This document shows positions 1 to 64,000 of a stretch of 64,000 bases of DNA, one piece after another; the stretch's first letter is position 1; the number at the start of each line of letters is the position of its first letter. The position numbers were made by a program, and so were the translations under genes. The stretch spans positions 930,001 to 994,000 of the forward strand of contig NZ_CP048405.1 of NCBI RefSeq assembly GCF_014084125.1, given 5' to 3'. The notes under the pieces were generated by a model. It was not told the DNA's origin. It ran no database searches and was given only the letters and a program-made list of their open reading frames with translations. Source of the stretch: Streptacidiphilus sp. PB12-B1b (lineage in GTDB: Bacteria > Actinomycetota > Actinomycetes > Streptomycetales > Streptomycetaceae).

Positions 1-95
1 GTCCCGAACCGAACGGGATCGTCCAGAAGCATCCCGCCGCCCGCGAAGCGCGCGACCGCCGGAGGCGCCGCACCTACGGTTCTCCACGTATCCAT
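1..95 (-). CDS. Possible 5' end of a divergent gene (partial)
   Basis: An open minus-strand frame starts at ATG 95-93 (alternative in-frame ATG 107-105) and leaves the window with no stop. The first residues read MDTWRTVGAAPPAVARF and then a Gly/Asp-rich stretch. I do not recognise it. Support is only the open frame, its position divergent to the next gene, and the shared intergenic palindrome. In DNA this GC-rich, 31 open codons can arise by chance, so this is a weak call. Confidence 0.25.
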   Translation of the reverse strand, partial: MDTWRTVGAAPPAVARFAGGGMLLDDPVRFG

Positions 96-191
96 GGATC
101 GCACCATCCTTGTCCCGTGCACCAGGTGAATCCCGGTGCCGTGTTACCCAGATTGCTGGGGGTGCGGGGCGGCTGCTTCCCCACCAAGGGG

Positions 192-206
192 TACCCATGA
201 TGGGTA
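192..206. promoter_or_regulatory. Perfect inverted repeat TACCCAT-G-ATGGGTA
   Basis: Seven-base arms (192-198 and 200-206) flank a single G. The dyad lies between the possible divergent gene and the regulator that starts at 264. A perfect 15-bp dyad in intergenic DNA is typical of a dimeric repressor operator. The cognate regulator is unknown; the downstream HTH protein is the obvious candidate (inference). Confidence 0.5.
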
Positions 207-263
207 TGCTCAGAGTCAGGAGGTGAGCACAAACTGTGATGAACGGTGTTGCGGGGACATTGG

Positions 264-1595
264 ATGACTGACTACCATCCGCCGACAGCGTTACCTCAGC
301 ATGTCTTGGACCGGACCGATATGCGTGCCGCGATCACCGCGCACGATTTCGGGAAGGTCTTCTTCCTTGCCCGCAAATGGGGTCAGATCAGTTACTCGAA
401 GATCGCAGCCGAGTGCGACATCAAGCCTGAGCGAGTCGGCGCCCTGGCCAAGGGCATTGGTGCAATTACGACCTTTGAGAAGATTGCACAGATCGCCGAC
501 GCGCTACGCATCCCTGGGCATCTGCTTCAGCTTGCCCCCCGCGCCTGGGAGGTCCACAGCGGGTACCCCGCAACACCAGTACGGATCACCGCCGCTCACC
601 AAGCAGGAGATCAGAACGTGTTGCGCAGGGACTTCGTCAAGACGACCGCGATAGGGGCCGGTCTCGTTCTCGGCCTCCCGGGTCTCACCCACATCGACTC
701 CGGCTGCAGGATCGGACCAGAGTTGCCCGATCGACTGCGGGAGCGCGCTGCACGCCTGCGGCGTCTGGACGACGTCCTTGGCGGGGGTGACACCTACCGC
801 GTGTACCTGGGGGAGTATCAAGCTACCAAAGCCATGATCCGCGACGGCAGTTACACCGAGGCGACTGGCAAGGCCCTGTTGTCCGTCCTTGCCGAGCAGG
901 CCCAGCAGGCGGGTTGGGCTGCATTCGACGCGGGCCACCAAGCCGATGCTCGCGGGCTCTACGAGGAAAGCCATAAGGCTGCTGGCCAAGCGGAAGACGC
1001 CCCGCTCGCCGGCAACGCGCTCGCCTTCCTTGCCTACCAGACCATCGGGGCTGACCCGCGCAGTGCAGTCGTGACAGCGACCGAGTCATGCCATACAGCG
1101 GGTCCGGATGCGCCCGCAGGGGTACGCACCCTGCCGTACGAACGCCTTGCATGGGCTCACGCTGTCAACGGCAACGCTGCGGAGACCGAGCGGGCCCTCG
1201 GTGTCGCCGAGGCTGCTCTCGCCGAGCTGGACGGCACGCCACAGCCTGACTGGGTGTCCTGGGTGGACCACAACGAACTTCAGATCATGACCGGCCGCTG
1301 TTGGACTGAACTGCGCCGCCCCTTGCGTGCAGTGCCCGCGTTGGAGCATGTCCTTGCCGGATTCGACGACACGCATGCGCGGGACAAAGCCCTGTACTCA
1401 TGCTGGCTTGCTGATTCCTACCTCTCTGCAGGAGAGATCGAGCAGGCTGCCGCAGTCACCAGCCGCGTGCTCGACCTCTCCGCCGGAGTGGCATCTGTTC
1501 GCCCACGCGAGCGCATTGCCCCGGTCCTGCGACAACTGTCGCCGCACTGCGGGCTGCCGCACGTGGCCGAGGTGCTGGAGAAGGCACGGGCCTAA
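264..1595 (+). CDS. Helix-turn-helix/TPR transcriptional regulator with a TTA codon
   Basis: Putative cytoplasmic regulator of 443 aa. The N-terminal ~75 residues form an XRE-like helix-turn-helix region (around YSKIAAECDIKPERVGALAKG). A central segment, RRDFVKTTAIGAGLVLGL, resembles the Tat-like motif often found inside Streptomyces HTH/TPR regulators. The C-terminal ~270 residues are Ala-rich paired helices of TPR type. In-frame starts are GTG 246 and ATG 264. ATG 264 is chosen, but no good Shine-Dalgarno precedes either; the strong AGGAGG at 218-223 instead faces short leader frames. Codon 10 (291-293) is TTA, so translation should need the bldA tRNA. Codon use is less GC-biased than the neighbours, suggesting acquisition. 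Ligand and targets are unknown. Confidence 0.75.
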   Translation: MTDYHPPTALPQHVLDRTDMRAAITAHDFGKVFFLARKWGQISYSKIAAECDIKPERVGALAKGIGAITTFEKIAQIADALRIPGHLLQLAPRAWEVHSGYPATPVRITAAHQAGDQNVLRRDFVKTTAIGAGLVLGLPGLTHIDSGCRIGPELPDRLRERAARLRRLDDVLGGGDTYRVYLGEYQATKAMIRDGSYTEATGKALLSVLAEQAQQAGWAAFDAGHQADARGLYEESHKAAGQAEDAPLAGNALAFLAYQTIGADPRSAVVTATESCHTAGPDAPAGVRTLPYERLAWAHAVNGNAAETERALGVAEAALAELDGTPQPDWVSWVDHNELQIMTGRCWTELRRPLRAVPALEHVLAGFDDTHARDKALYSCWLADSYLSAGEIEQAAAVTSRVLDLSAGVASVRPRERIAPVLRQLSPHCGLPHVAEVLEKARA

Positions 1596-1599
1596 CGGA

Positions 1600-1932
1600 T
1601 CAGACCGCCGATTCCGGTTCGGTCGAGTTGCTGATCCACTCCAGGCATGCGGCCGAACCAGCGACGATCGGTACGGCGATGATCTCCGGGTTGTCCCACG
1701 GGTGATGCTCCCGCAGGTGGGCCTCGAGCGCGGCGTAGCGGTCCGCGCGTGTGGTGAGGGTCAGCCGCCACTCCTCGCCGGTGCCGAACTCGCCCAGATG
1801 CCAGAAGGCTGAGATCACGGGGCCTACGATCTGGGCTCCTGCCGCAAGCCGCCCTTCGACCGCAGACCGGGCCAGCGCCTCGGCTCCCTCACGGCTCTCC
1901 ACCGCTGTCGACACCTGCACGAAGTCAGTCAT
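1600..1932 (-). CDS. cutA: Divalent-cation tolerance protein CutA
   Basis: Small trimeric CutA1-family protein of 110 aa, linked in other organisms to copper/divalent-cation tolerance; the exact biochemical role is unsettled. Family features seen are an early beta-strand FVQVSTAV, the ARSAVEGRLAAGAQIVGPV helix-strand, and the HPWDNPEIIAVPI motif followed by a WI tail. Length is normal (about 105-115). The upstream in-frame start at 1950 would add six unconserved residues, so ATG 1932 is preferred. It converges with the upstream regulator, with only 4 bp between stops, and stands apart from the msrA operon. Confidence 0.9.
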   Translation of the reverse strand: MTDFVQVSTAVESREGAEALARSAVEGRLAAGAQIVGPVISAFWHLGEFGTGEEWRLTLTTRADRYAALEAHLREHHPWDNPEIIAVPIVAGSAACLEWISNSTEPESAV

Positions 1933-1996
1933 GCAGCCGAGCGTAGCCACGTGACCGGCCTGCTCGGCTGCACACGGCTCGCATCGGACGTCGCCG

Positions 1997-2662
1997 TCAG
2001 CCGTCGGTCGTGGCGACGCCGATGGGGCAGGACTGGCCGGTGCCGCCGAGGCCGCAGTAGCCGTCGGGGTTCTTGTCGAGGTACTGCTGGTGGTAGGGCT
2101 CGGCGGGGTAGAAGGGGCCGGCCGGGAGGATTTCGGTGGTGATGTCGCTGTAGCCGACGCGCTTCAGGACGGCCTGGAAGTCGTCGCGGGTGGCGGTGGC
2201 GGCCTTGGCCTGCTCGGGGGAGTGGGTGTAGATCGCGGAGCGGTACTGGCTGCCGCGGTCGTTGCCCTGGCGGAAGCCCTGGGTCGGGTCGTGGGCCTCC
2301 CAGAAGACCTTGAGCAGGTCCTGGTAGGAGACCAGGGCCGGGTCGTAGACCACGCGGACGGCTTCGGTGTGGCCGGTAGCGCCGCTGCACACCTCGTCAT
2401 ACGTCGGGTTGGGGGTGATGCCGCCCTGGTAGCCGACGAGGGTCGTCCACACGCCGGGGACCTGCCAGAACTTCCGCTCCGCGCCCCAGAAGCAGCCGAG
2501 GCCGAAGTCGGCGACCTCCAGATCGGCCGGGTACGGGCCCTCCAGCGGGTGGCCGAGGACGGTGTGGGCCAGCGGGACGGAGAAGGCGGGGGCGGCGCGG
2601 CCGGCGAGGGCCTCGTCGGCGGAGGGGAGGCGGTTCTTGAAGGTGTGGTTGCCGAAGATCAT
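1997..2662 (-). CDS. msrA: Peptide-methionine (S)-S-oxide reductase MsrA
   Basis: Repairs oxidised protein methionine, reducing the S-sulfoxide with thioredoxin as electron donor. The catalytic GCFWGAE motif is present with Cys57. Further family motifs are [24 protein letters not shown] and the [14 protein letters not shown] core. The C-terminal [13 protein letters not shown] carries two resolving cysteines. The 221-aa length is usual. ATG 2662 is chosen because the upstream in-frame start (2707) overlaps the preceding gene. It lies 41 bp downstream of the M48 protease gene on the same strand, a likely two-gene protein-quality operon. Confidence 0.95.
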
Positions 2663-2703
2663 GGTGAGTCCGTCCTGGTGCGGGTGCAGGGAGGCTGACC
2701 GGT

Positions 2704-4518
2704 TCAACGCTCGACGGCGGGCGGGGATTCCTGCCGCAGCAGGCGGCGCAGGAGCGCGGTGTCGTGCGGGTCGGTGACGGCGGCGTCCAGGGCCGGACCG
2801 AGGTCCGCGTCAAGGCCGGGGTCCAGGGTGAGGGCGCGGCCCCGCGTCCAGTCGACGGACCAGCGCGCCCTGCCCTGCCGGACCAGCGCGGCGAGGGCCA
2901 GGGCGTGCAGGCCCTCGGCGGCGGTGGCCAGATTCAGCGAGCGGCCGACGGCGATGGGGACGGTACGCGCCGGGCCGGTGCGCGGGATCCAGTCGGCCAG
3001 CTCCGCCCAGCGGCCGTCGTCGATGGCGTCCAGGACGGTCGGCAGCTCGGCCGGTCGGTGGCGCAGCACGGTGGTGAGGGAGGTCCGCAGGCCGCTCGCG
3101 GCGGCGTCCAGCTCGGCCTGCCCGGCGAGGGCGGCCAGCTCGTCCCAGGGCAGTTGTCGCCGCTCGCGGACGCCGGGCAGGGCCGCGACCACCAGCGTCC
3201 AGGTCCGGTCGGGGTCCGTGAGCAGAGCCTCGGCGGAGGCGAAGCCGGGGGCCGGGGCCGGGGCGGAGGCTGGGACAGGGCCGGGGGCGGGCGCCGGAGA
3301 TGAAGCCGGGAGGGTCTCGGGCGCCGGGGCGGGGTCGTCGTCCGTGGGCGGGACGGCGCCGGGGGCAGTGTCGCGGGTCGGCGTCGGGTTGGGGTCGGGA
3401 GCCGGGGCCGGGACGGTGTCCGGAGCCGGGGTTGCGGGAGGCTGGACGTTGTCGGGGAGGCGGGTGAGGGCGGTGATGCGGTGGTCGGTGGGCGGGTGGG
3501 GGTCGTGGGCGCCGATGCGTTCGCGGGGCGGGGTGCTCTCCAGGGCGGCCAGGGACCGGCGGCCGTCGGGGCTGCGCAGCTGGTCGCGGAAGGCCGGGAC
3601 GACCTGATCGGCGGGCGGGCAGGCGCCCTCGTCCCAGGCCAGCCGCAGGTAGGTGTCCTGGTAGGCGCGGTACGCATGGTCCAGGGCGCGGTTGCGGCGG
3701 AGCGCGGCGATGGCGGTGTCGCGGCCCGCGAAGCCCGCGGCGATCCGGTCGGCGGCGAACTCCTGGCGCCGGGCGTCGGCCTCGGTCGCGCGCAGGCAGA
3801 GCCGGGCGTAGCCGGCGTAGCTGCGACCGAACCAGCGCTTGGGCCCGGCGCCGGGCCCGAGGCTGAGGTTGAGGCCGCTCAGGCTGAAGTCCAGCGCCGA
3901 GCCGGACGGCGGCTCGGCCAGGAGGCCGGACCGGCGGCCTGCGTCCGGGGAGCTGTCGGGCTGGTGGCGCCGCAGCACCTGCCGCAGGGTGGCGCGGTTG
4001 CGCTGGAGCAGGCCGGGCAGCGGGGTGTCCTGGCGGCTGCCGTGGCCGAGCTCGTGCGCGAGCAGCGCGCCCAGCTGCTGCTCGGTGAGGCCGACCAGCT
4101 GCGGGACACCGATGCGCGCCCGGCGCGCGCCGGGAACCAGGCCGAGCAGCCAGGAGCTCTGCCGGACGGCCACCCCGCTCCCGGCGGTCAGCCACAGCGC
4201 GTGCGGCGCGCGGACGTCCGCCGCGCGGGCGGCCTGCTCGACCAGCTGCCACAGCCGCGGCTGCTCCTGGCGGGAGACGCGCAGGCCCTCGGGACGCCGC
4301 CGGTTGCCGCCGCGCACCGCGTACAGGCCGTAGAGCAGCGGGAACGCGACGACCGCGCCGATGGCCCAGGCTTCGGCGGTGGTGAGCGCGCTGTGCGGAT
4401 GCCGCCCGGTGGTGACCGCCAGCACCAGCGCGAGGATGCCCGCGAGCAGCCCGACGGTCAGCAGGTAGAAGCCGAGGGGCAGGGCCAGGGTCCGCAGGGC
4501 GCGGAGGATCGTACGCAT
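2704..4518 (-). CDS. Membrane-anchored M48 (HtpX-like) zinc metallopeptidase
   Basis: Predicted integral-membrane protease of 604 aa. Two hydrophobic helices at about residues 10-37 and 50-70 precede the peptidase domain. The zinc motif HELGH falls at residues 155-159 ([13 protein letters not shown]). Between roughly residues 350 and 450 is a long Pro/Ala-rich, low-complexity linker, and then a helical C-terminal domain of unknown function. HtpX homologues are usually about 290 aa, so the linker and C-terminal part are a large addition. ATG 4518 places the first membrane helix normally. Probably co-transcribed with msrA; substrates unknown. Confidence 0.8.
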
Positions 4519-4548
4519 GTGGGGGCGGCGCTCTCTGCCGGGAGGCAT

Positions 4549-4812
4549 GGTGCGGGCGGTCGGATCGGGGAGCAGGGGGGGCGGTCGGATCGGGAGCGGG
4601 CGGCGGCTGGATCGCGGAGCGGGGGAGCGGGGGGCGGCGCGGGGGCGGGCGTGTGAAGACTACTTTCCTCGGACGCCCCCTTGGCGCTCCGGGCGCTCCG
4701 GGCGCTCCGGGCGCTCGCGGCGGGGGCGCGGGGCGCGCGGGGCTGACGTGCGCACACGTGGCCGCGGTGCTTCATCGCGGTGGGTGTGCCCTGCCGACTA
4801 CCCTCGGGTTTC
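4549..4812. other. Intergenic region with a 9-bp tandem repeat
   Basis: No gene is seen between the divergent protease and metB. At 4683-4717 the unit GGCGCTCCG occurs three times in perfect tandem, followed by a partial fourth copy. Promoters of both divergent genes should lie here, but none is clear. metB lacks an obvious ribosome-binding site, so it may have a leaderless or very short-leader transcript. Confidence 0.5.
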
Positions 4813-5967
4813 ATGAGCAGCAGTGAGCAGCATTACGCCTTCGAGACCCTTGCCATCCATGCGGGCCAGGAGGCCGACCCGCAGACCGGTGCCGTGGTCA
4901 CCCCCATCTACCAGGTCTCGACCTACAAGCAGGACGGCGTCGGCGGCCTGCGCGGCGGTTACGAGTACAGCCGTTCCGCGAACCCGACGCGTACCGCACT
5001 GGAGCAGAACCTCGCCGCCCTGGACGGCGGACGCCGGGGCCTGGCGTTCGCCTCGGGCCTCGCGGCCGAGGACTGCCTGCTGAGGACGGTCACCAAGCCG
5101 GGCGACCACATCGTCATCCCGAACGACGCGTACGGCGGCACCTTCCGGCTGTTCGCCAAGGTGCTGACGCGCTGGGGTGTCGAGTGGTCCGTGGCGAACA
5201 CGCACGACCCCGAGTCGGTCCGCGCGCAGGTGAGACCCAACACCAAGGTCATCTGGGTGGAGACGCCGAGCAACCCGCTGCTCGGCATCACCGATGTGTC
5301 CGCGGTGGCCCACATCGCGCACGAGTCCGGCGCGCTGCTGGTCGTCGACAACACCTTCGCCAGCCCCTACCTGCAGCAGCCGCTGGCCCTGGGCGCGGAC
5401 GTCGTCGTCTACTCGACCACCAAGTACATGGGCGGACACTCGGACGTCGTCGGCGGCGCGCTGGTGGCGGGGGACGTGACGCTGGGCGATGAGCTGGCGT
5501 ACCACCAGAACGCGATGGGTGCGGTGGCCGGCCCCTTCGACGCGTGGCTGGTGATGCGCGGCATCAAGACCCTGGGCGTGCGGATGGACCGGCACAGCGA
5601 GAACGCGGCCCGGGTCGCCGACTTCCTGGCCGGGCACGCCAAGGTCTCCGAGGTGCTGTACCCGGGGCTGCCCTCGCACGCGGGCCACGAGATCGCGGCG
5701 AAGCAGATGAAGGCGTTCGGCGGGATGGTCTCGTTCCGGCACAAGGACGGCGAGGAGGCGGCGGTCCAGGTCTGCAACCGCGCTGAACTCTTCACGCTGG
5801 GCGAGTCGTTGGGCGGTGTGGAGTCGCTGATCGAGCACCCGGGGCGGATGACGCACGCCTCGGTGGCCGGTTCGCCGCTGGAGGTCCCGGCCGATCTGGT
5901 CCGGCTCTCGGTCGGCATCGAGTCGGTCGGCGACCTGCTCGCCGACCTCGCCCAAGCGCTGGGCTGA
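4813..5967 (+). CDS. metB: Cystathionine gamma-synthase/lyase (PLP, Cys/Met metabolism)
   Basis: PLP enzyme of the Cys/Met-metabolism family, 384 aa. It joins O-acylhomoserine with cysteine, or cleaves cystathionine; sequence alone does not settle the direction. Seen are the YEYSRSANPTRTALE substrate loop, the PLP-aspartate region VVDNTFASPYLQQPL, the Schiff-base lysine in STTKYMGGHSD, and the C-terminal LGESLGGVESLIEHPG and MTHASV motifs. ATG 4813 gives the usual family start (FETLAIHAGQ); an upstream in-frame start at 4780 adds 11 unconserved residues. It ends against the convergent marR gene at a strong shared hairpin. Confidence 0.9.
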   Translation: MSSSEQHYAFETLAIHAGQEADPQTGAVVTPIYQVSTYKQDGVGGLRGGYEYSRSANPTRTALEQNLAALDGGRRGLAFASGLAAEDCLLRTVTKPGDHIVIPNDAYGGTFRLFAKVLTRWGVEWSVANTHDPESVRAQVRPNTKVIWVETPSNPLLGITDVSAVAHIAHESGALLVVDNTFASPYLQQPLALGADVVVYSTTKYMGGHSDVVGGALVAGDVTLGDELAYHQNAMGAVAGPFDAWLVMRGIKTLGVRMDRHSENAARVADFLAGHAKVSEVLYPGLPSHAGHEIAAKQMKAFGGMVSFRHKDGEEAAVQVCNRAELFTLGESLGGVESLIEHPGRMTHASVAGSPLEVPADLVRLSVGIESVGDLLADLAQALG

Positions 5968-5994
5968 CCGACCTGGAACCGATTGACAAAGGGA

Positions 5995-6033
5995 GTTGAC
6001 CGATCGTCAGATCAGAGCTGACGGTCGGTCAAC
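5995..6033. terminator. Bidirectional terminator between metB and marR
   Basis: 16-bp arms (5995-6010 and 6018-6033) pair with one mismatch or wobble around a 7-nt loop. The dyad sits between two convergent genes and contains the stop codon of the marR gene in its right arm, so both transcripts can end on it. Confidence 0.8.
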
Positions 6034-6586
6034 CCTCAAGGCCGATGGCCGGGTTGAAGTCGCGCATGGACGCGTTGAAGCGGGTGAGCAGGGCACAGAA
6101 CTGCTCCCGGTCCGCCTGCGGCCAGGTCGAGACCAGCTCCCGCATCAGCGCCTGCCGCGACGCCCGCACCTCGTGCAGCCGCTGCAGCCCGCCCGGGGAG
6201 AGCTCCAGCAGCACCGCCCGGCCGTCGTTGGGGTTGGGCACCCGGTCCACCAGGGCGCTCTCGACCAGCGGCGCGACCTGCCGGGTCACCGTGGACGAGT
6301 CGATGCCCATGGCCTGCGCCAGCGCTTTCACGCCCACCGGGCCTTCCCGCTCCAGACGGTTCAGCAGCAGGTAGGCGGCCCGGTCCATGGAGTTGTGCTG
6401 CTCGCCGATCCCGCCCATGCGCACCCGCTCGGCCCGCCGGGCGAACAGCGCGACCTGGTACTGCATCGCCTCGTACAGCTCCTCGTCCGACGGCGACGAG
6501 GATGCCGAGGACGGTGAGGATGCCGAGGGTTCGGACACGGGTCGAATTGCCTGCTCGGAGGGATGGCCGCTGTCGTCTGTGTTCAT
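6029..6586 (-). CDS. MarR-family transcriptional regulator
   Basis: Winged-helix repressor-type protein of 185 aa. The N-terminal ~40 residues are Ser/Pro/Glu-rich and probably disordered. The winged helix follows: MDRAAYLLLNRLEREGP, then LAQAMGIDSSTVTRQVAPL as the recognition helix, then DGRAVLLELS as the wing. ATG 6586 has a GGAAGAAAG ribosome-binding site about 14 nt upstream. It diverges from ilvA with a 68-bp shared promoter region, so control of ilvA and itself is plausible (inference). Ligand unknown. Confidence 0.88.
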   Translation of the reverse strand: MNTDDSGHPSEQAIRPVSEPSASSPSSASSSPSDEELYEAMQYQVALFARRAERVRMGGIGEQHNSMDRAAYLLLNRLEREGPVGVKALAQAMGIDSSTVTRQVAPLVESALVDRVPNPNDGRAVLLELSPGGLQRLHEVRASRQALMRELVSTWPQADREQFCALLTRFNASMRDFNPAIGLEG

Positions 6587-6654
6587 GGTCGTTGCGATCT
6601 TTCTTCCGGCTGAACTCCTCCGAGGGTATCCACACAAAGGCCTAGGCTGAACCC

Positions 6655-7872
<1,218 letters not shown>

Positions 7873-8057
7873 TCCCGGCACCGGCACGGCCACCGCCACG
7901 GCCTCCGCCTCCGCCTCCGCCTCCGAAGCAGCGAACCGGCTGCGGCTGCGGCTGCGGGCGTGGGCCCGGTGGTTGCCGGGTCGCGGTCCGGCCACGGCAC
8001 GGCCAGGCTGGAGTACCACCGGGCGATCAGCACACCCACCTCCAGGGAGATCCGCAG
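7873..8057. repeat. Intergenic region with hexamer microsatellites
   Basis: No gene is supported. It contains (GCCTCC)x4 at 7901-7924 and (GGCTGC)x3 at 7938-7955, both of the type that slips during replication. The ribosome-binding site of the next gene (GGGAGA near 8046) closes the region. Confidence 0.6.
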
Positions 8058-9119
8058 ATGGCTGCAGCAGCCATATCCGCCGAGGGACTGGTGAAGACCT
8101 TCGGCGACGTACGCGCCCTCGACGGCGTCAGCCTCGACGTCCCCGAGGGCACCGTCCTCGGCCTGCTCGGGCCCAACGGCGCGGGCAAGACCACCACCGT
8201 CCGGGTCCTCACCACGCTGCTGCGACCCGACTCCGGGCGCGCGGTCGTGGCCGGGGTGGACGTCCTGAAGAATCCGCACCAGGTCCGCAGCCTGATCGGG
8301 CTGTCCGGTCAGTACGCCGCCGTGGACGAGTACCTCACCGGCCGCGAGAACCTGCAGATGGTCGGCGAGCTGTACCAGATGAGCGCCCGCGACGCGAAGG
8401 CCCGCGCGCTGGAGCTGCTGGAGTGGTTCAACCTCTCCGAGGCCGCCAACCGCACCGCGAAGACGTACTCCGGCGGCATGCGCCGCCGCCTCGACCTGGC
8501 CGCCGCGCTGGTCGTCCGGCCCCCGGTGATGTTCCTGGACGAGCCCACCACCGGGCTCGACCCGCGCAACCGGATGGCGCTGTGGGAGGTCATCGAGACG
8601 CTGGTGGCGCAGGGCACCACGCTGCTGCTCACCACCCAGTACCTGGAGGAGGCCGACCGGCTCGCCCATGACATCGCCGTGGTCGACCACGGCAGGGTCA
8701 TCGCCCGGGGCACCGCCGACCAGCTGAAGGCGCAGATCGGCGGCGAGCGGGTGGAGGTCGTCGTCCAGGACCAGCGCGACCTCGGCGAGGCCGTCGCCGC
8801 GCTCACCCCGTACGCCAAGGGCGAGCCGACGGTCGAGCAGCACACCCGCAGGATCACCGTCCCGGTCAGCGGCGGCGCCCGGGTGCTCGCCGACGTGATC
8901 CGCGAGCTGGACGCCCGCGACATCGTCATCCACGACATCGGCCTGCGCCGCCCCACCCTGGACGACGTCTTCCTCGCCCTGACCGGCCACGCCACCATGG
9001 GCGACGACGACGAGAACAGCCCGGCCACCGAAGCGACCGGCCGCGACGAGGGCGCCGTCCGCGATGACCGGGACGCCACCGAGGCCCTGGACGACCCGAA
9101 GGCGAGGGACCTGCGATGA
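8058..9119 (+). CDS. DrrA-type ABC transporter ATPase
   Basis: Cytoplasmic ATPase of an ABC exporter of the daunorubicin-resistance (DrrA) type, 353 aa. Walker A GPNGAGKTT is at residues 38-46. The ABC signature SGGMRRRLDLA, Walker B VMFLDEPTTGLDP and the switch region LLTTQYLEEADRLA follow. The C-terminal ~100 residues match the DrrA regulatory domain and end in a long acidic tail rich in Asp/Glu. It overlaps the permease gene by 4 bp (ATGA), so the two are translationally coupled. Substrate cannot be inferred. Confidence 0.92.
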   Translation: MAAAAISAEGLVKTFGDVRALDGVSLDVPEGTVLGLLGPNGAGKTTTVRVLTTLLRPDSGRAVVAGVDVLKNPHQVRSLIGLSGQYAAVDEYLTGRENLQMVGELYQMSARDAKARALELLEWFNLSEAANRTAKTYSGGMRRRLDLAAALVVRPPVMFLDEPTTGLDPRNRMALWEVIETLVAQGTTLLLTTQYLEEADRLAHDIAVVDHGRVIARGTADQLKAQIGGERVEVVVQDQRDLGEAVAALTPYAKGEPTVEQHTRRITVPVSGGARVLADVIRELDARDIVIHDIGLRRPTLDDVFLALTGHATMGDDDENSPATEATGRDEGAVRDDRDATEALDDPKARDLR

Positions 9120-9970
9120 CAGCGACCACCGGGGCGATCGGCGCCGCCGTTCCCACCCAGCACACCGGCGCCCTGCAGAGCCTGCGCGACTCCTGGGTCG
9201 TCGCCAAGCGCAACCTGCGCCGGATGACCAGGATCCCCGAGATCGTGGTCTTCGGCATGATGCAGCCGGTCATGTTCGTGCTGCTGTTCACGTACGTCAT
9301 GGGCGGAGCGATCAAGGTCCCCGGGGACAGCGACCCCAACGCCTACAAGCAGTACCTGATGGCCGGGATCTTCGCGCAGACGGTCACCTTCGCCGTCGCC
9401 GGGGCCTCGGCCGGTATCGCCGAGGACATGACCAAGGGCCTGGTGGACCGCTTCCGGTCGCTGCCGATGGCCCGCTCGGCGGTGCTGGTCGGCCGGACCA
9501 TGGCCGACCTGGTGCAGACCGCGCTGACGCTGGTGGTGCTGGCGCTGGTGGCGTTCATCATCGGCTGGCGCATCCACAAGAGCGTGCTCGAGGCGTTCTG
9601 CGGCTTCCTGCTGCTGCTCCTGCTCGGCTACGCCTTCTCCTGGATCGGCGCGCTGATCGGGCTGTCCGTGCGCAGCCCGGAGGCGGCGACCTCGGCCGGG
9701 CTGGTCTGGCTGTTCCCGCTGACGTTCCTGTCCAACGCGTTCGTGCCGGTCAGCACCATGCCGGGCTGGCTGCAGGCGGTCGCCTACTGGAACCCGTTCA
9801 GCGCCACGGTGCAGGCGGTCCGCGACCTGTTCGGCAACCTGCCGCCCGGTCCCGGTCCCACGGAGTGGCCGATGAAGCACGCGATCGGCGTCTCCATCGG
9901 CTGGTCGCTGCTGATCCTGGCGCTGTTCTCCTGGCTCTCCGTCCGCAAGTACCGCTCTGCGGTCGGCTGA
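9116..9970 (+). CDS. DrrB-type ABC-2 permease
   Basis: Membrane partner of the preceding ATPase, 284 aa. About six hydrophobic segments are visible, starting with IVVFGMMQPVMFVLLFTYVM, then the Gly/Ala-rich AVAGASAGIAEDM region, and the ABC-2 motif DRFRSLPMARSAVLVGR. The C-terminal part carries the family sequence LTFLSNAFVPVSTMPGWLQ followed by NPFSATVQAVR. Start overlaps the ATPase stop. A two-gene exporter operon with no adjacent biosynthetic genes, so its cargo is unknown. Confidence 0.92.
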   Translation: MTATTGAIGAAVPTQHTGALQSLRDSWVVAKRNLRRMTRIPEIVVFGMMQPVMFVLLFTYVMGGAIKVPGDSDPNAYKQYLMAGIFAQTVTFAVAGASAGIAEDMTKGLVDRFRSLPMARSAVLVGRTMADLVQTALTLVVLALVAFIIGWRIHKSVLEAFCGFLLLLLLGYAFSWIGALIGLSVRSPEAATSAGLVWLFPLTFLSNAFVPVSTMPGWLQAVAYWNPFSATVQAVRDLFGNLPPGPGPTEWPMKHAIGVSIGWSLLILALFSWLSVRKYRSAVG

Positions 9971-10113
9971 CCCCCCCGCCCGGCCGCGTCCGGGGGCCGG
10001 TCGTACCGAACGGCTGCGGGTGCGCACGTCGTCGGCGGGCGCTCCGCCGAACGGGTGGCCGCGACCGTCCGGCGGCGTGGCAGGGCCCCGACACTGCCCC
10101 GGGCGGTCGCAGA
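9971..10113 (+). terminator. GC-rich hairpin after the ABC operon (probable terminator)
   Basis: Immediately after the permease stop, a C-rich tract followed by GGCCGCGTCC and a G-rich tract (about 9972-10003) can fold into an imperfect GC stem. No U-run follows, as is usual in Streptomyces. No gene is seen in the rest of this 143-bp gap. Confidence 0.4.
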
Positions 10114-11007
10114 ATGCGGCGCGTGCCCCGTCTCCGAGCATCCCTGGCCGCCGCAGTCGCCTGCCTCGCCCTGCCGATCGCCGTCGGCAGCACCCCCGCC
10201 CACGGCAGCGGCCACCCGCTCGCGCCCGGCCACCGGATCACCCGCACCGTTCTGCCCGAGGACCCGGCCGCGCTCGCCCGGCTCGACGCCGATCCGCCCG
10301 CCCTCTACCACGGCGCCGGATTCGACCCCTGCGCCGCGCCGCCGCTGTCCGCCATGGCAGCCTGGAAAGCCGCCTCCCCCTACCGCGCGATCGGCATCTT
10401 CACCAGCGGCGACCAGCACCGCTGCGCCGATCCGCTGCTCACCCGCGCCTGGGTGGGCAGCGTCCGGGCCATGGGGTGGAAGGTGGTCCCGCTGGACATC
10501 GGCCTGCAGGCCCCCTGCAGCGACTACCCCGGCAAGCCCCTGCACATCGACCCCGTGCACGCCGTCGACCAGGGCCGCGCCGAGGCCACCCGGGCCGTCG
10601 CCGGGCTCGACGCCCTGGGCATCGGCGCGGGCAGCCCGGTCTACTCCGACATGGAGGCGTACCCGCAGGACAGCCCCGGCTGCGCGCAGGCCGTGGTCGA
10701 CTTCGCCCTCGGCTGGACCGCCCAACTCCACAGCCTCGGCGACCGCTCCGGCTTCTACTCCAGCATGGACTCCGGCATCGCCGACATGATGTCCGCCGCC
10801 CGGGCCGGATGCTCGCCCCTGCCGGACGCCCTCTGGTACGCGCGCTGGGACGGCAGGGCCGACACCGCCGGCAGCGGCTACCTCACTGACGACCTGTGGT
10901 CCGGCCACGCCCGCATCCACCAACTGAGCGGCAACGTCACCGAGACCTACGCCGGTGCCACCCTGGTGATCGACCAGGACTGGCTCGACGGCCCCGTCGC
11001 CGACTGA
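10114..11007 (+). CDS. Secreted DUF1906 (glycoside-hydrolase-like) protein
   Basis: Exported protein of 297 aa. A signal peptide is clear: RRVPRLR, a hydrophobic Ala/Leu core to about residue 22, and then GSTPAHG. The mature part has the DUF1906/Rv2525c-like layout: GAGFDPCAAPPLSAMAAW, IGIFTSGD, VGSVRAMGWKVVPLDIG, SPVYSDMEAYPQ (acidic pair DME on a TIM-barrel strand), SGFYSSM, ALWYARWDG, and a final strand ending IDQDWLDG. These domains are thought to act on cell-wall or other glycans; the substrate is unknown. ATG 10114 is the start giving the signal peptide. Confidence 0.8.
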   Translation: MRRVPRLRASLAAAVACLALPIAVGSTPAHGSGHPLAPGHRITRTVLPEDPAALARLDADPPALYHGAGFDPCAAPPLSAMAAWKAASPYRAIGIFTSGDQHRCADPLLTRAWVGSVRAMGWKVVPLDIGLQAPCSDYPGKPLHIDPVHAVDQGRAEATRAVAGLDALGIGAGSPVYSDMEAYPQDSPGCAQAVVDFALGWTAQLHSLGDRSGFYSSMDSGIADMMSAARAGCSPLPDALWYARWDGRADTAGSGYLTDDLWSGHARIHQLSGNVTETYAGATLVIDQDWLDGPVAD

Positions 11008-11020
11008 GTGTCCGGGACGG

Positions 11021-11064
11021 CGAAGGGCCCCGGCGGCCGCGTGGGCGGCGGGCGGGGCCCTTCG
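11021..11064. terminator. Bidirectional terminator hairpin
   Basis: A perfect 12-bp stem (11021-11032 with 11053-11064; arm CGAAGGGCCCCG) with a 20-nt loop lies between the convergent DUF1906 gene and greA. Confidence 0.8.
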
Positions 11065-11081
11065 GTGCGTGGTGGGGGCGG

Positions 11082-11579
11082 TCAGCCCTGGTGCGGCTTG
11101 GCGGAGAGGATCTTCACCGTCGCTTTGCGGCCGTTCGGCAGCTCGTAGCTGGCGGTCTCGCCGATCTTGCGGGCGTCGATCGCGCGGCCGAGCGGGGACT
11201 GCGGCGAGTAGGTCTCCAGGTCGCTGGAGGCTGCCTCGCGCGAGCCCAGCAGGAAGGTGGTGGTGTCGTCCTCGTCGCCGTCCCAGGCGATGGTGACCAC
11301 CATGCCGGGGCCCACCACGCCGTTGTCGGCGGGGGCTGCGCCGACCTGGGCGCGCTCCAGGAGCTGGTTGAGCTGGCGGATGCGCAGCTCCATCTTGCCC
11401 TGCTCCTCGCGGGCCGCGTGGTACCCGGCGTTCTCCTTGAGATCGCCTTCCTCGCGGGCCGCCTCGATCTTCTGCGTGATCTCGGCGCGTGCAGGACCCG
11501 ACAGGTGCTCCAGCTCTGCGCGGAGCTGGTCGTACGCCTCCTGGGTGAGCCAGGTGACGTTTTCGCTGGTCTGGGTCAC
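11082..11579 (-). CDS. greA: Transcription elongation factor GreA
   Basis: Rescues backtracked RNA polymerase by stimulating transcript cleavage through the secondary channel. 165 aa. The N-terminal coiled coil carries the family hallmark AAREEGDLKENAGYHAAREEQG, whose tip acidic residues (E, D) are the catalytic-assist pair. The C-terminal FKBP-like domain contains SPQSPLGRAIDARKIGE. GTG 11579 is chosen: it follows a GAGGAG ribosome-binding site and gives the usual actinomycete N-terminus (TQTSENVTWLTQEAYDQL). Convergent with the upstream secreted protein gene. Confidence 0.95.
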   Translation of the reverse strand: MTQTSENVTWLTQEAYDQLRAELEHLSGPARAEITQKIEAAREEGDLKENAGYHAAREEQGKMELRIRQLNQLLERAQVGAAPADNGVVGPGMVVTIAWDGDEDDTTTFLLGSREAASSDLETYSPQSPLGRAIDARKIGETASYELPNGRKATVKILSAKPHQG

Positions 11580-11841
11580 AGGTGCTCCTCGTAGGTACAT
11601 GGGAAGAGGGGTGGGATACAAATCAACGCCCGCATCCGGGGGACCTGTACCCCGGAAGGGGCGAAACCACGAGTCTAACAATGTCCGGCGGCTCGGGGAG
11701 TGCCCACGCGAGCGGCGGCGCGCGGAACGGGCGCGGGCGCGGGCGGAGGAGGGGGGTCACCGTCGGTCGCGGACGGACGCGGACGGTAGTTGACGGACGC
11801 GTCCGGGAGCGCGGCCCTGCGGCCCTGCGGCCCGGCTGCGG
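11580..11841. other. Intergenic region upstream of greA
   Basis: About 260 bp between the DUF4307 gene and greA on the minus strand. It should hold the greA promoter, but none is identified confidently. Composition is very G/C skewed around 11700-11830; no gene or clear hairpin is seen. Confidence 0.4.
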
Positions 11842-12252
11842 TCAGGAGGAGCAGCTGACGAGCTCCCCGGTGGTGCCCAGTCCGCTGGTCCTGAGGTCCA
11901 CGATGGTGTCGTAGGTGCTGGCGGCCTTGGGGATGGTCACGGTGATCCGGCCGACCTCGTTGCCGTTGGCGTCGCGCGAGCGCACTGTGCAGTTGCCGGC
12001 CTGGCCGGCGTTCTTGGTGACCTGGAGGTGGATCAGCACCTTCGAGGGCGAGACCACCTGGAACGCCTCCACCTCGCCGCTGACCGAGGAGTGCATCACG
12101 TAGACGGCGGTCAGGACGCCCATGAGCACCACGGCGAGCCCGGCGATCACCTGGTACCAGCGGCGTAGGCGCCGGTCCTTCTCCGCCAGGTCCGTGCCGT
12201 AGCGTCCGGCGGGGGGCGTCAGCCTGGCTGCGCCTTCGGTTGTCGTACTCAT
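11842..12252 (-). CDS. DUF4307 membrane-anchored protein
   Basis: Actinobacterial DUF4307 protein of 136 aa and unknown function. A charged N-terminus (KDRRLRRW) leads into one membrane helix at about residues 33-55, leaving the C-terminal beta-rich domain outside the cell (VEAFQVVSPSKVLIHLQV to the end, with a Cys near each end: GNCTV and VSCSS). ATG 12252 is chosen for its GAAGGAGG ribosome-binding site. It diverges from mca with a 95-bp gap. Confidence 0.85.
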   Translation of the reverse strand: MSTTTEGAARLTPPAGRYGTDLAEKDRRLRRWYQVIAGLAVVLMGVLTAVYVMHSSVSGEVEAFQVVSPSKVLIHLQVTKNAGQAGNCTVRSRDANGNEVGRITVTIPKAASTYDTIVDLRTSGLGTTGELVSCSS

Positions 12253-12347
12253 CGGACTTAAGCCTCCTTCGAGGGGACCGCGAAATATCCGCGCCGCTCC
12301 GTCCGTCACTATAGAAGGAGGCATTACCGACGAAGGGCTTTGGGGCG

Positions 12348-13232
12348 TTGACTGAGCAGTTGCGACTGATGGCGGTACACGCGCACCCGGACGACGAGTC
12401 CAGCAAGGGCGCGGCGACCATGGCCTCGTACGCGGCCCGAGGCGTCGATGTCATGGTGGCGACGTGCACGGGGGGCGAGCGCGGCTCGATCCTCAACCCG
12501 AAGCTGCAGGGGGATCCGTGGATCGAGGAGAACATCCACGAGGTGCGGGCCAAGGAGATGGACGCGGCCCGCGAGATCCTGGGCGTGAAGCAGGCATGGC
12601 TGGGGTTCGTCGACTCCGGCCTGCCCGAGGGCGACCCGCTGCCGCCGCTGCCGGAGGGGTGCTTCGCGCTCCAGCCGGTGGAGGTGGCCACCGAGGCGCT
12701 GGTGCGGCTGATCCGTGAGTTCCGGCCGCACGTGATGACCACGTACGACGAGAACGGGGGCTACCCGCACCCGGACCACATCATGACCCACACCATCTCC
12801 ATGGCGGCGTTCGAGGCGGCCGGCGACCCGGACGCGTTCCCGGACGCGGGCGAGCCCTGGCAGCCGCTGAAGGTGTACTACAACCAGGGCATCTCGCTGG
12901 AGCGGATCACCGCGCTGGACGCGGCGATGAAGGCGCGCGGCCTGGAGTCCCCGTACACCGAGTGGATCGCCCGCTGGGAGGACCGGGGCCGCAAGGCGCG
13001 GGAGATCACCACCCGGGTGCCCTGCGGCGAGTACTTCGAGGTGCGGGACCGGGCGCTGCTGGCGCACGCCACGCAGATCGACCCGGACGGGCCGTGGTTC
13101 CGCATCCCGCTGGACATCCAGCGGGAGGTGTGGCCGACGGAGGACTACGAGCTGGCGCGGTCGTTGGTGGACACCACCCTGCCGGAGGACGACCTGTTCG
13201 CCGGCGTGACGGCGGACATCGTCCCGGCCTGA
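12348..13232 (+). CDS. mca: Mycothiol S-conjugate amidase Mca
   Basis: Zinc amidase that cleaves mycothiol S-conjugates to a mercapturic acid and GlcN-Ins, the actinomycete detoxification route. 294 aa. Zinc-site motifs are AHPDDESSKG near the N-terminus and YPHPDHIMTH in the middle; CTGGERGSILNP and YNQGIS are further family blocks. The start is TTG 12348: only this gives the conserved TEQLRLMAVHAHPDDE beginning. Presence of mca implies mycothiol as the main low-molecular-weight thiol, supporting an actinomycete host. Confidence 0.93.
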   Translation: MTEQLRLMAVHAHPDDESSKGAATMASYAARGVDVMVATCTGGERGSILNPKLQGDPWIEENIHEVRAKEMDAAREILGVKQAWLGFVDSGLPEGDPLPPLPEGCFALQPVEVATEALVRLIREFRPHVMTTYDENGGYPHPDHIMTHTISMAAFEAAGDPDAFPDAGEPWQPLKVYYNQGISLERITALDAAMKARGLESPYTEWIARWEDRGRKAREITTRVPCGEYFEVRDRALLAHATQIDPDGPWFRIPLDIQREVWPTEDYELARSLVDTTLPEDDLFAGVTADIVPA

Positions 13233-13256
13233 CGGCTTGCGCCGGGTCTGCTGCGC

Positions 13257-13304
13257 GCCTTCCGCCGGACTTCCACCGGGGCCTTCCGCCTGTCTTCCAC
13301 CGGG
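13257..13304. repeat. 24-bp tandem repeat after mca
   Basis: Two adjacent 24-bp units (13257-13280 and 13281-13304, both beginning GCCTTCCGCC and ending CTTCCACCGGG) agree at 22 of 24 positions; a degraded third copy follows to about 13326. It lies in the 235-bp gap between mca and the next small gene. Confidence 0.75.
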
Positions 13305-13428
13305 CCTTCCCCCGGGTCTTGCCGGGCGGGCGGCCGGACCGGCCTGAGCGCCTGGCGGCGGCCCGGACCTGGGGGTTCCCCGGGGCGGGCCGCCGCTTCG
13401 TCGCGGGCCGGGCGGACACACCCACCCC

Positions 13429-13459
13429 GGTCCCCCCGCCGCTGAGCGGTGGGGGGACC
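13429..13459 (+). promoter_or_regulatory. Strong hairpin immediately upstream of a small-protein start
   Basis: GGTCCCCCC-G-CCGCT (13429-13443) pairs with AGCGG-T-GGGGGGACC (13445-13459); the single internal G/T can wobble-pair in RNA. The stem ends 8 bp before ATG 13468, next to the presumed ribosome-binding sequence AGGGG. It could be the mca terminator or control translation of the small gene. Confidence 0.6.
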
Positions 13460-13467
13460 ATAGGGGC

Positions 13468-13659
13468 ATGAACGTGACTCTGCAGCACCCTGCCCTCACC
13501 GTGCTCGCCCTGGACGACAACAAGGTCACCCCGGGCGTCCTGGGCTTCATCGTCTTCGCCGTGCTGGGCATCGGCACGTGGTGGATCCTCAAGGCGATGA
13601 ACCGCTCCCTGGGGCGCGTGAACTTCGTGGAGGAGCCGGAGGAGCCCACCGACAAGTAG
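13468..13659 (+). CDS. Small single-span membrane protein (63 aa)
   Basis: No named family recognised. One hydrophobic helix at about residues 22-42 (VLGFIVFAVLGIGTWWIL) is followed by a basic segment (KAMNRSLGR) and an acidic end (VEEPEEPTDK), predicting N-out/C-in. I recall small membrane proteins of this size next to mca in Streptomyces, which supports a real gene, but I cannot verify that. Good codon bias and ATG start. Function unknown. Confidence 0.75.
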   Translation: MNVTLQHPALTVLALDDNKVTPGVLGFIVFAVLGIGTWWILKAMNRSLGRVNFVEEPEEPTDK

Positions 13660-13687
13660 TTTGAGCTTCCCTGCGCCCCCGGCGCTA

Positions 13688-13704
13688 TTGCGTATCACTT
13701 GCAA
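13688..13704 (+). promoter_or_regulatory. Nur-like nickel-regulator box
   Basis: TTGCGT-ATCAC-TTGCAA fits the Streptomyces Nur (nickel-responsive Fur-family) consensus as I recall it, tTGCaa-N5-ttGCAA, with two mismatches in the left half. It lies 59 bp before the start of a nickel/cobalt transporter, where nickel-dependent repression would make sense. Confidence 0.55.
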
Positions 13705-13762
13705 CTGCATATCGCCACCCCCTAACGTGGCCACGTTGTCACGAACGCGGGAGGGGTATGCC

Positions 13763-14872
13763 ATGGCGGGGACCGTCGCACGGATACGCGGGGCGCTGAG
13801 CCGCCGCGAGTGGGCCCGGATGGGCGGCATGGCCGGGTTCATCGTCGCGCTGCACGTCCTCGGCTTCTACACGCTCATCGGCATCGTCAGCCCGGCCCAC
13901 TACCACGTCGGCGGGCAGGCCTTCGGCGTCGGCATGGGCGTCACCGCCTACACCCTGGGCATGCGCCACGCCTTCGACGCCGACCACATCGCGGCCATCG
14001 ACAACACCACCCGCAAGCTCATGGCCGACAGGCAGCGTCCGCTGTCCGTCGGCTTCTGGTTCTCCCTCGGCCACTCCTCGGTGGTCTTCGGGCTGTGCGT
14101 GCTGCTCTCCCTCGGCGTTCGCGCCCTCGCGGGCCAGGTCGAGAACGGCTCCTCCGCGCTCCAGCACTACACCGGGATCATCGGCACCAGCGTCTCCGGC
14201 GTCTTCCTGATGATCATCGCGGTGATCAACACGGTGGTGCTGCTGGGCATCGTCAAGGTGTTCCGCCGGATGCGCACCGGCGACTACGACGAGGCCGAGC
14301 TGGAGGCGCACCTGGAGAACCGCGGCCTGATCAACCGCATCCTGCGGCCGGTGATGAGGACCATCACCAAGCCCTGGCAGATGTACCTGGTCGGGCTGCT
14401 GTTCGGGCTGGGCTTCGACACCGCCACCGAGGTCTCGCTGCTGGTGCTGGCGGGCGGCGCCTCCGCGTTCGCGCTGCCCTGGTACGCGATCCTCTGCCTG
14501 CCGGTGCTGTTCGCCGCCGGGATGTCGCTGCTGGACACCATCGACGGCTCGTTCATGAACTTCGCCTACGACTGGGCGTTCTCCAAGCCGGTGCGCAAGG
14601 TGTACTACAACATCACCATCACCGCGCTCAGCGTCGCCGTGGCCGTGCTCATCGGCGGAGTGGAGCTGCTCGGCCTGCTCGCCCAGCAGCTGGACATCAC
14701 CACCGGGGTGCTCGGCTGGATCGCCGGGATCGACCTCAACAACGTCGGCTTCGTCATCGTCGGACTCTTCGTCGTGGTCTGGGCGGGCGCGCTGCTGTAC
14801 TGGCGCTTCGGCAACGTCGAGGAGAAGTGGTCCCAGACCCTGCGCGAGGCCGAGGCCGGCACCGCCGCCTGA
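13763..14872 (+). CDS. Nickel/cobalt transporter, NiCoT (HoxN/NixA) family
   Basis: Inner-membrane Ni2+/Co2+ permease of 369 aa with about eight hydrophobic segments. The NiCoT signature in helix II is intact (MRHAFDADHIAAIDNTTRK), as are the SLGHSSVVF, GLGFDTATEV and DTIDGSFMNFAYDWAF family motifs. ATG 13763 is set by the GAGGGG ribosome-binding site at 13751-13756. The cytoplasmic loop between helices IV and V (residues about 175-205) is charged. Upstream Nur-like box suggests nickel control. Converges with an Lrp gene. Confidence 0.92.
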   Translation: MAGTVARIRGALSRREWARMGGMAGFIVALHVLGFYTLIGIVSPAHYHVGGQAFGVGMGVTAYTLGMRHAFDADHIAAIDNTTRKLMADRQRPLSVGFWFSLGHSSVVFGLCVLLSLGVRALAGQVENGSSALQHYTGIIGTSVSGVFLMIIAVINTVVLLGIVKVFRRMRTGDYDEAELEAHLENRGLINRILRPVMRTITKPWQMYLVGLLFGLGFDTATEVSLLVLAGGASAFALPWYAILCLPVLFAAGMSLLDTIDGSFMNFAYDWAFSKPVRKVYYNITITALSVAVAVLIGGVELLGLLAQQLDITTGVLGWIAGIDLNNVGFVIVGLFVVVWAGALLYWRFGNVEEKWSQTLREAEAGTAA

Positions 14873-14892
14873 CCGGCCCGCTCCCGGTCAGG
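14868..14892. terminator. Bidirectional terminator carrying both stop codons
   Basis: Perfect 9-bp stem: CCTGACCGG (14868-14876), 7-nt loop, CCGGTCAGG (14884-14892). The left arm contains the TGA of the transporter gene and the right arm the stop codon of the convergent Lrp gene. Confidence 0.75.
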
Positions 14893-15373
14893 GCGTCAGC
14901 TGCCGCCGTCCGGCGATCTGCTCGAAGATCAGATTGGTCCGGGTCTGGGCCACCGCCGGGTGGGTGGTGAGGTGGTCGACCACGAAGTCGCGCAGCGCGT
15001 CCGGGTGGGCGAGGGCGACGTGCAGGAGGTAGTCGTCGGAGCCGGCCATGTGGAAGACGGCGACGACGCCGGGCAGGTCGGGTGCGGTGTCCCGGAAGCT
15101 CTCGTTCTGCTCCCGGGTGTGCGCCCGGAGCCGGACCGAAATCATCGCCTGCAGCGGCAGCCCGATCGCCGCGGGCGCGATCTCGGCCCGGAACGCGCGG
15201 ATCACCCCGCGCTCGCGCAGCGCGCGTATCCGCGCCAGGCAGGTCGAGGGGGCGATGCCCACCGCGTCCGCGACGGCGTTGTTCGGGGTGCGGGCGTTGT
15301 CGGCGAGGATCCGCAGGATGGCCCGGTCCACGTCGTCGAGGTGCGACTGCCGGGCGTAGGGATTGTTCGGCAC
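14888..15373 (-). CDS. Lrp/AsnC-family regulator
   Basis: Feast/famine regulator of 161 aa. The N-terminal HTH (LDDVDRAILRILADNARTPN, then VADAVGIAPSTCLARIRAL) is followed by the RAM ligand-binding domain (around FRAEIAPAAIGLPLQAMISV). GTG 15373 gives the normal N-terminus; a much longer open frame continues upstream, antisense to the decarboxylase gene, but has no family content. Divergent from that decarboxylase, with two dyads in the shared region, so it probably controls it in response to an amino acid (inference). Confidence 0.9.
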   Translation of the reverse strand: MPNNPYARQSHLDDVDRAILRILADNARTPNNAVADAVGIAPSTCLARIRALRERGVIRAFRAEIAPAAIGLPLQAMISVRLRAHTREQNESFRDTAPDLPGVVAVFHMAGSDDYLLHVALAHPDALRDFVVDHLTTHPAVAQTRTNLIFEQIAGRRQLTP

Positions 15374-15420
15374 AGGGCTCAGCCTTGCCGCCCTTACCGA
15401 TGAAGTGCAAGGGATTGGGC

Positions 15421-15453
15421 GAAGAATCCGAATCTTCTGCGGAAAGCTTCCGC
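15421..15453. promoter_or_regulatory. Two adjacent dyads in the Lrp/decarboxylase promoter region
   Basis: GAAGAATCCGAATCTTC (15421-15437) is a palindrome apart from one mismatched pair and the central base. GCGGAA-AGC-TTCCGC (15439-15453) is perfect. Lrp-type proteins often bind such clustered AT-richer dyads. They lie 48 bp upstream of lrp and 32 bp upstream of the decarboxylase start. Confidence 0.55.
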
Positions 15454-15484
15454 TCATGCCACCACAGGTTCCATTCTGACCGCC

Positions 15485-17293
15485 ATGATCCGAACCGAGA
15501 CCCTGCCCGCCCCCGCGGACCACGACCGGCCCGCCGGGCTGGAGCCGGACGCCCGCGAGTTCGCCATACCGGCGGGCGGGCTGGACCAGGAGCAACGGCT
15601 GCGCGCCCTCAACCGCATGGACGAGTACCTGACCAGGAAGCGCCGCCACCTGCTCGGCTTCCAGGCCACCCAGGAGATGGGCGGCAGCGCCTTCGACCTC
15701 GGCCGGTTCATGCAGCACAACATCAACAACCTCGGCGACCCGTTCCAGAGCGGCGGCTACAAGCCCAACACCAAGGCCGTCGAGCGCGCCGTGCTCGACT
15801 ACTACGCCGCCCTGTGGCACGCCGCGGGGCCGCACCACCCGGACGACCCCGAGTCGTACTGGGGCTACGTGCTCTCCATGGGCTCCACCGAGGGCAACAT
15901 GTACGCGCTCTGGAACGCCCGCGACTACCTGAGCGGCAAACCGCTGATCCGCCCCCGAGCGGGCGCCCCGGACAGCCGGGCCGCCGAGCCGGCCGTGCCG
16001 ACCGGGCTGCCTGGCCTGCATGGCCCCAACGCCCGCCGCCCGGTCGCCTTCTACTCCGAGGACACCCACTACTCCTTCGCCAAGGCCGTCTGCGTGCTGG
16101 GCGTCGAGACCTTCCACGCCGTGGGCGTCGAGCAGTACCCCGGCGAGTGCCCGCTGGTCGGGCCGCAGGGGGAGCCGCGCGACTGGCCCGCCGAGGTGCC
16201 CTCGCGCAGCGGCCCCTCGGGGCACTCCTGGGACGGCACCGGCGAGATCGACATCGACGCCCTGGCGGCGCTGGTGGAGTTCTTCGCCGCCAAGGGCCAC
16301 CCGGTCTTCGTCAGCCTCAACCTCGGCAGCACCTTCAAGGGCGCCCACGACGACGTCCGCGGCGTCTGCGAGCGCCTGCTGCCGATCTTCGAGCGGCACG
16401 GGCTGATCCAGGGCCCGGTCGTCCACGGCCGGGACCGGGCGACCGGCGAGCCCTCGACCGACCTGCGCCGACGCTTCTGGATCCATGTGGACGGCGCCCT
16501 CGGGGCCGGCTATGCGCCGTTCATGCGGATGGCCGGTGCGGACGACGCCACGGACTTCGGCTGGGCCCCCGAGACCGGGCTGCCGGAGTTCGACTTCGGC
16601 CTCACCCTGCCCACCCGGGACTTCGGCGAGCTCGACATGGTCTCCTCCATCGCCATGAGCGGGCACAAGTGGCTGGGCGCGCCCTGGCCGTGCGGCATCT
16701 ACATGACCAAGGTCAAGTACCAGGTCGCGCCGCCCTCCCAGCCGGACTACACCGGCGCGCCCGACACCACCTTCGCGGGCTCCCGCAACGGCTTCTCACC
16801 GCTGGTGCTCTGGGACCACCTCTCCCGCCACTCCTACCAGGACCAGGTGGACCGGATCCGCCGCTCCCAGCAGCTGGCCGCCTACCTGGAGCAGCAACTG
16901 CGGCTGCTGGAGCTGGAGAAGGACGTCGACCTCTGGCCGGCCCGCACCCCGGGCGCCATCACCGTACGGTTCCGCAAGCCCGGCCCCGAGCTGGTGGCCA
17001 AGTGGTCCCTCTCCTCCCAGGACGTCCTCACCGTCCCGGGCGACGAGACCAGCCGCCGCAGCTACGCCCACGTCTTCCTGATGTCCTCGGTCGACCGGGC
17101 CAAGCTGGACGCGCTGCTGACGGACCTCGGCAACGACCCGGTCATCCTCGGCACGGCGCGCCCCGCAGCCGCAGCCGCAGCCGCAACCGCCGCCGGTGCG
17201 ACGGCGACGGCTGCGGACCAGCCGACGCCCGGGTCAGGCGAGGCCAGGCCCACCGCTCGCCGCGCCTCGCCCGTCGTCAGGCATCCATGGTGA
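15485..17293 (+). CDS. PLP-dependent amino-acid decarboxylase (group II type)
   Basis: Fold-type I decarboxylase of 602 aa related to glutamate/histidine decarboxylases; substrate not assignable. Seen are the SMGSTEGNMYALW block, SEDTHYSFAKA, the PLP-aspartate HVDGALGAGY, and the lysine motif SGHKWLGAPWPCG. Residues from about 555 on form an Ala/Thr/Pro-rich tail absent from the family core. The tail extends 17 bp into the convergent ABM gene, so the true protein may once have been shorter. ATG 15485 follows directly on conserved content. Divergent from Lrp, its likely regulator. Confidence 0.85.
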   Translation: MIRTETLPAPADHDRPAGLEPDAREFAIPAGGLDQEQRLRALNRMDEYLTRKRRHLLGFQATQEMGGSAFDLGRFMQHNINNLGDPFQSGGYKPNTKAVERAVLDYYAALWHAAGPHHPDDPESYWGYVLSMGSTEGNMYALWNARDYLSGKPLIRPRAGAPDSRAAEPAVPTGLPGLHGPNARRPVAFYSEDTHYSFAKAVCVLGVETFHAVGVEQYPGECPLVGPQGEPRDWPAEVPSRSGPSGHSWDGTGEIDIDALAALVEFFAAKGHPVFVSLNLGSTFKGAHDDVRGVCERLLPIFERHGLIQGPVVHGRDRATGEPSTDLRRRFWIHVDGALGAGYAPFMRMAGADDATDFGWAPETGLPEFDFGLTLPTRDFGELDMVSSIAMSGHKWLGAPWPCGIYMTKVKYQVAPPSQPDYTGAPDTTFAGSRNGFSPLVLWDHLSRHSYQDQVDRIRRSQQLAAYLEQQLRLLELEKDVDLWPARTPGAITVRFRKPGPELVAKWSLSSQDVLTVPGDETSRRSYAHVFLMSSVDRAKLDALLTDLGNDPVILGTARPAAAAAAATAAGATATAADQPTPGSGEARPTARRASPVVRHPW

Positions 17294-17579
17294 AGACTTC
17301 GTCGTGGAAGCGGACCTCCATGTCCTCGGTCAGCATCTCTCGGAACATCGCCGTGTCGCCCGTGCCGTCGCGCCACTCGAGGTATGCCTCGTAGTCCCGG
17401 CGGGTGGCCCAGCGGGTGAGGGACACCACCCTGTCCTGGTCGTCCTGGTCACGCCACAACCGGATCTCCTCGCACCCGTCATGCGTGAGCGTGTCGGGTA
17501 GCACCTGACGGAGAGCGGCGATGAGTTCGTCGGCACGGTTGGGTTTGGCATGGAAGGTGTTCGTGGCCTGAACGCTCAC
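17277..17579 (-). CDS. Antibiotic biosynthesis monooxygenase (ABM) domain protein
   Basis: Single ABM-type ferredoxin-like domain of 100 aa. Strand VQATNTFHAKP, helix NRADELIAALRQVLPDTL, then a DGCEEIRLWRDQDD strand pair and the WATRRDYEAYLEWR helix match the family of cofactor-independent monooxygenases and related small dimeric proteins. Substrate unknown. GTG 17579 has GGAGG 10 nt upstream. Its 3' end overlaps the decarboxylase gene by 17 bp in convergent orientation. Same strand as the IMPase-like gene, 47 bp downstream of it, so possibly co-transcribed. Confidence 0.82.
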   Translation of the reverse strand: MSVQATNTFHAKPNRADELIAALRQVLPDTLTHDGCEEIRLWRDQDDQDRVVSLTRWATRRDYEAYLEWRDGTGDTAMFREMLTEDMEVRFHDEVFTMDA

Positions 17580-17626
17580 GACGGCTTGCCTCCGTGGTCG
17601 TGGAACTCGAGGGTTGCGCATGGGGC

Positions 17627-18412
17627 TCAGCGGGGGGCGATGAGGGTGAGCACCTGCTGGTGGAGGGCGGGCGGGGCGGCGAGGAAGCTGTCCGAACCGG
17701 CCTGCCAGGGCGTGCCTGTGGTGTCGGTGACCAGGGTGCCGGCTTCGCGGGCGATCAGTGTGGGGCCGAGGAGGTTCTCGTCGTCGCGGCCGTACTGCCA
17801 GAACGCGTCGATGCGCCCTGCGGCGGTGTCCGCGATCTGCCAGGAGGTGGGGCCGAGGTTGCGGACGGCGCCGACGAGCGGCAGAAGCGCGCTCAAGGAG
17901 CGTCCCGCCGCTGTTGCCGCCTCGGGCTGCGCGGCGATGAACGGCGGCTGGCTGGTGGCCAGCAGGGCGACCGCCGGGTCCTGCTTGTCCGAGGGGGTGA
18001 TCGGTGCGCCGTTGCGGTGGGCGCCGTGGCCGCGCGCCGCGGTGTAGCTCTCGCCCAGTAGGGGGCTGTGCAGGACGGTGGCCACCGGCTCGCGGTCCTG
18101 GACCAAGGTGATGCTGATGCTCCACTGGGGCAGGCCCTGCAGGTACTGCACGGCGCCGTCCATCACGTCCACCACCCACAGCTCACCGGCGGGCAACGGC
18201 CGCGCGTACAGGTCCTCGGCCCACGGGACGCCGGGCAGGAGTGGGTCCAGGTGCTGGTGGAGCAGCGCTGCCGCGGGGGTGTCCACGGCGTCGAAGACGT
18301 CCTTGAACTCGGCCATGGTGCGGGCGGGCCGGGGGCGTTCCTGCTGCGCGAGCCATGTTCCCAGGATGCGGGCGGCCTGGAGCACGGGGGGCAGGAGTGC
18401 GGGGTCGGTCAT
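17627..18412 (-). CDS. Inositol monophosphatase-like protein with altered metal-site motifs
   Basis: 261-aa protein with the IMPase/FIG fold pattern. The first motif reads WVVDVMDGAVQY instead of the usual DPIDGT: both Asp are kept but Thr is Ala and the I/P positions differ. The upstream acidic residue is in WAEDLY. In the distal motif, where family members have WDxAAG, it reads ENLLGPTLIAREAG, so the third metal Asp appears to be Asn. It may be a weak phosphatase or a binding protein. ATG 18412 has a good GGAGGA site. Divergent from the two-HTH Lrp gene. Confidence 0.7.
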   Translation of the reverse strand: MTDPALLPPVLQAARILGTWLAQQERPRPARTMAEFKDVFDAVDTPAAALLHQHLDPLLPGVPWAEDLYARPLPAGELWVVDVMDGAVQYLQGLPQWSISITLVQDREPVATVLHSPLLGESYTAARGHGAHRNGAPITPSDKQDPAVALLATSQPPFIAAQPEAATAAGRSLSALLPLVGAVRNLGPTSWQIADTAAGRIDAFWQYGRDDENLLGPTLIAREAGTLVTDTTGTPWQAGSDSFLAAPPALHQQVLTLIAPR

Positions 18413-18419
18413 GGGTCCT

Positions 18420-18471
18420 CCGATCACGGGTGCTGATGCCTCAACCTTGGCGAACCCGTGGGCGTGATCGG
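18420..18471. promoter_or_regulatory. Nested inverted repeats between IMPase-like and Lrp genes
   Basis: CCGATCAC (18420-18427) is matched by GTGATCGG (18464-18471). Inside, CACGGGT (18425-18431) is matched by ACCCGTG (18454-18460). The spacing, about four helical turns, would suit a regulator that binds two half-sites on one DNA face. Confidence 0.45.
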
Positions 18472-18507
18472 CCGATGCGGGTGCCGGAATGAGCGAAACT
18501 TGCACAT

Positions 18508-19476
18508 GTGAAGGATCCAGTGGAGTCAGAGGTGTTGGATGAGCTCGATCAGCGGCTGATCGCGGCCCTGCAGTGCGACGGCCGACTGACCGCCGAACGC
18601 GCAGCTCGCGTCCTTGGCCTGAGTGCGCGCCTGGCCGGCCGGCGCCTGGCCGCGCTGCTGGCCGGCGGTGCTGTCCGGGTGGTCGCCGTACCGCCTCGTG
18701 AAGGCCCGGGCTCGGCGATGCTGCTGCGCATCAAAGTGCTGCGGGGCAAGCTCGACACCATCACCGCCGCCCTGGCCGCCCGCCCCGACATCGCGTTCAT
18801 CGACATGTCCGCCGGCGGCGAAGAGGTCACCGCGGTCCTGTCTGCCGCTGCCGGGCCGCGCGGCAGGCTGGTGTTCCGGCAATTGCCCGCCACCAGCGCC
18901 ATCACCTCGGTCAGCGCGCAGACGGTCCTGCATGTCTACGCGGACGCCACTGACTGGCGGCTGGACGCCCTGACCGAGGCCGAACGCGGCGAGCTCACGC
19001 CTGCCGGGACGCCGAGCAGATCCGCAGCAGAGCTGAGCCCGTTCGACCGGGATCTGGCGGATGCCCTTCAGGGCGACGCACGGCTCACCGCCTCCGCTCT
19101 CGCTGCGCGCACCGGCCATCCCGAGTCCACTGTCCGGCGGCGCCTGGGCGCACTGCTGCGCGACCGCGCGCTGATCACCCAGGTTGTCGTGGACCCTCGC
19201 CGCCTGGGACTGGAGGTCGATGCCAACCTCTACCTCCAGGTCCCGCCCGCGCATCTGGACGCCGCCGGGCGTGCCTTGGCGGCCCATCCGGCCGTGCACG
19301 GGGTGATCGCCCTGACCGGGTCGGCCAATCTGAGCGCCGCTGTGTGGCTGCGCGACCTCGAAGCCCTGCACACGTTCATCACTCGGGACCTCGCGCCGCT
19401 GTCGGTCACCGGCATCGACACGGTGCTGGTGGGCAGGGCTGTGAAGCGGCCCGGCCATGCACCTGCGGGTCAGTAG
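18508..19476 (+). CDS. Lrp/AsnC regulator with two HTH modules
   Basis: 322-aa protein made of two consecutive Lrp-like halves. Residues about 8-60 hold the first HTH (LDQRLIAALQCDGRLTAER) followed by a RAM-like half. Residues about 175-225 hold a second HTH (FDRDLADALQGDARLTASAL, then STVRRRLGALLRD) followed by a second RAM-like half. Such tandem Lrp proteins are common in Streptomyces and probably act as a one-chain dimer. GTG 18508 is the start. It diverges from the IMPase-like gene and overlaps the convergent NTF2-like gene by 7 bp. Ligand unknown. Confidence 0.85.
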   Translation: MKDPVESEVLDELDQRLIAALQCDGRLTAERAARVLGLSARLAGRRLAALLAGGAVRVVAVPPREGPGSAMLLRIKVLRGKLDTITAALAARPDIAFIDMSAGGEEVTAVLSAAAGPRGRLVFRQLPATSAITSVSAQTVLHVYADATDWRLDALTEAERGELTPAGTPSRSAAELSPFDRDLADALQGDARLTASALAARTGHPESTVRRRLGALLRDRALITQVVVDPRRLGLEVDANLYLQVPPAHLDAAGRALAAHPAVHGVIALTGSANLSAAVWLRDLEALHTFITRDLAPLSVTGIDTVLVGRAVKRPGHAPAGQ

Positions 19477-19829
19477 GCGGGTTCGTTGCGGACGATGATC
19501 AGCGAGGTGATCTTTCCGTCGCAGACGGTGAAGTAGTTGGTCATGATCAGTTCGCCGTGCAGGTTGGTCTTGTCGTACTGGCCGTCGTAGCGGGCGCGGA
19601 CGATCTGGTCGCCGTAGTGGTCCAGGACCTCGGTCACCTCCAGGGTGACCCGGTCCCCGACGATCTCCTTGGCCACCCAGCGGCGGATGGCCGCAGCCCC
19701 GCGGAACTCGCGGCGCACGTCGTTGACGAAGGCGTCCTCGGCGAAGGTGGCGAGGATCGCGTCCTCGTCGAAGTCGTTGACGGCGCGGACGTGCTCGGCC
19801 AGGACCGGAAGCAGCGTGGTGTCGGACAT
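19470..19829 (-). CDS. NTF2-like/SnoaL-type protein
   Basis: Cone-shaped NTF2-like domain of 119 aa: N-terminal helix VLAEHVRAVNDFDEDAILATF, then FVNDVRREFRGAAAIRRWV, then beta strands ending YFTVCDGKITSLIIVRN. The family includes enzymes and binding proteins, so function is open. ATG 19829 has GGAGG about 10 nt upstream. The gene is divergent from the MerR regulator and has its own MerR-like promoter with 19-bp spacer, so it is a likely target of that regulator. Confidence 0.8.
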   Translation of the reverse strand: MSDTTLLPVLAEHVRAVNDFDEDAILATFAEDAFVNDVRREFRGAAAIRRWVAKEIVGDRVTLEVTEVLDHYGDQIVRARYDGQYDKTNLHGELIMTNYFTVCDGKITSLIIVRNEPAY

Positions 19830-19883
19830 GAGCGGGGACCTCCAGGTTCGGATGTGCAGCCACCCTTCGGCGGCCTGGTCCCC

Positions 19884-19914
19884 ACGCTGGGCGCTCCTGC
19901 TGCGGGAGGGTCAA
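19884..19914 (-). promoter_or_regulatory. Candidate MerR-type promoter for the NTF2-like gene
   Basis: On the minus strand TTGACC (19914-19909) is followed after 19 bp by CAGCGT (19889-19884). The segment TTGACCCTCCCGCAG repeats, in mirror orientation, the one in the merR promoter. The -10 element is weak and the dyad in the spacer is imperfect, so this is less certain than the opposite promoter. Confidence 0.5.
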
Positions 19915-19929
19915 CACCGGTGGTGCGCG

Positions 19930-19960
19930 TTGTCCCTCCCGCAGGGGGAGGGCCGATACT
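19930..19960 (+). promoter_or_regulatory. MerR-type promoter and operator, probably leaderless
   Basis: -35 TTGTCC (19930-19935) and -10 GATACT (19955-19960) are 19 bp apart, the long spacer typical of MerR-controlled promoters. The spacer region holds a perfect dyad CCCTCCC-GCAGG-GGGAGGG (19934-19952). The expected start site, about 7 bp after the -10, coincides with ATG 19967, so the merR message is probably leaderless. Confidence 0.7.
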
Positions 19961-19966
19961 GGCGCC

Positions 19967-20788
19967 ATGAGCCAGGCACTGACGGTCGGGGACTTCTCCC
20001 GCATGACGCACCTGAGCGTCAAGACGCTGCGCCACTACCACCAGGTCGGCCTGCTGGAGCCCGACCGCGTCGACCCCGACACCGGCTACCGCTACTACAC
20101 CGCCGAGCAGATCCCCACCGCCCAGGTCATCCGCCGCCTGCGCGACCTCGACATGCCCATCCCGGACGTCAGAGCCGTCCTGGGCGCTCCGGATGCGACC
20201 GTGCGCGGTGAGCTGATCGCCGGTCATCTGGACCGCCTGGAGATCGAGCTGGACCGGACCCGCTCCGCAGTCGATTCCCTGCGCAACCTGCTGCGGCGCC
20301 CCGCGGAGGCCCCCGTCGAGCACCGCACGGTACCGGCCTGCCCTGCTGTGGGCATCAGCGCCGCCGTGGACCGCGGCGACCTGCTGCCGTGGTGGCAGGG
20401 GGCGCTGGCCGAGGTGCATGCCGCGGTGGAGGCCCAGCGGTTGGAGGCGACCGGTCCCAGCGGCGGCCTGTACGCGAGCGAGATCTTCCAGGACGATCAC
20501 GGCCGGGCCACGGTCTTCGTGCCCGTGCAGGGAAGCGTGCGTGCCATCGGCCGGGTCGAGTCCCTGGTGGTGCCGGCTGCGGAGCTGGCGGTCATCACCC
20601 ACCACGGTCCGCTGGCCGACGTCGATCTCACCTACGGCGAGCTGGGCGCCTACACCACCCGGCACGAGATCAGCGTCGCCGGCCCCCTGCGCGAGTACTA
20701 CCTGCGCGATGCCCGCCACACCCCCGACCCCACCCAGTGGACCACCGAGATCGGCTGGCCCGTCTTCCGAGCCGAGCACGATCACTAG
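19967..20788 (+). CDS. MerR-family regulator with GyrI-like effector domain
   Basis: 273 aa. The MerR winged HTH (VGDFSRMTHLSVKTLRHYH, then YRYYTAEQIPTAQVIRRL) occupies residues about 6-75. A helical linker follows (about 75-115), and then a GyrI/BmrR-like small-molecule domain (about 120-273), which suggests sensing of a drug-like ligand. No metal-binding cysteine set is present. ATG 19967 is directly at the predicted transcription start. It should autoregulate and control the divergent NTF2-like gene through mirrored operators. Confidence 0.88.
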   Translation: MSQALTVGDFSRMTHLSVKTLRHYHQVGLLEPDRVDPDTGYRYYTAEQIPTAQVIRRLRDLDMPIPDVRAVLGAPDATVRGELIAGHLDRLEIELDRTRSAVDSLRNLLRRPAEAPVEHRTVPACPAVGISAAVDRGDLLPWWQGALAEVHAAVEAQRLEATGPSGGLYASEIFQDDHGRATVFVPVQGSVRAIGRVESLVVPAAELAVITHHGPLADVDLTYGELGAYTTRHEISVAGPLREYYLRDARHTPDPTQWTTEIGWPVFRAEHDH

Positions 20789-20940
20789 TCGGCATACAGG
20801 CCCACCCACTGCCAGTGCCCCGGCAGCCGGCGTACCGAGTAGCCCGCACGACGTGCTGGACCGGCTGCGCCCGTACCTGCCGGCCGAGCCGATCGCCGAT
20901 CCCCGAGTCCTCGCCCGGCACTGAGCCCGAAGGCAGCCTG
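20789..20940. other. Gap with a possible gene remnant
   Basis: No start codon or complete gene is seen. One plus-strand frame ends with a protein-like stretch (HDVLDRLRPYLPAEPIADP) before a stop at 20924. It may be the tail of a deleted gene; support is weak. A GCCCGAAGG sequence before 20941 may serve the next gene as ribosome-binding site. Confidence 0.25.
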
Positions 20941-21417
20941 ATGAAATCCTCCGAGACCCCGGCCCATGAGGGTATCCACCACATCAAACTTCCCGTTACG
21001 GACCTGGAGCGCAGTGCCCGTTGGTACGGTGCCGTGCTCGGTGCGCGCCGTCTGACCGAGCTCGACCACCGCCGTCCGGACGGCACGCTGTTCGCCGTCA
21101 TCCTCGACGTCCCCGGCCTGGGTACCCGTCTCGAACTGCGCTTGGACCCGGCGACCGCCGCCGCTCTCAACGGCTTCGACTTCCTCACCCTGGCCGTCGC
21201 GGACCGCGCTGCCGTGGACACGTGGATCGTGCACCTGGACGCGCTGGGCGTCCGCCACTCCCCGCCGGTCGTGGGGTTGGTGGGCTGGCTGCTGGTGGTG
21301 CCCGACCCGGACGGGCTGCGCCTGCGCCTCTACACCACCCGGCCGCACGGGCTGGAGCCCGCGCGTGTCGAGTTCGACTCGCCCTGGCTCGGCACCGGCA
21401 GCGCACCGTCACCCTGA
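20941..21417 (+). CDS. VOC/glyoxalase-family protein
   Basis: Vicinal-oxygen-chelate fold of 158 aa with the expected two-module repeat. It starts IHHIKLPVTDLERSARWYG, then FAVILDVPGL and TRLELRLDP. The second module is FDFLTLAVADRAAVDTWI with a closing DPDGLRLRLYT. Metal-site positions look only partly kept (His in the first strand, Glu in LEL; Asp rather than His opens module two), so enzymatic activity is uncertain. Possibly a sequestration-type resistance protein given the MerR/GyrI neighbour (inference). Confidence 0.8.
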   Translation: MKSSETPAHEGIHHIKLPVTDLERSARWYGAVLGARRLTELDHRRPDGTLFAVILDVPGLGTRLELRLDPATAAALNGFDFLTLAVADRAAVDTWIVHLDALGVRHSPPVVGLVGWLLVVPDPDGLRLRLYTTRPHGLEPARVEFDSPWLGTGSAPSP

Positions 21418-21648
21418 CCCTCCTTCGACCTGGTCACCTCCGCCCGGCGCTGATGATCGCCGAAACCGAAGCGTTCACCGACTGCTTCAGCCGCGAGGCC
21501 ATCACCGGGCGCAGGGGCTGAGGACACCTGAGTCGACGATCAGCTGGGCGCCCGCAACGCTCCGACGCCCCCCAGTCGGCACCCTTGTTGTAGACCCCGT
21601 ACAGGACCGTGGCCCCATATCCTGAGAAGCGACAGGAAGGAGCCGTTG
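21418..21648. other. Intergenic stretch without a recognised gene
   Basis: 231 bp. Fragments of open frame on both strands (for instance AETEAFTDCFSREAI on plus) look protein-like but have no start and match nothing I recognise. They could be remnants. A good ribosome-binding site, AGGAAGGA, at 21634-21641 belongs to the next gene. Confidence 0.3.
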
Positions 21649-22194
21649 ATGAGCGTCGACGCGGTCATGCACACCGAGTTCCCCGCTGGGTACGTGATCT
21701 TCTTCGGTACCGACGGGAAGGTGGTCATGACTCCGCAGAGCTTCGAGCACTCCAGCACGATCAAGTCGATGCAGATCGACTCGCTCTCGCTCGGCCGGCA
21801 CGCGAAGACCGCCTCCGACGTCTACCTGGACTTCCCGGCCGACGAGAACTCTGCCCCGGACTTTGCGATCCTGCGGGAGGACGCGCAGCGGCAAGGCAAG
21901 CGCTACGGCTTCGAGGACGTGCTACTGATCGCCGAGGTGGTGTCGGTCTCCTCCGCGCGCAAGGACTACGACGACTGCACCGCGAAGTACGGCCGCTACG
22001 GCATCCCGGTCTACGTGGTGGTCGATCCGTACGCCGCGGAGGTCGTCGTCCACACCCTGCCCACCGGCTCCGGTTACATCGCGACCCACACGCACACGTA
22101 CGGCTCGGGCAAGCTGCCCATCGAGCTGGCCGACGGGCGGACCTACACCCTCGACCTGGACGAGCTGCCCCGACCCGAGGCGGACGCCAACTGA
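21649..22194 (+). CDS. Uma2-family (DUF820) endonuclease-like protein
   Basis: 181-aa member of the Uma2 family, which has a PD-(D/E)XK nuclease fold. The core is visible: SAPDFAILRE carries the catalytic Asp, LLIAEVVSVSSARKDY the Glu and Lys, and the KYGRYGIPVYVVVDP block is characteristic. Its biological role is unknown across the family, though it is common in Streptomyces and cyanobacteria. ATG 21649 is preferred over TTG 21646 because of the AGGAAGGA spacing. Confidence 0.85.
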   Translation: MSVDAVMHTEFPAGYVIFFGTDGKVVMTPQSFEHSSTIKSMQIDSLSLGRHAKTASDVYLDFPADENSAPDFAILREDAQRQGKRYGFEDVLLIAEVVSVSSARKDYDDCTAKYGRYGIPVYVVVDPYAAEVVVHTLPTGSGYIATHTHTYGSGKLPIELADGRTYTLDLDELPRPEADAN

Positions 22195-22321
22195 GGCACT
22201 GCACTGGGTCGTCCACTCACCATGCCAGGCAGAGCCCAACCCGATTCCCAGTCCCGCCTGAGGGCCACCCGATCTCCCCGTGTCGGTTGGTCGGGTACCT
22301 GAGCGTGCGGGACCATGGAGC

Positions 22322-24367
<2,046 letters not shown>

Positions 24368-24371
24368 CGGG

Positions 24372-25010
24372 CTACTGGGCGAAGCCGGCGGCCACGGCCT
24401 TGAGGGCCTGTTGCAGCAGCTCGATCAGGTCGTCCTGGCCGTCGCGCTCGGCCCAGTACTCGACGGTCTCACCGGCGACCGCGACCAGCGCGGCGATCTG
24501 CGCGCGCAGGATGAGATCCGTGACCGGGCGGCCGGTGCGCTCGGCGAAGATCCCCAGCAGCATGTCCCGGGAGCGCTTCGACTCCGCCAGGCTGCGGGCC
24601 CGTACGGCGGGGTTCTCCCGCAGCAGACGCATCCGCAGCAGCATGTCGTCCCGCTCCTGGGCCAGCACCGTGCGCAGCGGCTCGATCATGGCCCTCAGCG
24701 CGGACTCCAGCATGGACTCCCCGGCCGGCCGGGACCGCAGCTCGGCCTCCATGATCGGGTCGTAGTCGTCGGTGATGACCAGGTCTTCCTTGGTGGGGAA
24801 GTACCGGAAGAACGTGCTCGGCGAGACCTCGGCGTCGGCGGCGATCTGGTCGACGGTGGTGCCCTCGTACCCCTGGGCGGCGAAGCGGTGGTAGGCCGCC
24901 GCGCGGATCGCCCGGCGGGTCTTCAGCTTCTTGCGCTCGCGCAGACCGAGCGGGGCGGCGAGGAACTCTTCGAGATCGGTTGCCGGGGGCGGCGACGGTG
25001 CGGAGGTCAT
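24372..25010 (-). CDS. TetR-family regulator
   Basis: 212 aa. The N-terminal HTH is clear: RRAIRAAAYHRFAAQGYEG, then TTVDQIAADAEVSPSTFFRYFPTK. The rest is the helical ligand-binding domain. It overlaps the MFS exporter gene by 4 bp (ATGA), so regulator and pump form one operon. The 32-bp palindrome in front of that operon is its probable operator, giving a classic drug-inducible loop (inference). Confidence 0.92.
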   Translation of the reverse strand: MTSAPSPPPATDLEEFLAAPLGLRERKKLKTRRAIRAAAYHRFAAQGYEGTTVDQIAADAEVSPSTFFRYFPTKEDLVITDDYDPIMEAELRSRPAGESMLESALRAMIEPLRTVLAQERDDMLLRMRLLRENPAVRARSLAESKRSRDMLLGIFAERTGRPVTDLILRAQIAALVAVAGETVEYWAERDGQDDLIELLQQALKAVAAGFAQ

Positions 25011-26677
25011 GCCACCGATTCTCCGGGATCACCCCCGCCCGGCGCGACGCTCTCGGAGCCGTGACTGTCGTGCGCGGTGTCGCCGGGCATCCGGACGGCT
25101 ATCAGCAGTGCGGACAGCGCTGCCGCTATGCCGCAGATCAGCAGCACCATCGTCATGCCGTGGACGAAGGCGCTGTGCGCCGAGGCGGCCAGGGCGGTGT
25201 CGTGCAGCTGCTCGGCGACGGCCTGGGCGGCGGAGACGGAGCCGCGCGCGGTGTGCGCGGCGGCGGCGGACAGCCCGCCGGTGTGCAGGCGGTCGGTGTA
25301 GCTGCTGAGCAGCAGGCTGCCCAGCAGGGCGACGCCGATGGCGCTGGCGCACTGCCGCAGCGTCTGGAGCAGCCCGGAGCCGACGCCCGCGCGCTCGGCG
25401 GGCAGGACGGCCATGGCCGCGCCCATGGCGGGCACCATGGTGAAGCCCATGCCCAGACCCAGGATGCTGAGCCAGAGCGCGGTCCAGCCGTAGCCGTCGC
25501 CGAGGCCGGTGCGGGAGCCCAGGAACATGGCGGCGGCGACCAGCAGCAGCCCGCCGGTGACCACGCCGCGGACGGCGAACCTGGCCACCAGCCGCTCGGA
25601 GATGCGGGCCGCCACCAGCAGGCCGCCCATCAGCGGCATCAGCCGTACACCCGTCCCGAGAGCGCTGTAGCCGAGCACCGACTGGAGGTACTGCGGGAGC
25701 ACGAACAGCGCGCCCATCAGCACGAAGGTGATCAGTACGGTGGCCAGGGTGTTCCAGCGGTAGACCGGGTTGCGCAGCAGGGTGAGATCCAGCATGGGGT
25801 CGGACTGGGTGCGTTCGCGCAGGACGAGCCCGGCGAGCAGCAGCACGGCGGCGACCAGGCTGCCGACGACCTGGGCGCTGCCCCAGCCGTCGGTGGGGCC
25901 CTGGATGATGCCGTAGGTGAGCGCCGCCAGGCCGCCGACGCCGAGGACGGCACTGGGCGCGTCCACCCGAGGCACGGCCGGGTTGCGCGACTCGGGGACG
26001 AGCAGCAGCAGCGCGACGATGCCGACGGCGATCAGTGGGATGTTGATCAGGAAGATCGATCCCCACCAGAAGTGGGTCAGCAGCAGGCCGCCGAGTATCG
26101 GCCCGAGCGGCATGCCGACGGCCATGCCGGCGGTCATCACCGCGACCGCGCGGGCGCGCTCGGCCGGCGGGAAGAGGCTGGGGATGATCGACATGCCCAG
26201 CGGCATGATGAACGCCGCGCCCAGGCCCATCACCGCGCGGACCGCGATCAGCGTGGCCGCGGAGTCGGTGAGTGTGCCGACGAGCGAGGCCGCGCCGAAG
26301 AGGGTGAGCCCGGCGATCAGCAGCCGACGGCGGCCGAAGCGGTCGCCGAGCAGCCCGGCCGGGAGCATGGCGGCGGCGAAGACGACCAGGTAGGCGTCCA
26401 CGATCCACTGCAACTGATTGGTGCCCGCGTGGAGTTGGACGGCCATGTCGGGCAGGGCGACGTTGAGGATGGTGCCGTCGAAGCCGAGGACGAGGACGCT
26501 CAGGCAGATGGCGCCCAGGGCCCACCAGCGCCGTGGCACGGCGGGCGGACCGGCGGTCGGCGGCGTCGGCGGTGGGACGGGAGCGACCGCGGCGGTCCCG
26601 GCGGCGGCAGTGGCGGTGGCAGTGGTGGTGCCGCCCGTGCCACCCGTACGGCCGATGCTGTGGGAGGAGGAGGTCAT
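25007..26677 (-). CDS. MFS drug-exporter, DHA2 (14-TM) family
   Basis: 556-aa membrane antiporter of the EmrB/QacA type. After a Gly/Thr/Ala/Pro-rich cytoplasmic start (about 48 aa), 14 hydrophobic segments follow. Motif A-like LGDRFGRRRLLIAG lies between TM2 and TM3, motif C-like GMAVGMPLGPILGGLLL in TM5, and the DHA2 motif D1-like LDGTILNVALP equivalent reads FDGTILNVALPDM in TM1. Expected to export hydrophobic drugs or a metabolite by proton exchange. First gene of the MFS-tetR operon. Confidence 0.93.
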   Translation of the reverse strand: MTSSSHSIGRTGGTGGTTTATATAAAGTAAVAPVPPPTPPTAGPPAVPRRWWALGAICLSVLVLGFDGTILNVALPDMAVQLHAGTNQLQWIVDAYLVVFAAAMLPAGLLGDRFGRRRLLIAGLTLFGAASLVGTLTDSAATLIAVRAVMGLGAAFIMPLGMSIIPSLFPPAERARAVAVMTAGMAVGMPLGPILGGLLLTHFWWGSIFLINIPLIAVGIVALLLLVPESRNPAVPRVDAPSAVLGVGGLAALTYGIIQGPTDGWGSAQVVGSLVAAVLLLAGLVLRERTQSDPMLDLTLLRNPVYRWNTLATVLITFVLMGALFVLPQYLQSVLGYSALGTGVRLMPLMGGLLVAARISERLVARFAVRGVVTGGLLLVAAAMFLGSRTGLGDGYGWTALWLSILGLGMGFTMVPAMGAAMAVLPAERAGVGSGLLQTLRQCASAIGVALLGSLLLSSYTDRLHTGGLSAAAAHTARGSVSAAQAVAEQLHDTALAASAHSAFVHGMTMVLLICGIAAALSALLIAVRMPGDTAHDSHGSESVAPGGGDPGESVA

Positions 26678-26691
26678 CGCAGGCTCCTTGG

Positions 26692-26723
26692 TGGTAGTTT
26701 CTGTCTAATGACAGTAACTACCA
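26692..26723. promoter_or_regulatory. TetR operator upstream of the MFS-tetR operon
   Basis: 14-bp arms, TGGTAGTTTCTGTC (26692-26705) and GACAGTAACTACCA (26710-26723), separated by TAAT and matching at 13 of 14 positions. It lies 14 bp upstream of the MFS start and is much more AT-rich than its surroundings. Most likely bound by the operon's own TetR. Confidence 0.8.
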
Positions 26724-26756
26724 TTTTGGAGGAGCTGTCAATCGGTTCCATGCAGA

Positions 26757-26786
26757 AGCGCCCTCCCCCGTTCGGGGAAGGGCGCT
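26757..26786. terminator. Terminator after the hemolysin III gene
   Basis: AGCGCCCT-C-CCCCG pairs with CGGGG-A-AGGGCGCT with one internal mismatch and a tight loop (TT). It sits downstream of the minus-strand hemolysin III gene and upstream of the MFS promoter. Confidence 0.7.
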
Positions 26787-26817
26787 CGGAAGGCGATCGG
26801 GAGGGGGTGGTGCGGTG

Positions 26818-27534
26818 TCAGGCGACTGCCGTGTAGGCGACGATCGAGACGCCCACGTACTGCACGATGAAGGCGGCCAGCGTGCACAGGTGGAACACCT
26901 CGTGGAAGCCGAACCAGCGTGGTGACGGGTTGGGCCGCTTCAGGCCGTAGATGACCCCGCCCGCGCTGTAGAGCAGGCCGCCGACGACCAGCAGCACCAC
27001 CACGGCCACGCCGCCGGTGCGCAGGAAGTCGGGCAGGAAGAACACGGCTGCCCAGCCGAGGGCGATGTAGCAGGGGGTGTAGAGCCAGCGCGGCGCGCCG
27101 ACCCAGAACACCCGGAAGGCGATCCCGGCGAGCGCGCCGATCCACACCAGCCACAGCAGCAGCTGCTGTCGGCCGCCGCTGAGCAGCAGGATCGTGAACG
27201 GCGTGTAGCTGCCGGCGATGATCAGGAAGATGTTGCTGTGGTCCAGCCTGCGCAGCACCGCCTCGCCGCGCGGGCCCCAGGTGAAGCGGTGGTAGACGGC
27301 GCTGATGCCGAAGAGCATCCAGGCGGAGGCGGAGTAGACCGCGCAGGCGATTCGGGCCTGGGTGGAGTCGGCCAGGCAGATCAGGACGATTCCGGCCGCC
27401 ACGGAGGCCGGGAACATGCCCGCGTGCAGCCAGCCGCGGAGCTTGGGCTTCAGTGGCTGGACTGCGGCAGAAAGGGCGGTACTGCCGTTGGCGGGGTCGG
27501 GCAAGGCGGCCTCCTCGGCGGTGGATTCCCTCAT
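26818..27534 (-). CDS. Hemolysin III / PAQR-type membrane protein
   Basis: 238-aa integral membrane protein with seven predicted helices. Family motifs are SAVYHRFTW, RRLDHSNIFLIIAGSYTPF, and FGFHEVFHLC near the C-terminus; these hold the Ser/Asp/His zinc-site residues of the PAQR/CREST superfamily. Role in bacteria unclear (possible lipid hydrolase). ATG 27534 is only 3 bp from a perfect palindrome, so no ribosome-binding site fits and the message is probably leaderless or starts inside the operator. Confidence 0.9.
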   Translation of the reverse strand: MRESTAEEAALPDPANGSTALSAAVQPLKPKLRGWLHAGMFPASVAAGIVLICLADSTQARIACAVYSASAWMLFGISAVYHRFTWGPRGEAVLRRLDHSNIFLIIAGSYTPFTILLLSGGRQQLLLWLVWIGALAGIAFRVFWVGAPRWLYTPCYIALGWAAVFFLPDFLRTGGVAVVVLLVVGGLLYSAGGVIYGLKRPNPSPRWFGFHEVFHLCTLAAFIVQYVGVSIVAYTAVA

Positions 27535-27537
27535 CGT

Positions 27538-27555
27538 ACCTACGGAACCGTAGGT
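27538..27555. promoter_or_regulatory. Perfect operator palindrome ACCTACGG-AA-CCGTAGGT
   Basis: 8-bp arms with a 2-bp centre, directly upstream of the hemolysin III start. TACGG-NN-CCGTA dyads are typical TetR-family operators in actinomycetes. No tetR gene is adjacent, so the regulator would act in trans, possibly with membrane-lipid genes (inference). Confidence 0.65.
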
Positions 27556-27781
27556 TACTTATCAGTAGGAGGTGAGGGCCGCGTGTGAATCATCACGTGT
27601 GAACCCGGTTCGGGCCCTGTATTTCCGGACAAGTCACGTCCCCGACCGCAGGATGTGTGGCCTGGGTCACCGTTAGGCCACTAGGGGCGGTATGTCGGTT
27701 TGCAGACATCGGCGTTAGGCTGCGAAGACCCTCAACCCCCGCCGCCGGATCAAGGACGATTCGGCGTGAAACGGAGCGATC
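27556..27781. other. Divergent promoter region hemolysin III / pckG
   Basis: 226 bp without a gene. Near 27692-27709 a short dyad ATGTC-N8-GACAT lies about 70 bp before pckG and may be part of its control region. A direct repeat of GTGTGA occurs around 27582-27602. No confident -10/-35 pair was found. Confidence 0.35.
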
Positions 27782-29617
27782 GTGCCGTACGAGAACTCTG
27801 CCCCGAGCACCCCTGCGCCCACGCAGCACAAACGGCTGCTGACCTGGGTCCAGGAGATCGCAGAGCTCACCCAGCCGGACAGGATCGAGTGGTGCGACGG
27901 CTCTGACGCCGAGTACCAGCGCCTGTGCGACCTGCTGGTCGACAAGGGGACCTTCCGCAAGCTCAACCCCGAGAAGCGCCCGAACTCGTACTACGCGGCA
28001 TCCGACCCGAGCGACGTCGCCCGGGTCGAGGACCGCACGTTCATCTGCTCCGAGCGGGAGCAGGACGCAGGACCCACCAACCACTGGAAGTCCCCCGCCG
28101 AGATGCGGGCCATCTTCACCGGCGCGGACGGCAGGAGCGGCCTCTTCGCCGGCTCCATGCGCGGCCGGACCATGTACGTCGTGCCCTTCAGCATGGGCCC
28201 CGTGGGCTCGCCCCTCGCCGCGTGCGGCGTCGAGATCACCGACTCCGCCTACGTCGCCGTCTCCATGCGCACCATGACCCGGATGGGCCAGGCCGTGCTG
28301 GACCACCTGGGTGAGGACGGCGACTACGTCAAGGCCGTGCACAGCCTCGGCGCGCCGCTGGCCGAGGGCGAGGCGGACGTGCCGTGGCCCTGCAACAGCA
28401 CCAAGTACATCTCGCACTACCCGGAGACCCGGGAGATCTGGTCGTACGGCTCCGGCTACGGCGGCAATGCGCTGCTGGGCAAGAAGTGCTACGCCCTGCG
28501 CATCGCCTCGACCATGGCCCGCGACGAGGGCTGGCTGGCCGAGCACATGCTCATCCTGAAGCTGACCCCGCCCGCCGGCGAGGCCACGTACGTCACCGCG
28601 GCCTTCCCGAGCGCCTGCGGCAAGACCAACCTGGCCATGCTCCAGCCCACCATCCCGGGCTGGAAGGTGGAGACCATCGGCGACGACATCGCCTGGATGC
28701 GCTTCGGCGCGGACGGCCGGCTCTACGCCATCAACCCCGAATTCGGCTTCTTCGGAGTCGCCCCCGGGACCGGCGCGGACACCAACGCCAACGCCATCGA
28801 GTCGATGTGGGGCAACACGGTCTTCACCAACGTCGCCCTCACCGACGACGGCGACGTGTGGTGGGAGGGCCTCACCGCCGAGCCCCCGGCGCACCTGACC
28901 GACTGGCGCGGCAACGACTGGACGCCTGAGTCGGGCACCCCGGCGGCGCACCCGAACGCCCGCTTCACCGTCCCCGCCTCGCAGTGCCCGATCATCGCCC
29001 CCGAGTGGGAGGACCCGGCCGGCGTCCCGATCTCGGCGATCCTCTTCGGCGGACGCCGCGCCAGCGCGGTCCCGTTGGTCACCGAGTCCTTCGACTGGCA
29101 GCACGGCGTCTTCCTCGGCGCCAACGTCGCCAGCGAGAAGACCGCGGCCGCCGAGGGCACCGTCGGCGAGCTGCGCCGCGACCCGTTCGCCATGCTGCCG
29201 TTCTGCGGCTACAACATGGGCGACTACTTCGCCCACTGGGTGAAGCTGGGCCGGCAGGCGGACGCGGCCAAGCTGCCGAAGATCTACTACGTCAACTGGT
29301 TCCGCAAGAACGCCGACGGCAAGTTCGTCTGGCCGGGCTTCGGCGAGAACAGCCGCGTGCTCAAGTGGATCGTCGAGCGCCTGCAGGGACAGGCCGACGG
29401 CGTCACCACGCCCATCGGCGTGCTGCCCACCCGTGAGGCGCTGGACCTGGACGGCCTCGACATCAGCGAGGACGACCTGGCCCTGCTGCTCAGCGTGGAC
29501 CCGGAGATCTGGCGCCAGGAGGCCGCCCTGATCCCCGACCACCTGGACCTCTTCGGCGAGCACACGCCCAAGGAGCTGTGGGACGAGTACCGCAGCCTGG
29601 TCGAGCGGCTCGGCTGA
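27782..29617 (+). CDS. pckG: Phosphoenolpyruvate carboxykinase (GTP)
   Basis: Converts oxaloacetate to PEP with GTP, the first committed step of gluconeogenesis. 611 aa, normal for the GTP-dependent family. The kinase P-loop reads FPSACGKTN, the metal-binding DDIAWM and the PEP-binding [16 protein letters not shown] are present, and the hyper-reactive Cys is the one in the P-loop. [11 protein letters not shown] and [10 protein letters not shown] are further family blocks. GTG 27782 follows a GGAG site at a 6-nt distance. With glpX in the same window it completes the gluconeogenic bypass. Confidence 0.96.
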
Positions 29618-29687
29618 CCGCCGGGTACCGGCGGGATCGGCCGGGGCTCCGAGGGCCCGAGGGCTGAGGGTTGCAGTACCGGGGGCG

Positions 29688-30128
29688 CTAGCGCGCCGAG
29701 CGTGCCGCCGCGTGGGCATCCATGCGGCGGCACGCCAGCATCGCGGTGACCGTGTCCTGCTGCGCGGCCGCGACCACCAGCAGCCGCCCGGCCAGCGCGT
29801 GCGCGTGCTCGTGCGCCGCGGCCAGGGATCTGCCGCCGTGCGCGCCGGCGGTGTGCGGCAGCGGTGCGCCGGTGGGCGCCAGCTGGGTGAGGCGGTCGGC
29901 CAGCTCGTGCGCCGCCGCGTCCAGCTCGGCGCGCCGGGCCGGATCGGGGGTCGCGTCGCGTATCGCCTCGGTGGCGGTGACCAGCGCGGCGAGGTGGCCG
30001 CTGAGCGGTGCTCCGTGCGGCAGGGCGGTGCGGGCGGTGGTGCCGGGCGCGCCAGGGGTGCTGCTGTTGTGAGCGCGGGCGGCCGGACGCCGCTGCGCCG
30101 AGACGGTGGTCCTGGTCTGTTCGTACAT
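29688..30128 (-). CDS. Hypothetical Ala-rich protein
   Basis: 146 aa, no family recognised. Composition is Ala/Thr/His-rich. The N-terminal ~40 residues look disordered; the rest can form two long helices (ATEAIRDATPDPARRAELDA and HEHAHALAGRLLVVAAAQQD). No signal peptide or membrane segment. ATG 30128 is preferred over 30146. A 15-bp perfect palindrome sits about 75 bp upstream. It is convergent with pckG. Strand bias and codon use support a real gene, but function is unknown. Confidence 0.6.
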   Translation of the reverse strand: MYEQTRTTVSAQRRPAARAHNSSTPGAPGTTARTALPHGAPLSGHLAALVTATEAIRDATPDPARRAELDAAAHELADRLTQLAPTGAPLPHTAGAHGGRSLAAAHEHAHALAGRLLVVAAAQQDTVTAMLACRRMDAHAAARSAR

Positions 30129-30202
30129 CTCGCCCTCTGCAGGCATAGGTCCCGGAAGCAGCGCCCCTGGGGCGCTCCGAGTGAAGGGGACTCTATCCTA
30201 AC

Positions 30203-30217
30203 TTGGACATTGTCCAA
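30203..30217. promoter_or_regulatory. Perfect palindrome TTGGACA-T-TGTCCAA
   Basis: 7-bp arms around one base, in the otherwise AT-richer gap between the alanine aminotransferase and the hypothetical gene. On the minus strand it overlaps a possible promoter (TAGGAT just downstream as -10). Unknown regulator. Confidence 0.55.
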
Positions 30218-30273
30218 ACTGCGAGTTGTTCCACAGTGTGATCATGAGAGGGGTCCGGGGCCCACGGCTGCGG

Positions 30274-31488
30274 CTAGGGCTGGGCGTAGCCGTCCAGGAA
30301 GGTGCCGATGCGGGTGACGGCGTCGGCCAGGTCCTCCGCGCGCGGCAGCGTGACCAGGCGGAAGTGGTCCGGCTCCGGCCAGTTGAAGCCGGTGCCCTGG
30401 ACCACGTAGATGTGCTCCTGCTTGAGCAGGTCAAGCACCAGCTGGGCGTCGTCCTTGATCGGGTAGACCTTGGGGTCCAGCCGGGGGAAGGCGTAAAGCG
30501 CGCCGCGCGGCTTCACGCAGGAGACGCCGGGGATCTCGTTCAGCAGCCGCCAGGCGGTGTCGCGCTGCTCCCGCAGTCGCCCGCCGGGGAGGATCAGATC
30601 CTGGATGGACTGGCGCCCGCCGAGCGCGGCCGCGATGGCGTGCTGCGCGGGCATGTTGGCGCACAGCCGCATGCTGGCGAGGATGTTCAGCCCCTCCAGG
30701 TAGCTGCGGGCGTGCTCCTTGGGGCCGGAGAGGACCATCCAGCCGGAGCGGAAACCGGCCACCCGGTACGCCTTGGAGAGCCCGTTGAAGGTCAGGCACA
30801 GCAGGTCGGGGGCGAACAACGCGGTGGAGGTGTGGGTCGCGTCGTCGTAGAGGATCTTGTCGTAGATCTCGTCCGAGTAGATGATCAGATTGTGCCGGCG
30901 GGCGATCTCGGCGATCCCCTGCAGCAGCTCGTCCGAGTAGACCGCGCCGGTGGGGTTGTTCGGGTTGATCACCACGATGCCGCGGGTACGGTCGGTGACC
31001 TTGGCCTCGATGTCGGCCAGATCGGGGAACCAGTCAGCCTGCTCGTCGCAGCGGTAGTGCACCGCGGTGCCCCCGGCCAGGCTCACCGAGGCCGTCCACA
31101 GCGGGTAGTCCGGCGCGGGCACCAGCACCTCGTCGCCGTCGTCCAGCAGCGCCTGCATCGACATCTGGATCAGCTCGGAGACGCCGTTGCCGATGAAGAC
31201 GTCGTCCACGCTCAGCTCGGACAGCCCGCGTTCCTCATAGTGCATCACCACCGCGCGGCGGGCGGCGAGAAGGCCCTTGGAGTCGCCGTAGCCGTGGGCG
31301 GTGGCCAGGTTGCGGAGGATGTCCTGCAGGATCTCCGGGGGCGCCTCGAAACCGAAGGGTGCCGGGTTGCCGGTGTTCAGCTTCAGGATGCGGTGGCCCT
31401 GCTCCTCGAGCCGCATGGCCTCGTCGAGAATCGGGCCGCGGATGTCGTAGCAGACATTGGCGAGCTTGCTGGACTGGATCACCTGCAT
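30274..31488 (-). CDS. alaA: Alanine-type PLP aminotransferase (AlaA family)
   Basis: Class I/II aminotransferase of 404 aa, close to AlaA/YfbQ that interconverts pyruvate and alanine with glutamate. Family blocks: ILKLNTGNPAPFGFEAP, NGVSELIQMSMQALL, PNNPTGAVY, SDEIYDKILYDD, the PLP lysine in FNGLSKAYRVAGFRSGW, and the closing HFRLVTLP with substrate-carboxylate Arg. ATG 31488 lies 11 bp after the stop of the upstream membrane-protein gene, suggesting co-transcription. Confidence 0.93.
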   Translation of the reverse strand: MQVIQSSKLANVCYDIRGPILDEAMRLEEQGHRILKLNTGNPAPFGFEAPPEILQDILRNLATAHGYGDSKGLLAARRAVVMHYEERGLSELSVDDVFIGNGVSELIQMSMQALLDDGDEVLVPAPDYPLWTASVSLAGGTAVHYRCDEQADWFPDLADIEAKVTDRTRGIVVINPNNPTGAVYSDELLQGIAEIARRHNLIIYSDEIYDKILYDDATHTSTALFAPDLLCLTFNGLSKAYRVAGFRSGWMVLSGPKEHARSYLEGLNILASMRLCANMPAQHAIAAALGGRQSIQDLILPGGRLREQRDTAWRLLNEIPGVSCVKPRGALYAFPRLDPKVYPIKDDAQLVLDLLKQEHIYVVQGTGFNWPEPDHFRLVTLPRAEDLADAVTRIGTFLDGYAQP

Positions 31489-31499
31489 GTCGAGGTACT

Positions 31500-32690
31500 T
31501 TACGGGGTCGTCATCCGTGACGCCTCGTGTTTTTCACCACGCGGGCCCCGCAGCGCCCGCAGGTCGCTCAGGCTGCGCACCCCGCGCAGCTCGCCGAGGC
31601 GTATCCCGCGCAGCGCCCGGGCCTCCCGCGCCGCCGCAGCGCCCAGGCGTCGGCACGCGCGGGCCGCCCGGACGACGAACGGCCGCAGCCAGTCGTAGCC
31701 GTCGGCGCACAGGAGCGCGGCCCCGCGCGCGAAGGCGACGGCGCGCGGGCGCGCACGGCGCAGCCACCGGCGCCAGGTGTCCGGGCTCAGCACCCGCGCC
31801 GCGACCAGCCGGTCCCAGCGCGCCTCCGCCCACCAGAGAGCCTCCCCGGCCGCATCGGCCGTGGCCCGCGCCGCCCGCACTGCGATCCGCCGCGCCTCGG
31901 CCCCGAGGGCCGCCCCGCGCGTACGCACCGCCCCCGCGCCGACCGCGCCCGTGCCGACCGCGCCACTGCCGAGCGCGCCCGCGTCCGCGGTCCGTGCTGC
32001 CGCCGCCACCGCGCGCCGTTCGGTCCAGGCGCGCCAGGCGGCGATGGCGCGCAGGCCGGCCTTGGCGGCCGCCACCGTCGCCGGGACGTACACGCGGACC
32101 AGGAACCGGCGGCGCAGCACCGCCGAGCGGCGGGCGGCGGCGTGCCACAGCGGCATGCTGTCGGTGGCGAAGGCCGCCGCCGTGCCGGGTATCCACCCCA
32201 GGGCCAGGGACCAGACCGCGCCGAACAGGGCGCCCAGCGCCGGGTAGCCGAAGTACGCCAGCGGGCCGCCCGCGACCAGCCGGGCCACGACCAGGCCGCG
32301 GAAGAACCCGGCCGCGAAGCCCGCCAGGACCAGCCCGGCCCAGCCGGTGAGCAGCCGGTGCAGGCGGCTGGAGTTGGGGTAGATCCGGGTGTGCCGGCCG
32401 AGCACCGCCGCGACGACGACGACCATGACCACCGCGGCGAAGTCGTCGCAGACCACCGTCGCCCCGCTCTGGTCGCCGAGCGGCGACAGCCGAAGCCCCG
32501 GCAGCAGCGTGGGCGCGCCCAGCGCCGCGGGTATCAACAGGTAGCCGTAGCTGGTGGTCAGGTGCAGCCAGAGCGGGCCCAGGCCCATCAGCAGGGTGAT
32601 CAGCAGCGTGGCCGCGCCGCCGGCGTAAGGGACGGCGCGTCGGGTGAGGGCATCGCGGAGGCGTGGTGAAAGCTGCTCGATCATGGCCAT
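31500..32690 (-). CDS. Membrane protein of unknown function, Ala/Arg-rich C-terminus
   Basis: 396 aa. The first ~180 residues contain about five hydrophobic helices (for example GGAATLLITLLMGLGPLWLH and DFAAVVMVVVVAAVLG). The C-terminal half is a long Ala/Arg-rich, strongly basic region without membrane segments, ending RGEKHEASRMTTP, and should be cytoplasmic. No family recognised. Start is ATG 32690 (ATG 32684 is also possible). It is transcribed immediately before the aminotransferase gene, but no functional link is evident. Confidence 0.7.
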   Translation of the reverse strand: MAMIEQLSPRLRDALTRRAVPYAGGAATLLITLLMGLGPLWLHLTTSYGYLLIPAALGAPTLLPGLRLSPLGDQSGATVVCDDFAAVVMVVVVAAVLGRHTRIYPNSSRLHRLLTGWAGLVLAGFAAGFFRGLVVARLVAGGPLAYFGYPALGALFGAVWSLALGWIPGTAAAFATDSMPLWHAAARRSAVLRRRFLVRVYVPATVAAAKAGLRAIAAWRAWTERRAVAAAARTADAGALGSGAVGTGAVGAGAVRTRGAALGAEARRIAVRAARATADAAGEALWWAEARWDRLVAARVLSPDTWRRWLRRARPRAVAFARGAALLCADGYDWLRPFVVRAARACRRLGAAAAREARALRGIRLGELRGVRSLSDLRALRGPRGEKHEASRMTTP

Positions 32691-32874
32691 GCGCGGACTC
32701 TAATGGCGGAGGGGCCGCGCTGGACAGCGGCTCATCGGTTTGTAGGCTGATTCTGACACCGGCACAGAATGCTGGTACAGAATCCGGACATGACCCGGGT
32801 GGGCGGCAGGATCACGACGATCTAGTATCAGCCAGATCAGCACGGGGCGTGACGGTGGTTAGGGCGGGGTGCGC
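32691..32874. other. Divergent intergenic region
   Basis: 184 bp between the membrane-protein gene and the GH5-like gene. Less GC-rich patches around 32735-32775 and 32815-32835 probably carry promoters. TTAGGG followed by GGG and GTGCGC near 32857-32872 precedes the GH5 start. No gene seen. Confidence 0.35.
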
Positions 32875-34302
32875 ATGGCGGGACGGCTTCGGCGTTGGCT
32901 TGTCGGGCTGGTGGTGATCGCCTGTGCCGCGGGGCTGCTGGCGGCCGTGGGACCGGCCTCGACCGGATCCGGACCCTGGCAGGAACGGTTCATCACGGAC
33001 GCTCAGGGCCGGGCGCTGATCCTCTACGGCCTGAACACCTCGGCCGGTGCCATGACCTCCGCCGACGGAATGCCCTGGATCACGCAATCCGACGTCGGGA
33101 AGGAAAACCGGGAACTCGGCACGGACTTCGTGCGCTATCTGATTTGCTGGCAGCAGATCGAGCCGGAGCCGGGCCGGTTCGACCAGGCGTACCTGGCCCG
33201 GGTCGCCCAGCGGGTGTCCTGGTACCAGCAGCAGGGCTACCACGTGCTGCTCGACATGCAGCAGAACATGTACGGATCGCAGTTCGGCGGCAGCGGCGCC
33301 CCGCCGTGGGCCACCGACAGCGGCGGCCTGCCGGTCAAGGCGCAGCAGCCCTGGGACCTGACCTACACCCAGCCCGGCGTGGTGCACGCCTTCGACGAGT
33401 TCTGGGGCACCCGCACCGACCACCCCGAGTACCAGCAGCAGTACATCGCGGCCTGGACCAAGGTCGCCGCGTACTTCGCCAAGAACGACGCCGTCATCGG
33501 CTACGACCTGATGGGCCAGCCCTGGGGCGGCTCGCTGCAGGGGCCGGCCTTCGAGTCGGGCCCGCTGGCGCGCTTCTACCAGCGCGCGATCACCGCGATC
33601 CGCACCGTCGACAGCAGCCACTGGCTGTTCGTCGAGCCCGAGGCGGCGACCACCGACTGGGGCCTGCCCGGCGCGCTGCCCAAGCTGGACGATCCGCGCA
33701 CCGGCCCGGCCCGGATCGGCTACGCGCCGCAGCTCTACCCCGAGCCGCTGGACAGCGAGGGCAGCTACACCGGCAGCAACTCCTTCGTGACCGACCGGGA
33801 GTTGGCGTCCTGGGAGATCCAGGTGGAGCGCACGGCGCAGCGGATGGACGCACCGGTGCTGCTCGGCTCCTGGAGCGCCAACGCCCCGGACCCGTATGCG
33901 CACCTCTACATCGACAAGGTGCAGCAGCTCGTCGACCAGATGATGATCGGAGAGGCGTACTGGTCCAGCGATCCGGGCTCGGGCGTGGTCTGGGACGCCA
34001 AGGGCGCGCCGACCGAGCTGACGCCGGTCCTCGGCACGGCCTACCCGCGCGCCATCGCCGGACAGCCGGTGGCGTTCGGCTACGACAAGTCGACGCTGGA
34101 CCTGAACGTCCAGTGGACCGACCTGCCGGGGGTGACCGGGACGACCGACCTGTACCTGCCGCCCACCGACTTCCCCAACGGCGGCAAGATCACGCTGAAC
34201 AGCAGCTGCACGACCAAGTGGAACCCGACCACGCACGTCCTGTCGGTCACTGTGCCGAAGCTGCCCCACGGCGTGCACGATCTGGACGTGGTCCCGGCGT
34301 AG
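32875..34302 (+). CDS. Secreted GH5-like (endoglycosylceramidase-type) protein lacking catalytic acids
   Basis: 475 aa with a signal peptide (RLRRWLVGLVVIACAAGLLAAVG) and an extracellular TIM barrel laid out like endoglycosylceramidases: ALILYGLNTS, DFVRYLICWQQIEPEPGRFD, LLDMQQNMYG, VIGYDLMGQPW, and a C-terminal beta domain from about residue 395. Key residues are changed. The usual DMHQD is D127-M-Q129-Q130-N131. The acid/base Glu of NEP is Gln215 in GQP. The nucleophile Glu expected near residues 331-333 is Ser332 (LLGSWSAN). The protein probably binds but does not cleave glycans. ATG 32875. Its 3' end overlaps the convergent deacylase gene by 56 bp. Confidence 0.78.
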   Translation: MAGRLRRWLVGLVVIACAAGLLAAVGPASTGSGPWQERFITDAQGRALILYGLNTSAGAMTSADGMPWITQSDVGKENRELGTDFVRYLICWQQIEPEPGRFDQAYLARVAQRVSWYQQQGYHVLLDMQQNMYGSQFGGSGAPPWATDSGGLPVKAQQPWDLTYTQPGVVHAFDEFWGTRTDHPEYQQQYIAAWTKVAAYFAKNDAVIGYDLMGQPWGGSLQGPAFESGPLARFYQRAITAIRTVDSSHWLFVEPEAATTDWGLPGALPKLDDPRTGPARIGYAPQLYPEPLDSEGSYTGSNSFVTDRELASWEIQVERTAQRMDAPVLLGSWSANAPDPYAHLYIDKVQQLVDQMMIGEAYWSSDPGSGVVWDAKGAPTELTPVLGTAYPRAIAGQPVAFGYDKSTLDLNVQWTDLPGVTGTTDLYLPPTDFPNGGKITLNSSCTTKWNPTTHVLSVTVPKLPHGVHDLDVVPA

Positions 34303-35935
34303 TCCGCCGGACGGCGCGCCCGGGCGTCGCCCCGGTGCGCCGGTGGTCCGCGATCACCGGCACGCCGCCGACCAGCACGTACGGGATGCCGCTGGGCGTG
34401 GTGCGGGGCCGCTCGTAGGTCGAGCCGGCGGCCACCGTCTGCGGGTCGAACAGCACCAGGTCGGCCCGGTAGCCCGGGCGGACCAGGCCCCGGTCGGGCA
34501 GCCGCAGCCGCCGCGCGGGCCGGGCGCTGAGGTGCTCGACGCACTCGGCCAGCCCCAGCACCCCGCGCTCGCGCACGTAGTGGCCGAGGTAGCGCGGGAA
34601 GGTCCCGTACGCGCGCGGGTGCGGCCGGTCGCCGGTGAGCAGGCCGTCGCTGCCGCCGGTGTGGGCGCGGTGGCGCATCAGGGTGACGACGTTCTCCTCG
34701 TGGCCGACGTGCTGGAGCACGGTCGTGCCCAGGGCGTCCTCCCGCAGCAGCCGGACGAACGCGTCGAAGCCCGACTCCCGGCCGCGCTCGGCCAGCTGGG
34801 CCACGGTCAGGCCCACCGCCGACCGCAGCTCCGCCTTCCGGACGCCGCTGACCTGCACGGTCGTCCAGTCGGCGACGACGCCGTGGCAGCCGTCCGAGCC
34901 GTGCACCTCCATCGCCTCCCGGATCGCCGCGCGGGCCGCCGGATCGGCCAGCCGCCGCAGGGTCTGCTGCGGGCCGCCGGCCGTGGCCCAGCCCGGCAGC
35001 AGTGCGGCCAGGGTGGTGGAGCCGGGCAGGTAGGGGTAGCTGTCCAGGGTCAGGTCGACGTCGTCGGCGGCGTCCAGCAGCGCGGTCAGCTCCCCGGCCC
35101 GGCCCCGGTTGGTCTCGAAGTTCATGGTGGCGTGGGCCAGGTGCAGCGCGCAGCCCGAGCGGCGGGCGATGTCGACGGTCTCGGCGTAGGCGGCCAGGGC
35201 GTCGGCGCCGTAGGAGCGGTGGTGCGGGCAGAAGTAGCCGCCGTACTCGGCGACCGTGCGGCAGAGCGCGACCAGCTCGTCCGTCCCGGCGTACATGCCG
35301 GGGGAGTAGGTCAGCCCGGCGGACATCCCGACCGCGCCCTCGGCCAGCCCCTGCGCCAGCAGCTCCCGCATCCGCAGCAGTTCGGCCGGGGTGGCGGCGC
35401 GGTCCTCCCAGCCCAGCACCAGCGCCCGCAGCGTCCCGTGCGGGACGAGGTAGGCGGCGTTGACCGCCATGCCGTCGTGCCCCGGCGGGCCGGCGTCGAG
35501 CCGGTCGAGGTACTCGCCGACGCTGCGCCAGGACCAGTCCAGGCCCTGCGGATCGCCGTTCCAGCCCGCGAGCTGGCTGCGCAGCCCGGCCAGGGTGCGG
35601 TCGTCCACCGGGGCGTAGGACAGGCCGTCCTGGCCGAGCACCTCCAGCGTGACGCCCTGGGCGGCCTTGGCCTCGTGCCCGGCGTCGGTCAGCAGGGCCA
35701 GGTCGGAGTGGGCGTGCATGTCGATGAAGCCGGGGGCCAGGACCAGCCCGTCGGCGTCGATGCCGCCGCCGGGGCGGCCGGGGCGCGGGCCGGGGTCGCC
35801 CTCGCGGTGGATCCCGGCGATCCGGCCGTCGCGGACCACCGCGTCCGCGCGGTACGGCTCGCCGCCGGAGCCGTCCGCGACCAGCGCGCCGCGCAGCACC
35901 GCGTCCGCGGCGGGCTCCGGCGGGAGCGGCCGCAT
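34247..35935 (-). CDS. N-acyl-D-amino-acid deacylase (amidohydrolase)
   Basis: 562-aa amidohydrolase-superfamily enzyme that releases D-amino acids from N-acyl forms. Metal-site motifs: GFIDMHAHSDLALL with the HxH pair, SYGADALAAYAETVDIARRS, LHLAHATMNF, and DSYPYLPGSTTL. The C-terminal block ARPARRLRLPDRGLVRPGY is typical. ATG 35935 shares one base with the stop of the upstream PLP gene (TGATG), so translation is coupled. The last ~18 residues (RTGATPGRAVRR onward) overlap the convergent GH5 gene. Confidence 0.87.
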   Translation of the reverse strand: MRPLPPEPAADAVLRGALVADGSGGEPYRADAVVRDGRIAGIHREGDPGPRPGRPGGGIDADGLVLAPGFIDMHAHSDLALLTDAGHEAKAAQGVTLEVLGQDGLSYAPVDDRTLAGLRSQLAGWNGDPQGLDWSWRSVGEYLDRLDAGPPGHDGMAVNAAYLVPHGTLRALVLGWEDRAATPAELLRMRELLAQGLAEGAVGMSAGLTYSPGMYAGTDELVALCRTVAEYGGYFCPHHRSYGADALAAYAETVDIARRSGCALHLAHATMNFETNRGRAGELTALLDAADDVDLTLDSYPYLPGSTTLAALLPGWATAGGPQQTLRRLADPAARAAIREAMEVHGSDGCHGVVADWTTVQVSGVRKAELRSAVGLTVAQLAERGRESGFDAFVRLLREDALGTTVLQHVGHEENVVTLMRHRAHTGGSDGLLTGDRPHPRAYGTFPRYLGHYVRERGVLGLAECVEHLSARPARRLRLPDRGLVRPGYRADLVLFDPQTVAAGSTYERPRTTPSGIPYVLVGGVPVIADHRRTGATPGRAVRRTTPGPRPDRARRGAASAQ

Positions 35936-37215
35936 CAGAAGAAGGTGCGGATGTAGTCGACGACCGTGCCGTCGGCCTGCACCTCGGGGATCAGCTGCCA
36001 CTTCTCGAAGGCCGTGCAGGGGTGCGACAGCCCCAGCGCGACCCAGTCGCCGACCGCGAGCTCCGCGCCGGGCTCGACGGCCACGAAGGCGTGCTGGTCG
36101 GCCAGTTTGGTGACGCCCAGCCCCTTGGCCTCGCGGAACTCCCCGTCGGCCGTGCGGACCAGGGTCGGCACCGGCATGCCCAGGTCGTAGGGGAGGTCCC
36201 GCTTGCCGGCGTTCAGCAGGGCCAGGCCCGGCTCGGGGCGGGAGACCACCTGCGCCCACAGCCGCAGCGCCGGGCGCAGCTGCTGTTGCGGGGCGGCGGA
36301 CTTCAGCGGGGTGATCCGCGCGTAGTGCAGGTGGTCGTGGGTGATGTAGGCGCCGCTGCGCAGCAGCCGCAGCACCGGGCGGCCGAGCGGCAGCGCCTCG
36401 GCCGTGAGCGCGGCGGCGACCAGGTCGAAGTGCTCGCTGCCGCCCGCGCTGACGATGATCTCGTCGGCGTCCGCGAAGTGCCCGGCGGCGTCGGCCCGGC
36501 GGGCCAGCTCCACCAGCTGCGCCAGCCACCGGACGACCTCGCCGCGGCTGTCGTCGGCGACGCTGATGGTGCCCTCGTACCCGGCGGCGCCGACCAGGCG
36601 CAGCCGCTGCGAGGCGGCGGAGGCCGCGGCCAGCTCCAGGGCCTGTTCGACGCCGCGCGCGCCGGTGCGGGCGCCGTCCGCGCCCAGCTCGACCACGACG
36701 TCCACCCGACGCTGCGCCCCGGCCTGCTGGAGCGCGTCCTCCATCAGTTCGATGCCGCGGAGCGAGTCCACGTAGCAGACGAAGCGGAACGAGGGGTCGG
36801 CGTCCAGCTCGGCGGAGAGCCAGGCCAGCGCGGCCGGGTCCAGCAGCTGGTTGGCCAGGAAGATCCGCTGCACGCCGAACGCCCGGTACATGCGTACGTG
36901 GACGGGCATGGCGGCGGTGATGCCCCAGGCGCCGAGGGCCAGTTGGCGTTCGAAGAGCTGCGGGGCCATCGGGGTCTTGCCGTGCGGGGCGAAGGCCAGG
37001 TCGTGCTCGGCGGTCCAGCGTGCCATCAGCTCCAGGTTGTGCCGCAGCGCCTCGGAGTCCAGCGTCAGCACCGGCGTGGTGAAGCCGTCGGCGAAGAGGT
37101 CGGCCCGTGCCGCTGTCAGCTCCGCGACCGTCCGGCCCTCGTACCGGGGCGGCAGCCCCTTGAACCGCCAGTCGACGACGGTGCTGCCGAGCTGCTGGAG
37201 GGCTGCGGTGTCCAT
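35935..37215 (-). CDS. D-threonine aldolase / D-serine deaminase-like PLP enzyme
   Basis: Fold-type III PLP enzyme of 426 aa (alanine-racemase N-terminal barrel plus the D-Ser dehydratase-like C-terminal domain). PLP lysine lies in FAPHGKTPM; the phosphate cup is at VSAGGSEHFD. The C-terminal HPCTAFEKWQLIPEV carries the His/Cys pair that binds zinc in D-serine dehydratases. The reaction is removal of D-serine/D-threonine to oxo-acid or aldehyde plus glycine; which one is not decided. Operon with the D-aminoacylase and divergent from ridA. Confidence 0.86.
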   Translation of the reverse strand: MDTAALQQLGSTVVDWRFKGLPPRYEGRTVAELTAARADLFADGFTTPVLTLDSEALRHNLELMARWTAEHDLAFAPHGKTPMAPQLFERQLALGAWGITAAMPVHVRMYRAFGVQRIFLANQLLDPAALAWLSAELDADPSFRFVCYVDSLRGIELMEDALQQAGAQRRVDVVVELGADGARTGARGVEQALELAAASAASQRLRLVGAAGYEGTISVADDSRGEVVRWLAQLVELARRADAAGHFADADEIIVSAGGSEHFDLVAAALTAEALPLGRPVLRLLRSGAYITHDHLHYARITPLKSAAPQQQLRPALRLWAQVVSRPEPGLALLNAGKRDLPYDLGMPVPTLVRTADGEFREAKGLGVTKLADQHAFVAVEPGAELAVGDWVALGLSHPCTAFEKWQLIPEVQADGTVVDYIRTFF

Positions 37216-37263
37216 GACGCTCCCGGGAGGCGAGGTGCGGTATGCCGGCCGTGTGCAGCATCA

Positions 37264-37278
37264 TTGCGTACTGCGCAA
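37264..37278. promoter_or_regulatory. Inverted repeat TTGCG-TACTG-CGCAA
   Basis: Perfect 5-5-5 dyad in the 131-bp shared promoter region of the D-amino-acid operon and ridA. A related half-site, TTGCAT, follows at 37285. A single regulator could coordinate the two divergent units; its identity is unknown. Confidence 0.5.
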
Positions 37279-37346
37279 CGGTGATTGCATATCCTGCCGC
37301 ACCGTCGTGCGTCCGTACAGTCCGCCGATGCGAAGGAGCCCCATCC

Positions 37347-37745
37347 ATGAGCAGGAATGTCGTCCGTACCGAGGGGGCCCCGGTGCCCGTGGCCCGATTC
37401 TCCCAGGGCGTCGCCAAGGGCGGTCTGCTGCAGGTCGCCGGGCAGGTCGGGTTCGAGCCGTCGACCGGCCTGCCGGTCGGGCCCGGCCTGGCCGAGCAGA
37501 TCGAGCAGACCCTGCGCAATGTGCAGGCGGTGCTGGAGGCCGGCGGCTCCGGCTGGGCCGATGTCATCATGATGCGGGTGTACCTCACCGACACCGCGCA
37601 CTTCGCCGAGCTGAACGAGGTGTACGACGCCTGGTTCGGCACGGTCCTGCCGGAGGGCGGCTACCCGGCCCGCACCACCGTCTACGTCGGCCTGCCGGCC
37701 GGGCTGCTGGTGGAGATCGACGCCCTGGCGGTCACCGCGCCCTGA
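37347..37745 (+). CDS. ridA: RidA-family enamine/imine deaminase
   Basis: 132-aa YjgF/YER057c/UK114 protein that hydrolyses reactive enamines and imines released by PLP dehydratases. Core seen: ARFSQGVAKGGLLQVAGQVG, QTLRNVQAVLEAGGSGW, MRVYLTDTAHFAELNEVY, and TTVYVGLPAGLLVEIDALA. The conserved substrate-binding Arg is in PARTTV; the closing Glu in VEIDA. ATG 37347 has GAAGGAG upstream. Its position divergent to a D-amino-acid deaminase fits clearance of that enzyme's 2-aminoacrylate-type product. Confidence 0.9.
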   Translation: MSRNVVRTEGAPVPVARFSQGVAKGGLLQVAGQVGFEPSTGLPVGPGLAEQIEQTLRNVQAVLEAGGSGWADVIMMRVYLTDTAHFAELNEVYDAWFGTVLPEGGYPARTTVYVGLPAGLLVEIDALAVTAP

Positions 37746-37786
37746 CCCGGCCCCGGACGAAACCCGGCGCGTGTGTGCGGACACGG

Positions 37787-37831
37787 CCGGGCCCGGCGCC
37801 CCCCGCGCGGTGCGGAGGACGCCGGGCCCGG
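37787..37831. terminator. Bidirectional terminator ridA/chitinase
   Basis: CCGGGCCCGGCG (37787-37798) pairs perfectly with CGCCGGGCCCGG (37820-37831) around a 21-nt loop, between convergent genes. A CAGGT(A/G) triplet repeat follows at 37835-37850. Confidence 0.65.
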
Positions 37832-37876
37832 TGCAGGTACAGGTGCAGGTGCCGGATCGGTTCGAACCGGGCCCGG

Positions 37877-39451
37877 TTACGGCATGGCGTGGACGAAGGC
37901 GCCCTCGTTCAGCGCGAACTGGTTGCCGTTGCTGGCGTCCCAGGCGGTGGACCAGGTCATCACGCCACCGATCGTCGGCCACAGGGTGGTCGGCTTGTAG
38001 GTGCCGCAGTCGGCGCCCTTGGCCAGGCAGTTGAGCGCGTTCTCGACGACGCTCGGGGCGACGTAGCCGCTGCCGGCCGCGCTCGGCGAGGCCGGGACGC
38101 CGATGCCGACCTGGTTCGGGCTCAGGCCCGCCTGGATGGCGGTGCAGGCGAGCGAGGTGATGAAGTCGACGCTGCCCTCGGAGTAGACGCCGCCGTCACA
38201 GCCGTTCATCGAACCCGAGTTGTAGTACTGGGTGTTGACGATGGTCAGGATGTTCTTCACGTCCAGCGCGGTGGCCAGGTAGTCCGAGCTCGCGCTCAGC
38301 ATGTCGATGGTCTGCGGGGCCATCGTCAGCACGAAGCCCGAGCCGGCCTTGGACGCCAGGGACTCCAGCGCCTGCGACATGTAGGTCGGGTTGATCCCGT
38401 TCTCCAGGTCGATGTCGACGCCGTCGAAGCCGTACTGCTGCATCAGCGCGTAGGCGCTGTTGGCGAAGTTGGTGGCGGCGGTGGAGCTGCTGACGCTGAT
38501 GGTGCCGTCCTGGCCGCCGATCGACAGCACGACCTTGTCGCCGGCCGCGTGCTTGGCCGCGATGTCCGCCTCGAACTGCGCGGTGGTGTAGCCGCCGAGC
38601 TTGCTCACCAGGGTCGGGTCCAGCGAGAAGGTGATGCCGCCGTCGTTGGCCGAGTCGGCCGTGGCGAAGGCCACCGCGATGATGTTGTAGGCCGGGTTGA
38701 CGGCGGCGATGGTCTGGTCGGTTGCGCCGTTGTCGAAGTCCTGCCAGTAGCCGGTGACCCAGTGCTTGCCGCTGCCGCCGCTCGGCGGGGAGGTCGGGGT
38801 GGGCGTGGGCGTCGGCGTCGGGCTGGACGACTTGGTCGGCGTCGGCGTCGGGGTGGGCGTCGGGCTGGACGACTTGGTGGGCGTCGGCGTCGGCGTGGGG
38901 GAGGACGAGGCCGGGGCGGAGGGGCTGGGGCTGGAGCCCGCGGCGCCGGTCAGCGCCACGTCGTCGGCGTTGTAGGTGCCCTGGCCGTACCAGCCGTGCA
39001 GGTAGATGGTGACGCTGGTGGTGGTCGCGCCGGTGGTGAACGACGTGCTCAGCTGGTTCCAGGCGCTGTTGCTGGACCAGGTGCTGACGTCGGTGCCGCC
39101 GTCGCCGCTGGTGCCCAGGTAGACGTAGCTGCCCTGGACCCAGGCGCTCAGCGCGTACGTGGACTTCGGCTGGACGCTGATGGTCTGGCTGCACTGCGCG
39201 TCGTCACTGCTGGTCGCCGCACCCGCCAGGGCGTACGAGCCGGAGTGGACCGGGGAGCTGACGACGCTGCCGGTGCCGGCGTCGCAGGTCCAGTTGGTGA
39301 GCGCACCGGTCTCGAAGCCGGGGTTGACGACCAGGTTGCTGCTGGTGGCGGCGTTGGCCCCGCCGGTGAAGGCGACGAGCCCGGCGAGGCCGAGGCCGAC
39401 TGCGGTGGTACAGGCGGTGACGGTGCCGGCCAGACGGCGTGGGGATCTCAT
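37877..39451 (-). CDS. Secreted GH18 chitinase with N-terminal carbohydrate-binding module
   Basis: 524-aa extracellular enzyme. Signal peptide ends near ANAATSSN. Residues about 37-165 form a CBM16/CBM4-9-like beta-sandwich (LVVNPGFETGALTNWTCD). A Pro/Thr/Ser linker with repeats of PTPTPTPTKSSS covers about 175-225. The GH18 barrel follows, with the catalytic signature FDGVDIDLE (Asp343, Asp346, Asp348, acid Glu350) and the SIGGQDG strand. It should hydrolyse chitin to chitobiose. ATG 39451. A DasR-like site lies 57 bp upstream. Confidence 0.93.
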   Translation of the reverse strand: MRSPRRLAGTVTACTTAVGLGLAGLVAFTGGANAATSSNLVVNPGFETGALTNWTCDAGTGSVVSSPVHSGSYALAGAATSSDDAQCSQTISVQPKSTYALSAWVQGSYVYLGTSGDGGTDVSTWSSNSAWNQLSTSFTTGATTTSVTIYLHGWYGQGTYNADDVALTGAAGSSPSPSAPASSSPTPTPTPTKSSSPTPTPTPTPTKSSSPTPTPTPTPTSPPSGGSGKHWVTGYWQDFDNGATDQTIAAVNPAYNIIAVAFATADSANDGGITFSLDPTLVSKLGGYTTAQFEADIAAKHAAGDKVVLSIGGQDGTISVSSSTAATNFANSAYALMQQYGFDGVDIDLENGINPTYMSQALESLASKAGSGFVLTMAPQTIDMLSASSDYLATALDVKNILTIVNTQYYNSGSMNGCDGGVYSEGSVDFITSLACTAIQAGLSPNQVGIGVPASPSAAGSGYVAPSVVENALNCLAKGADCGTYKPTTLWPTIGGVMTWSTAWDASNGNQFALNEGAFVHAMP

Positions 39452-39507
39452 AGACCTGTCCTCATGTGGGGGAGGGGGAAGACAGCGGATGAAGCCTGCC
39501 CCACAAG

Positions 39508-39521
39508 TTGGCCTAGACCAA
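39508..39521. promoter_or_regulatory. DasR-responsive (dre)-like element upstream of chitinase
   Basis: Reads TTGGTCTAGGCCAA on the coding (minus) strand, 11 of 12 to the dre core TGGTCTAGACCA. DasR, a GntR-family regulator, controls chitin and GlcNAc genes in Streptomyces, so repression of this chitinase by DasR is expected. Confidence 0.7.
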
Positions 39522-39634
39522 TAGAGCTGTCAAGAGTTCTTGCTGCTGCTTAAGCTCCTCTTAATTCTCTGACAGGGTTGCAAGTGGGCAGGTCAGAGTG
39601 GGTTTTGGGACGAAAGGTTCACCAGTAAAAGGTA

Positions 39635-39672
39635 CAGACCACCTACGGGAGCCATCTCCCGTAGGTGGTCTG
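39635..39672 (-). terminator. Strong terminator after the aldo/keto reductase gene
   Basis: Perfect 17-bp stem (arm CAGACCACCTACGGGAG, 39635-39651) with a 4-nt loop and the matching arm 39656-39672. On the minus strand it is followed by TACCTTTTA, a U-rich tail. It lies 9 bp beyond the aldo/keto reductase stop. Confidence 0.9.
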
Positions 39673-39681
39673 CCCGGTTGT

Positions 39682-40737
39682 TCAGTCCTCGCTGGACGCC
39701 GACCAGATGTTGATGTCCGCGTCGGTCGCGTAGCGGTCGATCTCGGCCAGCTCCTCATCCGACAGCGGCTCGCCCTGCACCGAGGCGATGTTGGCCTCCA
39801 GCTGCGCCACCGAGGAGGCGCCGATCAGCGCCGAGGTCATCCGCTCGTCGCGCAGCAGCCACTTCAGCGCCAGCTGCGCCAGCGACTGGCCGCGCTTGGC
39901 CGCGATGTCGTTCAGGGCGCGCAGCTTGAACAGGGTCTGCTCGGTCAGCGCCGCCGGATCCAGCGACTTGCCCTGCGAGGCCCGCGAGCCCTCCGGGATG
40001 CCGTGCAGGTAGCGGTCGGTGAGCATGCCCTGGGCCAGCGGCGCGAAGCCGATGCAGCCCGCGCCCTCCTCGGCCAGGACGTCCAGCAGCCCGTCCTCCT
40101 CGATCCAGCGGTTCAGCATCGAGTAGGAGGGCTGGTGGATCAGCAGCGGCACCCCGAGCCCGCGCAGGATGGCCGCGGCCTTGCGGGTGTTCTCCGCGCT
40201 GTAGGAGGAGATGCCGACGTACAGCGCCTTGCCCTGCTGGACGGCGGAGGCGAGCGCCCCCATCGTCTCCTCCAGCGGGGTCTGCGGGTCGAAGCGGTGC
40301 GAGTAGAAGATGTCGACGTAGTCCAGGCCCATCCGGCTCAGCGACTGGTCCAGGCTGGCGGTGAGGTACTTGCGCGAGCCCCACTCCCCGTACGGGCCGG
40401 GCCACATGTCGTACCCGGCCTTGGTGGAGATGACCAACTCGTCCCGGTACGGGCGGAAGTCGGCGGCCAGGTGCCGACCGAAGTTGGCCTCGGCCGCGCC
40501 GTACGGCGGGCCGTAGTTGTTGGCCAGGTCGAAGTGCGTGACGCCGAGGTCGAAGGCGCGGCGCAGGATCGCCCGCTGGGTCTCCAGCGGCTTGTCGTCG
40601 CCGAAGTTGTGCCACAGGCCGAGCGAGATCTCGGGCAGCTTCAGCCCGCTGCGCCCGGTCCGGCGGTAGGCCATGGCGCCGGCCTGTGCCGTGCCGTCGT
40701 AGCGGTTCTCTGCGGCCCGGTACGGAGCTGGGATCAT
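39682..40737 (-). CDS. Aldo/keto reductase (YghZ/GAP-reductase type)
   Basis: NADPH-dependent TIM-barrel oxidoreductase of 351 aa, resembling L-glyceraldehyde-3-phosphate/methylglyoxal reductases. Catalytic tetrad positions can be seen: FDLANNYGPPYGAAE (Asp, Tyr), VISTKAGYDM (Lys), DIFYSHRFDPQTPLE (His). The cofactor-binding end reads SALIGASSVAQLEANI. The N-terminus carries about 23 residues (PAPYRAAENRYDG) before YRRTGRSGLK, typical of the YghZ subgroup. ATG 40737 has a GAGAGG site. Divergent from uppS. Confidence 0.92.
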   Translation of the reverse strand: MIPAPYRAAENRYDGTAQAGAMAYRRTGRSGLKLPEISLGLWHNFGDDKPLETQRAILRRAFDLGVTHFDLANNYGPPYGAAEANFGRHLAADFRPYRDELVISTKAGYDMWPGPYGEWGSRKYLTASLDQSLSRMGLDYVDIFYSHRFDPQTPLEETMGALASAVQQGKALYVGISSYSAENTRKAAAILRGLGVPLLIHQPSYSMLNRWIEEDGLLDVLAEEGAGCIGFAPLAQGMLTDRYLHGIPEGSRASQGKSLDPAALTEQTLFKLRALNDIAAKRGQSLAQLALKWLLRDERMTSALIGASSVAQLEANIASVQGEPLSDEELAEIDRYATDADINIWSASSED

Positions 40738-40881
40738 CGGGGCACACCTCTCACAGCGGGTTGGTCCGACTTTTGTATGTCCAGTGAACAATACTCGTGA
40801 CCAGTTGCTTGTCATGTCTCTCATACCCCGGGAGTAGGGTGTGCCCTCGGGCGAGCAGTAGGCAGAGGGGCGAGTAGGAAC

Positions 40882-41673
40882 ATGGATCTGGGCGCGGTGA
40901 TCCGACGTACGCCGGTGCTTCGGCAGCTGACGTACGGCCTCTACGGACGGCGCGTGGAAGCCCACCTCGACAGGAGCAGAGTGCCCCGCCACGTCGGCGT
41001 GATGCTCGACGGCAACCGTCGCTGGGCCCGCGCCGCGGGGATGTCCACCGTGGACGGCCACCAGAGCGGCGCCGACAAGATCCCCGACTTCCTCGGCTGG
41101 TGCGAGGAGACCGGCGTGGAGGTGGTCACGCTGTGGCTGCTGTCCACCGACAACCTCACCCGCCCGCAGGAGGAGGTCGTCCCGTTGCTCGGCATCATCG
41201 AGCAGGCCGTCCGCGACCTGGTGGCCGACGGACGCTGGCGGGTGCACCCGGTGGGCGCGCTGGACCTGCTGCCGCCGCAGACCGCCGAGGTGCTCAAGGC
41301 GGCCGACGAGGCCACCGCGCACCGCAGCGGGATAGTCGTCAACGTGGCCGTGGGCTACGGCGGTCGGCACGAGATCGCCGAGGCCGTCCGCAAGCTGCTG
41401 CAGGAACAGGCCGCGCTGGGCACCTCGGTGGAGGAGCTGGCCGAGATGATCGACGTCGAGCACATCGCCCGGCACCTCTACACCAGCGGCCAGCCCGACC
41501 CGGACCTGGTCATCCGCACCTCCGGCGAGCAGCGGCTGTCCGGCTTCCTGCTCTGGCAGAGCGCCCACTCCGAGTTCTACTTCTGCGAGGCCTACTGGCC
41601 CGCCTTCCGCAAGGTCGACTTCCTGCGCGCGCTGCGCGACTACGCGGCCCGGCAGCGCCGCTTCGGTGGCTGA
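40882..41673 (+). CDS. uppS: Isoprenyl (cis-prenyl) transferase, UppS family
   Basis: Adds isopentenyl units in Z configuration to make polyprenyl diphosphate, the lipid carrier for cell-wall synthesis. 263 aa. Family motifs: HVGVMLDGNRRWARAAG (catalytic Asp, Arg), a GHQSGADK region, WLLSTDNLTRP, VNVAVGYGGRHEI, and the C-terminal PDLVIRTSGEQRLSGFLLWQ with FYFCEAYWPAF. Actinomycetes have two paralogues (short- and long-chain); which one this is cannot be told. ATG 40882. Confidence 0.93.
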   Translation: MDLGAVIRRTPVLRQLTYGLYGRRVEAHLDRSRVPRHVGVMLDGNRRWARAAGMSTVDGHQSGADKIPDFLGWCEETGVEVVTLWLLSTDNLTRPQEEVVPLLGIIEQAVRDLVADGRWRVHPVGALDLLPPQTAEVLKAADEATAHRSGIVVNVAVGYGGRHEIAEAVRKLLQEQAALGTSVEELAEMIDVEHIARHLYTSGQPDPDLVIRTSGEQRLSGFLLWQSAHSEFYFCEAYWPAFRKVDFLRALRDYAARQRRFGG

Positions 41674-41874
41674 AACCTGTCGCCGACCCCTCCTGCGGCG
41701 GGCCGATCGCCTGCTTGTCTGAACGGCTGATGATGATGAGGCTTCAGTTCGGGTCGGATGGCATGGGTTCCGGGGCGCATGGGAATACCCAGAGCAGACC
41801 GTGACCTCGGCCAACGGGGCCGCAAGGGAGCGGTGAGCCGCGGATGACAGCAGGTCATCCGCCCGGGAGGCCCT
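41674..41874. other. Intergenic region uppS-phoH with probable phoH promoter
   Basis: About 200 bp without a gene. The distal part holds the leader hairpin described separately. GATGATGATGAGG (41728-41741) is a short GAT repeat. No clear terminator for uppS is found. Confidence 0.35.
41840..41862 (+). promoter_or_regulatory. Leader hairpin next to the phoH ribosome-binding site
   Basis: Perfect 9-bp stem GCGGATGAC / GTCATCCGC with a 5-nt loop (AGCAG), ending 3 bp before the GGGAGG ribosome-binding site of the GTG-started phoH gene. No U-tract, so a role in translation or RNA stability is more likely than termination. Confidence 0.55.
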
Positions 41875-43212
41875 GTGGTCAGCTCCAAGAGCCGCCGGAG
41901 TTTGCATGACCGGCGCACGTACGTCCTCGACACCAGCGTGCTGCTGGCCGACCCGGTCGCCATGACCCGCTTCGAGGAGCACGAAGTCGTGCTCCCGGTG
42001 GTCGTGGTGACCGAGCTGGAGGCCAAGCGGCACCATCCGGAACTCGGCTACTTCGCCCGGCAGGCGCTGCGCCTGCTGGACGACTACCGGATCCGGTACG
42101 GCCGTCTCGACGCCCCTATCCCGGTGGGCGAGATCGGCGGCACGATCCGGGTCGAGCTGAACCACACGGATCCGTCCGTGCTCCCGGCGGGCTACCGCCT
42201 CGGGGACAGCGACAGCCGGATCCTGGCGGTGGCCCGCAACCTCCAGGCCGAGGGGTACGACGTCACCGTCGTCTCCAAGGACCTGCCGATGCGGGTCAAG
42301 GCCAGCTCGGTGGGGCTGCTCGCGGAGGAGTACCGCGCCGAGCTCGCCATCACCTCCGGCTGGACCGGGATGGCCGAGCTGGCGGTCTCCGGCGAGCAGG
42401 TGGACTCCCTGTTCGGCGGTGCCGACCACGGCGGCGGCGGGGTGGACCTGCCCGAGGCCCGCGACCTGCCGGTGCACACCGGCCTGGTGCTGACCTCCGA
42501 GCGCGGCAAGGCGCTCGGCCGGGTCACCCCGGACGGCCGGGTGCGGCTGGTGCGCGGCGACCGGGAGGTCTTCGGACTGCGCGGCCGCAGCGCCGAGCAG
42601 CGGATCGCGCTGGATCTGCTGCTCGACCCGGAGATCGGGATCATCTCGATGGGTGGCCGGGCCGGCACCGGAAAGTCCGCGCTGGCGCTGTGCGCGGGCC
42701 TGGAGTCGGTCCTGGAGCGCCGCCAGCACCGCAAGGTGATGGTCTTCCGCCCGCTCTACGCGGTCGGCGGCCAGGAGCTGGGCTACCTGCCCGGCTCCGA
42801 GTCGGAGAAGATGAGCCCCTGGGCCCAGGCGGTCTTCGACACCCTCTCCGCGGTGACCACGCCGGACGTGATCGAGGAGGTGCTGGCCCGGGGCATGCTG
42901 GAGGTCCTGCCGCTCACCCACATCCGGGGCCGCTCGCTGCACGACGCCTTCGTGATCGTCGACGAGGCCCAGTCGCTGGAGCGCAACGTCCTGCTGACGG
43001 TGCTGTCCAGAATCGGCCAGGGCTCCCGGGTGGTGCTCACCCACGACGTCGCGCAGCGCGACAACCTGCGGGTGGGCCGGTACGACGGGGTGGTCGCGGT
43101 GGTGGAGAAGCTCAAGGGTCATCCGCTGTTCGCGCACATCACCCTGACGCGCTCGGAGCGTTCGGCGATTGCGGCGCTGGTGACCGAGATGCTGGAGGAC
43201 ATCCCCGGCTGA
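41875..43212 (+). CDS. phoH2: PIN-PhoH fusion protein (PhoH2 type), RNA helicase/RNase
   Basis: 445 aa. An N-terminal PIN nuclease domain (about residues 10-150) starts with [13 protein letters not shown]; further acidic sites are VTELEAKR and [11 protein letters not shown]. The C-terminal PhoH ATPase (about 225-445) has Walker A GRAGTGKS at residues 261-268, the [13 protein letters not shown] block, Walker [12 protein letters not shown], and [11 protein letters not shown]. Mycobacterial PhoH2 couples helicase and ribonuclease activities, and the same architecture is seen here. GTG 41875 has GGGAGG upstream. Confidence 0.92.
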
Positions 43213-43717
43213 CGTGCGCGGGAACGGCTGCCGGTCCTGGTTCGGCCTGGACCGGCAGTTCCGCGTCCGTCGCCGGGGATGCCCCGATTTCCGGCGGTAT
43301 GACGCGACTTGTACCGCCGGGCGCAGGCAAAGTTGTCCGATCGTAACCATTCCAGCGATGTTTCAGTAGGGCAATCGCACATCTTTCCCTCTCGTACGCC
43401 ATGTGAGCTTCGCCACGCAACTGAGAATTGCGTCCGCGCGTCCCCGTCGGGCATGGTGTGGGTTCTGTCAGGCCCCGCGTACGGCGTGATTGGGCACCCG
43501 CAAGGGTGAACGGCGTCATCGAGTCGATGACGGTGTGTGCGAGTCACCACAACTGAAAACGGCATACAGGCCGTACGCCGCCCGAGAACCACCAGCGTCC
43601 CGTTCCCACCGGGGCGTACGGGCCCGCGTCTCCCGTGACCAGTGCAGGGGGAGGCCAGCGCCAGGGGCAGGGTTCGTCCGTGAGGTCACCACACGGACGA
43701 CGCTGGAAGGAAACCGT
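43213..43717 (+). other. Long leader/intergenic region before the lytic transglycosylase
   Basis: 505 bp without a gene. It holds a hairpin CGTCATC-GAGTC-GATGACG (43514-43532) and complementary segments GCGTACGGC (43479-43487) and GCCGTACGC (43572-43580) that could pair over about 85 nt. Because several Streptomyces wall hydrolases have a c-di-AMP (ydaO) riboswitch I looked for its conserved CAGCTAACCTCG-type block and did not find it. Confidence 0.4.
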
Positions 43718-44416
43718 GTGAACCGGATCTCGGTTCGAGGTGTGGCTGTGGCTTCCGCCACCGCCGTCACTGCTGTAGGAGCTGTGGTCGGCGTTGCCCA
43801 TGCAACCCCAGCGTCGGCCGCCTCGGCGACCGACGTCGCAGGAAGCACCCTCCTTGCCGACGTCCCCTCGGGCACCGAGGCGCAGACGGTGAGCGACAAC
43901 CTCGCCCTGCAGGCCAACGCGCAGCAGGCGGACGCCACCGCCGCCGCGCAGAAGGCCGCGGACCAGGCCGCCCGCCTCGCCGCCGCCCACGCGGCGACCG
44001 CCAAGTCCAACGCCGAGAAGGCAGCAGCCGCCAAGGCCGCCGCCATCGCCAAGGCCAAGGCGGACGCCAAGGCCGCGGCCAACGCCGCCGCGGCGAGCCG
44101 GACCCAGCTGGCGCAGACCTACGCCCCCGGCACGGTGCAGGCCCTGGCCGAGTCGATCATAGGAAACGCCACCCAGTTCGGCTGCTTCAGCGAGATCGTC
44201 ACGCGCGAGAGCGGCTGGAACTACACCGCGACCAATGCCGCCTCCGGCGCGTACGGCCTGGTCCAGGCCCTGCCCGGGGACAAGATGGCCTCGGCCGGCT
44301 CCGACTGGCGGACCAACCCGGCCACGCAGATAAAGTGGGGCCTCAGCTACATGGACTCCCGCTACGGCAGCCCGTGCGGCGCCTGGTCGTTCTGGCAGGC
44401 GCACAGCTGGTACTAG
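43718..44416 (+). CDS. Secreted lytic-transglycosylase-like cell-wall hydrolase
   Basis: 232 aa. A signal peptide covers about residues 1-34 (ISVRGVAVASATAVTAVGAV, ending ATPASAA). Next comes an Ala/Lys-rich helical stalk (about 60-130; repeats such as AKAAAIAKAKADAKAAA). The C-terminal ~100 residues are an SLT/Rpf-like domain. Glu164 in FSEIVTRESGWN is the probable catalytic acid, followed by ASGAYGLVQALP and IKWGLSYMDSRYGSPCGAW. Cleaves peptidoglycan glycan strands, probably in growth or development. GTG 43718 has GGAAGGA upstream. Confidence 0.88.
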   Translation: MNRISVRGVAVASATAVTAVGAVVGVAHATPASAASATDVAGSTLLADVPSGTEAQTVSDNLALQANAQQADATAAAQKAADQAARLAAAHAATAKSNAEKAAAAKAAAIAKAKADAKAAANAAAASRTQLAQTYAPGTVQALAESIIGNATQFGCFSEIVTRESGWNYTATNAASGAYGLVQALPGDKMASAGSDWRTNPATQIKWGLSYMDSRYGSPCGAWSFWQAHSWY

Positions 44417-44528
44417 GACATCCGGTACCGATGCGCCCGGTTCACCAGGACGCCCGGTGCCCGTGACGGCGGCCCGGTACTGCCGTCACTGAATATCTCG
44501 TGCCCGGCCTCACGGCCCGGAAACGTGT

Positions 44529-44563
44529 GGAAGCCCCCGATCCCTGTCCGATCGGGGGCTTCC
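44529..44563 (+). terminator. Terminator hairpin after the lytic transglycosylase
   Basis: Perfect 14-bp stem (44529-44542 with 44550-44563; arm GGAAGCCCCCGATC) with a 7-nt loop, then a pyrimidine-rich tail TATCTCTCCC. Confidence 0.9.
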
Positions 44564-44795
44564 TATCTCTCCCACGGAACGGCCGCTGTGTGCGGGGCGG
44601 CCTCACGGGTGGTCGTCCCCCCGTGTTCCGAGGGGTAAACCCGATTTCGATAATAATGACCGGATAATCCGACGGGCCGGGTCGCCGCCGGGCCGTCCAA
44701 GCGGTGGGCCGTCCCCGGTGCGGTCGTCCCCTACCGGTACCGTTCGGTGCGAGAAGTACGCGCAGCACCGAGGCGGGGCGAAGGGGCGAACGGCG

Positions 44796-46136
44796 ATGTC
44801 GGGCGAGGGGCGAGAGGGACTCAGGGCCTGGGGGGCCTCCGCCGCGCGGCGGATCTCCGAGCGGTTGGAGCGCGGCCGCCGGGCGGCCGAGCACGACATC
44901 CACCAGGCCGAGCACCGCAACGACCCGCCGCCGGTGCACCCCGCGCCCGTGCTCTCCGATCCGCACGGCGGCCCGGCCTTCCCGGCCCTGGCGACCAGCC
45001 CCAGCGAGGCCGTGCCCTGGAGCCTGCGGGTCTCCGCCGAGATCATCTGGCGGCTGCTGATCGTCGGCGCGGGCCTGTACGTCCTGTTCCAGGTTGTGCA
45101 GACGCTGCGCATCGTCGCCTTCGCCTTCGTCGCGGCCCTGCTCATCAGCGCGTTGCTGCAGCCCACCGTCTCCCGGCTGCAGCGCCTCGGCCTGCCCCGG
45201 GCCCTGGCCGCCGCGGTCACCTTCGTCGGCGGCCTGATCGGGATAGGGCTGGTCGGCTGGTTCGTCGGCTGGCAGGTCAGCACCAACCTGGGCGAGGTCA
45301 CCACCAAGGTCCAGTCCGGCATCGCGCAGATCCACGACTGGCTGACGCACGGCCCCATGCACCTGACGGACACCCAGATCAACCAGTTCGTCAAGCAGTT
45401 GCAGAACGCCGTGGGCTCCAACAGCGACCAGATCACCTCCTTCGGCTTCTCCACCGTCGGCATCGTCATCGAGATCGTGACCGGGGTGTTCCTGGCCGCG
45501 TTCTGCACCTTCTTCCTGATCTACGACGGCGCCCGGATCTGGGGCTGGCTGCTGAAGCTGTTCCCGCCCACCGCCCGGATCGCCATGGCCGGCGCCGGCC
45601 CCCGGGCCTGGTCCACGCTGAGCGCCTACGTCCGCGGGACCGTCCTGGTCGCCTTCATCGACTCGGTCTCCATCGGCATCGGCATCTTCCTGCTCGGGGT
45701 GCCGCTGGCGCTGCCGGTCTCCGTGCTGATCTTCCTCGGCGCGTTCGTGCCGCTGGTCGGCGCGCTGGTCACCGGGACGATCGCGGTGCTGATCGCGCTG
45801 GTCACCAAGAGCGTCTTCACCGCGGCGATGGTGCTGGTGGTGCTGCTGGCCGTGCAGCAGATCGAAGGGCACCTGCTGCAGCCGCTGATCCTCGGCCGCG
45901 CGGTGCGGGTCCACCCCATCGCGGTGGTGCTGTCGGTCACGGTCGGCTCGATCATCGGCGGCATCGGCGGCGCCATCGTCGCCGTCCCGCTGGTCGCGGT
46001 CACCAACACCACCGTCGGCTACCTCAAGGCCCGCCAGCGCGCGGGCGAGGACGTCCGGGTCGCCCTGCTCACCGCCCAGGCCGAGGCCCGCGCCACCGCC
46101 GCCGACACGGGCGAGGCCCCGACCCCGGAGAGCTGA
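44796..46136 (+). CDS. AI-2E family (PerM/TqsA-like) permease
   Basis: 446-aa membrane protein with about eight hydrophobic segments. The first ~75 residues are hydrophilic and His/Asp-rich. Family hallmarks: the helix pair starting LIVGAGLYVLFQVV, FVAALLISALLQPTVSRLQRLGLP, the amphipathic central region, GAFVPLVGALVTG, and the C-terminal IEGHLLQPLILGRAVRVHP. Members export small molecules or act as Na+/H+ antiporters; cargo here is unknown. ATG 44796 follows GAAGGGG; the upstream frame start at 44718 is not supported. Confidence 0.9.
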   Translation: MSGEGREGLRAWGASAARRISERLERGRRAAEHDIHQAEHRNDPPPVHPAPVLSDPHGGPAFPALATSPSEAVPWSLRVSAEIIWRLLIVGAGLYVLFQVVQTLRIVAFAFVAALLISALLQPTVSRLQRLGLPRALAAAVTFVGGLIGIGLVGWFVGWQVSTNLGEVTTKVQSGIAQIHDWLTHGPMHLTDTQINQFVKQLQNAVGSNSDQITSFGFSTVGIVIEIVTGVFLAAFCTFFLIYDGARIWGWLLKLFPPTARIAMAGAGPRAWSTLSAYVRGTVLVAFIDSVSIGIGIFLLGVPLALPVSVLIFLGAFVPLVGALVTGTIAVLIALVTKSVFTAAMVLVVLLAVQQIEGHLLQPLILGRAVRVHPIAVVLSVTVGSIIGGIGGAIVAVPLVAVTNTTVGYLKARQRAGEDVRVALLTAQAEARATAADTGEAPTPES

Positions 46137-46149
46137 ACTCCCGGGGGTC
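46121..46149. terminator. Imperfect hairpin between AI-2E permease and ahpD genes
   Basis: GACCCC (46121-46126) pairs with GGGGTC (46144-46149) and the inner bases (GGAG/CTCC) continue the stem with bulges. It spans the permease stop codon and lies between convergent genes; a plausible but not strong terminator. Confidence 0.4.
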
Positions 46150-46179
46150 GGGGCCTGGGCCCGGCGCTGTCGGCTACTG

Positions 46180-46719
46180 CTACGCCTGCGCGGGCAGGCG
46201 TCCCTCGGCCTCCAGCGTCACCGCGACGGCCTGGACCACCGAGGCGATCCGGATCGCGGCCTGGACGGTCTCCCGCTCCACGCCCGCCTTGCGCAGCACC
46301 TGCTCGTGCGAGTCCAGGCACTGGCCGCAGCCGTTGATCGCGGAGACCGCGAGGCACCACAGCTCGAAGTCGACCTTCTCCACGCCCGGGTTGCCGATGA
46401 CGTTCATCCGCAGCCCGGCCCGCAGCGTCCCGTACTCCTTGTCGGAGAGCAGGTGCAGCGTGCGGTAGTACACGTTGTTCATGGCCATCATCGCGGCGGC
46501 GGACTTGGCCGCGGTGTACGCCTCCGGGCTCAGCTCCGCCCTGGCCTGCGGCTCCAGCTCAGCCAGCACCCGCTCGCCGCGCGAGGCGATCGCGCAGGCC
46601 AGCACCATGCCCCAGAGCTGCTGGGCCGGCAGGTCGGAGTTGCCGACGACCGAGCCGAGGTTCAGCTTCAGGTCCTTGGCGTACTCGGGCAGCGCGGCCT
46701 TGAGTTCATCGAGAGCCAC
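46180..46719 (-). CDS. ahpD: Alkyl hydroperoxide reductase AhpD
   Basis: Carboxymuconolactone-decarboxylase-fold disulfide reductase that recharges AhpC. 179 aa. The active-site pair is in [15 protein letters not shown] (CxxC with the following His), preceded by [12 protein letters not shown] and the [11 protein letters not shown] helix. GTG 46719 begins 4 bp after the ahpC stop with no clear ribosome-binding site, so translation is coupled to ahpC. Second gene of the ahpC-ahpD operon controlled by divergent oxyR. Confidence 0.94.
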
Positions 46720-46723
46720 CGCG

Positions 46724-47278
46724 TCACTCGCCCGCGAGCAGGGCGACCGGGTCGAGCGTGGTCTCGCCCTTGTTCCAGTTGCACGGGCACAGCTCGTCGG
46801 TCTGCAGCGCGTCCAGCACCCGCAGCACCTCCTTGGGGTTGCGGCCCACGGAACCGGCGGTGACCATGACGAACTGGATCTCGTTGTTGGGGTCCACGAT
46901 GAACACGGCGCGCTGCGCGGTGCCGTCCTCGCCCTCGACGCCGCACTCCCGCATCAGCTCGTGCTTGACGTCCGCGAGCATCGGGAAGGGCAGGTCGCGC
47001 AGGTCCTTGTGGTCCTTGCGCCAGGCGTGGTGCACGTACTCGGAGTCGCCGGAGACGCCGAGGACCTGCGCGTCGCGGTCGGCGAACTCCTCGTTCAGCT
47101 TGCCGAAGGCGGCGATCTCGGTGGGACACACGAAGGTGAAGTCCATCGGCCAGAAGAAGACGATCCGCCACTTGCCCTCGTAGGACTTGTGGTTGATCTG
47201 GGCGAAGGCCCGGTCCGCGTCGAGGTCGACGCAGGCGTTCAGGTCGTACGCGGGGAACTTGTCACCGATGGTGAGCAC
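46724..47278 (-). CDS. ahpC: Alkyl hydroperoxide reductase AhpC (peroxiredoxin)
   Basis: Two-cysteine peroxiredoxin of 184 aa that reduces H2O2 and organic peroxides. The peroxidatic Cys is in [14 protein letters not shown]; the C-terminal resolving Cys in [11 protein letters not shown], an extra CPC arrangement as in mycobacterial-type AhpC. GTG 47278 has AAGGAG at a 6-nt distance. Reduced by AhpD. Expression should be induced by peroxide through OxyR binding in the 141-bp divergent promoter region. Confidence 0.95.
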
Positions 47279-47373
47279 GTTCGCTCCTTCTTGGTTCTGA
47301 TTGAGGGGTTTCGTCCGGGTCTCACCGGGGTCGCCAGGGGCCGCAGACTGCCCTACCGTGACACATCGCGTAC

Positions 47374-47399
47374 TGATCAGTGAAATAGCTACACTGGAT
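47374..47399. promoter_or_regulatory. Candidate OxyR site and oxyR promoter
   Basis: CAGTG-AAATAGCTA-CACTG (47378-47396) is a symmetric LysR-type element with the palindromic centre TAGCTA. TACACT (47390-47395) can serve as the oxyR -10, so the element overlaps the oxyR promoter, as expected for autoregulation and divergent activation of ahpC. Confidence 0.6.
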
Positions 47400-47419
47400 C
47401 CCATTGATCGGAGGAAGTT

Positions 47420-48334
47420 ATCAGCAAGGCCCGCACTCCCACGCCCGCCCAGCTCAGGGCCTTCGTCGCGGTCGTGGAGCACCGCCACTTCCGCGACGCC
47501 GCCGCCGCGATCGGAATGAGCCAGCCCGCCCTGTCCGGGGCCGTCGCCGCGCTGGAGGACGGACTGGGGGCGCAGCTGGTCGAGCGCACCACCCGCAAGG
47601 TCATCATCACCCCGCTGGGGGAGCGCGTCGCCGACCACGCGCGCGGCGTGCTCGCCGGACTGCACGCCCTCACCGAGGAGGTCGAGGCGTCCCGGCTGCC
47701 CTTCACCGGCCCGCTGCACCTGGGCGTCATCCCCACCGTCGCCCCCTACCTGCTGCCGACCGTGCTCCGGCTGGCCCGCGACAGCTACCCCGAGCTGGAA
47801 CTCCACATCCACGAGGAGCGCACCGCCCGGCTGCTCGACGGCCTCGGCTCCGGGAGGCTGGACGTCCTGGTCCTGGCCCTCCCCGGCGGCCCCGGGATGA
47901 CCGACATCCCGCTGTACGACGAGGACTTCGTCCTGGTCACCCCGACCGGCCACGGGCTCGCCGGGCGCACCGGCGTCCCCCGCGACCTGCTGCTGGACCT
48001 GGACGTCCTGCTGCTCGAAGAGGGCCACTGCCTGCGCGACCAGGCCCTGGAGCTGTGCCGGGAGGCCCCCGGCGGCACCCGCGCCGCCGGGCTGCCCACC
48101 CTGGTGCAGCTGGTCGCCGGGGGTCTGGGCGTGACGCTGCTCCCGGCCGCCGCCGTCGCGGTCGAGACCGGCCGCTCCGACCGGCTCGCCACCACCCGCT
48201 TCGCCGCCCCCGCCCCCGGCCGCCGGATCGGCCTCACCCACCGCCCCGGCTCCGCCCGCACCCCCGAGTACCACCGCCTCGCCGCCGCCCTCCGCGACGC
48301 CCTCCAGGCCCTGCCGGTGCGGCTAGTCTGCTGA
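47420..48334 (+). CDS. oxyR: OxyR hydrogen-peroxide-sensing LysR regulator, apparent AUC start
   Basis: 304-aa LysR-type activator of peroxide genes. The HTH (AQLRAFVAVVEHRHFRDAAA, then MSQPALSGAVAALEDGL) and the redox Cys pair are intact: Cys204 and Cys213 in GHCLRDQALELCRE. There is no ATG, GTG or TTG in frame between the TGA at 47405-47407 and GTG 47474, yet the first HTH helix lies before 47474. ATC 47420 is preceded by GGAGG with 5-nt spacing and is the only well-placed initiation site. If GTG 47474 were used, helix 1 would be lost. A sequence error is the alternative. It is followed after 15 bp by the ATPase gene. Confidence 0.85.
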   Translation: MSKARTPTPAQLRAFVAVVEHRHFRDAAAAIGMSQPALSGAVAALEDGLGAQLVERTTRKVIITPLGERVADHARGVLAGLHALTEEVEASRLPFTGPLHLGVIPTVAPYLLPTVLRLARDSYPELELHIHEERTARLLDGLGSGRLDVLVLALPGGPGMTDIPLYDEDFVLVTPTGHGLAGRTGVPRDLLLDLDVLLLEEGHCLRDQALELCREAPGGTRAAGLPTLVQLVAGGLGVTLLPAAAVAVETGRSDRLATTRFAAPAPGRRIGLTHRPGSARTPEYHRLAAALRDALQALPVRLVC

Positions 48335-48349
48335 CAGGAGGTGGCGCAG

Positions 48350-49684
48350 GTGTACCTGTCGCGTGTACGGATCGACGGCATCAAGGGTTTCCGGGGCTCG
48401 CGGGCGGTGGATCTCACGCTGACCCGCCCGGACGGCAGCCACGCGGGCTGGACCGTCCTGGCCGGACGCAACAGCTCGGGCAAGACCAGCCTGCTCCAGG
48501 CCGTCGCCGTCGCCCTGCTCTCCCCGGCCCAGGCGTACCCGCTCGTCCCCGACCTCCCCTCCTGGCGCTCGGCCGACCCCGGCCGGATCGAGCTGACCCT
48601 CGCCGGGACCGGGGACGCCGCCGCCACCGTCAGCGGCCGGATCGACTCCTGCGCGGAGCAGGGCGACATCGACGTCACCTGCACCTGGGTGGTGACCCCC
48701 GGGCGGGAGCAGATCCGGCCGAACGTCGTCTGGGAGCGCACCGGGTCGGCGCCGACGGCCGACGGCGCCCCGGCGGGCCCGTTCTCCGACCCCGAATGGG
48801 AGTTCGCCCTGCTCGGCACGGTCTCGGGCTTCGGCCCCTTCCGCCGGATGTCCGAGAACGCCCGCCGGGACGGCCGCGCCTTCACCAGCCTCTTCAGCGA
48901 GGACGCCGCCCTGACCGAGGGCGTCGCCTGGCTCGTGGACCTGGACCACCGCAGCCTGGAGGGCAACACCGGCGCGCAGGAGACCAGGGACGCGGTCATC
49001 GCGCTGCTCGCCGACGGCCTGCTCCCGGACGGCCTCCAGGTCGCCGGGGTCTCCTCCGACGGGCTCTCGGTGCGGGCCGCCGACGGCAGCGAGTTCCCGC
49101 TCGCCGAGATGAGCCAGGGCGTCCGCACCGCCGTGGCCCTCGCCGTCTCCCTGGTCTGGGAGCTGGCCCAGGACGACCCCGGCACCTGGTTCGGACGCCA
49201 CGACGGCCACGTCGCCGTCGTCCGCCCCGGCATCGTCCTGATCGACGAGGTCGACGCCCACCTGCACGTCACCTGGCAGCAGCGGATCGGCTACTGGCTC
49301 ACCTCCCGCTTCCCCCGGGTCCAGTTCGTCGTCACCACCCACAGCCCCTACATCTGCCAGGCCGCCGACCCCGGCGGCCTCATCCGCCTCGGCTCCGCCA
49401 CCGACGGCACCGCCCCCGAGGTCGTCGACGAGGAGCTGTACCGAAGGGTCGTCTACGGCAGTGGCGACGACGCGATCATGTCGGAGCTGTTCGGCCTGGA
49501 GACCCCCTACTCGGCGGTCGCCGAGGACGCCCGCCGTCGGATCGGCGATCTGGAGGGCCGGGTGCTGAGCGGCGACGCCTCCGGGGACGAGCTCGCCGAG
49601 TACGAGGCGCTGAGCAGCAGACTCAACAGCTCCCTCAGCGCCCGGGTCGACGAGGTGGCCGGCCGACTGGCGCGCGGCCGGTGA
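48350..49684 (+). CDS. AAA ATPase, PtuA-like (Septu-type defence)
   Basis: 444-aa ATPase of the AAA_21/OLD-like group. Walker A GRNSSGKT at residues 39-46. A signature-like helix MSQGVRTAVALAVSLVWELA is followed by Walker B VLIDEVDAHLH (residues 296-306) and the H-loop VVTTHSP (327-333). No coiled-coil insertion of SMC length is seen. GTG 48350 is chosen over GTG 48341 because AGGAGGT (48336-48342) then has correct spacing. The start lies 15 bp after oxyR and the stop overlaps the HNH gene (GTGA). ATPase plus HNH nuclease is the two-gene layout of Septu (PtuA-PtuB). Alternative: an uncharacterised genome-maintenance pair. Confidence 0.8.
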   Translation: MYLSRVRIDGIKGFRGSRAVDLTLTRPDGSHAGWTVLAGRNSSGKTSLLQAVAVALLSPAQAYPLVPDLPSWRSADPGRIELTLAGTGDAAATVSGRIDSCAEQGDIDVTCTWVVTPGREQIRPNVVWERTGSAPTADGAPAGPFSDPEWEFALLGTVSGFGPFRRMSENARRDGRAFTSLFSEDAALTEGVAWLVDLDHRSLEGNTGAQETRDAVIALLADGLLPDGLQVAGVSSDGLSVRAADGSEFPLAEMSQGVRTAVALAVSLVWELAQDDPGTWFGRHDGHVAVVRPGIVLIDEVDAHLHVTWQQRIGYWLTSRFPRVQFVVTTHSPYICQAADPGGLIRLGSATDGTAPEVVDEELYRRVVYGSGDDAIMSELFGLETPYSAVAEDARRRIGDLEGRVLSGDASGDELAEYEALSSRLNSSLSARVDEVAGRLARGR

Positions 49685-50397
49685 TCCCGCTCCGGCGTCC
49701 GCCTCTGGAAAGGGAGTTGCAGCGCCGCTTGGCCGCTCGCACCACCGCCCTTTCCCGCCAGGGCGCGTCCGGCGACCGCGCCCGTCGCGCCTGGTCCAAC
49801 GCCGATGTGTTACGACGCCAACTGCGAGAGGTGCTGGAGGGCATGGCGCCGGGCGTCCAGCGCTGCATGTACTGCGGCGACAGCCAGGGATCCTCCATCG
49901 ACCACTTCGAGCCGCTCAGCCTTGCCCCGCTCAAGGCGTTCGCCTGGATGAACCATCTGCTGGCCTGCACCCACTGCAACAGCAACCACAAGCGCGACCG
50001 CTTCCCGGTGGACGCGGAGGGCCACTGCCTGCTGGTCGACCCGACCAGTGAGGACCCCGCACTGCACCTCCAACTCGTCCTGCGCACGGGGGAGTACCAG
50101 GCCCGGACGCCCAAGGGGCAGGCCACCATCGAGGTTTTCGGACTGGCCCGGCCGTCCCTCGAACGCGGACGGGCCAAGGCGTTCGTCCGCTGCCGGTCGA
50201 TGCTCCGGGACCTCGGCGGGCTGATCGAGGCGGGCGAGGACGACGAGGCCATGGAGGTCGCCGAATCGCTCCGGGTGCAACCGTTCGCCGACGTGCTGCA
50301 CGCCATGCAGACCGTCCAGGACCGGCCGGGAGCAGCGGTCGTCCTCGGCGCCCGGGAGCTGGAGAGCCTGCGGTGGCTCACCGTGCTGCTCGCATAG
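49681..50397 (+). CDS. HNH endonuclease, PtuB-like (Septu-type defence), TTA codon
   Basis: 238-aa nuclease. Zinc/HNH residues: Cys62 and Cys65 (RCMYCGDSQ), Asp74-His75 (SSIDHFEP), Asn91 (MNHLLAC), Cys96, Cys99 and Asn100 (CTHCNSNHKRDRFP). This IDHF...N...CxxCN layout, followed by LLVDPTSEDPALHL, is that of PtuB/TIGR02646-like nucleases. GTG 49681 overlaps the ATPase stop by 4 bp. Codon 44 (49810-49812) is TTA, so the nuclease should be made only when the bldA tRNA is active. Codon use at the 5' end is less GC-optimised than in the ATPase gene. Confidence 0.82.
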   Translation: MIPLRRPPLERELQRRLAARTTALSRQGASGDRARRAWSNADVLRRQLREVLEGMAPGVQRCMYCGDSQGSSIDHFEPLSLAPLKAFAWMNHLLACTHCNSNHKRDRFPVDAEGHCLLVDPTSEDPALHLQLVLRTGEYQARTPKGQATIEVFGLARPSLERGRAKAFVRCRSMLRDLGGLIEAGEDDEAMEVAESLRVQPFADVLHAMQTVQDRPGAAVVLGARELESLRWLTVLLA

Positions 50398-50408
50398 GGT
50401 GCGTGACC

Positions 50409-51380
50409 ATGAGCAACCTTGAGACCGCCCCGCAGGCGCGGGTCTGCGGCGGGCGGCAGGACGTGTCGGGCACGCCGGTGCACGAGCTGCTGACGGGCAA
50501 GCAGGTCCCGCTCGGTGAGAGCACCGTGGTCCGCCGGCTGCTGCCGAACCTCGGCCGCCGCATGATCGGCGCCTGGTGCTTCGTCGACCACTACGGCCCG
50601 GACGACATCACCGACGAGCCCGGGATGCAGGTGGCCCCGCACCCGCACACCGGGCTGCAGACCGTCAGCTGGCTGCACGACGGCCAGGTGCAGCACCGCG
50701 ACAGCGTCGGCAGCGTGGCCACTGTCCGGCCGCGCGAGCTGGGGCTGATGACGGCGGGCCGCGCCATCGCGCACTCCGAGCAGTCCCCGCGCGACCACGG
50801 CCCGCTGCTGCACGGCGCGCAACTGTGGGTCGCGCTCCCCGGCGAGCACCGGCACACCGAGCCGCACTTCGAGCACCACCCGGTGCTGCCCGAGGTCGCC
50901 GCCCCCGGCCTGCACGCCACCGTCATCCTGGGCGAGCTGGACGGCGCACTCTCGCCCGGCGCCACCTACTCGCCGCTGGTCGGCGCGGACCTCACCCTCG
51001 CCGAGGGCGCCTCGGCCCGGCTCCCGCTCGACCCCGACTTCGAGTACGCGGTGCTGGCCATGGCGGGCGCCGCCGACGTCGACGGCGTCCGGGTCGAGCC
51101 CGGCGCGCTGCTGTACCTCGGCTGCGGCCGCACCGGGCTGCCGCTGCGCGCCGTCACCGACAGCAGCCTGCTGCTGCTCGGCGGCGAGCCCTTCGAGGAG
51201 AAGATCGTCATGTTCTGGAACTTCGTGGCCCGCACCGGCGAGGAGATCGCCGAGGCCCGCGACGCCTGGAACAGCCCGTCCGCCGGCTCCTTCGGCGAGG
51301 TCCACGGCTACCAGGGCGCCCGCCTGCTCGCCCCGCCGCTCCCCCCGGTCCCGCTCAAGCCCCGCGGCCGCGCCCGCTGA
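50409..51380 (+). CDS. Pirin-family bicupin
   Basis: 323-aa protein with the pirin double cupin. The metal-site motif in the N-terminal cupin is HPHTGLQTVSWLHDGQVQH, and RAIAHSEQSP follows; the C-terminal cupin contains PFEEKIVMFWNFV. Some bacterial pirins have quercetinase activity or bind central-metabolism enzymes; role here unknown. ATG 50409 is used. It starts 11 bp after the HNH gene, so it may belong to the same transcript, although pirin is not known as part of Septu systems. Confidence 0.9.
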   Translation: MSNLETAPQARVCGGRQDVSGTPVHELLTGKQVPLGESTVVRRLLPNLGRRMIGAWCFVDHYGPDDITDEPGMQVAPHPHTGLQTVSWLHDGQVQHRDSVGSVATVRPRELGLMTAGRAIAHSEQSPRDHGPLLHGAQLWVALPGEHRHTEPHFEHHPVLPEVAAPGLHATVILGELDGALSPGATYSPLVGADLTLAEGASARLPLDPDFEYAVLAMAGAADVDGVRVEPGALLYLGCGRTGLPLRAVTDSSLLLLGGEPFEEKIVMFWNFVARTGEEIAEARDAWNSPSAGSFGEVHGYQGARLLAPPLPPVPLKPRGRAR

Positions 51381-51505
51381 CGCCGCCCGCGCCCCCGCTG
51401 CGGCGCGTCCCGCTGCGGCGCGTTCGGGCCCGGGAATGCCGCTACCGCACGGATGGTTGTCCATGCCATCCACCGCAGTTTCGGCCGCAACGAGAGGAAC
51501 CGGAC

Positions 51506-51850
51506 GTGTACATGCACTCCTCCAGCCCCACCCTCGCCGCGGAGTACGCCCGGGCCCAGCTGTTCTTCGACTCCAAGGCGTACAGCGACGCCGCCCTGAT
51601 CCTGGTCGGGGTCGTCGCCCAGGAGCCGGCCAACACCGCCGCCCGGCTGCTGCTGGCCCGGTCGTACTACCACTCCGCCCAGCTGGGCCGGGCGGAGGCC
51701 GAGCTGCGGCGCATCCTGGAGCGCGACCCGGTCGAGGCGTACGCCCACTTCATGCTGGGCCGCACCCTCCAGCGCCAGAGCCGCCCCGCCGAGGCCCTCC
51801 CCCACCTCCGCCTCGCCGCCGCCATGGACACCGCCCTCCACGCCGCCTGA
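51506..51850 (+). CDS. Small tetratricopeptide-repeat protein
   Basis: 114 aa, made almost wholly of three TPR-like helical pairs: LAAEYARAQLFFDSKAYSDA, then ARLLLARSYYHSAQLGRAEA, then AYAHFMLGRTLQRQSRPAEA. Such proteins are scaffolds for protein contacts; no partner is evident. GTG 51506 is favoured over ATG 51512 by distance to GAGAGG. Convergent with fumC. Confidence 0.82.
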   Translation: MYMHSSSPTLAAEYARAQLFFDSKAYSDAALILVGVVAQEPANTAARLLLARSYYHSAQLGRAEAELRRILERDPVEAYAHFMLGRTLQRQSRPAEALPHLRLAAAMDTALHAA

Positions 51851-51877
51851 CGGCCGCCGCTGTCCTACGGCTCCGCC

Positions 51878-51907
51878 CGGCCCCGGCCTGATTCCAGGCC
51901 GGGGCCG
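51878..51907. terminator. Bidirectional terminator TPR gene/fumC
   Basis: Perfect 12-bp GC stem, CGGCCCCGGCCT (51878-51889) and AGGCCGGGGCCG (51896-51907), with a 6-nt loop between convergent genes. Confidence 0.8.
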
Positions 51908-51921
51908 TTGCCGACGGCGGG

Positions 51922-53307
51922 CTATGGGTGGGTCATCCGCAGGACGTCCAGGGCGGCGTCGAGTTGTTCCTCGGTGAGCTTGCCCTGGTCGACGTAGCCG
52001 CGCTCCAGGACCACCTGGCGGATGGTCTTGCGCTCGGCCAGGGCCTGCTTGGCGGTCTTGGCGGCCTCCTCGTAGCCGATCCAGCGGTTCAGCGGGGTCA
52101 CCACGGAGGGGGAGGACTCGGCGTACTCGCGCAGCCGGTCGGTGTTGGCGGTGATGCCGTCCACGGTCCGGTCGGCGAGCAGCCGGGCGACGTTGGCCAG
52201 CAGCCGGATCGACTCCAGCAGGTTGCGGGCGATCACCGGCAGCATCACATTGAGCTCGAAGTTGCCGGCCGCGCCCGCCGCCGCGACCACCGCGTCATTG
52301 CCGGTGACCTGCGCGGCGACCATCACCACGGCCTCCGGGATGACCGGGTTGACCTTGCCCGGCATGATCGAGGAGCCCGGCTGCAGGTCGGGCAGGTTGA
52401 TCTCGCCCAGGCCGGTGCGCGGGCCGGAGCCCATCCAGCGCAGGTCGTTGGCGATCTTGGTGAAGCCGACGCCGACGGTCCGCAGCTGCCCGCTCAGCTC
52501 GACCAGCGCGTCCCGCGCGCCCTGCGCCTCGAAGTGGTTGCGGGCCTCCGTCAGCGGCAGCCCGGTGACCCGGGCGACCTCGGCGATGACGGCGGCGGAG
52601 AAGCCGGGCGGGGTGTTGATGCCGGTGCCCACGGCGGTTCCGCCCAGCGGCAGTTCGGCGACCCGGGGCAGCGTCGCCCGCAGCCGCTCCACGCCGTAGC
52701 GGACCTGCGCGGCGTACCCGCCGAACTCCTGTCCGAGGGTGACCGGCGTGGCGTCCATCAGATGCGTCCGCCCCGACTTCACCGTCGTGGCGAACTCCTC
52801 GGCCTTGCGCTCCAGCGCCGCCGCGAGGTGCTCCAGTGCGGGGACGAGGTCCCCGGTGACCGCTGCCGTGGCGGCGATGTGGATGGAGCTGGGGAAGACG
52901 TCATTCGACGACTGGCTGGCATTGACCTCGTCATTGGGATGGACCGGTCGTCCCAACCGCTCGCTCGCCAGCGCGGCGATCACCTCGTTGGTGTTCATGT
53001 TGGACGAGGTGCCCGAGCCGGTCTGGAACACGTCGATCGGGAACTCGGCGTCCCACCGGCCCTCGGCGACCTCCTCGGCCGCCTCGGCGATGGCCTGCGC
53101 TGTCGCCTTGTCCAGCACCCCGAGTCCGGCGTTCACCGTCGCCGCCGCCGCCTTGATCCGCGCCAGCGCGGCGATGTGCGCGGACTCCAGCCGCTGGCCG
53201 GAGATCGGGAAGTTCTCCACTGCGCGCTGCGTCTGCGCCCCCCACTTGGCCCGCGCGGGCACCCGCACCTCGCCCATCGAATCGTGCTCGATCCGGAACT
53301 CACTCAT
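51922..53307 (-). CDS. fumC: Fumarate hydratase class II
   Basis: Iron-independent fumarase of 461 aa, converting fumarate and malate in the TCA cycle. Superfamily signature [16 protein letters not shown] is intact, with the active-site [14 protein letters not shown] and [16 protein letters not shown] blocks. ATG 53307 has GGAGG 9 nt upstream. A second, Fe-S class I fumarase is encoded 3.4 kb away; having both allows activity under oxidative stress or iron shortage. Confidence 0.96.
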
Positions 53308-53470
53308 GGTCCATACCTCCAGTGTCGACAGCGACAGCAGCCTCTCCTCTGTTCCCCTCCTGCCCCCGCTGCGCGCCCGCCGGGCGTGTCGGCCCGCGCT
53401 GCGGGAACTCCGGCGTGCGCATCGAACGTCGTACGCCATGAGCACGGGACCGGCGACGGGGGAGCCGACG
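53308..53470. other. Divergent promoter region fumC / membrane protein
   Basis: 163 bp. No gene or clear repeat is seen; the GGGGGAG ribosome-binding site at about 53458-53464 belongs to the next gene. An upstream ATG at 53438 is in frame but has no ribosome-binding site. Confidence 0.35.
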
Positions 53471-53998
53471 ATGCCTGGAAACCGCGTCAGGGCCGCAGCC
53501 GCCCTGCTGTGGGTCGCGGTGCTGCTGGCGGGGGCGGCCTTCGGCGGCCTGTGGACGGTCCGCAACTTCCTCTCCGAGGCCGGCTGGTCCGGACAGCCCG
53601 GCAGCTTCACCGTGACCGGGTGTCAGGTGACCGAGGACGACACCAGCGGCAACACCACGACCTGCTCGGGCCGCTACGACTCCGACGACGGCCACACCGT
53701 CATCGACCCCGCCTACTACCAGGACGGCAGCCTCAGCACCGGCGCCACCTACGCCGTCCTGCGCGGCCCGGAGAACCAGATCTACATCCCCGACGGCCCC
53801 AAGGCCGCCTTCGCAGCCGGTTTGGTCTTCCTGCTGGCGACCCTGCTCGGACTTGGCGTCCTGGCCCTCGGCTGGGTCTTCGACGGCGTCGCCGACACGA
53901 TCGACCTCGTCGGCACCGTCCTGCTGGTGACCGGCATGGTCTGCGCCGGGCTCGCCCTGGTGACGTCCGTCGTCTGGCTGGTCGTCAACTTCCTTTGA
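53471..53998 (+). CDS. Membrane protein of unknown function
   Basis: 175 aa with three predicted helices: about residues 7-30 ([20 protein letters not shown]), 115-140 ([20 protein letters not shown]) and 148-172. The loop after helix 1 is outside and has a Cys pair (TGCQVTEDD ... [13 protein letters not shown]) that could form a disulfide, around a small beta domain. I recognise no named family. ATG 53471 is chosen because GGGGGAG precedes it. It converges with the disrupted ATPase gene. Confidence 0.7.
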
Positions 53999-54013
53999 CA
54001 GGGCTGGCTCGTC

Positions 54014-54450
54014 TCACCGGTCCACCAGCTCGAACCACACCGTCTTCCCGATACCGTGCGTCAGCAGCTCCACCCCCCACGCCTGCGCCAGCGCCTCCAC
54101 CAGCACCAACCCCCGCCCGCCGTCGGCCACTTCCGGCTCATCGGCCCCGCGAACCACCGGCACCGCGCTGCACGCGTCCGACACCTCCACCCGCACCGTC
54201 CCCTGCGACAGCACATACCGCACCCCGATCCCCCGCCCCCCGGAGCCCGGCCGTGCACCACCGCGTTGGTCACCAGCTCGGTGGTCAACAGCGCGGCTGT
54301 CTCCACCAGTTGTCCGTATCCGCAGACCTGCAGCACGGTCACTAGCTCCTGCCTGATCCGAGGCACCGACGCCCGATGCCGCGCCCACAGACGGGACGCC
54401 GTCCCGTGCAACTCGGTTGGCTGCTCTGTCCGGTCCACGGTCTCTGCCAT
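54014..54450 (-). pseudogene. RsbW-like histidine-kinase-type ATPase, frameshifted on a G run
   Basis: Anti-sigma-factor-type ATP-binding protein of the SpoIIAB/RsbW group abundant in Streptomyces. The N-box half (LVTVLQVCGYGQLVETAALL, then TTELVTNAVVHGRAPG) is in the frame starting at ATG 54450. The G-box half (GIGVRYVLSQGTVRVEVSDA, then DGGRGLVLVEALAQAWGVEL) is in the -1 frame ending at 54014. The switch lies at GGGGGGC (54241-54235, minus strand), where GGGG would restore one frame. So it is a 2-nt G-run expansion, a sequencing error, or a programmed -1 frameshift, since the heptamer fits X-XXY-YYZ. The adjacent XRE gene is the common partner type. Confidence 0.75.
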
Positions 54451-54471
54451 GCGATGCTCCTTGCCGAACCA

Positions 54472-54483
54472 TCCGATATCGGA
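54472..54483. promoter_or_regulatory. Perfect palindrome TCCGATATCGGA
   Basis: 12-bp dyad 21 bp upstream of the frameshifted ATPase start and 118 bp before the divergent XRE gene. Likely an operator for a regulator of one or both genes; the XRE protein is a candidate (inference). Confidence 0.5.
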
Positions 54484-54601
54484 CTATCAGGATCTAGGCC
54501 GGGATTCGGACAGTGCGACGGCATGCGAGACGTCGGCTGGGCGTCACTCGAAGGCGTCAATTCGGTGTCATAGGAGCCCGATGTTCCCTAGGGTGGATGC
54601 T

Positions 54602-55372
54602 ATGACGACGCCGAACGACACCCTGCGCGCAGTCAGGGTGAGCCTGCGCCTCAGCCAGGACGATCTCGCCAAGGCACTGAGGGACTGGGGGCTGTCGGTC
54701 GGGCAGCCGAACGACGCCTCCAAGCGGCTGGTGCAGCGCTGGGAGGCGGGCATCAGCCGTTTCCCACGCCCCGTCTACACCCGGGCTCTTGAGGGCGTGA
54801 CCGGCCTCCCGGTGGAGTCCCTCGGCTTCGCCCCGCCTGCACCGATGGCGCGGGTCAGCAGCGACGGAAGCGGAGGCCATGACCTGGCCCCGGGGGAGGA
54901 CGGCATCACGCCTGTCCCGGCTGCCTCCCCGCAGCCTGCGGTCTTTCCCAACTCCCTTAATTTCAACGGCATCTGGCTCAGCCGCTACGAGTTCTTCTCG
55001 TCCGGCCGAGACGGCAGCTACGAGGGCAGGCACTACGTCGTGCTCTACCAGCACGGGAACCGCCTCACCGGCCGCTCACTGGCGGGAGCGTCCAGCAACG
55101 CGGACTCCCCGCTGTCGCTGGATCTGACGGTTGACCTCAATGTCGTCACCGGAACCTGGACCGAACAGACAGCAGCCAACGGCTACTACCAGGGCGCGCG
55201 CTACCACGGCGCGGTCCAGCTCCTGGTGGACCCGACCGGGCGCCGCATGTCCGGCAAGTGGGTCGGCTTCGGCAAGGACTTCGACGTGAACACCGGACCC
55301 TGGGAACTGGTCTTTCGGGACACCTCCACCTCCAAGGCCACCCTGGACGCCTATAGCCGTCCCCCGGAATGA
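54602..55372 (+). CDS. XRE-type HTH protein with a C-terminal beta domain
   Basis: 256 aa. HTH at about residues 5-75 (LRAVRVSLRLSQDDLAKALR, then RLVQRWEAGISRFPRP). After a Pro/Ala/Gly linker (about 80-110), residues about 115-250 form a beta-rich domain (FNGIWLSRYEFFSSGRDGSY, VLYQHGNRLTGRSL, GARYHGAVQLLVDPTGRRM, GKWVGFGKDFDVNTGPW) resembling a lipocalin-like sensory barrel. Such XRE-plus-barrel proteins are frequent in Streptomyces beside RsbW-like ATPases. ATG 54602. Ligand unknown. Confidence 0.8.
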   Translation: MTTPNDTLRAVRVSLRLSQDDLAKALRDWGLSVGQPNDASKRLVQRWEAGISRFPRPVYTRALEGVTGLPVESLGFAPPAPMARVSSDGSGGHDLAPGEDGITPVPAASPQPAVFPNSLNFNGIWLSRYEFFSSGRDGSYEGRHYVVLYQHGNRLTGRSLAGASSNADSPLSLDLTVDLNVVTGTWTEQTAANGYYQGARYHGAVQLLVDPTGRRMSGKWVGFGKDFDVNTGPWELVFRDTSTSKATLDAYSRPPE

Positions 55373-55497
55373 ACAACGCTGCACCGGCAGAAGGGGGTTC
55401 ACTTATGCTCTGGCCTGGGGCAGTGCGGGGAACAGTCAAAACCGGGGCGGATGGGGCGCAGCGCGTGCCTCACGAGCGGCCGTGAACGGGGGCGGGC

Positions 55498-55830
55498 GTG
55501 GAGCTGATCAGCTTGGCTCAGAGGGGCGATCTGGTCGAGGCGCTCACCGTCGCAGTGGCCGAGCGGGGAATCGCCGACGCGGCCGTCGTCTCCGTGGTCG
55601 GCGCCGTGTGCTCCTTCACCGTGTCGACCATGAGGGCCGACCACCCGCGCGAGGCCGTGTTCACTTCGGGACGCTTCGCCGAACTCTCCGGCAACGGAGA
55701 GATCGTGGACGGTGTTCCGAATATCCGTGTCACCTGCGGTCTGGACGGCGGGCAGGCGGTCGCGGGACATCTGCAGGCGGCCGAGGTGGGCGGGCTCTAC
55801 GCCGTGCATGTTTATCTGCTCCGGCTCTGA
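55498..55830 (+). CDS. PPC/DUF296-domain protein
   Basis: 110-aa protein matching the plants-and-prokaryotes-conserved (PPC) fold. It begins LISLAQRGDLVEALTVAVAE, then AAVVSVVGAVCSFTVSTM, AELSGNGEIVDG, RVTCGLDGGQAVAGHLQAAE and GLYAVHVYLLRL. In plants PPC domains occur in AT-hook proteins; bacterial single-domain forms have no settled role. GTG 55498 is the start. Convergent with the nucleotidyltransferase gene, 5 bp apart. Confidence 0.75.
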   Translation: MELISLAQRGDLVEALTVAVAERGIADAAVVSVVGAVCSFTVSTMRADHPREAVFTSGRFAELSGNGEIVDGVPNIRVTCGLDGGQAVAGHLQAAEVGGLYAVHVYLLRL

Positions 55831-55835
55831 GCCGG

Positions 55836-56666
55836 TCAGGTCGGATAGGGCCGGGGGGTCTTGGTGCCGTGGAGGGTGGTGTATTCCGTGGCGAGCCAGG
55901 GGCCTAGGTCGTCGGTGAGGGTGGCGAGGGCGGCGCGGTCGGGGGACGGGGTGCGGGCGGTGCGGGCGGCTGCGTGCATCTGGGCGGCGCGGGCCGGGTA
56001 GTACTGGGCGAAGACCTCGGCGGAGCGGGAGAGGTCGCTGGTCCAGCCGTTCCAGCGGGGCATGACCAGGGTGAAGCCGGTGCGGACGGTCTTGCGGGAG
56101 GCCCCTCGGGAGAGGGCCAGCAGGTCGGCCTCGGTGGCGTCGGGGGCGGTGGCGCGGGCGCGCCAGCGGGGGAGGAATTCGGCGAGGTCGCCGTTGGTCT
56201 CCCGGGCAAGCAGGGAGGTGGGCCGGTAGCGCGGCAGGCGGTCGGACAGGTCGTCGCCGAGCAGCGGTGTGCACAGCCGGGAGACGAACCAGCCGAGGTC
56301 GTTGCGCTCCAGCTCGCTCAGCAGCGTGTCGACGCCGTAGGCGAGGGTGCCGACGCCGTCGATCTGCGGGAACGCCGCGTCCACCTCGGCGTTCAGCGCC
56401 CGGACGGCCGACCTGTCGTCCTCGGACGGCTCCTGACGGAACGCCAGCAGCAGATCCAGGTCCGAGACGCCGGGGATCGCGGTGCCGCGCGGGATGCTGC
56501 CGTACAGGTAGGCGCTGTGCAGGCGGGGGCCGCCCGGCGGGCCGAAGGCGGCGGTGATCCGGGCGCGGACGGCCTCGACCACGGGGGCGAACGCTGCGGG
56601 GACGCGGCTCAGTGAGCCCTCCCGCAGGAAGCAGCCCTCGTGGTCGAGGCCGGGGCGCAGGGTCAT
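55836..56666 (-). CDS. Nucleotidyltransferase-fold protein
   Basis: 276 aa. The N-terminal part has the pol-beta-type NTase core: AYLYGSIPRGTAIPGVSDLDLLLAF gives the GS...R-G motif and the DxD metal pair, seen as SDLDLLL. The C-terminal ~130 residues are helical, as in aminoglycoside-adenylyltransferase-like enzymes (DUF4111 type). Substrate not assignable: antibiotic modification and nucleotidyltransfer to a protein or tRNA are both possible. 40 bp upstream of the class I fumarase stop on the same strand. Confidence 0.8.
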   Translation of the reverse strand: MTLRPGLDHEGCFLREGSLSRVPAAFAPVVEAVRARITAAFGPPGGPRLHSAYLYGSIPRGTAIPGVSDLDLLLAFRQEPSEDDRSAVRALNAEVDAAFPQIDGVGTLAYGVDTLLSELERNDLGWFVSRLCTPLLGDDLSDRLPRYRPTSLLARETNGDLAEFLPRWRARATAPDATEADLLALSRGASRKTVRTGFTLVMPRWNGWTSDLSRSAEVFAQYYPARAAQMHAAARTARTPSPDRAALATLTDDLGPWLATEYTTLHGTKTPRPYPT

Positions 56667-56706
56667 CGTCGGGGACAGTCAGTCGGGGACGGTCGGCTGC
56701 GGGCGG

Positions 56707-58359
56707 TCAGCCGCGGACCGGGATGCGGGTGATCAGCGGCTGGTCGTCGCCGGGGTTGGCGAAGAAGTCGTTGCCCTTGTCGTCCACGACGACGAACGCC
56801 GGGAAGTCCTCGACCTCGATCCGCCAGACCGCCTCCATGCCCAGCTCGGCGTACTCCAGCACCTCGACCTTGCGGATGCAGTCCAGCGCCAGCCGGGCGG
56901 CCGGGCCGCCGATGGAGCCGAGGTAGAAGCCGCCGTGCTTGGCGCAGGCGTCGGTGACCTGCTGCGAGCGGTTGCCCTTGGCGAGCATCACCATGGAGCC
57001 GCCGGCGGCCTGGAACTGGTCGACGTAGGAGTCCATCCGCCCGGCCGTGGTGGGGCCGAAGGAGCCGGAGGCGTAGCCCTCGGGGGTCTTGGCCGGGCCG
57101 GCGTAGTAGACCGGGTGGTCCTTGAGGTACTGCGGCATGCCCTCGCCCGCGTCCAGCCGCTCCTTGATCTTGGCGTGGGCGATGTCGCGGGCGACGACCA
57201 GGGTGCCGGTGAGCGAGAGTCGGGTCTTGACCGGGTGCTTGGACAGCTCGCTGCGGACCTCGGACATCGGCCGGTTGAGGTCGATCCGGACGACGTTGTC
57301 GTCGAGGTGCTCGTCGGTGGTCTCCGGGAGGTACTTGGCCGGGTCGGTCTCCAGCTGCTCCAGGAAGACGCCCTCGGCGGTGATCTTGGCCAGCGCCTGC
57401 CGGTCGGCGGAGCAGGAGACGGCCATGGCGACCGGCAGCGAGGCGCCGTGCCGGGGCAGGCGGATCACCCGGACGTCGTGGCAGAAGTACTTGCCGCCGA
57501 ACTGCGCGCCGATGCCGATCTTCTGGGTCAGCTCGTGGACGCGGGCCTCCAGCTCCACGTCGCGGAAGCCGTGGCCGCTCGCGGAGCCCTCGGTGGGCAG
57601 GGTGTCCAGGTAGTGCGCGGAGGCGTACTTGGCGGTCTTCAGGGCGAACTCGGCGCTGGTGCCGCCGACCACGATGGCCAGGTGGTACGGCGGGCAGGCG
57701 GCGGTGCCCAGCGAGCGGATCTTGGCCTCCAGGAAGGCCATCATCGACGCCTCGTTGAGGATCGCCTTGGTCTCCTGGTAGAGGTACGACTTGTTGGCGC
57801 TGCCGCCGCCCTTGGCCATGAACAGGAACTTGTAGGCGTCGCCGTCGGTGGCGTACAGCTCGACCTGGGCGGGCAGGTTGCTGCCGGTGTTCTTCTCGTC
57901 CCACATGGTCAGCGGGGCCATCTGCGAGTAGCGCAGGTTGAGCTTGGTGTAGGCGTCGAAGATGCCCCGGGAGAGCGCCGACTCGTCCGCGCCGGAGGTG
58001 AGGACGTTCTGGCCGCGCTTGCCCATGACGATGGCGGTGCCGGTGTCCTGGCACATGGGCAGGACGCCGCCGGCCGCGATGTTGGCGTTCTTCAGCAGGT
58101 CCAGGGCGACGAAGCGGTCGTTGGGGCTGGCCTCGGGGTCGTCCAGGATGCGGCGCAGTTGCTGCAGGTGCGCGGGGCGCAGCAGGTGCGAGATGTCGTG
58201 CATCGCCTCGGCCGCCAGCAGCCGCAGGGCCTCCGGCTCGACCTGCAGGAAGCGCCGCCCGCCCGCCTCGAAGGTGCTCACGCCCTCGGTGGTGAGCAGC
58301 CGGTACGGGGTGGGGTCCGCGCCGAGCGGGAGCAGGTCGGTGTAGGCGAAGTCGGGCAT
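56707..58359 (-). CDS. fumA: Fumarate hydratase class I (4Fe-4S)
   Basis: Fe-S dependent fumarase of 550 aa with alpha and beta parts fused. Cluster-binding Cys: [18 protein letters not shown], later [19 protein letters not shown], and VSCSADRQ. The beta part begins around [18 protein letters not shown] and has [21 protein letters not shown] 58359 with GAGGAA upstream is preferred over the 58407 start. Oxygen-sensitive class I and stable class II enzymes (fumC at 51922) coexist here, as in other Streptomyces. Confidence 0.95.
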
Positions 58360-58479
58360 GAGTGCATTCCTCACGGGTCGGGCGGGGGCGTCGTCGTCGG
58401 CGCGCACCGTTCAGGGTATGCAGTCCGGGCCGGGTCGTGGGCCCCGGGCCGGGGCTGTCCCGGCAAGTACCCGGGTGAC

Positions 58480-58492
58480 TATCCTCACGCTG
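58480..58492 (+). promoter_or_regulatory. Probable leaderless promoter of the DUF1707 gene
   Basis: -10 TATCCT (58480-58485) ends 6 bp before GTG 58492, so the predicted transcription start is at or next to the start codon. No ribosome-binding site is present. A CTGTCC at 58455-58460 may be the -35, with a long spacer. Confidence 0.5.
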
Positions 58493-59175
58493 TGGACAAC
58501 TCATCCCTTCCGGATCCCCTGAAGAAGCCGTACGCGGACCCCGCACTGGAGCTGAGGGCCTCCGACGCCGACCGCGAGCGGGTGGCCGAGGCGCTGCGCG
58601 AGGCGTACGCGGAGGGCAGGCTGACCGCCGACGAGCACTCGGAGCGGGTGGACTCGGTCTACGCGGCCAAGACCCTGGGCGAGCTGGTGCCGCTGACCCG
58701 GGATCTGCCGACGCACGGCCAGGTGCATCAGGCGGCGGCCCCGGCACCGGCGAAGCCGGTGTTCCGGACGCCGGAGGCGGACCCTTCGGCGCGCCAGGAG
58801 GACCCGCGGATGATCGCGGTCTTCGGCGGGGCGGAGCGCCGCGGGCGGTTCCGGGCCGGGGCCTGGATCAAGGCGGTGGCGGTCTTCGGCGGGGTGGAGA
58901 TCGACCTGTCCGACGCGGTCTTCGACGAGCCGGAGCTGGTGATCCACTGCACGGCGGTGTTCGGCGGGGTGGAGATCAGGGTGCCCGAGCACGTGACCCT
59001 GCGCGGCGGCGGCATAGGCATCTTCGGCGGGTCCGACATCAAGCAGCAGGAGGGCACCGATCCGGCCGGGCCGGTGGTGACGGTGAAGTCGGTCTGCGTG
59101 TTCGGCGGGGTCGAGGCGAAGCAGAAGCGGCCGAGCAAGCTGAAGGCCGCGCTGCGCAAGCGCCTTGAGGATTAG
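58492..59175 (+). CDS. DUF1707 / LiaF-like cell-wall-stress protein
   Basis: 227 aa. The N-terminal DUF1707 domain (ELRASDADRERVAEALREAY, then EGRLTADEHSERVDSVYAAK) is followed by a linker and a C-terminal LiaF-type beta-helix (DUF2154-like) with four repeats of AVFGG (IAVFGGAERRG, VAVFGGVEIDLSDA, TAVFGGVEIRVPE, CVFGGVEAKQKR). LiaF-like domains take part in the cell-envelope antibiotic response, but no membrane segment is present here, so the protein should be soluble. GTG 58492 is directly at a likely transcription start. Confidence 0.87.
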   Translation: MDNSSLPDPLKKPYADPALELRASDADRERVAEALREAYAEGRLTADEHSERVDSVYAAKTLGELVPLTRDLPTHGQVHQAAAPAPAKPVFRTPEADPSARQEDPRMIAVFGGAERRGRFRAGAWIKAVAVFGGVEIDLSDAVFDEPELVIHCTAVFGGVEIRVPEHVTLRGGGIGIFGGSDIKQQEGTDPAGPVVTVKSVCVFGGVEAKQKRPSKLKAALRKRLED

Positions 59176-59331
59176 AAGGTCTGACGGTCCGTTCATCGGA
59201 TTGCGGGCGTCAGGCATGGATGGTTCGTCGGCGGGGTAGATCCTGGCTCACATCGCCTCGCCGCGCGGCAGCGGAGTGCTGGGTCGTACGGCGGTGTGGA
59301 CCCCTCCCAGGCCTGTCGTCAGGAGTGAGCT

Positions 59332-59703
59332 GTGCTTCATCCGATAGAAGCCCGTCTGGACGCGAACCGTCCACACGTCCCGGTACGAACCGGTTCTGCG
59401 GATGACACCCCCTGGCATTCGAACGCGGCCTGTCGCCGCGACGAGGCGGGGCTGTTCTTCGCGCCGTCCAAGGAGCCCACGGCGGCGCGGCTGTCCCGCG
59501 AGGAGCAGGCGAAGCGGGTGTGCGGGCGCTGCCCGGTGCTGCTGGAGTGCAGGGAGCACGCGCTGCTGCAGCCGGAGCCGTACGGCGTCTGGGGCGGGCT
59601 GACCGCCGCCGAGCGCCGGGTGGTGCTGGCCCGGCGCCGCCGCCGGGAGCAGGAGCTCCGGGAGGCGGCGCGGGTCGGCAGCCAGGTCGCCGCCGCAGGA
59701 TGA
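59332..59703 (+). CDS. wblI: WhiB-family Fe-S transcription factor
   Basis: 123-aa WhiB-like protein. The four cluster Cys are in SNAACRRDE, KRVCGRCPVLLEC (three Cys), with the turn GVWGGLTAAERR and a basic C-terminal tail (RRRRREQ) for DNA contact. WhiB proteins bind sigma factors and respond to redox or NO. Position between a DUF1707 gene and glpX matches wblI of S. coelicolor as I recall it, hence the symbol, with caution. GTG 59332 follows AGGAGTG at good spacing. Confidence 0.85.
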   Translation: MLHPIEARLDANRPHVPVRTGSADDTPWHSNAACRRDEAGLFFAPSKEPTAARLSREEQAKRVCGRCPVLLECREHALLQPEPYGVWGGLTAAERRVVLARRRRREQELREAARVGSQVAAAG

Positions 59704-59741
59704 ACGTTTCGGCATGAACGTTCCGGCATGAACGTTTCCGC
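59700..59741. repeat. Three 14-bp tandem repeats after the WhiB gene
   Basis: Consensus ATGAACGTTYCSGC at 59700-59713, 59714-59727 and 59728-59741. Each copy holds the palindromic core AACGTT. The first overlaps the WhiB stop codon. Further on, ACCGGTCGGCT occurs twice (59768-59778, 59787-59797), the second over the glpX stop. Confidence 0.75.
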
Positions 59742-59795
59742 ACACGTCATCCGGCGGCGGCGGTCCCACCGGTCGGCTGGCGTCCGACCGGTCGG

Positions 59796-60845
59796 CTAGC
59801 GGGCGCGGTCGAAGTCGATGGCGCTGTACGCCCGCAGCTTCGACAGCTTGTGCTCGCTCTCGATCCGGCGGATCGTCCCGCTCTTGGAGCGCATCACCAG
59901 CGAGCTGGTGGTGGCGGTCTCCGCCTTGTAGTGGACCCCGCGCAGCAGCTCGCCGTCGGTGATGCCGGTGGCCACGAAGAACACGTTCTCGCCGCTCACC
60001 AGGTCGTCCGTGTGCAGGACCCGGTCCAGGTCGTGCCCGGCGTCCAGCGCCTTGCGCCGCTCGGCCTCGTCCTTGGGCCACAGCCGGCCCTGGATCACGC
60101 CGCCCAGGCACTTGATGGCGCAGGCCGCGATGATGCCCTCGGGGGTGCCGCCGACGCCGAGCAGCAGGTCCACGCCGGTGCCTTCGCGCACCGCCATGAC
60201 CGCACCGGCGACGTCGCCGTCCGAGATGAACTTGATCCGGGCGCCGGTGGCGCGGATCTCCGCCGCCAGCTTCTCGTGCCGGGGCCGGTCCAGCACGACC
60301 ACGGTGACGTCCTCGGGCGCGCAGCCCTTGGCCCGGGCGACCGCGCGGACGTTGTGCTCGACCGGGGCGGTGATGTCGACCTGTCCGGCCGCCTCCGCTC
60401 CGGCGACCAGCTTGTCCATGTAGAAGACGGCGCTCGGGTCGAACATGGTGCCCCGGTCGGCCACGGCCAGGACGGCCACGGCGTTGGGCATGCCCTTGGC
60501 GGTCAGCGTGGTGCCGTCCACCGGGTCCACGGCGACGTCGCACTCGGGGCCGGTGCCGTCGCCGATCCGCTCCCCGTTGAAGAGCATGGGCGCATCGTCC
60601 TTCTCGCCCTCGCCGATGACGACGACGCCGTTCATCGACACGGTGTGGACGAGGGTGCGCATGGCGCGCACGGCGGCGCCGTCCGCGCCGTTCTTGTCGC
60701 CGCGGCCGACCCAGCGACCGGCCGCCATGGCGGCGGCCTCGGTCACGCGGACCAGCTCGAGGGCGAGGTTGCGGTCAGGCGCCTCCGGAGCGACCTCCAG
60801 GGAAGAAGGCAGGTTGTGCTGGTGGTGCTGGTGGTGCTCGGTCAT
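59796..60845 (-). CDS. glpX: Fructose-1,6-bisphosphatase class II (GlpX)
   Basis: Gluconeogenic phosphatase of 349 aa. The Li+-sensitive phosphatase motifs are [15 protein letters not shown] and the metal-binding [14 protein letters not shown]; further blocks are [14 protein letters not shown] and [20 protein letters not shown] His-rich start ([11 protein letters not shown]) is unusual. ATG 60845. GlpX is the main FBPase of actinomycetes; with pckG in the window it closes the gluconeogenic route. Confidence 0.95.
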
Positions 60846-60965
60846 CGGTCCCGTACCTCTCTGTACGACGACGGCCGGATGAGGGTCCTGTGATCGTATC
60901 TTCCACCTGCGGAAATGTCTGTGGCGCGCGGCACGTACCCCCCGGTGCCCGGGCGCGGAGGGGCC

Positions 60966-61565
60966 ATGGGCCACCATGGACGCGTGGCAACTCAGAACGC
61001 GGCAGCGCAGGCCGGGACGGCCCCCACCACCACCCAGAAGCGCCCGGGAATGGGCGCCAAGTCGGTCAGGGACATGGTGCTCTCCCTGGCCGCCGTCATG
61101 CTGGCGGGCCTGGTGATCTACTACTTCATCCCGCACTCCGGCGGCAACGGCGTGCACGCCGTCGAGGGCGGCATCGGCTCGTCGGTGGCCTCGGCCCGGC
61201 GTGTCGCGCCCTATCCGGTGCTGGCGCCGGTCGGCCTGCCCAAGGGCTGGACCGCCACCGCGGTGGACTACAACGGCACGGACCCGCACGCCGCGGTCTG
61301 GACGCTCGGCTACATCGACCCCAGCCGGCAGTACGTCTCCGTGCAGCAGAGCAACGGCGGTGCGTCGGACTTCATCGCCGGTGTCACCACCGGCGGCGTG
61401 AAGGTCGCCGGCGTCAGCACCATCGACGGCGTGACCTGGAGCCACTACCAGGGCAGCGACTACCGCGCGCTGGTGCTGCAGACGCCGAAGGTGACGACGG
61501 TGGTGACCGGCACCGAGTCCTTCGCCGCCATGGACGCCTTCGCCGCGACGCTCAGGAGCAGCTGA
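60966..61565 (+). CDS. DUF4245 membrane-anchored protein
   Basis: 199 aa. A hydrophilic N-terminus (Ala/Gln/Thr/Arg) leads into one helix at about residues 37-57 ([18 protein letters not shown]); the rest is extracytoplasmic, with the DUF4245 core [20 protein letters not shown] and [17 protein letters not shown]. Function unknown. ATG 60966 has GGAGGGG very close upstream; GTG 60984 is an alternative start. Divergent from glpX, an arrangement I recall as common in Streptomyces. Confidence 0.82.
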
Positions 61566-61626
61566 CCGGCTGCCCGCTACGGCCGCCGCAGCGCGGACAC
61601 GGCAGCGCGAACACGTGCGGACACGG

Positions 61627-61662
61627 CAGTGCCCCGACCGGGTGGTCCCGGTCGGGGCACTG
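61627..61662. terminator. Bidirectional terminator DUF4245/nitroreductase
   Basis: Perfect 16-bp stem (61627-61642 with 61647-61662; arm CAGTGCCCCGACCGGG) and 4-nt loop TGGT, between convergent genes. Confidence 0.9.
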
Positions 61663-61690
61663 TGCGTCCGCGGGGCGGAGCGGGGCCGGA

Positions 61691-62296
61691 TCAGACGGTG
61701 CTGACGACCTCGTCGTACTCCAGCCGGGGGCTGCGCGGGAACCAGGCGTTCTCGCCGGGCTTGCCGATGTTGACGACGGCCAGCACGGAGTGGTCGCCGT
61801 CGGGGAAGAAGTCCTTGTTGATGGCGTCGGCGTTGTAGCCGGTCATCGGGCCGGCGGCCAGGCCGGCCGCGCGCAGGCCCAGGATGAAGTAGGCGACCTG
61901 AAGGGTGGCGTTCAGCGTGGAGGCGGCCTCACGGCCCGGGCGCTCCGCGAAGAAGAGGTCCTTGGCCTGCGGGAAGTGCGGGAAGAGCTTCGGCAGCTCC
62001 TCGTGGAACTCGTGGTCGGCGGCGAGGATGGCGACCAGCGGGGCCTTGCCGGTCTTCTCCTTGTTGCCGTCGGCCATGTGCGAGACCAGGCGGGCGCGGG
62101 CGTCGTCCGAGCGGACCAGGACGACGCGCAGCGGCGACATGTTCATCGAGGTCGGCGCGTACTTGACCAGGTCGTAGACGGCCTGGATCTGCTCGTCGGT
62201 CACCGGCTCGTCCGTGAAGGTGTTTGCGGTACGGGCCTCGCGGAAAAGCAGGTCCTGGGCGGCGGCGTCGAGCACGAGCGCGTCTGCAACAGTCAT
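61691..62296 (-). CDS. Nitroreductase-family (RutE-like) malonic-semialdehyde reductase
   Basis: FMN-dependent oxidoreductase of 201 aa in the HadB/RutE subgroup. Features: [36 protein letters not shown] (FMN phosphate/ribityl contact), [20 protein letters not shown], and the closing [15 protein letters not shown]. RutE reduces malonic semialdehyde from pyrimidine breakdown; no other rut gene is nearby, so a general quinone/aldehyde reductase role is equally likely. ATG 62296. A dyad in the upstream DNA may control it. Confidence 0.87.
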
Positions 62297-62344
62297 GGGT
62301 ACACCTCAGTGGAATCCGGAGCGGCGCTGGTGCCGCTTGCCTCG

Positions 62345-62368
62345 TTCAACTTAGATGAAGTTTCAACT
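62345..62368. promoter_or_regulatory. Operator-like element upstream of the nitroreductase gene
   Basis: TTCAACT occurs twice in direct repeat, 17 bp apart (62345-62351 and 62362-62368), and AACTT-AGATG-AAGTT (62348-62362) is a perfect 5-5-5 dyad. The element is AT-rich for this genome and 49 bp from the start codon. HxlR- or MarR-type regulators often control such flavoenzymes (inference). Confidence 0.5.
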
Positions 62369-62428
62369 ATTTCCAAAGCTGTACGCCATTGAGTGATGTA
62401 CGTCACGTGCCGCCCTCCTGCGTGCCGG

Positions 62429-62692
62429 CTACGCGTCCTCCTCCTCGGCCGTCTCCGGGCCCTCGCCCTCCGCCAGCGCCGCGTCCAGCCGGGCCCGGGC
62501 GCCGTCCAGCCAGCGCTCGCAGACCTTGGCCAGCTGCTCGCCGCGCTCCCACAGCGCCAGCGACTCCTCCAGCGAGGTGCCGCCGGTCTCCAGCTTGCGC
62601 ACCACCTCCAGCAGCGCGTCCCGCGCCTGCTCGTAGCCCAGGGCGTCGTCCACGGCCGACGCGGCCACCACGCTGTCCGGCTTTTTCGTCAT
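62429..62692 (-). CDS. xseB: Exodeoxyribonuclease VII small subunit
   Basis: 87-aa XseB. The two-helix family core reads [20 protein letters not shown], then [20 protein letters not shown]. An acidic tail ([13 protein letters not shown]) ends the protein. ATG 62692 is used; the 62722 start adds ten unconserved residues. It follows xseA by 72 bp on the same strand, the usual operon. Confidence 0.95.
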
Positions 62693-62764
62693 GGCACCCA
62701 GCGTAGGGGCGGCCGCTGACAACCCCGCCGCGTCCGGCCGCCTCCGGCCGCGCCGCGCCCGCCG

Positions 62765-63982
62765 CTACGCCGGGTCGGCGGCCACCGTCACCGTGAAGCC
62801 GCCCTCGGCCACCCGGGCCCGCAGCGCCTCCCCGGCGGCCACCTGGACCGGATCGCGCACCACCGCGCCGTCCTCGCGCTGCAGCACGGCGTAGCCGCGG
62901 CGCAGCGTCGCCGCCGGGGAGAGCGCGACCACCCGGGCCAGGGTGTGCGCCAGCTCGCCCGAGGCCCGGTCCAGCCGGTGGTCCAGGGTCCGCCGGGAGC
63001 GCTCCAGCAGCGCGGCCACCTCGGCGGCGCGCTCGTCCACCATCCGCCGCGGAGCGGCCAGCACCGGGCGGCTGCGCAGCGACTCCAGGCCGCCCTGCTC
63101 CCGGTCGAGCCGGTGGCGGATGCCGTGGCGGGCCCGGTCGCGCAGCCCGTGCACCCGCGCCAGCTCCTCGCGGACGTCCGGGACGACCCGCTTGGCGGCG
63201 TCGGTCGGGGTCGAGGCGCGCAGGTCGGCGACGTAGTCGAGGAGCGGCTGGTCCGGCTCGTGGCCGATGGCGCTGACCACCGGCGTCCGGGCCGCCGCGA
63301 TGGCCCGCACCAGCCGCTCGTCCGAGAACGGCAGCAGGTCCTCGACGCTGCCGCCGCCCCGGGCGACGATGATCACGTCCACGTCCGGGTGCTCGTCCAG
63401 CTCCTGCACGGCCGCGATCACCTCCGCCGTCGCCCGCACCCCCTGCACCGGCACGTTGCGGACCTCGAAGCGGACGGCGGGCCAGCGCCGCCGGGCGTTC
63501 TGCAGCACGTCCCGCTCGGCGGCCGAGGCCCGGCCGGTGACCAGCCCCACGCACTGCGGCAGGAACGGCAGCGGACGCTTGCGCTCGGCGGCGAACAGCC
63601 CCTCCGCGCCGAGGGTGCGCTTCAGCAGCTCCAGCCGGGCCAGCAGATCGCCCAGGCCGACCAGCCGGATCTCGGCGGCGCGCAGCGACAGCGTCCCGCG
63701 CGGCCCGTACCACTCCGGCTTGGCGTGGACGACGACCCGCGAGCCCTCGCCGACCAGGTCCGCCACCGGATCGAAGACCGCGCGGTAGCAGGTGACCGCC
63801 AGCGAGACGTCCTCCGAGGGGTCACGCAGGGTCAGGAACACCACGCCCGCGCCGGGCCGCCGGCTCAGCTGGGTGATCTGCCCCTCCACCCAGACCGCGC
63901 CCAGACGGCTGACCCAGCCGCCGATGAGTCGGGAGACCCGGCCGACCGGGATCGCTGCTTCGGCGGAGCTGTCCAGAGGCAT
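62765..63982 (-). CDS. xseA: Exodeoxyribonuclease VII large subunit
   Basis: Catalytic subunit of the single-strand-specific bidirectional exonuclease, used in DNA repair and degradation. 405 aa. N-terminal OB-fold (residues about 10-105; [14 protein letters not shown] and [20 protein letters not shown]). The core contains [38 protein letters not shown] and [24 protein letters not shown]. The C-terminal coiled coil binds XseB copies; the end holds [11 protein letters not shown] 63982 is 18 bp from the window edge. Confidence 0.95.
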
Positions 63983-64000
63983 ACGCCCGAGCGTAGCCCC

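Follow-up and report, generated by a model that had tools for sequence, protein, structure and literature searches.

The closest described relatives of the gene pair reported here are the Septu systems, which combine the ABC/SMC-type ATPase PtuA with the HNH nuclease PtuB. According to PMC13096335, a characterised Septu loses immunity when the Walker motifs of PtuA or H75/N91 of PtuB are mutated, and it cuts tRNA-Tyr within the variable loop. In PMC11555353, nicked DNA is given as the target of the Septu of E. coli ATCC25922. The effectors of the retrons I-A (Ec78/Eco7, Ec83) are close to the pair studied here in PtuB profile and fold. A further system to be compared is Sco3261-62 (ScoA3II+III) of Streptomyces coelicolor, a gene pair that restricts m5C DNA in vivo, as stated in PMC3874153.

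A gene pair of this kind lies directly behind oxyR in the window, that is, in the whole stretch of 64,000 nucleotides of Streptacidiphilus sp. PB12-B1b that was analysed. The features of the locus are the following, the names AI2E, ahpD and ahpC being those that we take the first three genes to carry:

44718..46136, + strand: AI2E-family permease gene, a synteny marker and the left border of the conserved locus
46180..46719, - strand: ahpD-like gene of the carboxymuconolactone decarboxylase family (Pfam PF02627)
46724..47278, - strand: ahpC-like peroxiredoxin gene (by position and conservation)
47405..47423, + strand: TGAT-N11-ATCA, a conserved element between ahpC and oxyR that by eye resembles an operator
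47474..48334, + strand: oxyR from its first canonical start (Pfam LysR_substrate and HTH_1; NCBIfam OxyR, 235 bits)
48336..48341, + strand: ribosome-binding site of ptuA, AGGAGG
48350..49684, + strand: ptuA, ABC/SMC-type ATPase, 444 aa (PADLOC PDLC00269; profile match to PDB 8ee4, fold match to 8eea)
48464..48490, + strand: PtuA Walker A, GRNSSGKTS, residues 39-47
49106..49123, + strand: PtuA ABC-signature-like EMSQGV (EMSDGY is commonest in relatives)
49235..49267, + strand: PtuA Walker B, VLIDEVDAHLH, residues 296-306, with the expected catalytic Glu300
49334..49351, + strand: PtuA H-loop, TTHSPY, residues 329-334
49681..49684, + strand: ptuA/ptuB overlap of 4 bp, GTGA
49681..50397, + strand: ptuB, HNH nuclease, 238 aa (PADLOC PDLC00317; PDB fold matches)
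49864..50007, + strand: PtuB HNH core, CMYC...DHFEP...N...CNSN..KRDRFP
50409..51380, + strand: pirin gene (Pfam Pirin), right border of the ptuAB site

The first-pass annotation had described an OLD-type ATPase gene that begins 15 bp past the oxyR stop, with a ribosome-binding site in the gap, and overlaps an HNH nuclease gene by 4 bp. This arrangement is confirmed, the oxyR stop being at 48332-48334 and the GTGA of the overlap being common to both genes. A 4-bp overlap also occurs in 67 of 80 named relatives. The ptuA gene opens with GTG at 48350; another GTG, at 48341, offers an alternative opening, and we favour the former because all 22 aligned PtuA homologues begin with M-Y. Only 11 bp separate the end of ptuB from the pirin gene, which is the next gene 3' of oxyR in seven Streptacidiphilus genomes without ptuAB. 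The GC3 of ptuA (0.969) is similar to that of its neighbours, and that of ptuB is lower (0.891).

The annotation had also assigned the pair to Septu and had called for a profile search of both proteins, which upholds the assignment. PtuA1 and PtuB1 were the best PADLOC models. PtuA matched PDLC00269 with 436 bits (E 3.9e-131), residues 4-444 of a 447-aa frame being aligned on positions 1-445 of the 446 of the profile, and PtuB matched PDLC00317 with 313 bits (E 5.7e-94); both matches cover almost the entire protein and are far beyond chance. The Pfam matches were AAA_21 for PtuA and HNH for PtuB, the latter slightly below its cut-off (21.1 vs 21.4 bits). When searched against the PDB, a PtuA profile of 22 homologues retrieved first 8ee4, a PtuA (E 1.7e-28), and then retron PtuA chains, while the best hits of the PtuB profile were retron PtuB chains (E 3.4e-11), with the PtuB of the E. 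coli Septu, 8ee7, as a weak match (E 0.0072). The AlphaFold2 model of PtuA (pLDDT 79, pTM 0.82) had 8eea, an E. coli Septu complex, as its first fold match (E 2.9e-16), in a loose superposition with a TM of about 0.54, an rmsd of 12.4 and 18% identity; the 50 matches listed are all to entries for PtuA, Septu or retrons. For the PtuB model (pLDDT 94, pTM 0.88), eight PDB matches reached E 0.001 or lower, each of them a chain from a Septu or a retron I-A complex. Alignment and motif comparison show that PtuA is full length with all its motifs intact, including the glutamate that is catalytic in ABC ATPases, and that CMYC, DH (H75), N91 and CNSN-K are present in PtuB. A full-length PtuA-family ATPase and a PtuB-family HNH nuclease are thus encoded by adjacent genes, with Walker A and B and the HNH His and Asn in place. 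Judged from these sequences, the pair belongs to Septu (PtuA-PtuB) and its identity is firm, and its membership in the family suggests that it may act in phage defence.

Compared with the E. coli Septu (8ee4/8eea), the window pair has the same two-gene order of ATPase and HNH nuclease, the same motifs and the same fold, and differs in its low identity and loose superposition, in belonging to an actinobacterial subfamily and in its place behind oxyR. Membership in the retrons I-A was considered and rejected: a reverse transcriptase gene is absent beside the pair, the interval from oxyR to pirin leaves no space for a retron RNA, and the NCBIfam retron models score far below their cut-offs (83 of 500 bits for PtuA, 27 of 150 bits for PtuB). 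Another reading is that the pair works as a modification-dependent (type IV) restriction system that cuts incoming methylated DNA and senses no infection, as a gene pair such as Sco3261-62 might suggest (PMC3874153). Both proteins do match the mREase_IV models of PADLOC, which came second in the profile search (PDLC03660, 327.5 bits; PDLC03661, 260.3 bits), but PtuA1 and PtuB1 score higher and the Pfam scan found no domain for binding modified bases in the pair. We consider type IV restriction improbable but still a candidate. A link between the mREase_IV models and Sco3261-62 is a guess on our part. No Streptomyces is among the 14 control genomes that are named. As Septu proteins, those of the window are ordinary family members, and the novelty lies in their placement and in their reduced relatives.

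For the placement, ptuA was searched in 394 Streptomycetaceae genomes (match at E 1e-40 or better). There are 75 copies in 68 of the 394 genomes, and all 75 listed places were examined. The ahpDC-oxyR locus holds 45 of them by automatic label, or 46 when one copy split by a contig end is counted. The automatic labels distribute the copies as follows:

layout A, 5 copies: behind oxyR, PtuA of 401 aa or more
G005, 1 copy: layout-A site, ahpDC-oxyR missing
layout B, 13 copies: between the AI2E gene and ahpD
layout C, 26 copies: behind oxyR, shorter PtuA
group g6, 2 copies: near AI2E or near the gene that we take to be fumC, in inverted order
elsewhere, 28 copies: outside the locus

Two labels should be read with the trees described below, since a copy labelled as elsewhere that begins at a contig end (G180, L255) and a copy of 401 aa labelled as layout A (G143, L227) both fall in the C clade. 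Genus names were taken from contigs that match and proteins that are identical: group g1 includes Streptacidiphilus jeojiense (G005) and group g14 consists of Kitasatospora species, while Streptomyces sp. SCUT-3 is G024 and Actinacidiphila soli is G032.

Among the 70 Kitasatospora genomes with an oxyR match, ptuAB is at the locus in 41 (13 B, 28 C) and absent from it in 29, five of which have a copy elsewhere (G095, G116, G166, G184, G236). The survey of the oxyR-pirin interval that the annotation had proposed gave, for the 14 genomes of group g1, ptuAB at the site in four and oxyR followed directly by pirin in seven. A further genome of this group, G007 (76% complete), has a fragmented oxyR with pirin behind it and carries ptuAB at another place; no oxyR match was found in G001 and G012. 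The four Streptacidiphilus genomes with the pair at the site of the window represent one species each. Of the claim that a core locus received an unusual insertion, the part on the core locus holds, but the insertion is no one-off, because ptuAB is recurrent there and present throughout some subclades.

A wider set of 80 named loci was compared as well. With the PtuB of the window as query, ptuB was found 3' of ptuA in 79 of them, and in the remaining one (L207) the contig stops 247 bp past ptuA. Locus markers are present in six (L143, L145, L147, L160, L162, L197), all of which repeat census copies; in the other 74, several of them short stretches, there were no homologues of ahpC, AI2E, pirin or fumC and no oxyR at 50% identity or more. 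Moreover, full-length copies occur on four Streptomyces or Kitasatospora plasmids, which shows that the family moves.

The history of the locus was followed with two quick trees, of a kind whose support is to be rated lower. The locus tree was built from the flanking proteins AI2E, AhpD, AhpC and OxyR of 83 loci; 88 loci were the input, L022, L255, L095, L097 and L098 being left out for having too few markers, and the oxyR loci L106-L114 stand outside it. In this tree, layout B is one clade of 13 (support 100), the three included Streptacidiphilus A loci are one clade (100), and the C loci (27) share one part of Kitasatospora (98) with 20 empty loci, which themselves form one clade (99). These are 20 of the 29 empty Kitasatospora loci, the other nine being studied by synteny only. 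Five changes of layout are enough for the 83 loci, compared with a mean of 36.9 in shuffles; ptuAB genes are therefore old residents that are vertically inherited.

The PtuAB tree has 140 rows; 13 duplicates are excluded, as are L235, which lacks ptuB, and L243, which is short. Layout B is again one clade (100), the C copies form one clade with L227 and L255 (100), and so do the four Streptacidiphilus copies (100), while the copies that B joins (98) come mainly from other places. Four changes between the locus and elsewhere suffice, or five if the g6 pair is counted as locus, and the starred branches force at least three. AU tests on 40 chosen rows, with groups named after the data had been seen, reject a single clade at modest p values, for all locus copies (0.026) and, marginally, for A and C together (0.046) and for the five A copies (0.036). 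With layouts that are vertically inherited and a PtuAB tree that calls for three or more changes of place, ptuAB probably reached the ahpDC-oxyR locus several times, two arrivals being the safer minimum, which would make this neighbourhood a favoured place for Septu. Defence genes are usually regarded as fast-turnover cargo of islands. Here, Septu has been passed on vertically as a resident of a core stress locus, and we think that the interest of the system resides in this recurrent placement and in the reduced PtuA lineage described below.

The gaps of the locus also receive other genes. Behind oxyR, a TetR regulator and an MMPL transporter occupy the gap in 24 of the 29 Kitasatospora loci without ptuAB, neither being found in L260, L263, L264, L271 and L283, and an alpha/beta hydrolase gene lies between AI2E and ahpD in five of the 29 (L265, L274, L277, L281, L287). 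In L260, a gene with an integrase domain (rve) adjoins AI2E, and the lengths and sides of the gaps vary between layouts. All this would agree with a neutral neighbourhood, in which the gaps flanking ahpDC-oxyR tolerate insertions and ptuAB is functionally untied to its neighbours. Such an account concerns placement only, is compatible with the other readings, and we hold it to be a real possibility that falls somewhat short of even. Against it, no other defence protein turned up among the scanned neighbours, even though ptuAB probably arrived several times, and a rough binomial estimate, which assumes uniform insertion and guessed arrival numbers, gives 4e-6 for the chance that 3 of 20 random arrivals hit a target of 12 kb when the genome has 8 Mb, which would make several chance arrivals there unlikely. 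A general defence hotspot was also considered and is not supported, the PADLOC scan of eight representative non-ptuAB neighbourhood proteins, part of the genes at empty sites, having returned no known defence protein.

How the pair is transcribed bears on its relation to oxyR. The OxyR protein of the window scores 235 bits with the NCBIfam OxyR model, below the cut-off of 329, and has two cysteines nine residues apart. Its start is probably at 47420, upstream of 47474: the TGAT-N11-ATCA element contains both a Shine-Dalgarno-like GGAGG (47410-47414) and a putative AUC start codon (47420-47422). The stretch 47200-50700 yielded neither a sigma-70-like promoter nor a terminator, in what is a weak test in Streptomycetaceae. 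Because of the 15-bp gap and the 4-bp overlap, a single mRNA carrying oxyR, ptuA and ptuB is plausible. An obligatory link with oxyR is argued against by layout B, in which ptuAB of 13 Kitasatospora genomes lies on the opposite side of ahpDC-oxyR, beyond the reach of an oxyR transcript, and by Streptacidiphilus jeojiense, which has ptuAB at the site with ahpDC and oxyR missing there and no oxyR match at E 1e-40 in its genome. ptuAB thus does not require co-transcription with oxyR, and a peroxide-raised expression would be a possible benefit, no requirement. The link of ptuAB to peroxide may be real and is an attractive candidate; we think that Septu at a peroxide locus offers a chance to test whether immunity can be tied to oxidative stress. 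A search for literature naming both Septu and oxyR as whole words found none. PtuA and OxyR are both named in PMC11013413, on an unrelated topic.

Taking the evidence as a whole, we consider it likely that the window holds a genuine Septu at a favoured locus, probably expressed from the oxyR promoter and acting by phage-triggered release of PtuB. The mRNA from that promoter would carry oxyR, ptuA and ptuB, and PtuA would assemble and hold PtuB. By analogy with characterised Septu systems, a change induced by the phage would release the nuclease, which would then cut nucleic acid and stop phage multiplication. Candidate substrates, from published PtuAB systems, are nicked DNA (one case) or tRNA-Tyr (others).

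The Kitasatospora relatives of layout C share with the window the gene order, the site behind oxyR, the 4-bp overlap and intact PtuB motifs, and differ in PtuA. In the C clade (28 genomes), PtuA has 297-401 residues compared with medians of 439-454 elsewhere, or 307-401 without L117 (297) and L116 (309), which look frameshifted before Walker A. In its middle region (76-239), 39-108 of the 164 positions are kept and the GYGPFRR region is largely lost; the signature is mostly LGDG or similar, not MSDG, and the catalytic Glu is replaced by Asp in 22 of 28 proteins, while all 112 other rows have Glu. Of the 28, 26 have Walker A in frame, and CMYC, IDHFEP and CNSN-K are present in the PtuB of all 28. 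Relative dN/dS values, obtained by NG86 from GC-rich genes and non-independent pairs and valid only relative to each other, are 0.65 (C), 0.49 (Streptacidiphilus; four copies, six pairs), 0.48 (elsewhere) and 0.21 (B) for ptuA; 0.47 (C), 0.38 (B) and 0.61 (elsewhere) for ptuB; and 0.20-0.28 for oxyR. The value for the Streptacidiphilus ptuA, near that of copies elsewhere and above that of B, suggests only moderate constraint. From the high value for C with the PtuB motifs kept, the C-clade PtuA appears to be under relaxed or changed constraint with retention of the nuclease motifs, and decay of the whole C-clade pair is possible.

These reduced proteins invite the reading that PtuAB was co-opted for a redox-linked host function, the quality control of peroxide-damaged DNA or tRNA, phage defence being secondary or lost. 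Besides the eroded PtuA with its intact PtuB in layout C, such a function would fit the recurrence of ptuAB at the ahpDC-oxyR locus, its presence in every member of the B clade and in every C-side locus apart from the empty clade, the lack of known defence proteins among the eight scanned neighbours, and the genome of Actinacidiphila soli, in which ptuAB adjoins a catalase gene and no oxyR match was found at E 1e-40. However, the window PtuA is full length with all motifs, the named loci outside Streptomycetaceae show neither ahpC nor, at a threshold of 50% identity, oxyR in the compared stretch, and S. jeojiense retains ptuAB after the loss of ahpDC-oxyR from the site. Residence is long at other sites too, as in five Amycolatopsis loci with shared neighbours, and the relative dN/dS of PtuB is no lower in C than in B. 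We regard a redox-linked function as unlikely and prefer phage-triggered Septu for the window pair.

For the Kitasatospora C clade itself, a bolder proposal can be made, namely that the Septu nuclease was repeatedly coupled to the peroxide locus in Streptomycetaceae and that this led in the C clade to a domesticated form, in which an ATPase without most of its middle lobe, and mostly without the catalytic Glu, would serve as a scaffold for an intact PtuB, a peroxide-responsive host nuclease that is not phage-triggered; we find this doubtful. In any case, we think that the graded shortening of PtuA in Kitasatospora is a natural series on what the ATPase is needed for. Six C copies keep the Glu; all six belong to a single subclade of seven rows, and they are also the longest.

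An AUC within a conserved TGAT-N11-ATCA element seems, from sequence comparison, to be the start codon of oxyR. In the window, the element is located as follows:

47405-47423, TGAT-N11-ATCA element, conserved in oxyR 5' regions

Among the 105 distinct oxyR 5' regions compared, the motif is present in 82 and absent from 23, and its ATC is in frame and open through to oxyR in 77 of the 82 motif-bearing regions. Across these 77, the linker takes 18 different lengths, one of them common to 27 regions, and in 35 there is no ATG, GTG or TTG upstream of the HTH. In a literature search on Streptomyces or oxyR, no paper among the matches listed contained the phrase 'AUC start codon'.

In Streptacidiphilus jeojiense (loci L022 and L143), the interval from the AI2E-family permease gene to pirin keeps ptuAB without ahpDC-oxyR, and an oxyR search of the genome gave no match at E 1e-40. 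Another arrangement is found in Actinacidiphila soli (locus L026), where ptuAB immediately precedes a catalase gene:

8319-12047 of L026, ptuAB and catalase gene, flanked by fumC and AI2E, with the order inverted

The 28 Kitasatospora loci with a shortened PtuA behind oxyR (L083, L115-L125, L227, L238, L239, L242, L244-L248, L250-L256) present a graded shortening of this ATPase, and its catalytic Glu is replaced by Asp in 22 of the copies, while the PtuB motifs are intact.

Of 95 ptuAB loci that lie away from ahpDC-oxyR, 30 have a member of a small protein family, DUF397-like by eye, no more than 6 kb from the pair (a raw count). A short ptuA (213 aa) with ptuB occurs twice on contig G158:C1, at 83851 (L249) and 8902255 (L257). 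Both copies are about 84 kb from the respective ends of the 8986572-base contig, a placement as expected for genes within terminal inverted repeats.
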